Below the pieces are notes generated by a model that worked only from the letters and a program-made list of their open reading frames with translations, did no database searches and had not been told where the DNA came from. A stretch of DNA of 29,345 bases from a virus: IMG/VR virus record IMGVR_UViG_3300009086_000072, positions 1 to 29,345 of that record; one strand, given 5' to 3'. Of the stretch, positions 1 through 29,345 are shown one piece after another. Position 1 is the stretch's first letter. Each line of letters begins with the position of its first letter. The translations under genes were made by a program, and so were the position numbers.

Positions 1-152
1 ACGATCTCTTCGCTATTCCATCGTTTAACTCGTGGATTGTTTTCACACCATTTAAATGCTTGCCTTTCCCATAAAGAACGATATGTTACCTTGGTTGGGT
101 CTCCAAGATACTTCTTTGTATTCTTAATTTGGTATTTTCCCTTATAAGCCAT
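1..152 (-). CDS. 4: gp4-like head completion protein (5' part only)
   Basis: Reading the minus strand from the ATG at 152-150 gives an open frame of 50 codons that continues past the window edge. The protein begins MAYKGKYQIKNTKKYLGDPT and continues with VTYRSLWERQAF and NPRVKRWNSEEI. This pattern (MAY.GK...N..KY.GDP, YRS.WE, NP....W.SE) is what I recall for the N-terminus of T4 gp4, which completes DNA-filled heads before tail joining. A Shine-Dalgarno-like GGAAAGG lies at 165-159, six nt upstream of the ATG, and a late promoter box lies at 204-197. It is the only leftward gene seen. The C-terminal part lies outside the window, so integrity cannot be judged. The identification is from memory of the family and is fairly secure because several motifs match in order. 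Confidence 0.82.
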   Translation of the reverse strand, partial: MAYKGKYQIKNTKKYLGDPTKVTYRSLWERQAFKWCENNPRVKRWNSEEI

Positions 153-171
153 AAATTACCTTTCCATTCAT

Positions 172-179
172 TATAAATA
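172..179 (+). promoter_or_regulatory. T4-type late promoter box upstream of the gp48-like gene
   Basis: An exact TATAAATA lies 35 nt before the ATG at 215. The predicted start near 185 would leave a leader of about 30 nt containing the ribosome binding site AGAGGA (205-210). The box faces the oppositely oriented box at 197-204, so the two promoters overlap in footprint and their transcripts would overlap by a few bases at their 5' ends. Confidence 0.75.
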
Positions 180-196
180 AAGTTATATTAAATAGT

Positions 197-204
197 TATT
201 TATA
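197..204 (-). promoter_or_regulatory. T4-type late promoter box for the leftward gp4-like gene
   Basis: The minus strand reads TATAAATA here, an exact match to the T4 late promoter -10 element recognised by gp55-containing RNA polymerase. In T4 the start site lies about six nt past the box, which would be near position 191 and leave a leader of about 39 nt before the ATG at 152. This is the only TATAAATA I found on the minus strand of the window, and it sits upstream of the only minus-strand gene. Confidence 0.75.
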
Positions 205-214
205 AGAGGAAAAT

Positions 215-1033
215 ATGTCATCCATAATAGCATTTCCAGATTCTCTTCGGTCTAGTATTAAGAAGAACAGTGGTAATCATTTATCGTTTGAGATAAAGGA
301 CGGAATGGACCCTAAGCAGAATACTAAGATTCATCTGTATATACCTTCAGGTTTTTCATTGGGTGATGGTGCTAATTTTAGTAATGTTGACCTAGGGGTT
401 ATCAGTGGCCTTGAGCGATTAAATAATGCTCGGAAAAATGCAGCTGAAGGAGCAAGTCAAGCAGATGTAGTCGCGACTATGGGTGAAGGGCAAGCTATCG
501 GTGCTGCCTTAATGAAAGCTTTATCTATTGGTAATCAGTTTAACGCAGGTCAAGCAGCACAGATTAAAACCGGTGTTACGTTAAATCCTGCTACGACACT
601 TGCCTACGATGGATCGGCTCTTAGACAATTTGAATTAAATTTTAGACTTATAGCCGAAAGTGCTAAAGAAGCTGAAACAATTAGACTAATAGAACACACA
701 TTCCGTAAAGCAATGTATGCTAAACTAGAAGGATCTATCGCATTAAAGTATCCACCGCTATTTAAAATTAAATTTATGAAAGGAAAAGAACCTAATAAAT
801 TTTTACCTTTCTTATATGATTCATACCTAACAGGTCTTAATGCAACCTATAATAGTGATAGCAACATGTACCATGCCGACGGCGCGCCGACCGATGTTAC
901 CCTTTCATTGTCATTCCAAGAGCAGAAGCAGCTTACACAAGACGATTTATACCATGATAAAGGTGGTGCGGGTGACGAAGAAGAAACTGGTTCTGAGGGT
1001 CAACAGAACTTTGACTCTGACGAAACTAAGTAA
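215..1033 (+). CDS. 48: gp48-like baseplate tail-tube cap protein
   Basis: The 272-residue protein most resembles the gp48 tail-tube cap of marine T4-like phages, which sits on the hub and starts tail-tube polymerisation. Visible signs are IHLYIPSGFS near residue 40, a central Gly/Ala-rich stretch (about 75-130), then FELNFRLIAESAKEAETI (about 138-156), the block in which cap and tube-initiator proteins carry a strand followed by an S..EA..I helix. The C-terminus has GAPTDVTLSLSFQE and an acidic tail rich in Asp and Glu. It is shorter than T4 gp48 (about 364 residues). ATG 215 follows AGAGGA. It is the first gene of the rightward operon and the next gene starts 10 nt after its stop. A gp54-like tube initiator is the main alternative, but gp54 normally lacks this N-terminal pattern. 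Confidence 0.65.
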   Translation: MSSIIAFPDSLRSSIKKNSGNHLSFEIKDGMDPKQNTKIHLYIPSGFSLGDGANFSNVDLGVISGLERLNNARKNAAEGASQADVVATMGEGQAIGAALMKALSIGNQFNAGQAAQIKTGVTLNPATTLAYDGSALRQFELNFRLIAESAKEAETIRLIEHTFRKAMYAKLEGSIALKYPPLFKIKFMKGKEPNKFLPFLYDSYLTGLNATYNSDSNMYHADGAPTDVTLSLSFQEQKQLTQDDLYHDKGGAGDEEETGSEGQQNFDSDETK

Positions 1034-1043
1034 GGATTAATTT

Positions 1044-1847
1044 ATGAGCTTTTTTAAACAATTTCCAACTTTAAATTATGATCTGAATAAAGATGGTTCT
1101 ATTACAAAGATCGTAAACATATTTAGATCTGTACGTCCGGTCCAAACTTTCATCGATGACCCATCCTTATATAGGTTGTATGAAATTAAAAATGGCGAAC
1201 GGCCTGATATTGTATCACAAAGATTATACGGCACACCTGAATATTATTGGACATTCTTTGTGGTTAATCAGTTTTTGCATGATGGATATAAAGTATGGCC
1301 TATGAGTCAAGAAGCTATAAATAAGTTTTTAGATAAAGAATATAATGGTTATGCCATTGTGACTAATCCTAGAGTTGAGGATGGATTGTCTAATTCTATT
1401 GCTGGTAAATTTAGATTAGGTGAAACTATTGTTGGTGGAAACTCTGGTGCTAGTGGAAAATTAACTAAAAAGATTATAGACTTAAATCAACTAGTTATTC
1501 AAGACGTTACTAATGGCCCATACTTAGGTGATGGTCAATTCAATAACAATAATGCTGAAATTATTGTAGGCCAAACTTCTACCGATTCCGTAGCTACCTT
1601 TAATGTTTATCCTTACAGAGAAGCTCCTCATCATTATTATATTTTAGACGAAGAAGGTAACGAAAGGGAATATGCATCTCGGCTGTTTATAGATGATATT
1701 CACGCGGAACCTACTAACGTGATAAAGTATGTATCTAATCAAGAATATGTTTATAGCCAAAATGATGAGAGATCAAAAATTAGAGTTATTAATCCAAAAC
1801 AAATCGGTCAATTTGTAGAAAAATTTAAGAGATTGATTAATGAGTAA
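1044..1847 (+). CDS. 53: gp53 baseplate wedge subunit
   Basis: The N-terminal 110 residues carry the gp53 signature: MSFFKQFPTLNYDL, then YRLYEIKNGERPDIVSQRLYGTPEYYWTFF, a LysM-like fold in which the wedge protein recognises its partners at the baseplate edge. At 267 residues it is longer than T4 gp53 (196). The extra length comes mainly from residues about 122-175, where a small module GETIVGGNSGASGKL plus beta strands is inserted before a conserved tail (PHHYYILDEEGNEREYASRL and QIGQFVEKFKRLI). ATG 1044 follows TAAGGA, which includes the stop of the previous gene. Its last 8 nt overlap the start of the hub gene. In T4, gene 53 also lies immediately upstream of hub/spike gene 5, which supports the call. 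Confidence 0.88.
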   Translation: MSFFKQFPTLNYDLNKDGSITKIVNIFRSVRPVQTFIDDPSLYRLYEIKNGERPDIVSQRLYGTPEYYWTFFVVNQFLHDGYKVWPMSQEAINKFLDKEYNGYAIVTNPRVEDGLSNSIAGKFRLGETIVGGNSGASGKLTKKIIDLNQLVIQDVTNGPYLGDGQFNNNNAEIIVGQTSTDSVATFNVYPYREAPHHYYILDEEGNEREYASRLFIDDIHAEPTNVIKYVSNQEYVYSQNDERSKIRVINPKQIGQFVEKFKRLINE

Positions 1848-3192
1848 TACTACGTATAACAGAGTTGGCTTTGCTAATATAGCTTCTACCCCTACTAGCT
1901 ATAATGTAGAGTATTTAAAAATTGTTAGTAATAGTAAAGAGCACACAGGAGATGGTGACAAGAAGTCTTATGATATTACAGCCAATTTGGCGTATTTTAG
2001 TATATCCGAATCAATTTCTGGCAATCTAATTGTCGATCTTTCTATAGGTGATAGTGGTAATTTTGTTGAGTATATTAACCTACAAGGTAACGAGAAGCTC
2101 GAACTGAAGGTTAGTAGAAACGAAGGTGGAACAGATTCAACAGATGCTAAGGGGTTTATGCTAGATTTAAGAATACAAGAGATATTAAATTATCAAAGAC
2201 CAAAACCTGGCTTAGCTACATTTAATATTACAGCAGTAAGCGAATTTGTATATCTAGGCGATTTCATGAAATTAAAAATTCCCTTTTATGGTTCTCCTAC
2301 AGAATTAATTAGTAAAATAAGTACTAATGTTTTAAAAATAGAAAATGGCGAATATAGTGACTCTAGTAAAAACATTATTGAAGGAATATACCCTAACATT
2401 AAGCCAATGGACGCTATTTACTGGCTAATGTCTCATGCTTTTGATGCCGGCACTCCTCACTTTTATTATCAAACCTTAGCTGAGGATGGTAAGGTACACC
2501 TAAAATCATATAAGCAATTAACCGATTTAGACGAATATGAAGTTTCGTATACATATTCACCCTTTGTTGGGCAAGGTATATCATTAGAAACTAAAGAAGG
2601 TTACCTGGCTGAGAAGTCAATGATTAGGCGGATACAATCAGACTATAATCAAAGCAAGCTTGCTGACGGCATTAACGGGGCTTATGTCAGTACGTTGCAT
2701 ACACTTGATATAGCAAATAAGTCGTATAAAAAATCGGTATATCAGTATAATGTTGATAAAATGACAAAGCTAAACGATTACCAACCATTTTCTAAATCAG
2801 AAAATTCTAAAATAGATGATAAATTTTTAGATGAATTCCTAGATAGCAAATCGTATTATATGTCAACTAACAGTCAGTCGTTTTTTAATTCGAGCAATTA
2901 TTCTTCTCCAATTATATCAGACTTACAAAAGGCTACGTCACATTTAGAAAATCTAAATTATCAAAGCCATAAAATACAAGTTGCTGGGGATTTTGATTTA
3001 TCGGTGGGTAAAAAAATAAGAGTAGATATTTTAAAAACTGGCTTTAAAGAAGTTAACAGTACAGAACTTGATTCTTTACAATCAGGGGTTTTTATTATTA
3101 CACATATAGATCATATATTTAATCAAGGTTTTTTTCAAGAATTAACAATACAAAGAGATTCAAGTGAGGTGGATTTAGATGCAACAAGCTGA
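1840..3192 (+). CDS. 27: gp27-like baseplate hub subunit
   Basis: A 450-residue protein whose position directly before the gp5 spike and whose C-terminal pattern fit the hub ring protein (T4 gp27, 391 residues). The hub forms a trimeric torus joining spike to tail tube. Near residues 383-398 DFDLSVGKKIRVDIL gives the phage hub pattern in which a small barrel reads L.vG..i.v.i, followed at about 415-440 by GVFIITHIDHIF and ELTIQRDSS, the usual closing strands of gp27/gpD-type hubs. The N-terminus (LIVDLSIGDSGNFVEYINLQ) would be the first tube-like domain. The ATG overlaps the gp53 stop (ATGAGTAA) and its own end overlaps the gp5 start by 14 nt, so all three are probably translationally coupled. 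Sequence similarity to T4 gp27 is low; the call rests on context and the C-terminal motif. Confidence 0.72.
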   Translation: MSNTTYNRVGFANIASTPTSYNVEYLKIVSNSKEHTGDGDKKSYDITANLAYFSISESISGNLIVDLSIGDSGNFVEYINLQGNEKLELKVSRNEGGTDSTDAKGFMLDLRIQEILNYQRPKPGLATFNITAVSEFVYLGDFMKLKIPFYGSPTELISKISTNVLKIENGEYSDSSKNIIEGIYPNIKPMDAIYWLMSHAFDAGTPHFYYQTLAEDGKVHLKSYKQLTDLDEYEVSYTYSPFVGQGISLETKEGYLAEKSMIRRIQSDYNQSKLADGINGAYVSTLHTLDIANKSYKKSVYQYNVDKMTKLNDYQPFSKSENSKIDDKFLDEFLDSKSYYMSTNSQSFFNSSNYSSPIISDLQKATSHLENLNYQSHKIQVAGDFDLSVGKKIRVDILKTGFKEVNSTELDSLQSGVFIITHIDHIFNQGFFQELTIQRDSSEVDLDATS

Positions 3193-4510
3193 TCAATTTA
3201 TAGGCGGAGAATTTGCGTGGTTTACGGGAGTGGTAGAAGACCGAAATGATCCACTAGAAATGAACAGGGTGCGAGTGCGATGCTTTGGTTATCACAGTGA
3301 AATAAAAGCTGAAATACCGGTTGAAAAGCTTCCGTGGGCTAGTGTTATGATGCCTACGACGTCTTCAGGTACTTCAGGTATAGGTGATACACCTCATGGC
3401 CTAATGGAAGGTTCATGGGTAGTTGGATTCTTTAGAGATGGACCATCAGCACAAGACCCTATTATTATGGGATCAGTTGCTGCTAAAAATAGTCCTAGGA
3501 ATAAGGATTTAGGTTTTACTGGTGAAGAATATCCACGTGCAGAATATCAAAATAAGTCTGATATTAATAAAGCTGCTAGGGAAACTACACATATAAATTC
3601 TAAGCAATTAGATAAAAGAAAGACCCAAGCAGGTGAAGAAAGACCAAATGTACAAACTGCTAGGCCAGCTGATGTTAAAAACGTAGCCGTATCTAAAGCA
3701 GCCGCATACTATGAAGAAAATACATGGCAAGAAAGACCACCAATGTCAACAAGAGATTTAGAAACTGGCGAAGACGACTTACACATTCCTGAGTATCCAT
3801 ATAATAAGGTGAATGAATCAGAAGGTGGTCATTTAACAGAAATTGACGATACACCAGGTTTTAAACGAACTCATAGAATGCATGCCTCTGGAACATATGA
3901 AGAAATTTATAATAATGGAACGCGTCAGGTAAAGGTTATTGGTGAAGATTATGAAATTATTATTAGCAATAAAAATATTCATATAAAGGGTAACTGTAAT
4001 ATGACGGTTGAAGGCGATCTTCGTCAAATGGTATATGGCAATTATCATTTACAAGTAGAGAAAGATATGACTATGAATGTTAAAGGTTCTCTACAAACTA
4101 AGATAGGCGGTAATCAAGAAACTGAAGTCGTCCGTAGCAGATCAACACATGTTACTGGTAATGACAACCTCACAGTAGTACAAGATATTACAGAAACAAT
4201 AGTACAAGATAAATTCAGTTTTGTTGATGGAAAAAGAATAGAAACGATAGGTAAAAATATGTCGTTATCAGTTTTTGGAACAGAAGCTGATGAGGAAGGA
4301 TTATCAATTGTTACAGCAGGGCCATTTGATCAACTTGCATTAAAGAACTATACATTAACAGTAGATGCTAATCAAGTTATTGGTGTTACTGGTACACTTG
4401 ATCAAGCCATTGATGATGTAGTAACTGAGACATACGGAGCCGAACAGAATACTACCGCAGGTGGAGATATTACAATTGTTGGTGGATCAGATATTCACTT
4501 AAACCCATAG
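3179..4510 (+). CDS. 5: gp5-like baseplate spike protein without lysozyme domain
   Basis: This 443-residue protein is the central membrane-piercing spike. Residues about 13-108 form the OB-fold: TGVVEDRNDP, RVRVRCFGYH, LPWASVMMPT, G..W.V.GFFRDG and AQDPIIMGSV, matching the gp5/VgrG N-terminus. A charged, Pro-rich linker (about 109-215) follows. From about 230 to the end the sequence runs in short repeats such as IHIKGNCNMTVEGDL and MTMNVKGSLQTKIGGN, the V.G periodicity of the triple-stranded beta-helix. T4 gp5 (575 residues) carries a lysozyme domain between OB fold and helix; here the two are joined only by the linker and no lysozyme E...D...T pattern is visible. ATG 3179 follows GAGGTGG inside the hub gene. 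The PAAR tip follows 8 nt later. Confidence 0.88.
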   Translation: MQQADQFIGGEFAWFTGVVEDRNDPLEMNRVRVRCFGYHSEIKAEIPVEKLPWASVMMPTTSSGTSGIGDTPHGLMEGSWVVGFFRDGPSAQDPIIMGSVAAKNSPRNKDLGFTGEEYPRAEYQNKSDINKAARETTHINSKQLDKRKTQAGEERPNVQTARPADVKNVAVSKAAAYYEENTWQERPPMSTRDLETGEDDLHIPEYPYNKVNESEGGHLTEIDDTPGFKRTHRMHASGTYEEIYNNGTRQVKVIGEDYEIIISNKNIHIKGNCNMTVEGDLRQMVYGNYHLQVEKDMTMNVKGSLQTKIGGNQETEVVRSRSTHVTGNDNLTVVQDITETIVQDKFSFVDGKRIETIGKNMSLSVFGTEADEEGLSIVTAGPFDQLALKNYTLTVDANQVIGVTGTLDQAIDDVVTETYGAEQNTTAGGDITIVGGSDIHLNP

Positions 4511-4518
4511 GAGATAAT

Positions 4519-4836
4519 ATGCCTGCAGCAGCAAGAAAAGGTGGTACCGATTCAGTAAGTGTTCCGCATGGTAGTGGAGATAATTGCGCAAGCCCAAGTA
4601 GCTCATCCACTGCTGCTGGATCTGGTAACGTATTTGTAAATGGTGTGGGTGCTGTGAGAAAAGGTGATGCAGTTGCTTCACATCCTAATGTAGGTTGTGG
4701 CCCTCATGCTCCTGGATTAAGTGCTGGTAGTGGTACAGTAAAAGTAAATGGTAAGGACTTTGGTCGGCTAGGTGATTCGTATGGTTGTGGTGCGTCAATA
4801 TCTTCTGGTTCATCTAATGTTTTCGTAGGAGGATAA
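4519..4836 (+). CDS. 5.4: PAAR-repeat spike-tip protein (gp5.4-like)
   Basis: A 105-residue Gly/Ser-rich protein of the PAAR family, which forms the sharp metal-binding cone on the end of phage and type VI secretion spikes. The chain begins MPAAARKG, then shows GSGNVFVNGVGAVRKGD..ASH (about 35-55) and GSGTVKVNGKDFGRLGD (about 73-90), the strand-turn repeats of the cone. His and Cys residues (H14, C19, H56, C61, H64, C93) are candidates for the metal site. It is close in length to T4 gp5.4 (97). The ATG follows TAGGAGAT, which contains the gp5 stop, and only 8 nt separate the two genes, in keeping with assembly on the gp5 tip. Confidence 0.86.
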   Translation: MPAAARKGGTDSVSVPHGSGDNCASPSSSSTAAGSGNVFVNGVGAVRKGDAVASHPNVGCGPHAPGLSAGSGTVKVNGKDFGRLGDSYGCGASISSGSSNVFVGG

Positions 4837-4837
4837 T

Positions 4838-5821
4838 ATGAGTATATGCGGTAAGGACACAGATCTAGACGCTCTAAAAGATAAACAAAGTGGCCTTGAT
4901 AAATTATTATCTGGCGGTAAAGACGCCCTTGGTGATATGTCAAGTGCCCTTAGCGATTTAAAAGATGGTATTAAATTGCCTGAAAATCCTAAGCCAGATA
5001 GTTTACAAGATAAATTATCGAAGCTCAAGGACATATTAAATCCTATTAAACTTAAAGAAGCTATAGACGAAATTAACGATAAATTTGGTGATGCTGTTGA
5101 TTCTGTGGGAGACCTAATAACAAGTTCTTTAACTGGCGGTGACGTGTGCACATTAGCACCAAACGTTGAAGTTGGTGAAGACGGAGTTGCTAAAGAACAG
5201 CCAGCGGAAGCCAAGGTTCCTGGTAAGGAAGTTGCTGAAGCGGAAGAGGCTCAGGCAGCAATTGAATCGGAGTCAGCAGCAGTTAATAGTCAAGTGTTTG
5301 ATTTATCAATGGAACAAGCAATAAAAAGAATGCGCCGGTTAGTAAAAAGACGCGACAGAGGAAGCCTTTATAAATCAGTTGATGCTATTATGTGGGCAAT
5401 ATTGCCAGAACTATATCTACATATTTCTGAGGTTAGTGGAACACCCACTGCAGATCTTGGCCAATATGATTATACCGTTGCACCAGGTCAATCCATTGAT
5501 CCTATTTTAAAGCGCAGAAAAGAGAGTGTAACAGCTAAATTTAGAAATGTGGATCAGTTTTTCGGTCGCATTGTTACCTTTTGGCAAGAAGAGTGGGATA
5601 GAATTTCAGCCCTTGAAGCCTTTACTGGATCAACAACATTAGAAGATGGTATAAACGAATGGGTCGCAAGAAAGCTAGATATAGTTGCAAGTGAAGAAGA
5701 AATAGCTACAGCTGAAGAGCAATTACCGACAACCAATAGTGAGTCGGAAAATGTAGTTGCTGAAGCTGAAGAGGCTGCTGCTAATACCGTGGCAAATATA
5801 TTGCCTATTACAACCTTTTAA
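4838..5821 (+). CDS. Unrecognised structural-region protein between PAAR tip and gp25
   Basis: I do not recognise this 327-residue protein. The N-terminal 100 residues are helical and charged with repeated L..KL/L.DL patterns (LDKLLSGGKDAL, LSKLKDILNPIKLKEAIDEI), suggesting amphipathic helices. Cysteines lie at about 4 and 105 only. An Ala/Glu-rich flexible segment spans about 115-150. A better-ordered helical core spans about 155-285 with basic KRMRRLVKRRDRG and aromatic WAILPELYLHI and FWQEEWDRI, followed by another Ala/Glu-rich segment and a hydrophobic end (NILPITTF). No signal peptide or membrane segment is evident. A strong Shine-Dalgarno (AGGAGG) precedes the ATG, which begins 2 nt after the PAAR stop, so it is expressed with hub and tip. 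A hub-associated or assembly-chaperone role is conceivable from context only. Confidence 0.8.
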   Translation: MSICGKDTDLDALKDKQSGLDKLLSGGKDALGDMSSALSDLKDGIKLPENPKPDSLQDKLSKLKDILNPIKLKEAIDEINDKFGDAVDSVGDLITSSLTGGDVCTLAPNVEVGEDGVAKEQPAEAKVPGKEVAEAEEAQAAIESESAAVNSQVFDLSMEQAIKRMRRLVKRRDRGSLYKSVDAIMWAILPELYLHISEVSGTPTADLGQYDYTVAPGQSIDPILKRRKESVTAKFRNVDQFFGRIVTFWQEEWDRISALEAFTGSTTLEDGINEWVARKLDIVASEEEIATAEEQLPTTNSESENVVAEAEEAAANTVANILPITTF

Positions 5822-5843
5822 GACTAATCATACAGAAGAGAGT

Positions 5844-5851
5844 TATAAATA
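5844..5851 (+). promoter_or_regulatory. Late promoter box immediately before gp25
   Basis: An exact TATAAATA ends only 5 nt before the gp25 ATG at 5857. With T4 spacing, transcription would begin at about the A of that ATG, giving a leaderless or nearly leaderless message. The purine stretch AGAAGAGAG (5834-5842), the only Shine-Dalgarno-like sequence, would then serve only read-through transcripts, at a long spacing of about 14 nt. A chance match is possible in AT-rich DNA, but this lies in a 35-nt intergenic gap. Confidence 0.55.
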
Positions 5852-5856
5852 GTACT

Positions 5857-6333
5857 ATGGCTAATATTAAAGATGGAGATTTTATCCCTTCACCCGAGAT
5901 TCTATCAGATAGAAGTGCTGCGGGTCGGACTAGAAAGACTAGCAACGTAGCTCTGCATAAGGAATACTCTGATTTAGATTTATCTCTTAGATTGCATCCA
6001 ATCAGAAAAGATGTTATTCCATTAAGAGATGATTTAGCAGTTAGAAATTCAGTTAAAAATTTAATATTAACAAACTTTTTCGAAAGACCCTTTAATGCTA
6101 ACATAGGTGGTAATTTAAGGGCATTGCTTTTTGAACCTGCTGATGCGATTACTGAAATGGCATTAGAAGATAATATTAAAAGAGTACTACGAACCGAACC
6201 TAGAATTAAAACCACTTTTGTTGAAGTGGTCGATGATCCAGACCGATATTCATATAAAATAACGGTTAAATTCCTAATAAAACAATTTGATGAAGAATCT
6301 CAAGTTGAAATTGTATTAAAACGCTTAAGGTAA
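5857..6333 (+). CDS. 25: gp25 baseplate wedge subunit
   Basis: The 158-residue protein belongs to the GPW/gp25 family, the lysozyme-like-fold wedge protein that helps hold sheath and baseplate together. The diagnostic region runs from about residue 70: ILTNFFERPFNANIGGNL, then ALLFEP and the helix ITEMALEDNIKRVLRTEPRI, ending in strands (YKITVKFLIKQF, EIVLKRL). T4 gp25 has 132 residues; the excess is an N-terminal tail (about 1-35) with GDFIPSPEILSDRS. The ATG has no close Shine-Dalgarno, unusual for this operon, and a late promoter box lies 5 nt upstream. The gp6 gene begins 6 nt downstream, as expected for wedge partners. Confidence 0.92.
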   Translation: MANIKDGDFIPSPEILSDRSAAGRTRKTSNVALHKEYSDLDLSLRLHPIRKDVIPLRDDLAVRNSVKNLILTNFFERPFNANIGGNLRALLFEPADAITEMALEDNIKRVLRTEPRIKTTFVEVVDDPDRYSYKITVKFLIKQFDEESQVEIVLKRLR

Positions 6334-6339
6334 AAATAT

Positions 6340-8187
6340 ATGGCTACTAATTTAAACGTAACAGAATTAGATTTTGATCAGATTAAAGATAATCTGAAAA
6401 GCTTTCTAAAGCAACAATCTGAGTTTAATGATTATAATTTTGAAGGCAGTGGACTGTCGACATTATTAGATGTTCTTGCATATAATACACATTATAATGC
6501 TGTTGCCGCACATTATTCTCTTAACGAAGCATTTCTTGACTCTGCCCAAATTCGTGGTAATGTTGTAACAAGAGCTAAATTATTAGGTTATATTCCACGT
6601 TCAGTTTTATCACCAAGAGCGTCAATTACACTTACTGTACAAGGCGGCGTGGCAGATCCAGCAGCTCTTATATTACCTCGTGGTACAAAGTTTAGTACTA
6701 CAGTTCAGGGTGAAACTTATAACTTCGTTACATTAGAAGAAACTGATGCTGTTAAAGATATTGATAACCGATATACTTTTGCAGGTGTTGAAATAGCCGA
6801 AGGCGTATTTAAAACAATGCTGTATCGAGTTGATAACGATATAGAGACACAAAAATACCAAATTCCGGATGCTGATGTTGATACGTCGACCCTCAAGGTA
6901 ACTGTAAGAGAAAACGAAAATTCACAAGTGTTTCAAAGCTATAGCTTATTTGAATCTCTTTTAAATGTCGATCAAGGAGCTTTGGTATATTATCTTCAAG
7001 AAAATACTAGTAGCAAATATGAAATATATTTTGGTGATGGTATTATCGGTAATAAGCCAACCAACAATAACGTTGTTACATTAGACTACGTATATACTCG
7101 TGGCGAAGAAAGCAACGGAGCAAACGAATTTATACTTAATGGAACTGTTGGCGGATTAGTTGATGCTACATATACTGTTAATACAATATCTCCAGCATCT
7201 GGTGGTTCTGAAAGAGAAACAATTGAATCAATACGATTTAATGCGCCACTGACGTTTACCACTCAGAACCGAGCGGTTACCGCAGAAGACTATCGTGCTA
7301 TTATTCTTAAATCATTCTCTAATATTTCATCTATCTCATCATGGGGTGGTGAAGATAATGATCCTGTAGACTTCGGTGCGGTTTATATTGCAATTAAGCC
7401 GATTACAGAAGATAAGCTAACTGATGCTGAAAAATCCACAATTAAAGAAACAATTCTTAAAGGTAAAAACATCGTATCTGTAAGGCCTGAGATTGTCGAC
7501 CCTAACTTTACACATTTAGAATTAGACGTATTCTTTAAATATAATCCAAACCTTACCGACAGGGACTCTGCATCACTTCGAAGCGTTGTAAGGGATACTA
7601 TTTCTGATTATAGCTTTAATAACTTGAATAAATTCGATGGTGTATTTAGGTATTCACAATTGCTTCGTGTCATTGATAACTCAGACCGATCAATCATTAA
7701 CAGCACAATTAGACCATATATGTTTAAGCTTGTTACTGTAGATAGCGCAAGAGTTAATAATAGCTTTGTTTTAACTTATGCCTCACCACTATTTAGTCAA
7801 CCTGACAGTGAAGAATCTACAATTACCTCTAGTGGGTTTAATATTGGAGGAGTTCTTCATTACTTTGGTGATGTGGCAATTATTGATTCTAGCAATAGAA
7901 AGGTAATTGTGTATAGATTAGAAGATGGTCAACGAGTTACTGTTATTAACAACGCAGGTCTAATAGAACCATCAAAGGGAAAAATAACGTTAAATAACTT
8001 TGCGGCTGATGTTGCCACAGAGGTTAAAATTACGGTCGTCCCAAACACATTAGATATTGCACCTAAGCGTGATCAGCTACTAAGCATTGATCAGCAATAC
8101 GTTCAGATTAAGCCGGAAGTTGATACTATTTCTACATCAGGATCGGCCGGATCAATAGATTATACTACAAGCACAAGGTTAAGATAA
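6340..8187 (+). CDS. 6: gp6 baseplate wedge subunit
   Basis: A 615-residue protein close in length to T4 gp6 (660), the wedge protein that forms the continuous inner ring of the baseplate and shares a core with P2 gpJ. The N-terminal region has LLDVLAYNTHYNAV (about 42-55), then NEAFLDSAQIRGNVV and AKLLGYIPRSVLSPRA (about 62-90), a highly conserved block of this family. Further on are YEIYFGDGIIG (about 228-238), GGSERETIESIRFNAP (about 288-303) with NRAVTAEDYRAII, and a C-terminal region ending in small strands. The start is six nt after the gp25 stop with AAGG as binding site. The gp7-like gene follows after 1 nt. No truncation is seen. Confidence 0.92.
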   Translation: MATNLNVTELDFDQIKDNLKSFLKQQSEFNDYNFEGSGLSTLLDVLAYNTHYNAVAAHYSLNEAFLDSAQIRGNVVTRAKLLGYIPRSVLSPRASITLTVQGGVADPAALILPRGTKFSTTVQGETYNFVTLEETDAVKDIDNRYTFAGVEIAEGVFKTMLYRVDNDIETQKYQIPDADVDTSTLKVTVRENENSQVFQSYSLFESLLNVDQGALVYYLQENTSSKYEIYFGDGIIGNKPTNNNVVTLDYVYTRGEESNGANEFILNGTVGGLVDATYTVNTISPASGGSERETIESIRFNAPLTFTTQNRAVTAEDYRAIILKSFSNISSISSWGGEDNDPVDFGAVYIAIKPITEDKLTDAEKSTIKETILKGKNIVSVRPEIVDPNFTHLELDVFFKYNPNLTDRDSASLRSVVRDTISDYSFNNLNKFDGVFRYSQLLRVIDNSDRSIINSTIRPYMFKLVTVDSARVNNSFVLTYASPLFSQPDSEESTITSSGFNIGGVLHYFGDVAIIDSSNRKVIVYRLEDGQRVTVINNAGLIEPSKGKITLNNFAADVATEVKITVVPNTLDIAPKRDQLLSIDQQYVQIKPEVDTISTSGSAGSIDYTTSTRLR

Positions 8188-8188
8188 T

Positions 8189-11100
8189 ATGGCTGAGATT
8201 AATTCACCAGGGTATATTGAAACCATCGCCTCATCGCGACGAAAGACCAAGGAAAACTTAAAGGTAGATCAATTAATACCTTCTGAGATTCTTGAAGATT
8301 CTGGTGATGCTGGTATAAAATTGCTCTTAGAAAAGTATTATGAATTCATGAACATTAGTGAATTCATTTATGACCAAGATGAAAGTTATACCGATTTAGT
8401 ATTAGACTCTAAGGCCATTTTTAGAATTGATGACCCTAATCTTGCAAATAATAAATTTTTCTCAGATTATCATGGTACTTCGTCGTCCTTAAAGCTTACA
8501 TCGACAACAGGTCAGTTGCCAGTACCATTTACAGTTACACTGGCTAATATTAATAACGCTGATTACACGATAACTGTAGCTGAACAGTCGGCCAATCAGA
8601 TGCCTGCAGGAACTATAGTTCAGTACAAATCAAGTAATGCTCCTATTTCTGGATTGGCTAATAATGCTACGTATTTTGTTGTTTATAATTCTTCTAATCA
8701 AATAAAGCTATCTAATAGCATTAGTGGCAGTCCTATTCAAATTGCAGATACAGCTGCTCCTGGTACTCATACGATAGAGGGAATAAGTAATACGATTAGT
8801 TATCCTTTAGAAAGATCTAATATTTTTATATCTAATGGTAACGAGTTGCCTGGGAGTTTAGGAAGTAAACGAGAAGTAGATGACGACACTGAAGAAGGAT
8901 TAGCACTTGGTAAAACTTTTCAAGTTGCTGGTTTGCGCGGCCTTAATGGCCTTGCGGCAGAATTAACAACTCCTGTTAAAAACTGGGTTGGCCCTGGTCC
9001 ATCATATACTCTTAATGCTATTGAAGACGCGATGGATATTGATAAAAATTCAGACCCGTCAATTGATCCTACCAACCAATATCTTGAAATGATGCAGAAA
9101 GAAATTGCAGAAGCTATTCCGCGGTCTCAGGCTGGTTTATCAGTTAATAAAAGTACGCTCTATAAGCGAATACTTGACTTCTATAAAGTAAGAGGCTCAA
9201 GTGATTCGGTTGAAATGTTTTTTAGATTATTATTTGACGAAGAAGTTGAAGTTAGTAAACCGTATGATGATACACTCATTCCATCATCTGGCAACTGGGA
9301 CGAAAGCACTAATCAATTTGTGTCACGTAAAGGATTTGTTTCAGATAGTAAAATTAGATTGCATGATAATTATCGTTATCAAAAATATTCTTATCTGATT
9401 AAATCTGGTCTAAATAAAACTACATGGGATCAAGTTTATAGTCGTTTAGTACACCCGGCCGGCTTTATTTTCTTCGGTGAAATTAGCATACTGTTACAAG
9501 CTATTAGGGAAAAACTGAGAACTCCTGATGGTTCACTATCAGATAATAATAAGGAAGTGATTGAGAAGATTAAAAATCTTTCTACAGGATTTTTTGTTGA
9601 TCAATTAATTAGAGCATATCCTAGAACCAATCGTTTAGCTCTTTCCTCGATGCCCGGAATTCAACCTGGTATAGTTGGAGTTGAAGATTTGCCGTTCCTA
9701 ATAGAAGCTATAGCATCTGTATTTGAACCAAGCATAAAAGCATATATTAATCAGACTGCGCAAGTTAGCCCGGTAATAGATTCAAGCGGAAACTTAACAG
9801 CCGTAGTTGTTAGCAGAACTGGTAGTGGTTATACTAGTGCGCCGTCCATTACGATTACAGACAGCAGCAGTGGTTCTACTGCAACCGCAACTGCTCTACT
9901 TAATAATTTAGGTGGAATTGAATCTGTTAATAGTATAACAGGTGACACAACTGGATATAACCCTAATACTGCTTCAGCAGCAGTTGGAACATTAGCGGCT
10001 GGAACTGGTAAGATTGGAAAAATAGCCATTAATGCTCAAACTCGGCACTTTGATGATTTGCTTAATTTATATAACGAAGCGCCAGGTACTGCTAGCAATA
10101 ACGTTGGCTGGACTAATGTTGATGCATCTGATTCAAGTGGAAATCCTCCTCCTTCAGGAAGTGTTTATCTTAGTTTTATGGAAGGTGCTACGCAATTTAC
10201 TGGAGATGATCATAGAACTAATTTAGAACCAGGGCAATTATTTAGAGTAAGCGGTTGGTATAATACTCAAGGAAATGCAGGGGCCATGAGTCTTGCTCTT
10301 AGAGGTGGCGCTACGACAGGCGCAGCCGCATTAATTGGCGCGATAGGCATACCAGCATTTCCTGCTGGCCAAGATTGGACATACTTTGACATTGAATTTA
10401 GAGCTAACGATGCTGTGGATTATTGGCATTTAGCAGTAGACAGACATACTGCATATGCTAATGATAGACTACGCTTATCTGAAGTAAACTGGTCAATGGT
10501 TGATGCACCATCGCTACCTGGTAATAAACTTTACAACACACCTCCAACTATTACTATAGGACCACCAACTGCAACTGATGCTGATGGTAAATTGCTACCT
10601 TTAGGCACAGATGCTAATAATCCTAATATTAGAATACAAGCTGCGGCTAAGTTTTTATTAGAACCAACTGGGGTTCAATACATTAAGATTACTAATCCAG
10701 GGTCGGGCTATGATCTTGATACAACTGAGGTAGAAGTATCTGAACCTGCATATCCAACAACTTATATTGAAGCTAATGAGCCATATTATGCAGTAACTGA
10801 AGCTTATCCTGTAGTTAATCCACAAGGCCAAGTTGATGGAATACTAATAGCTAGGCCAGGCAGAGGTCACATTGAACCACCTACAGTAACTATTACTGGT
10901 ACCGGAACTGGGGCTACAGCAGAAGCTTTATTATACCCTTCTGAAATAACCGCAGTTGAAATTACTAACCCAGGTCAAGGATATCAGTTTAATCCTAGGA
11001 TCAAAGTTAATTCTTCTATGATCGATCGAACTCGAGTCAGAGAAGTTCTTTATAAGCTAATCATTCCACTTAATCATATAAATGATGGTAGTGCTATAAT

Positions 11101-11266
11101 AGAAGAAAATGATTACTTTAACCTTAAAGGCGATTCATATTATACCAGCAGCAAAAAATTTAACATGAATCAAAAGATAGAACAATTTGAAGGTCAAACC
11201 ATCGAATCAAACAATATAAATAATATAAATACATTTAACATTAATTCTTTTATAGACATAGAATAG
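8189..11266 (+). CDS. 7: gp7-like baseplate wedge protein with inserted beta-rich modules
   Basis: This 1025-residue protein sits between gp6 and gp8, as in T4, and has the length of T4 gp7 (1032), the elongated wedge protein that links the inner ring to the periphery. Conserved-looking helical parts are EILEDSGDAGIKLLLEKYYE (about 32-51), a middle region with LYKRILDFYKVRGSSDSVEMFF (about 320-340), and RLVHPAGFIFFG (about 418-430). Inserted around these are non-T4 modules: a beta domain at about 95-195 (FTVTLANIN to SNQIKLSNSI), a jelly-roll-like domain at about 619-773 (LFRVSGWYNTQG, YFDIEFRANDA), and four repeats of the G.GY....P.VTI type at about 538-570, 832-850, 884-914 and 921-942. The C-terminus is very rich in Asn and Ile where two promoter boxes are embedded. 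Start: GGTTAAGAT before ATG 8189. Confidence 0.82.
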   Translation: MAEINSPGYIETIASSRRKTKENLKVDQLIPSEILEDSGDAGIKLLLEKYYEFMNISEFIYDQDESYTDLVLDSKAIFRIDDPNLANNKFFSDYHGTSSSLKLTSTTGQLPVPFTVTLANINNADYTITVAEQSANQMPAGTIVQYKSSNAPISGLANNATYFVVYNSSNQIKLSNSISGSPIQIADTAAPGTHTIEGISNTISYPLERSNIFISNGNELPGSLGSKREVDDDTEEGLALGKTFQVAGLRGLNGLAAELTTPVKNWVGPGPSYTLNAIEDAMDIDKNSDPSIDPTNQYLEMMQKEIAEAIPRSQAGLSVNKSTLYKRILDFYKVRGSSDSVEMFFRLLFDEEVEVSKPYDDTLIPSSGNWDESTNQFVSRKGFVSDSKIRLHDNYRYQKYSYLIKSGLNKTTWDQVYSRLVHPAGFIFFGEISILLQAIREKLRTPDGSLSDNNKEVIEKIKNLSTGFFVDQLIRAYPRTNRLALSSMPGIQPGIVGVEDLPFLIEAIASVFEPSIKAYINQTAQVSPVIDSSGNLTAVVVSRTGSGYTSAPSITITDSSSGSTATATALLNNLGGIESVNSITGDTTGYNPNTASAAVGTLAAGTGKIGKIAINAQTRHFDDLLNLYNEAPGTASNNVGWTNVDASDSSGNPPPSGSVYLSFMEGATQFTGDDHRTNLEPGQLFRVSGWYNTQGNAGAMSLALRGGATTGAAALIGAIGIPAFPAGQDWTYFDIEFRANDAVDYWHLAVDRHTAYANDRLRLSEVNWSMVDAPSLPGNKLYNTPPTITIGPPTATDADGKLLPLGTDANNPNIRIQAAAKFLLEPTGVQYIKITNPGSGYDLDTTEVEVSEPAYPTTYIEANEPYYAVTEAYPVVNPQGQVDGILIARPGRGHIEPPTVTITGTGTGATAEALLYPSEITAVEITNPGQGYQFNPRIKVNSSMIDRTRVREVLYKLIIPLNHINDGSAIIEENDYFNLKGDSYYTSSKKFNMNQKIEQFEGQTIESNNINNINTFNINSFIDIE
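11215..11231 (+). promoter_or_regulatory. Tandem late promoter boxes upstream of gp8
   Basis: Two exact TATAAATA boxes lie 9 nt apart (11215-11222 and 11224-11231) within the last codons of the gp7-like gene. The second ends 44 nt before the gp8 ATG, and predicted starts near 11228 and 11237 give leaders of about 40-48 nt that include the AGGG ribosome binding site at 11266-11269. The coding triplets here spell an Asn/Ile/Thr-rich tail (NNINNINTFNINSF), so the protein end may have been shaped by the promoter sequence. Confidence 0.62.
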
Positions 11267-11275
11267 GGCACTAAA

Positions 11276-12727
11276 ATGGCAGCAATTATTACTACACCTT
11301 TCAGAAAACTCAATGCTGAGAATTTTAAAAGTGATGTAGCCGATGTTACAAACAATAGTGTGTATCTGGCCATCGGTAAAGCTGATGCTTGGTCTCTTAG
11401 TACATCTGATGACTCTGATACGACACCGTTTGTACCTGGCGATCACATCGACAGCATTAACGAAGCACACCAAAACATACTCGGCATGCAAAAAATCGCA
11501 GCAGGCGATATTACACACGTTGTGCCAAGAGAAGATTACGAAGACGGCAAAACATTTGTAGCTTGGGATTCAAATGATTCAGATATATTCGATAAACCTT
11601 TTTATTGCTTAACTGATGAATTTAAAGTTTATAAGTGCATTAAAGCAGGCCCTGGGATTACCTCTAAGCGTCCTGCTCATACAGTCGAAACACCACAATA
11701 TCAACCAGAAGATGGCTATACATGGAAATATATGTTCACCATCATTACAGAAGATGCTGAAAAGTTTTTAACTAATTCATTTATTCCAGTTAAAACTCTT
11801 CCAATGGTTATTAGTGCATCTAATGTAGCAAGCATTGATAGTGCTGTAATACCTGGAACATCAAGTAACTTTCCACAAGCAGAATCACAAGCTAACTCAT
11901 ACAACTTAAATGTTAGCGGTAACGGTGCTGGTGGTATTGAGAGAATTGAAGTAACTAACGGCGGGACTGGTTATACTTCTACTCCTACGGTTACAATTAA
12001 TGGAGATGGAACTGGTGCTACAGTAGCTAGTGCTAACGTAACTCGAGTCAATGGCTCGATAACCGCCATTACACTAGAAAACATCGGTAGACATTATACT
12101 ATTACTGATATAACTATAAGTGGTGGCGGTGGCACAAGCGCTACAGCTCGAGCTGTTATTTCTCCGTTGAATGGACATGGAACAGATCCAGTATCAGAGC
12201 TAGGTGCTTTCTATATTGCACTTAATGCTCAACTAGTAGGTGCTGGTAATTCAGACTTTGACTTAACCGTAGGTAATGACTTTAGACAAATAGCTATTAT
12301 TAAGAACCCGCAAGCTGATGGAGCTAAAGTTACTGCTGGTGACGTATCTGTTCTTAGTGGAACAACAATAGCAAGCTCTGATTTATTAAGCGGTTTAAAA
12401 GTACTAACCATGAATGATGATGTAACCAACCGCTATATAGCAGATGACGTGATTTCAACTAGCAGTGGTGTTAAGGCTTTTGTAGCAAGGGTAAATACTA
12501 CTAACTCAACAATATTGTATTATCAAAATTCTAAGACTGGTTACAAGGAATTTCAAATCGGTGACACTGTAGAATCAGATAATAATACTGGCGGTAGGAC
12601 TATAACAGCAATTGATACTCCGGATTTTGTAAAAGGTACCGGTGATATGATTTTCTTAGAAAATAGAAATCCTGTTAATAGAACTACATCGCAAACCGAA
12701 GATATTAAATGCATCATTGAATTTTAA
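11276..12727 (+). CDS. 8: gp8 baseplate wedge subunit with beta-repeat insertion
   Basis: At 483 residues this is longer than T4 gp8 (334), the dimeric wedge protein that binds gp7 and gp10. The family pattern is clear at both ends: VYLAIGKADAW (about 26-36), VVPREDYEDG, F..KPFYCL and YKCIKAG in the first domain, DGYTWKYMFTI (about 145-155), FRQIAIIKNPQADGA (about 335-349) and the end GTGDMIFLENRNP followed by QTEDIKCIIEF. The extra length is one block at about 211-302 with two repeats (GGTGYTSTPTVTINGDGTGA and a degenerate second copy ending GGGGTSATARAVI), and a further one at about 350-450 with FQIGDTVESDNNTGGRT. The first insert uses the same repeat type as the gp7-like protein next door, so the two may interact through it. 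Tandem late promoters lie just upstream. Confidence 0.93.
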   Translation: MAAIITTPFRKLNAENFKSDVADVTNNSVYLAIGKADAWSLSTSDDSDTTPFVPGDHIDSINEAHQNILGMQKIAAGDITHVVPREDYEDGKTFVAWDSNDSDIFDKPFYCLTDEFKVYKCIKAGPGITSKRPAHTVETPQYQPEDGYTWKYMFTIITEDAEKFLTNSFIPVKTLPMVISASNVASIDSAVIPGTSSNFPQAESQANSYNLNVSGNGAGGIERIEVTNGGTGYTSTPTVTINGDGTGATVASANVTRVNGSITAITLENIGRHYTITDITISGGGGTSATARAVISPLNGHGTDPVSELGAFYIALNAQLVGAGNSDFDLTVGNDFRQIAIIKNPQADGAKVTAGDVSVLSGTTIASSDLLSGLKVLTMNDDVTNRYIADDVISTSSGVKAFVARVNTTNSTILYYQNSKTGYKEFQIGDTVESDNNTGGRTITAIDTPDFVKGTGDMIFLENRNPVNRTTSQTEDIKCIIEF

Positions 12728-12739
12728 GAGAGAAGATAA

Positions 12740-15700
12740 ATGGCTATTACCAACGTAAATAATCTAGAGGGTACTACTTACACGCTTGATGATTTTGATG
12801 AATCTAAAAATTATCAGCGAATACTATTTAAGCCAGGCTTTGCGGTACAGGCTAGAGAACTTACTCAATTGCAAACAGCGCTTCAGGCTCAAATTGATAA
12901 GCTTGGGCAATACACATTTGCTGATGGCGATAGAGTATTAGCTGGTAAGCTGTCTGTAAACGTAGCCTATGATTATGTAAAGTTAGATGGTCCAGTAAGC
13001 GGTTTAAGCGATTTTGTTGGAACCATTATTACTGGAGGATCCACTGGAGTAACTGCTGAAGTAATTCATGCAGTGGCTGGTGATAGTAATGTTCAAGTGT
13101 TAACACCTACACCATCTGAGTCTAATGTAAGCGAAACATTAGTTGATACTCTTTATATAAAATACACAAATTCTGGCACTGATTCCATAACTAAAGTGTT
13201 TGCAACAGGCGAAAACATTGTTTCAAGTGCTGGTAAAACCGCTAGCGTCGCACCTAATACTATTCCTAATATTACTGGAATTGGTTCGGCTGCGTCTATT
13301 TCAGAAGGTGTTTATTTTATTGCTGGTAATTTCGTATATGTTGAAAGTGAAACCATTATTTTAGATCATTATATTAACACTCCAAATTATATAGTAGGCC
13401 TTAGAGTTGCAGAAACCTTAGTGTCTTCCTCTGACGATACAAGTTTACAAGATAACGCTAATAACACAACTAACGCTGCGGCACCAGGCGGTGATCGATA
13501 CAAGATTGACACCACACTAATTAAGCAAAATCTTCCAGCTCTTGATGAATCGGTTCCAGGCGTTAGCGATGCGACTTATATAGCACCGGTCAATGAGTAT
13601 ATTCATTTAGTTAGTATTAGAAATGGTGTAGTAATTAAGAAAGATGAAGCTCCAATAGACACTGAGTTATCAGATAGATTAGAAAGACGTACTAAAGAAG
13701 AATCAGGCGATTACGTTTTAGCGCCGTTTATCCTAGACATTAAAGAGCATTTAAACGACGGAGTAAGTAACAATGGTTATTTGCTGGTAGGAGACGGAGG
13801 AGATGCTGATAAGCTTGCAATAGGTGTTGACCCATCTACCGCATACATCGACGGCCGAAGAATTGAAAAAACAGCATCCGAACAGTTAATTGTCGATAAG
13901 CCAAGATTAGCAACTGATGAGTTTCTTGCAGGTGATTCATCTATTACAGTGGGTTATGGAAATTACTTCAAATTAAACGCCTCAGCTATGGTTGGAGTTC
14001 CAGACATAAAAGATTTTACTACAATTAATCTTAAAGATGGTGGTGTTAATGGTACTACTGTTGGCACTTGTCGAGCTCGTGATTTTAGGTTTAATGGTAC
14101 AGACTTTGAACTATACGTATTTGATCTAGTAATGAATGCAGGTCAAGATATTGGTACAGTTGATGCAGTCTCTGATGGCACGTTTGAAGCAACCTTGGCT
14201 GTTGTTGGTAAGCGATTCGACGCTGGTAGAACTAATTTGGTATTTCCTCTTCCAGCTACGGCGGTATCTTCGGTAGAAGATGGTAATAACCGATTAGATA
14301 TGACAATGCGCGCATATTGTGTTGGTACAATTTCAGGCAGTGCGACAGATTCTAATGGTAAAAAGCTAAGTATAACCCCTCCATCTGGCACTACACTAGC
14401 TGATCTTAATAATATTATTATTGGAGATGGAACCAACGATACGCAAAGAATTAATGTTGCGGCTGGTAGTACTCTTACTTCAATATATTCAGCAGATCAC
14501 GTTAATGCAAATACTACGGTAGGGTTAAATCAATATGCTGGTGGTACAATAACCGTTATAGCTAATATTGCTGGCACTAACATGTCAAGAAGAACTAAAA
14601 CCCTAGAGCGAAAAAGAACTGGCGGTAGCGGTGGTGCATCAGGGGTTCAGTTTACATTTAGCACTGACTCTACAATAACAGCAGGTGAATCTTACTCTCT
14701 TGGGGTACCTGACGTATTCAGCCTATTAAGCGTAAAGGACCAAAATAATAATCAAGCCAACGACGTTACTGATAGATTCATTTTAGATACTGGACAACGT
14801 GATGGTTTTTATGACGTAAGTCGACTTATTCTAAAGGGTGGTGAAACTCTAAAACCTAGTCATACGTACTACGTAGAATTTGACTACTATGAACATGGAA
14901 GCGGAGATTATTTTTCAGTAGATTCTTATCCAGATTATGCAGATATTCCATCTTATAATAACATTTCTCTTAGAGATGCTATAGACTTTAGACCTACAAA
15001 AAACAATAATGGAGTTGGATTTCAACAAGGACCGCAGACTGGAATGCCACCAGCATTTGCTGTTGGTTCGGTACCGCTGTCCCACTGGATGCCGAGATTA
15101 GATAAAATATTCTTAACTAAAGAAGGCAAGTTTAAAGTAATTAAAGGCCAGGCTTCTAGATATCCAGTAGAGCCAGAAAATATTGAAAATGCATTGCATC
15201 TATATACATTACGTCTAAACCCATATGTATTTGGCGTACACGATGTCATAGTAACACCTATTGACAATAGAAGATATACTATGAGAGATATTGGTGCACT
15301 TGATCAACGAGTCAAAAATCTTGAATACTATACTTCACTCTCACTGCTAGAAAGAAGTGCTTCTGAGGCACAAATTCTAGATAGCAATGGTAATCAAAGA
15401 TTTAAAAACGGATTTATTGTTGACGGATTCTTTGGACATAACGTAGGTGATAGCGGTAATCCGGATTATGGTGTTTCTATAGATAAATCTAACGGCATAT
15501 TGCGACCACAGTTCGATGAAAGAAATATTAACCTAATTAAAAAGCCAGGGAATAACGGTACTACTACAATACACAACGGCGGTGTTGTTACTCTACCATA
15601 TACCACTGTAACAGAAATTAATCAGCCTTTATCATCTTACGCGGAGTTTGTAAACCCATACAATGTTATAAGCTGGGCTGGTACTATGGTCATATCACCC

Positions 15701-18169
15701 GAATCAGATGAATGGAAAGAGACCGACCAGCGCCCAGATATTATTATTGATGATAATTCACAATATGAACAAATGTTAGCATTGGCCGATTCAGACGGTA
15801 TTTTAGGAACAGTTTGGAACGAATGGGAAACAAACTGGACTGGTGTAGAATATCTTACCACATCAACCGAACGAATTACAGGAATAAGCCAGGCAGAAGG
15901 CGTTCGCTTAACTGGTGTTGCAAATAACACGGGTAAAAAACTGGCCAAAGTTGATAAGAAAACTCAAGCAATTACTAATACCGGTACAAAGGATCGTGAC
16001 GGCATACAAAAATATTTAACCGGTCAGGTGGATATTCAATCTAAAGAGGTTGGAAATTTTGTTGTAGAAACAAACTTTATACCTTTCATGCGATCGCGTA
16101 AAGTATACTTTAAGGCAGAATTATTAAAACCTGATACTAAATTTTATGCTTTCTTTAATGGAGTCAATGTTACCTCGTACTGTAAAGAAGAAGCTTATAC
16201 TGAGTTTCATGATCGAACTGGAGTTACTACTTACAATGGGGCCACTTCTCATGATAATGCGACTGGTGGGTCTGGCGGTGGAGTACTTACAACTGATGCT
16301 TCTGGTAAAGTTGAAGGATCATTTATTATACCAAACACAACTTCATTAAGCTTTAAAACTGGTACTAGAGAATTTAAGTTAACAGATGACGGTACTAATA
16401 ACGATGACGAGTCAACTTCTAAAGTATCTCAAAACTTCCACGCTCAAGGGCTACTAGAGATTTATCAAAGAACTATTATTAATACAAAGGTTCCTAGAAT
16501 TGCTACTAGAGAAGTTAACCAATCAGAGTCTATTCGCGATGATGCTGGTAGTCGAGTAGTACACGAATTAGTCGAATACTACGATCCAATTGCTGAAACG
16601 TTTGTAATTAAAACTGAGGGTGGTGTATTTACTACCGGAATAGATTTATTCTTTAATAAAATTGACGCAAATATTCCAGTTCAAGTTTCTTTAAGGGAAG
16701 TTCAAAACGGATATCCTACTCAGAGAATCATTCCTGGCGCAGATGCTATTGTATATCCATCATATATTGCTTCACAAGCAAGCACTACGGTTGCTGATTT
16801 TGCTAATGCTAATGCTAGCATTGCAACTCCTATTACCTGGGATTATCCAGTACATCTAAAAGATGGCACAGAATATGCAGTTGTTATTATTTCTATGTCA
16901 GATAAGTACAAGGTTTACGTAGCAGAGACAAGTGAATTTGATTTAACCGACACTACTAAGAGAATTACCAAGCAACCATACGATGGTGTATTCTTTACTT
17001 CTGCTAACGCTTCAACCTGGACAGCTGAGCAAAGTAAAGATCTTAAATTTAAATTGAAGCGCGCATCGTTTAGCTCGAGTGCCACATTGAACCTAATTAA
17101 CGATAAAGTCCCAGATAAAAAGCTAGGATTAAATCCACTATTATTTGAGGATAATAGCGGCAGCAACGGTGCGGCACGAATTAAAGTATTCCATAAAAAT
17201 CATGGTATGTATGGTACTGGACATACTGTTAAAATATCAGGCCTACCAGGCAGTAGTATTAACGGTGTTCAGGTTAGTGCTATTCAGGGTAGCGCAGTGC
17301 ATGTTGTAATAGACCCCGAATTAGATTCATACTACATAGAAATTCCGTCAGAAACTATTACTACTGCAGATAGAGGAACTCGTGCTGGTGGAACTGAGGT
17401 ATATGCCTCTGAAAATCAAATGTACGATCTGTTAAGAATCAACTCTGCTAGCATTGAATTTCCACAAGCAGAAATTGAATATAGTATGGAAGGAAAGACT
17501 GCGAGGTCTATGGACGCACATGCTGGTTTAGATAACCAAAGCGTATCAAGTATAGGGAGAGTTTTAGCTAATAAGAATATCGAATTTAATGTTCCTCATC
17601 TAATTGCGTCAGAGCAAAATGAAGCAATTGATCAAGGAACTAGTAATAGAATTAAAACGTTTGATTTAACTTGTAGCTTTACTAGTGAGTTAGAAAACTT
17701 AACGCCGATCATAGATCTTAATAGAACTTCATTATTTACTATACAAAATAGAATTAACGACGCATCTGCTAATTCAACCGAATATACTACCCGTGGCACG
17801 TATGTACCAGAGACTGTTGGTACTAACACTAGTAACACTGCTAAGTATATAACTAAACAGGTTGAACTACAGACTGAAGGCACCGTATTAGATGTGTATA
17901 TTAATGCTAATAAGCCTAGACATTCTAATATCGATGTATACTATAAAACAACTTCTGATTCTGATGCTGATTTTGATGCACTAGGATGGACACTGTTAAC
18001 ACCAGACGAAACTATCCCAACCAATGATAACGAAGTTTATAGCGAAGTGCATTATGAAAATTCGGCGTTGCAGCCGTTTAGTAAATTCCAAATTAAAATT
18101 GTATTAAGAAGTCAGAGTAGTACTAACATTCCTACAGTAAAAGACTTTAGAGCTATAGCGACGACATAA
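12740..18169 (+). CDS. DUF4815-type large virion structural protein (baseplate periphery/fibre)
   Basis: A 1809-residue protein of the type annotated as DUF4815 in T4-like marine phages. The N-terminus carries FDESKNYQRILFKPGFAVQA followed by RELTQLQTALQ and GDRVLAGKLSVNVAYDYVKL. Small modules follow (VGTIITGGSTGVTAEV at about 92-107; GENIVSSAGKTASV at about 156-169). The central block has NRRYTMRDIGALDQRVKNLE, ISPESDEWKETDQRPDIII (about 984-1002) and GTVWNEWETNWTGVEYL (about 1023-1039). Then FIPFMRSRKVYFKAELLKPD and FFNGVNVTSYC (about 1114-1148), and YDPIAETFVIKTEGGVFTTG, PVQVSLREVQNGYPTQRIIP (about 1280-1330), blocks shared by many large fibre proteins. The gene follows gp8, where T4 has peripheral baseplate genes 9-12, so a role as fibre attachment or peripheral baseplate component fits; T4 gp10 equivalence is not shown. 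Start: AGAGAGAAG before ATG 12740. Confidence 0.78.
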   Translation: MAITNVNNLEGTTYTLDDFDESKNYQRILFKPGFAVQARELTQLQTALQAQIDKLGQYTFADGDRVLAGKLSVNVAYDYVKLDGPVSGLSDFVGTIITGGSTGVTAEVIHAVAGDSNVQVLTPTPSESNVSETLVDTLYIKYTNSGTDSITKVFATGENIVSSAGKTASVAPNTIPNITGIGSAASISEGVYFIAGNFVYVESETIILDHYINTPNYIVGLRVAETLVSSSDDTSLQDNANNTTNAAAPGGDRYKIDTTLIKQNLPALDESVPGVSDATYIAPVNEYIHLVSIRNGVVIKKDEAPIDTELSDRLERRTKEESGDYVLAPFILDIKEHLNDGVSNNGYLLVGDGGDADKLAIGVDPSTAYIDGRRIEKTASEQLIVDKPRLATDEFLAGDSSITVGYGNYFKLNASAMVGVPDIKDFTTINLKDGGVNGTTVGTCRARDFRFNGTDFELYVFDLVMNAGQDIGTVDAVSDGTFEATLAVVGKRFDAGRTNLVFPLPATAVSSVEDGNNRLDMTMRAYCVGTISGSATDSNGKKLSITPPSGTTLADLNNIIIGDGTNDTQRINVAAGSTLTSIYSADHVNANTTVGLNQYAGGTITVIANIAGTNMSRRTKTLERKRTGGSGGASGVQFTFSTDSTITAGESYSLGVPDVFSLLSVKDQNNNQANDVTDRFILDTGQRDGFYDVSRLILKGGETLKPSHTYYVEFDYYEHGSGDYFSVDSYPDYADIPSYNNISLRDAIDFRPTKNNNGVGFQQGPQTGMPPAFAVGSVPLSHWMPRLDKIFLTKEGKFKVIKGQASRYPVEPENIENALHLYTLRLNPYVFGVHDVIVTPIDNRRYTMRDIGALDQRVKNLEYYTSLSLLERSASEAQILDSNGNQRFKNGFIVDGFFGHNVGDSGNPDYGVSIDKSNGILRPQFDERNINLIKKPGNNGTTTIHNGGVVTLPYTTVTEINQPLSSYAEFVNPYNVISWAGTMVISPESDEWKETDQRPDIIIDDNSQYEQMLALADSDGILGTVWNEWETNWTGVEYLTTSTERITGISQAEGVRLTGVANNTGKKLAKVDKKTQAITNTGTKDRDGIQKYLTGQVDIQSKEVGNFVVETNFIPFMRSRKVYFKAELLKPDTKFYAFFNGVNVTSYCKEEAYTEFHDRTGVTTYNGATSHDNATGGSGGGVLTTDASGKVEGSFIIPNTTSLSFKTGTREFKLTDDGTNNDDESTSKVSQNFHAQGLLEIYQRTIINTKVPRIATREVNQSESIRDDAGSRVVHELVEYYDPIAETFVIKTEGGVFTTGIDLFFNKIDANIPVQVSLREVQNGYPTQRIIPGADAIVYPSYIASQASTTVADFANANASIATPITWDYPVHLKDGTEYAVVIISMSDKYKVYVAETSEFDLTDTTKRITKQPYDGVFFTSANASTWTAEQSKDLKFKLKRASFSSSATLNLINDKVPDKKLGLNPLLFEDNSGSNGAARIKVFHKNHGMYGTGHTVKISGLPGSSINGVQVSAIQGSAVHVVIDPELDSYYIEIPSETITTADRGTRAGGTEVYASENQMYDLLRINSASIEFPQAEIEYSMEGKTARSMDAHAGLDNQSVSSIGRVLANKNIEFNVPHLIASEQNEAIDQGTSNRIKTFDLTCSFTSELENLTPIIDLNRTSLFTIQNRINDASANSTEYTTRGTYVPETVGTNTSNTAKYITKQVELQTEGTVLDVYINANKPRHSNIDVYYKTTSDSDADFDALGWTLLTPDETIPTNDNEVYSEVHYENSALQPFSKFQIKIVLRSQSSTNIPTVKDFRAIATT

Positions 18170-18369
18170 TGCCAACTATAAAAATAAAAGATAATTTGCA
18201 TTTGATGCGCGATATGTCTAGTCAAGCTATTATAAATAATAACAATACTGCATATCAACAGAGATTAAAACAAATTGAGCGTAGTGATCAAAAGGAAAAT
18301 GAGATAGCTGGTATAAAAGCCGATTTAGCTGAAATTAAAGAACTATTAAAGAACTTAGGTGGTAACTAA
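18169..18369 (+). CDS. Small coiled-coil protein linking two fibre genes
   Basis: A 66-residue protein. The first half holds KIKDNLHLMRDMSSQAIINN, a pattern I have seen in short proteins next to fibre genes of marine T4-like phages. The second half is a charged helix with heptad spacing (IERSDQKENEIAGIKADLAEIKELLKNL, residues about 36-63), suggesting a short coiled coil. No membrane segment or signal peptide. Its ATG shares the last base of the preceding stop (TAATG), and its own TAA shares a base with the start of the 2543-residue fibre gene, so the three genes form a coupled unit. No good Shine-Dalgarno is visible upstream of it, consistent with coupling. A role as a joint or oligomerisation peptide between baseplate protein and fibre is inference. 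Confidence 0.75.
   Translation: MPTIKIKDNLHLMRDMSSQAIINNNNTAYQQRLKQIERSDQKENEIAGIKADLAEIKELLKNLGGN
18231..18238 (+). promoter_or_regulatory. Possible late promoter box upstream of the giant fibre gene
   Basis: An exact TATAAATA occurs inside the 66-residue gene, 130 nt before the start of the 2543-residue fibre gene. Its predicted transcript would begin near 18244 and so would omit the start of the small gene. The distance is longer than at the other sites and the box lies within an Ile/Asn-coding stretch, so this may be a chance match. Confidence 0.3.
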
Positions 18370-21300
18370 TGGCCAACAATGAAATTAAAACTTTAAAAAC
18401 TAATACCTTTGAAGAGTGGAGACTAAATACTAATATAGTCTCACAGGATTTAGGTGCTATCGATGAATTGAGTAGCAATATCACATCTAGCGTATATACC
18501 CTGTCTAACACATCCGGATCTTCAATTAATAGAGTATTAGTTACTCCTTCAACTACTACTAGCGTATTACCAGCTTTAAAAGATTCTAGAATTGATAATA
18601 TTGCTGGATGGATTGTTTTAAGAGATACTAGTGATTTTGAATCTAGCACAAGCTTAGCATCAATTGCCTCTGGTGATACGATTACTCAAAGCGATGGTAG
18701 CGTTACCACATACACAGCTGAAGTCGTAAGTGTATCAACTCTACATAATAAACCTAAGATTTTGGTTACTAACTCTACTGGTTCTTTTAATGTTGGTTAT
18801 GACATTTTAGAGTCTGGCGCTACTGTAATTGAATCACAAGATGTCCTAAGGCTTATTTCTGAAAGCTATCATAGAGCTCGTGTTAGAGTATCTAATGGCT
18901 CAACTGTCATTACTGAAGGTTTAGGCGCTGATCAATTTCATTTTCCAACAATTGTTGGTGGAATTACTTTAGCAACCGGCCTCGATTTAACCTATTATAC
19001 TGAAGGAACTATAATATATCAAACTGCTGACCCAGCCGATTCATTTACTACGCTTCAAGATATAGAATCTACTGCTACTTGGTATGCTACGGTTTATCAC
19101 GCTGACACTAGTTCTGATGTTCTTTACCTAAAGGGATACACTGGCACATATGATAGCGCTAGGGATATTAAAATAATAAATCATCTAGCTGATACAATTG
19201 ATTCAAATAATCATACGACTTTAATTAATTATAGAGATAGCGACAATGCATTTGCTATCAGATTTAATTCTGCTCAAACTCATTTGAACAACACTGATAT
19301 TACACTAAGCTATACTGATACAGTTGATGCTCTTAATGAATTGCAAAGCGATATTGGTGTTACGGAAAATCTTACGACAGCAGCTAATGACTTAACATCA
19401 GCTGTTAATGAACACGAAGACGATTTATATACTTCTACAACTGGCTCATTCGATGGCTTAACGTCAAAACATTTTAAAGGCGCTGTAGAAGAGTTAAGAG
19501 ATGAGTTAGGTAATCATGCTTCTCTAACCACTAATACTACGACGGATGCTGTAAGCGCTATTAATGAATTAGAGGGCGTTATTAATACAGATAACACTGC
19601 TAGAACTAATTATGATTTAAATACTAATACTCATAACATTGTTTCAGCTGTAAATGAATTTGAAGGATTTTTGAGATCTGACACTTCGGCTAGAACTAAT
19701 TATACTTTATCGACAGCATCGTTCAACGTTGAAGGTGCGATCAATGAATTAGATGCTCAGATTGGAGCAGCGGCTGACGGAACCATAACCTTTGGTCAAT
19801 CCGGTCCAGCTGATGGTACTAATGCTACTACGATTATGCAAGCGGTAAATTCCATTGATCAAGCAGTTGGTGATACCTATACTAGTGGAACCGAATATGC
19901 AATTGCAGCTGGTTCTACTATCGCAGAAAAAATTGGTAATTTATACGAAGATATTCATACTGCTAATGGTGAAACATTAAATACAGATGCTAATTTCTTA
20001 GTGGGTGGCATCAATGAACTAGAGACTGCATTGCGCGGGTCGGGAGCCACTTATACAGGCTTTACTGATAACTCATTTATTTCATCTACCAATATTAGAG
20101 ATGCTGTTAATGAGATTGGTGTTTCTTTAGGGTCAGGTGCTGTAACTGGTTCAGTTCCAATTAGCACTGCATCAACTGCAGAGTGGCTAAATTATAGTAC
20201 AGCATTCGATTTAGATTCAGATGGCGTATCTAAGGGTGCTAATGTTGTAGAGGTACTGGCTGAATCACTTAGTTTAGCTAATGTTGTCGCTACGATTGAT
20301 TCAGTTACTGGAAATATTACATTAGAACCCAATACTTCGCTGTATGATACTGGAAATAGTACACTATACCAAGATGGAAACGATGGTAACGCGTTTGTAG
20401 AGTCAGATGTATATCTAGAAAATACTTCGTATGTAGGCGGAATTGTAAATTTAGCAGGTGATGTTACTACTAATGATATTCATACTCGATATGAGGTTTC
20501 GGCCTTTATTAAAGTAGTAGATAGAAACGCTGGTTACAATCTGGTAGGAACCATATCTTCAGTCACCTTAAATACTGGAACATTTACAGTTACTAAAACT
20601 ATACCGGAAAATAATCCTGGCACAGATTATATGGTGCAATTAGGACTTTCAATAAAAGGTAAAAACGCTAATGCTAGTGGATCACTAACTTTAGGTTCTG
20701 TGGAAATTGAAGACTTTGTTGCTACAGTATCAACTGCAGAATTTGCTCAAACAGAAGCAGCAGGAGCCACTAATCTTACCAACGCTGTAACACTATTAAA
20801 TTCAGCTTTAGGTGATTCTGATTCTTATAACGATGGATTTTATGGTTCATCTACAGTAGCTGGAACTCTAGATAAACTTCAAGCTGGTGTGATAGGAAAC
20901 GATGACAATATTAATGACTTAGCACAACTAATTGATGGAGATAGACCTGGAACAATTAATCTTACAGGAGTTGATACTGCTAATCTAGATGGCACGTTTA
21001 CTACTGTCGGCAATACTCTTTATCAAGAAAATAATTCTGTTATTACATTTCAGGGTAGAGTAGAATCAGTTCCAAGCGGTACCAAAATTATTCTTAATAG
21101 CATTATTGGTACATTTACTCCTACGCTTCCACTAAAAAGTGGTAATCTTGAGATAGACACTAATAAGTTGGTAGGAATGGACTTAGTAGATACTGCGACT
21201 GTCTTTACAGGATTAACAGCGAATAATATAAAAGGCGCAGTGCAAGAGATTGCTGATACTACGCTAGCGGCTGGATCTGGTTTAACTGGTGGTGGTAATT

Positions 21301-24300
21301 TACAAGCCAATAGAACCTTTGATGTTGGAGCAGGTGATGGTATTACTGTTAATGCTGATGATATTCAAGTAGACACTACTGTTCTTAGAACTAGTACTAC
21401 CGATGGCCAAACTGTTACACAAGATATAAATTTTGGTCAAGGCAATTTAACTTTAGGCGATGCTGGAAAAACTTTATTAATTAGACCATTTAATACTCTG
21501 GATGTTCAAGGTAACCTACAAATTGGTGGCGCGACAGGTAGTACATTAACATATAAAACATCCTTCTTCGAAGTAGCTGGTGAAACTACCACACAGGGTA
21601 TTAGCATTGATCGTACCTCAATGAATGTTGGTAATATTCCAGCATTTAATGCCGCTAATGAGAGAGACGATGGAACATTTGCTCCGATCATCGATGAAAA
21701 TATTTTACCAAAAATACAGTGGAACGAAGGTCGAGTTGTAGATGGAAGTAGTGCGTATGACCCTCATAGAGCATGGCAAACAGTTGCTATTAAGCGCAAC
21801 GACAATGATGACGGATGGGATCCAGTTACTTCAGATATTGTAACGTACTATAATGCAAAGGATTTAATTGAAGGCAATACGGAAGTTGGAGTAAATGCTA
21901 CATGGGACGCTAATGGCCAACACTTTAATTTTTCTCTTACTGATAGTGGCGTAACAGCTGCTACTTACGGAAGTCAAACAGAACTACCAGCTCTTACAGT
22001 TGATCGATATGGTCGGGTGACATCAGCAACAACTGTACCCATTACGACTACTCTTGAACTAGAAGATGACGATGGTAGCGTACAATATATTAACTTAACT
22101 TCAGATACTTTAAAAATTTCTGGTAAAGCTAATCAGCTTAAAGCGGATACTAACACTGAGCTCCACACCGATGGTAACTTTGTTGTGGGCCAAGTTTATA
22201 GAGTAGTTAATGCTGATGTATCAACAGATTGGAATTATGTTGCTGGTACAAGCGGTACTGCATATGTAGCTGGTATGGAGTTTACAGCTGCAGAAGTCGG
22301 TAGTGCAAGTCTTGGTTCTGGTACAGCTGATACTGTAACTGATACAATTACCCTTGGATTTATCGATGACGGCAACGCTGTACAGATTCCACTAGTAGAT
22401 ATTACAAATATTAACCAGTCAACCGGAACTGGAACTGGTGCGCTGACTGTACAGGGCGGTGCTAGTGTTGCTAAGAATCTACATGTAGGCGGTGACTTAG
22501 TTGTACATGGAACTAATACAGTTTTAAATACTGAAACATTAACGGTTGACGACAATATAATTGTATTACATGATGATAAAACAGGAGCTGTTGTTGCTAA
22601 TGAAACTTCTGGAATTGAAGTTGAACGTGGTGATTCAAGCAATGTGCGGTTGAGATGGAACGAAGGTATTCGACCAGCCGCAATAGACGATCCCAGCAAC
22701 CCCGGGCAACAATTACCAGCTATTCCTGGTTCTTGGCAGGTAACTGTAGATGGTACAAACTATCATAACATTATTACCGAAGACACTGACTACGATTTCT
22801 GGACATTAAAGGCTACTAGCCAGAGTGGTGGCGATAACAGTGGAGTAAATGTACTTACAGACAATGTTGTTGACTTTAAAACCTCCACCACTGATAGTGT
22901 TACTGGATTAACGATTGATCGTACTGGTAAGACTATAACTTATTCGCATGCTGATACTTCTTCAATAAGCGGTAGCTTTGGATCATATACTGCATCTACC
23001 TTAAACGCTGGGTCAGCAATAACATCTATAGAAGTTGATGGATTAGGACACACTACGTCTATTACATCAGTTGACTTCGACGATAGATATTTGCAAACAT
23101 TTGGTGTTCAAGATGGTGACGGCGACAATCTTGATATTGGCGCGCATCCATGGCAATTTGCGGAAGACAATACTAACGGTACTGCTAATAGCGATGATGG
23201 TGCTACAGTTAGTATAGATTGGACACAAACTTCGGCCGATGATGCAGCTGTACCATATAAATTATCATTTGCTGTAAGCAATACTGATAAAGGCTCATCT
23301 CAAAAATTCTTTAGAACAATTAATGTTTTTGATGCGCATGCCGCTACAGCCGTAGATGAAACGGTTCAAGCTGAGATTAATGAAGATACTGTAAGGTTTG
23401 AAACAGCTAATGCAGGTTTAGCACTTACTGGTACTACAGGCGCAGGAGCTACTGGTGATACAGTAACCTTTGCAAATACTGATAGAGGTTCAAGTCAACC
23501 TATATTTAAATCAATTTTAACTAATAATGTTCAGCAAGCACCTGGTACTAATGCTGTTATTTTGGCATCAAAGAATAGTAAAGTGTTTCAAATTGTATCA
23601 CCAGGTAATACAAAGTGGTCTAATATAGTACTTGGAGATGCGCAATCGGTTAGTGATAATCTAACGACGAGTGAGCAAACTACGCTAGCCTCAAGCGGAT
23701 TAACTCTACATACTCCAGGTTCAGCTGCATCTCGTAGCTCATACGGCTCGGCTGGAGATGTTTTTACAGTTGGTGCTGCATTAGCCCAAGCGAGTGTTAG
23801 TGGTACTACCGGAACTGTTAGATTTGCTGATCCTGAGTCAAATGGATTAGTCTATGATGGTTCATTTGTAGTCGGTAGTAAATATAGGATTGCGATTTTA
23901 GGGCAAACAGTTTGGAATACAATTGCTGGCACTACTGGCGTAAATTATGAAGTTGGCGACATTATAGATGCCGTTAACGTGGGCACAATAAGAGCGCACG
24001 ATAACTCAGGCATAGGCCAATTGTTATCAACCAACCATCAGACAATAAGTAGTGAAGTTAATAACGATTCATTTGGATTTATTGGTAATAATAACGGTGT
24101 TGTTGTCAGCACCTCGGGTAATGACGATAATAATTTCATTGATATTAGCCACGCCAATACTTCGGATGTGACAGATAGAGGTACAGTACTTAAGGAATTT
24201 ATCTCGGGGCTAACGTTTGATCAATTTGGTCATACAGTTGGTTTTCAAACTCAAGCTGAAAGCGATGGTACTCTAACTTTAAATGGAGGTACTGCACTTC

Positions 24301-26000
24301 AAATTGCTACCGCTAATAACGCTAATAAATTTGATGCAGATGCTTCTTCAGATAAAACTATTACTATTAATCATGATGTTATACCTACAACATTTAGTAA
24401 TAATGCTGACGCCACGCGAGATTCCATATCATTAAGTTTAGACAGAAATAGCTTTGTACAAAACACAGCAGCCAGTCAAACCCCTGGTGAGAGTGATGCG
24501 AATGATCTTAGATCTGATAACCACGGTCTTTTGGTTGGTGATAAAGTTTCGTTTACTATTAACTCTGGCCAATTAAATGGCGGTGGACTTATTAGTGGTG
24601 ACCAATATTATGTTAGATGGGTAAGTGCGGATGGAAATTATTTCCAATTAGCTTCTACTAACCGTGGAACAAGAATATCAATAACTGATAATTCTGGCAC
24701 TCAAACTAGTAATGTTACTGCTACAATCGCTATGGTGAAACCTGTTGCGAGTCCTACTTCAACAATTAGTACAAATAGTACCTCAGGAGCTCCTGGTACG
24801 CTGATGGCGGTTACCGGACTTGATAGAGATAGCCAAGGTCATATTAATAAAGCGCTAACAACTGAATTTACTCTTCCAAATTATTCATGGACAATAAACG
24901 ACGATGGTTCTAATTCACATGTAGTTAGACCAGGTAGTAGTTCTCTTACCATAAACACAACTGAACCTGCAACTTCTACTGGTTGTTCAATGAGTGCTAC
25001 ACTAACTGGATCTACCTTAAACCTTGTTGCGACTAATACCGATAAGGGTTCGTCACAGAACATCTTTAAGAAAGTTACATTGGGCCTATCTTCTGATTAT
25101 ACTAATAATTGGAATGGACCTACAGCTTCTGCTGAACTTAAAACAATTACAGCGCAAAATAACAATGACACAATAGTACTTGCGCAAGGCTTTGGTATTA
25201 ATTTAGATGTTAGTGGAGCCACTGATGATGTAATCAGAATCGAAAACTCGGCACCTAACCAAGCTACTAACTTAAGCGTATCTACTACTACCAGTAATGT
25301 CACGGTTGCATCAAGTGACGGCACCGATGCTGTGTTAGCTGCAGCATCTTCAACAGCGGCTGGGGTAATGACTTCTGTATCGCATAACAAATTAGCTGGC
25401 TTAGGCGATAACGAACAAGCTACAAGTAACACCGGCACAATCACGGGTGTTAGTTCTGGAACTGGCCTAAGTGGTGGTGCTACTTCTGGTGCTCCTACTC
25501 TTAGCTTAAACACTGATCAAAGATTCACCTCAGGAAACAGTGTATATGCTGGTAACACCCATGAATATATCTTGTTTGCCAAAAGCGGCTATATGAGATT
25601 TCAGGTGCATAACGCGTATGCTGCGAAGCTAACTAGCTTGGGGCACTTAATTGTTGCGGATAACATTACAGCGTATGGCCATAATCAGTTATCTGATAGA
25701 AACCTTAAAGAAAATATTGAAAAGGTCGACGGTGCTCTAGAATTAGTATCTCAATTAGAGGGTGTTACATTTAATTGGAAAAAAAATGGCAAGGAAGCAG
25801 CTGGTGTTATTGCTCAAGAAGTTGAAAAGGTATTACCATCCGCTGTCAGTGATGTAGAAACACTAGATGAAACTGAACACAAGGTGGTAGACTATAACCA
25901 ACTTTCAGCACTCTTTATCGAATCGATTAAAGAACTTAAAGAAGAAAATAAACGATTAAGAGCTGACATTGAACAACTGAAACTTATAAATAATAAGTAA
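18369..26000 (+). CDS. Giant tail fibre/adhesin with C-terminal S74 self-cleaving chaperone
   Basis: The largest gene: 2543 residues. Residues 1-115 probably attach the fibre (KTNTFEEWRLNTNIVSQDLG). Residues about 316-470 and further copies to about 960 repeat an A.NELE helix motif (ALNELQSDIG, AINELEGVI, AVNEFEGFL, AINELDAQIG), suggesting a trimeric shaft of short coiled coils between beta segments. A module at about 1392-1432 (LTVDDNIIVLHDD, GIEVERGDSSNVRLRWNE) is common in fibres. FVVG..YR modules at about 1275 and 1833 and the motif NTD(K/R)GSSQ at 1638, 1703 and 2223 are internal repeats. The end is a peptidase S74 intramolecular chaperone: S2442DRNLKENI with S2442 and K2447 as the predicted Ser-Lys pair, FNWKKNGKEAAGVIAQEVEKV, and a terminal coiled coil. 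Cleavage before S2442 would free 102 residues after trimerisation. AGGTGGT precedes the start. Confidence 0.9.
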   Translation: MANNEIKTLKTNTFEEWRLNTNIVSQDLGAIDELSSNITSSVYTLSNTSGSSINRVLVTPSTTTSVLPALKDSRIDNIAGWIVLRDTSDFESSTSLASIASGDTITQSDGSVTTYTAEVVSVSTLHNKPKILVTNSTGSFNVGYDILESGATVIESQDVLRLISESYHRARVRVSNGSTVITEGLGADQFHFPTIVGGITLATGLDLTYYTEGTIIYQTADPADSFTTLQDIESTATWYATVYHADTSSDVLYLKGYTGTYDSARDIKIINHLADTIDSNNHTTLINYRDSDNAFAIRFNSAQTHLNNTDITLSYTDTVDALNELQSDIGVTENLTTAANDLTSAVNEHEDDLYTSTTGSFDGLTSKHFKGAVEELRDELGNHASLTTNTTTDAVSAINELEGVINTDNTARTNYDLNTNTHNIVSAVNEFEGFLRSDTSARTNYTLSTASFNVEGAINELDAQIGAAADGTITFGQSGPADGTNATTIMQAVNSIDQAVGDTYTSGTEYAIAAGSTIAEKIGNLYEDIHTANGETLNTDANFLVGGINELETALRGSGATYTGFTDNSFISSTNIRDAVNEIGVSLGSGAVTGSVPISTASTAEWLNYSTAFDLDSDGVSKGANVVEVLAESLSLANVVATIDSVTGNITLEPNTSLYDTGNSTLYQDGNDGNAFVESDVYLENTSYVGGIVNLAGDVTTNDIHTRYEVSAFIKVVDRNAGYNLVGTISSVTLNTGTFTVTKTIPENNPGTDYMVQLGLSIKGKNANASGSLTLGSVEIEDFVATVSTAEFAQTEAAGATNLTNAVTLLNSALGDSDSYNDGFYGSSTVAGTLDKLQAGVIGNDDNINDLAQLIDGDRPGTINLTGVDTANLDGTFTTVGNTLYQENNSVITFQGRVESVPSGTKIILNSIIGTFTPTLPLKSGNLEIDTNKLVGMDLVDTATVFTGLTANNIKGAVQEIADTTLAAGSGLTGGGNLQANRTFDVGAGDGITVNADDIQVDTTVLRTSTTDGQTVTQDINFGQGNLTLGDAGKTLLIRPFNTLDVQGNLQIGGATGSTLTYKTSFFEVAGETTTQGISIDRTSMNVGNIPAFNAANERDDGTFAPIIDENILPKIQWNEGRVVDGSSAYDPHRAWQTVAIKRNDNDDGWDPVTSDIVTYYNAKDLIEGNTEVGVNATWDANGQHFNFSLTDSGVTAATYGSQTELPALTVDRYGRVTSATTVPITTTLELEDDDGSVQYINLTSDTLKISGKANQLKADTNTELHTDGNFVVGQVYRVVNADVSTDWNYVAGTSGTAYVAGMEFTAAEVGSASLGSGTADTVTDTITLGFIDDGNAVQIPLVDITNINQSTGTGTGALTVQGGASVAKNLHVGGDLVVHGTNTVLNTETLTVDDNIIVLHDDKTGAVVANETSGIEVERGDSSNVRLRWNEGIRPAAIDDPSNPGQQLPAIPGSWQVTVDGTNYHNIITEDTDYDFWTLKATSQSGGDNSGVNVLTDNVVDFKTSTTDSVTGLTIDRTGKTITYSHADTSSISGSFGSYTASTLNAGSAITSIEVDGLGHTTSITSVDFDDRYLQTFGVQDGDGDNLDIGAHPWQFAEDNTNGTANSDDGATVSIDWTQTSADDAAVPYKLSFAVSNTDKGSSQKFFRTINVFDAHAATAVDETVQAEINEDTVRFETANAGLALTGTTGAGATGDTVTFANTDRGSSQPIFKSILTNNVQQAPGTNAVILASKNSKVFQIVSPGNTKWSNIVLGDAQSVSDNLTTSEQTTLASSGLTLHTPGSAASRSSYGSAGDVFTVGAALAQASVSGTTGTVRFADPESNGLVYDGSFVVGSKYRIAILGQTVWNTIAGTTGVNYEVGDIIDAVNVGTIRAHDNSGIGQLLSTNHQTISSEVNNDSFGFIGNNNGVVVSTSGNDDNNFIDISHANTSDVTDRGTVLKEFISGLTFDQFGHTVGFQTQAESDGTLTLNGGTALQIATANNANKFDADASSDKTITINHDVIPTTFSNNADATRDSISLSLDRNSFVQNTAASQTPGESDANDLRSDNHGLLVGDKVSFTINSGQLNGGGLISGDQYYVRWVSADGNYFQLASTNRGTRISITDNSGTQTSNVTATIAMVKPVASPTSTISTNSTSGAPGTLMAVTGLDRDSQGHINKALTTEFTLPNYSWTINDDGSNSHVVRPGSSSLTINTTEPATSTGCSMSATLTGSTLNLVATNTDKGSSQNIFKKVTLGLSSDYTNNWNGPTASAELKTITAQNNNDTIVLAQGFGINLDVSGATDDVIRIENSAPNQATNLSVSTTTSNVTVASSDGTDAVLAAASSTAAGVMTSVSHNKLAGLGDNEQATSNTGTITGVSSGTGLSGGATSGAPTLSLNTDQRFTSGNSVYAGNTHEYILFAKSGYMRFQVHNAYAAKLTSLGHLIVADNITAYGHNQLSDRNLKENIEKVDGALELVSQLEGVTFNWKKNGKEAAGVIAQEVEKVLPSAVSDVETLDETEHKVVDYNQLSALFIESIKELKEENKRLRADIEQLKLINNK
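25985..25992 (+). promoter_or_regulatory. Late promoter box upstream of the small fibre-module genes
   Basis: An exact TATAAATA lies in the last codons of the fibre gene, 22 nt before the ATG at 26015. The predicted start near 25998 gives a leader of about 17 nt that still contains the AGGA ribosome binding site (26003-26006). Its position between the giant fibre and a set of smaller genes is what a separate late transcription unit would need. Confidence 0.6.
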
Positions 26001-26014
26001 ATAGGACATATCAT

Positions 26015-26350
26015 ATGGCAGTAATATCAAATTTATCAGTAGATCAAGGTGCGACATTTACCGTCGAAGTTGCTGTAAGTGATAACGATGGCGCTACACT
26101 AGATCTCACTGGATATACTGCAGAAGGCCAGATAAGAAAAACTTATACGTCTTCTACATCAATTGACTTTACTGCAACAATAGCAGCGCCGACAACAGGC
26201 AATGTAAATATAAGTCTAACTGCTGCTCAGACTGGAGCAATGAAACCTGGTCGGTATGTGTACGATGTCGAAATTACAAACGATGGGGGTACTACAGTAA
26301 CGCGAATATTAGAAGGGCAGGTAGAAGTTACACCTAGCGTTACGCGGTAA
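26015..26350 (+). CDS. Small Ig-like beta-sandwich virion protein
   Basis: A 111-residue protein predicted to be one beta-sandwich: TFTVEVAVSDNDGATLDLTG (about 14-33), Y.AEGQIRKTYTSS, GNVNISLTAAQTGAMKPGRY and VYDVEITNDGGTTVTRILEG. This is a familiar small-protein pattern in marine T4-like phages (dLtGy...iR....s, then LT..qT..l..GrY.YDvei, ending with G.v.v.p.vTR) and resembles the N-terminal domain of BppU-type upper baseplate proteins. It sits between the giant fibre and other fibre-like genes, so a fibre-associated or decoration role is likely. It starts after AGGA; a late promoter box lies just upstream. Five nt separate it from the next gene. Exact function is unknown. Confidence 0.78.
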   Translation: MAVISNLSVDQGATFTVEVAVSDNDGATLDLTGYTAEGQIRKTYTSSTSIDFTATIAAPTTGNVNISLTAAQTGAMKPGRYVYDVEITNDGGTTVTRILEGQVEVTPSVTR

Positions 26351-26355
26351 ATCAT

Positions 26356-26595
26356 ATGTCTATAAAGGCTAAGATAACTCAGACTAATAGAATAAGAGCT
26401 ACACTGAGTGGCCAACAAGAAGTTGTGGCTCAAACTGTAAAGGTTGGAGGCATTGCTTTAACTGATTTAGCTAATGTTGATGCGACTAATATTGCAGACG
26501 GAGCTATCATTGTATATAACGCAGAAACTGAAAAATTTGAGCTGACAAATGAATTGTCAAGCGAAAACCTAACTATCAGCGCAGGATTATTTTAA
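26356..26595 (+). CDS. Small fibre-module protein
   Basis: A 79-residue protein beginning MSIKAKITQTNRIRATL and carrying, from about residue 34, LTDLANVDATNIADGAIIVY followed by NAETEKFE. That second part matches a module common inside phage fibre proteins (L.dl.dVd...p.dG.vLvYd..t.kwe), here forming most of a free-standing protein. The last residues (SSENLTISAGLF) resemble ends of fibre-associated proteins. No clear Shine-Dalgarno: the ATG lies 5 nt after the previous stop, so translation is probably coupled. The next gene's ATG directly follows its stop (TAAATG). It may be an adaptor for the adjacent fibre; this is inference from module content and position. Confidence 0.72.
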   Translation: MSIKAKITQTNRIRATLSGQQEVVAQTVKVGGIALTDLANVDATNIADGAIIVYNAETEKFELTNELSSENLTISAGLF

Positions 26596-28167
26596 ATGAC
26601 AACTAAAACACGGATTAAAAATTTAACGAGTACAACAGCAAATGCACCTACTATTCTAAAGACTGGTGAGTTTGGTTACTCATACGGTACTGGTACTCAA
26701 GCGAATGGCGGTGATCGTCTTTATATTGGTACAGGCGCTGAAGATGGTGGAACCGGCATAGCATCTCATGCACCAGTAGTTGGTGGTAAATACTTTGTTG
26801 ATATGTTGGATCATGTGGCAGGTACATTAACTGCTGGTTCTGCGATTATTGTGGATGCTAATAGCAAAATAGATAATTTGAAAGTTGATGATTTAGTTTT
26901 AGATGGTAGTACTATTTCCAGTGCTCAAGCAATCACCATCTCAACAACTGCTAGTAGTAGCGACATTATATTATCACCCAATGAGACTGGTAAAACTGTT
27001 CTTCATAATCCGTATATTAATGGCACAGATGATACTCTGGCTGAATTTATTTACGACACTGTTGGTGGCGCGGTAACCGAGGGAACTGGAATTACTGTTA
27101 CTAATGACGACGCCGGTAACACTTCAACAATTAAAATTACAGACACAGGTGTTACCGCTGGTTCTACGGGTAGCGCAACAGCGATTCCAGTAATAACATT
27201 TAATGCTCAAGGTCAAATCACAGCTGTAACTACTGCTGCTATTTCCTCTACCCTTGATATTCAAGCAGACACTGGAACTGACGATGGAGTATTAATCGGA
27301 ACAGATACTCTAATATTTGCTGGTGGAACTGGTATTGATACATCGGTTTCAGGTGATACTGTAACGTTTGCAATCGATTCAACCGTAGCTACCAAAACAT
27401 ATGTAGATGGTGTTGCACAGGGTCTTGATGTTAAAAAATCTGTAAGAGTTGCAACTACTGCTGATCTTTCAGCAACCTATGCAAATGGTGCTGGGACATT
27501 GACTGCAGATGCAAATGGTGCAATTCAGATTGATGGCGTAACCCTTATTGCCGACGATCGTGTACTTGTTAAAGATCAGACAACTCAAACCGAAAACGGA
27601 TTCTATAAAGTAACTACTGTTGGTGATGGTTCTACTGCGTTTGTTTTAACAAGAACGCCTGATGCAGACTCAGCATCTGAAATTACCGGTGGTGCATTTA
27701 CCTTCGTTGAAGACGGTACTGCTAATGCTGAGAATGGATATGTTGCAACACATAATGGTGAACCAACACTTGGTACAACTAATATTACGTTCGAACAATT
27801 CTCTGGTGCTGGTCAAATTACTGCAGGAACTGGTTTAACTAAAACTGGTAATACGATTAATGCTGTAGGTACAGTAAACAGAATTACTGCTAATGCTGAT
27901 ACTATTGATATTGCATCAACTTATGTTGGTCAGGCCTCGATCACAACCCTTGGTACTATTACAACAGGTGTTTGGAATGGTACAACGGTTGCAGTTCCAA
28001 ATGGCGGTACGGGTGTTACATCATTTACAGACAACGGCGTCGTATATGGTGATGGCACTAATGCTCTAGATGTAACAGCTGCTTCATCAGCTGATGGATC
28101 CATTTTACAAGCAGATGACGGCGCTGCACCAGCATTTAGTAACATTATCGATGGTGGTACATACTAA
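26596..28167 (+). CDS. Tail-fibre-like structural protein, 523 residues
   Basis: The N-terminus (TRIKNLTSTTANAPTIL, GEFGYSYGTGTQANGGDRLY, IGTG) is a familiar opening of phage fibre and hyaluronidase-like proteins in which a short head displays the fibre. Residues about 60-270 are repetitive beta segments. About 275-410 is a widespread fibre module: VRVATTADLSATYANGAGTL, DGVTLIADDRVLVKDQTTQT, ENGFYKVTTVGDGS, FVLTRTPDAD and FVEDGTANAENGYVAT. The C-terminal part has LGTITTGVWNGTTVAVPNGG and TGVTSFTDNGVVYGDG, then ends at DGGTY. There is no S74 chaperone or catalytic domain, so it may need another protein for trimerisation or be a short spacer fibre. The ATG abuts the previous stop; AGGAT lies 11 nt upstream. 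The gene is followed by the 96-nt intergenic region. Confidence 0.82.
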   Translation: MTTKTRIKNLTSTTANAPTILKTGEFGYSYGTGTQANGGDRLYIGTGAEDGGTGIASHAPVVGGKYFVDMLDHVAGTLTAGSAIIVDANSKIDNLKVDDLVLDGSTISSAQAITISTTASSSDIILSPNETGKTVLHNPYINGTDDTLAEFIYDTVGGAVTEGTGITVTNDDAGNTSTIKITDTGVTAGSTGSATAIPVITFNAQGQITAVTTAAISSTLDIQADTGTDDGVLIGTDTLIFAGGTGIDTSVSGDTVTFAIDSTVATKTYVDGVAQGLDVKKSVRVATTADLSATYANGAGTLTADANGAIQIDGVTLIADDRVLVKDQTTQTENGFYKVTTVGDGSTAFVLTRTPDADSASEITGGAFTFVEDGTANAENGYVATHNGEPTLGTTNITFEQFSGAGQITAGTGLTKTGNTINAVGTVNRITANADTIDIASTYVGQASITTLGTITTGVWNGTTVAVPNGGTGVTSFTDNGVVYGDGTNALDVTAASSADGSILQADDGAAPAFSNIIDGGTY

Positions 28168-28173
28168 GCTTAC

Positions 28174-28191
28174 GTATAAATACTTTTATAC
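28174..28191. repeat. Inverted repeat overlapping the late promoter
   Basis: GTATAAA (28174-28180) and TTTATAC (28185-28191) are perfect inverted arms of 7 nt around TACT. The left arm contains most of the late promoter box, so protein binding or cruciform formation here could affect promoter use. All arm pairs but one are A-T, so an RNA hairpin would be weak. Confidence 0.7.
28175..28182 (+). promoter_or_regulatory. Late promoter box for the terminal fibre gene
   Basis: An exact TATAAATA followed by CTTTT lies just after the stop of the 523-residue gene. The context TATAAATACT matches the extended T4 late consensus better than the other sites. The predicted start near 28188 leaves a leader of about 76 nt before the TTG at 28264. 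The box is itself one arm of an inverted repeat (28174-28191). Confidence 0.72.
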
Positions 28192-28192
28192 A

Positions 28193-28208
28193 CCTTGTAT
28201 ATACAAGG
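28193..28208. repeat. Perfect 16-bp palindrome in the leader of the terminal fibre gene
   Basis: CCTTGTATATACAAGG is a perfect palindrome without a spacer. In RNA it could fold as a 6-bp stem with an ATAT loop close to the predicted 5' end of the transcript (about +6 to +21). It is followed by AAGCTACATTTT, not by an immediate U run, so it does not look like a standard terminator. A protein-binding site or 5' stabilising hairpin are alternatives. Confidence 0.7.
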
Positions 28209-28228
28209 AAGCTACATTTTATTAACAG

Positions 28229-28240
28229 CTCTATATAGAG
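28229..28240. repeat. Perfect 12-bp palindrome upstream of the TTG start
   Basis: CTCTATATAGAG is a second perfect palindrome, 20 nt after the previous one and 10 nt before the ribosome binding site of the terminal fibre gene. As RNA it could form only a short stem. Its significance is unproven. Confidence 0.5.
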
Positions 28241-28249
28241 ATTGAACAT

Positions 28250-28257
28250 AGGAGAAG
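28250..28257 (+). promoter_or_regulatory. Ribosome binding site that fixes a TTG start
   Basis: AGGAGAAG is one of the strongest Shine-Dalgarno sequences in the window, 6 nt before the TTG at 28264-28266. An in-frame TAG at 28249-28251 rules out any earlier start, and the first in-frame ATG lies 27 codons further, inside conserved sequence. Confidence 0.8.
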
Positions 28258-28263
28258 CCAAAA

Positions 28264-29345
28264 TTGGCCAGAAAAACTGACATTCGACTCAGACGCTCCA
28301 ACACGGAAGCGGCAATCCCTACTCATACCAATCTTAGTGATGGCGAAATGGCCATGAACACTAAGGACGGTGCTCTATATTTTAAAAAATCTGATAATAC
28401 CGTTATTACTACCCATGACGATACTATTATGCATATTGATAGTTCTAACAGGGCAGTAAAGTTATTTGAAACTGTAAAAAGAGATAGCAATAATACTGCA
28501 TATGCGAGCGGTGACGCAACTGGATTTGAATATAAAGAAGCTGTAAAAATATACTCAGATGACGATGAAGGTGTTATAGATTTAAGTCGTACAATTTCTA
28601 ATGGTGGAGATCGAGAGGTTGCCACACGGATTAGGAGTAACGGTCTTTCATATTTTAAGGACAGATTGTCTGTAAATACTCATTTAGATTTTGGTAGCCC
28701 GGTCAATATTAGTTCGTATGCTGATAGATTTATATTCATGCGTGGGTCAAATGGCAATTCATCTAATGCAGATGTCAATTTAATAGAACTTCGTCAATCA
28801 ATTAACTCTACTACTAACACTACTTCATCTGGTGCAATTAAAATTTTTACTAGTACTGACGGAACACAAACTAACACTATACTTTTAAGTGGTGATCCAG
28901 ATACTGATAGTCTTATTAGTGGTTCATTAGATATTTCAGGTGATCTAAACATAGCTGGTGATACTGTTATTAACGGCTTTACCTTTCCGACAACTGGTGC
29001 AGGTACTAGAAAAGTCTTGATGTATCCTGGTGCTGGTAATAGACTGTTTTGGGGTGATGTTGCAGTAAACGAAATAACCTACCTAGATATAGCTCTAGCT
29101 AGAATAAAAGGGTGGCTTCCAGGCAAGAATATTAGTACAGAATCGCTTGCCGCTTGGCAGACCGGAGGCAACGGCAATAGTAATTACTTGGAATTTACCA
29201 CATCAACCACCGCGGATACGGGTGTAGTACATAAAGCGATTTATGTTAATGCTGGAGAAACTATACATGTAACTCTCCCAATATCAGGAAATGCTAATCC
29301 AGGTTCAACTGTTGAGGGATTAAGTATCTATGCTTATCAGCATCA
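28264..29345 (+). CDS. Fibre-like protein with TTG start (3' end outside window)
   Basis: An uninterrupted frame of 360 codons runs from TTG 28264 to the edge. It begins MARKTDIRLRRSNTEAAIPT, then HTNLSDGEMAMNTKDGALYF and KKSDNTVITTHDD. This opening (lRRSnT..aiPt..nL..GE.a.Nt.dG.Lyfkk.d) is the usual N-terminal head of marine-phage fibre and structural proteins, so the start is supported by homology as well as by the ribosome binding site. Further on are beta-rich stretches, LDISGDLNIAGDTVINGFTF (about 220-239), a common fibre module, and later WLPGKNISTESLAAW and HVTLPISGNANPG, which may be the beginning of the receptor-binding part. It has its own late promoter. Whether it ends in a chaperone domain cannot be seen here. 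Confidence 0.82.
   Translation, partial: MARKTDIRLRRSNTEAAIPTHTNLSDGEMAMNTKDGALYFKKSDNTVITTHDDTIMHIDSSNRAVKLFETVKRDSNNTAYASGDATGFEYKEAVKIYSDDDEGVIDLSRTISNGGDREVATRIRSNGLSYFKDRLSVNTHLDFGSPVNISSYADRFIFMRGSNGNSSNADVNLIELRQSINSTTNTTSSGAIKIFTSTDGTQTNTILLSGDPDTDSLISGSLDISGDLNIAGDTVINGFTFPTTGAGTRKVLMYPGAGNRLFWGDVAVNEITYLDIALARIKGWLPGKNISTESLAAWQTGGNGNSNYLEFTTSTTADTGVVHKAIYVNAGETIHVTLPISGNANPGSTVEGLSIYAYQH

Follow-up and report, generated by a model that had tools for sequence, protein, structure and literature searches.

At the left end of a 29,345-base virus record (the window, i.e. the whole stretch of DNA analysed here), two late promoter boxes point towards each other between two genes that point apart. 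The question raised by this locus is whether such a pair is a coincidence or a conserved promoter unit, and what its geometry would mean for expression of the two flanking genes.

The gp4-like/gp48-like junction

The left end of the window is a divergent junction. On the minus strand lies a gp4-like head-closure gene (1-152, start codon at 152-150; phrog_218, E 2.7e-19), of which the window holds the first 50 codons, its full length being 148 amino acids on locus L002. Its neighbour on the plus strand is a gp48-like baseplate tail-tube-cap gene (215-1033; phrog_230, E 1.3e-42), the first of the rightward tail genes, followed in the same direction by gp53-, hub/lysozyme-, wedge- and tail-type genes. 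Within the 62 bp separating the two start codons, exact copies of the box TATAAATA were found at 172-179 on the plus strand, for the gp48-like gene, and at 197-204 on the minus strand, for the gp4-like gene, facing each other across 17 bp; the box coordinates, the facing orientation and the identity of the flanking genes were thus as given in the original prediction. Judged by the T4-type late-promoter criterion, an 8-bp TATAAATA box in which the first T may vary, the match is exact on both strands of the junction, and 15 of the 17 positions downstream of the plus-strand box (180-196) are A/T, the AT-rich stretch expected of a T4-type late promoter. In the accessible part of PMC1524935 the T4 late box is placed at -13 to -6 relative to the start, a rule that predicts +1 sites at 185 (+) and 191 (-), the same positions as proposed originally, with a predicted 5'-end overlap of 7 nt (185-191). 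The predicted leaders, 30 nt on the plus strand and 38 nt for gp4, leave room for a start and a ribosome site. Shine-Dalgarno-like sequences are located at 205-210 (+, AGAGGA) for the gp48-like gene, directly adjoining the minus-strand box, and at 159-165 (-, GGAAAGG) for the gp4-like gene. Together with one flanking base per side, the two boxes form a perfect 10-bp inverted repeat with arms at 171-180 and 196-205.

Genes of the late transcription machinery were identified among the relatives of the window, which is itself a fragment: gp55 (phrog_234) and gp45 (phrog_223) in 5 of 12 IMG/VR relatives, including all five of at least 97 kb, gp33 (phrog_254) in 11 of the 12, and each of the three in all four named phages tested. 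According to the accessible portion of a review, not all listed T4 late sites have been proven active in vivo (PMC2988020). Chance might bring two AT-rich octamers together in an AT-rich gap. Exact TATAAATA occurs in the window eight times on the plus strand and once on the minus strand, at 197-204, and since these nine boxes compare with 5.5 expected under a Markov model of the window, a lone box means little; a face-to-face pair, in contrast, is expected only 0.003 times under this model. When 24 marine loci of at least 15 kb were pooled, ATAAATA proved the most enriched 7-mer upstream of their ORFs (103 occurrences versus 6.8 expected).

Elsewhere in the window, two tandem TATAAATA boxes (11215-11222 and 11224-11231, starts 9 bp apart) upstream of a wedge-type gene at 11276 look like a doubled late promoter. 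Further to the right lie two very long ORFs, one of 1809 codons (12740-18169) and one of 2543 (18369-26000), the former with a strong match to phrog_358, a family of unknown function.

Conservation of the opposed boxes among related phages

IMG/VR was scanned with gp4, yielding relatives down to 57% identity. A first set of 158 loci, including named phages and copies of the window, comprised 148 with enough upstream DNA and 107 distinct ones; a face-to-face NATAAATA pair with a gap of 6-29 bp was present in 99 of these 107 (among the matches listed). For a second set, gp4 queries from T4, Syn9 and HTVC008M were added and the box was relaxed to [AC]TAAATA. A gp4 match was obtained in 295 of 298 loci, 12 were too short and 178 were distinct; 169 of these were kept because a rightward ORF of 80 codons or more lay close to the gp4 start, and the nine that had none were dropped. 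Among these 169 distinct divergent junctions, 147 carry the boxes face to face (two of them with a back-to-back pair as well), 9 carry them back to back, 12 have one box and one has none, as counted among the matches listed and with near relatives over-sampled, because the loci were found via gp4. The original prediction had pointed to related phages as a check on both the boxes and their spacing; in relatives with the same gene layout both boxes are kept, but the spacing is not conserved, the gap varying over the range given above. Shuffled junction stretches were face to face in 0.41% of 16,900 shuffles. A caveat on the conservation is that in many relatives the plus-strand box overlaps the gp4 start codon (CAT) and so obtains part of its match for free. 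In most relatives the plus-strand box abuts that codon and the minus-strand box adjoins the Shine-Dalgarno sequence of the rightward gene. Four loci (L020, L027, L135 and L140) have, upstream of gp4, a third, inner plus-strand box inside the outer pair, i.e. a nested double rightward promoter.

Twelve long relatives (941,675 bases) contained the face-to-face motif in 11 cases, at the gp4 start only and once with a nested third box, and the back-to-back mirror control in none of the 12. Furthermore, a motif-first test independent of gp4 was performed, in which exact matches to the motif in either orientation, face-to-face or back-to-back, were collected from IMG/VR up to 120 stretches per orientation. 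Of the 120 face-to-face stretches 118 were examined, and 34 of these 118 loci had a gp4 start no more than 110 bp away; among back-to-back loci, whose G+C was the same, this held for 2 of 120 (Fisher p 6e-10, among the matches listed). The other 84 face-to-face loci, among the matches listed, are away from a gp4 start, where the motif arises by chance or in other roles.

The pair is also present in T4, whose gene 4/gene 53 junction consists of TATAAATA, 7 bp and then TATTTATA in face-to-face orientation, and in Merlin, Minot, S16, UTI-K4 and Vettismorki; the box gap is 9 in C48C1 and 20 in MED4-213. In Syn9-type cyanophages the pair persists, its minus-strand box being of a CTAAATA type, a variant which in the accessible part of PMC1524935 is the reported late motif of Aeh1, and the late motif of S-PM2 is given as NATAAATA in the accessible part of PMC2984593. 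In the junction of Vibrio phage YC (L006, 2663-2707), CCTAAGTA and CCTAAGTT stand face to face. Upstream of the counted ORFs of YC no ATAAATA was found, and CTAAGTA (9 versus 0.6) and CTAAGTT (6 versus 0.4) are among the most enriched upstream 7-mers, counts to which the junction itself adds. Judging from this enrichment, CTAAGTA/CTAAGTT is likely the late-promoter motif of YC (Ackermannviridae; L315-L322), replacing TATAAATA, and the two boxes appear to have changed in step, as expected of promoters sharing one sigma.

Not every named phage carries the pair. An exact ATAAATA pair was absent from whole-record scans of Syn9, HTVC008M, S-WAM2 and YC, and the exact face-to-face pair is absent in K446, moki, Fraggle and DLP_6. 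HTVC008M and its relatives have the boxes back to back between gp4 and gp2 and constitute the 9 back-to-back junctions, and Vibrio phage nt-1 looks back-to-back with a longer gap of 69 bp. In the Pelagibacter phage HTVC008M group (L161, 18916-18943; L255-L279) the back-to-back boxes almost touch and the predicted leaders are very short. The genes at the junction run in the same direction in pf16, phiM9 and F372 are without the divergent layout, and the annotated starts overlap in P-TIM40. In Krischvirus MIZ3 (L312, 1-686) the gene next upstream of gp4, on the gp4 strand, is annotated as a homing endonuclease, so that there is neither a divergent gap nor a promoter pair. On the strength of the 147 of 169 junctions, the T4 gene 4/53 pair, the motif-first excess and the motif of YC's own, the opposed gp55-type late promoters at the gp4 junction are very likely real and ancient.

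Start geometry and competing explanations

By sequence, the window pair fits the face-to-face divergent class, with facing promoters, divergent genes and overlapping predicted starts. The boxes would lie towards the two ends of the gap, each within the leader of the gene that the other box serves, with the starts a few bases apart in the middle. The predicted starts are never more than 19 nt apart in the 146 measured junctions (among the matches listed), a geometry from which we infer mutual exclusion: a polymerase opening one promoter would cover the other start, and initiation on a given DNA copy would proceed by turns. One DNA copy thus probably starts only one of the two gene sets at a time; on each copy the neck/head gene to the left and the tail operon to the right would alternate, and the many replicated copies would yield both messages. 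The original proposal that two polymerases could not start here together is in this way supported by the geometry. Its further suggestion of complementary 5' ends stands as a prediction for 141 of 146 junctions (overlap of at least 1 nt, among the matches listed) but fails as a conserved device, the predicted overlap ranging from -4 to +19 nt; with -3 in T4, an antisense 5' overlap serving as such a device was rejected. A fixed-spacing or helical-phase device was likewise rejected, because the gap spans 6-29 without a single value; only in the Syn9 group is the box gap fairly tight (mean 16.6, sd 2.4).

We favour, with good confidence, a reading in which the junction houses a nested pair of gp55-dependent late promoters that face each other and would fire by turns, an old feature of the gene 4 junction that is probably kept by compaction. 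Compaction offers the simplest account: a gap that mostly measures 30-60 bp has to accommodate two promoters as well as two ribosome sites, each box would be pushed into the leader of the other gene, and exclusion would be the price. It stays a reading, because box gap and gap length correlate only moderately (0.47 for the window group and -0.22 for the Syn9 group).

An alternative is that the palindrome acts in RNA, a hairpin hiding the Shine-Dalgarno sequence in read-through RNA while RNA from the late promoter, without one arm, is translated, and this in both directions. Precedents exist in T4. In the accessible parts of PMC2988022 and PMC3014915, the leaders of gene e, I-TevI and segB resemble the present junction in that a late box and its complement form hairpin arms beside a ribosome site and in that the late RNA is without one arm, as would hold at the gp4 junction. 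For segB and I-TevI the hairpin is described as masking the ribosome site in a longer early RNA (PMC2988022, accessible part), and for gene e the effect of the leader hairpin is given as 100-fold (PMC3014915, accessible part). These hairpins serve, in the same accessible parts, one gene on an early or middle polycistronic message, whereas at the gp4 junction the second arm is the promoter of a gene on the opposite strand. Our face-to-face motif search in T4 also recovered the segB leader, the I-TevI leader and the inh/segE junction, the first two thus sharing the motif pattern. The T4 inh/segE junction (L164, T4 111200-112900) is a second face-to-face late-box pair, divergent with a homing endonuclease gene. 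The T4 oriE genes repEA and repEB are on the gene 4 strand.

In RNA from each strand the inverted repeat (171-205) folds into a hairpin, and read-through RNA is predicted to fold with -9.1/-9.2 kcal/mol in the window, -15.5/-13.5 at the T4 4/53 junction and -17.7 (z -4.66) at L172. In each of the 5 loci of the T4 group, the gp4 Shine-Dalgarno sequence is predicted to be more hidden in read-through RNA (unpaired fraction 0.10) than in late RNA (0.55), a shuffled flank giving 0.39. The window, however, folds only weakly better than its shuffles (z -1.73 and -1.48), 12 and 21 of 200 of which fold as well or better. At its own junction (L001) the plus-strand site is unpaired at 0.01 in read-through RNA, 0.50 in late RNA and 0.30 in the null, and the minus-strand site at 0.63 in read-through versus 0.60 in late RNA. 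With the outer flank shuffled, the plus-strand site of the window group is hidden almost equally well (0.24 versus 0.27; minus strand 0.33 versus 0.43). Opposed Shine-Dalgarno sequences are in any case complementary by default. Cyanophage junctions have a folding energy of about -3 kcal/mol and a z score close to 0, and one of their box pairs is mismatched. Because of the outer-flank shuffles and the absence in cyanophages, the hairpin was downgraded as the main function and appears doubtful as the explanation of the pair. In these folding models the case is fair for T4-type phages, where an extra role of the hairpin is plausible, weak for the window and absent in cyanophages.

The exclusion itself might instead be what is selected, fixing the ratio of head-completion to tail-cap output, as the original prediction had envisaged. 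Such balancing would agree with the closeness of the starts in all measured junctions (among the matches listed) and with the HTVC008M group, in which the orientation is flipped and the boxes still almost touch, so that exclusion would persist. Against it, the rightward partner gene swaps between gp48, gp53 (T4-type phages) and gp2 (HTVC008M) while the promoters stay, box gap and predicted overlap vary over the ranges above, and a tiny divergent gap forces exclusion anyway. Since gap, overlap and partner gene all vary, a tuned head/tail-cap ratio is without evidence and seems improbable.

A chance origin of the pair, despite the frequency of single boxes, has a negligible probability, being ruled out by conservation, shuffles and the motif-first scan. 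A plain terminator is unsupported, both terminator-like stems found in 1-1200 lying elsewhere, and sigma-70-like sites in this stretch are at background level (6 found versus 4.0 expected); one sigma-70-like match (9 of 12; 161-189, +) overlaps the junction gap.

Relation to known promoter arrangements

The nested late promoters favoured here share with the T4 late promoters, which use gp55, gp33 and gp45, the TATAAATA box, the dispensability of a -35 element and the service to late structural genes. The likeness extends to the machinery, as relatives of the window encode gp55, gp33 and gp45 and T4 carries the face-to-face pair at gene 4/53. What differs is that two opposed, nested promoters form a conserved unit here, T4 late promoters being usually described singly in the accessible parts of the literature; the T4 promoter lists cited by PMC2988020 may well list both gene 4/53 sites singly. 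In the accessible parts of the literature searched, no description was found of T4-related phages sharing a pair of opposed late promoters at gene 4.

T4 late promoters and late-promoter hairpins are already known, and so, reportedly, are face-to-face divergent promoters in bacteria, argE/argCBH and bioA/bioBFCD, said to have been treated by Beck and Warren in 1988. These two are said to share with the gp4 junction divergent genes, converging starts, overlapping 5' ends and a small shared region. Their promoters are said to be of the sigma-70 type and to enclose the operator of a repressor, whereas the sigma at the gp4 junction is made by the phage.

Tentatively, and with considerable reserve, the gene 4 junction might be an ancient two-way late switch whose palindrome also silences read-through RNA in both directions. 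If this is true, occupancy of one polymerase-sized site would decide, per DNA copy, between the neck/head genes and the tail/baseplate operon, and the switch would have outlasted changes of the partner gene and even of the late-promoter sequence. The layout is kept across T4-type coliphages, cyanophages and uncultured marine phages, which points to a constraint invisible in promoter lists of single genomes. As T4 carries the pair, promoter competition under clamp-activated transcription is testable in a classical model phage. Moreover, in metagenomic contigs the short face-to-face motif is often a marker of the gene 4 junction.
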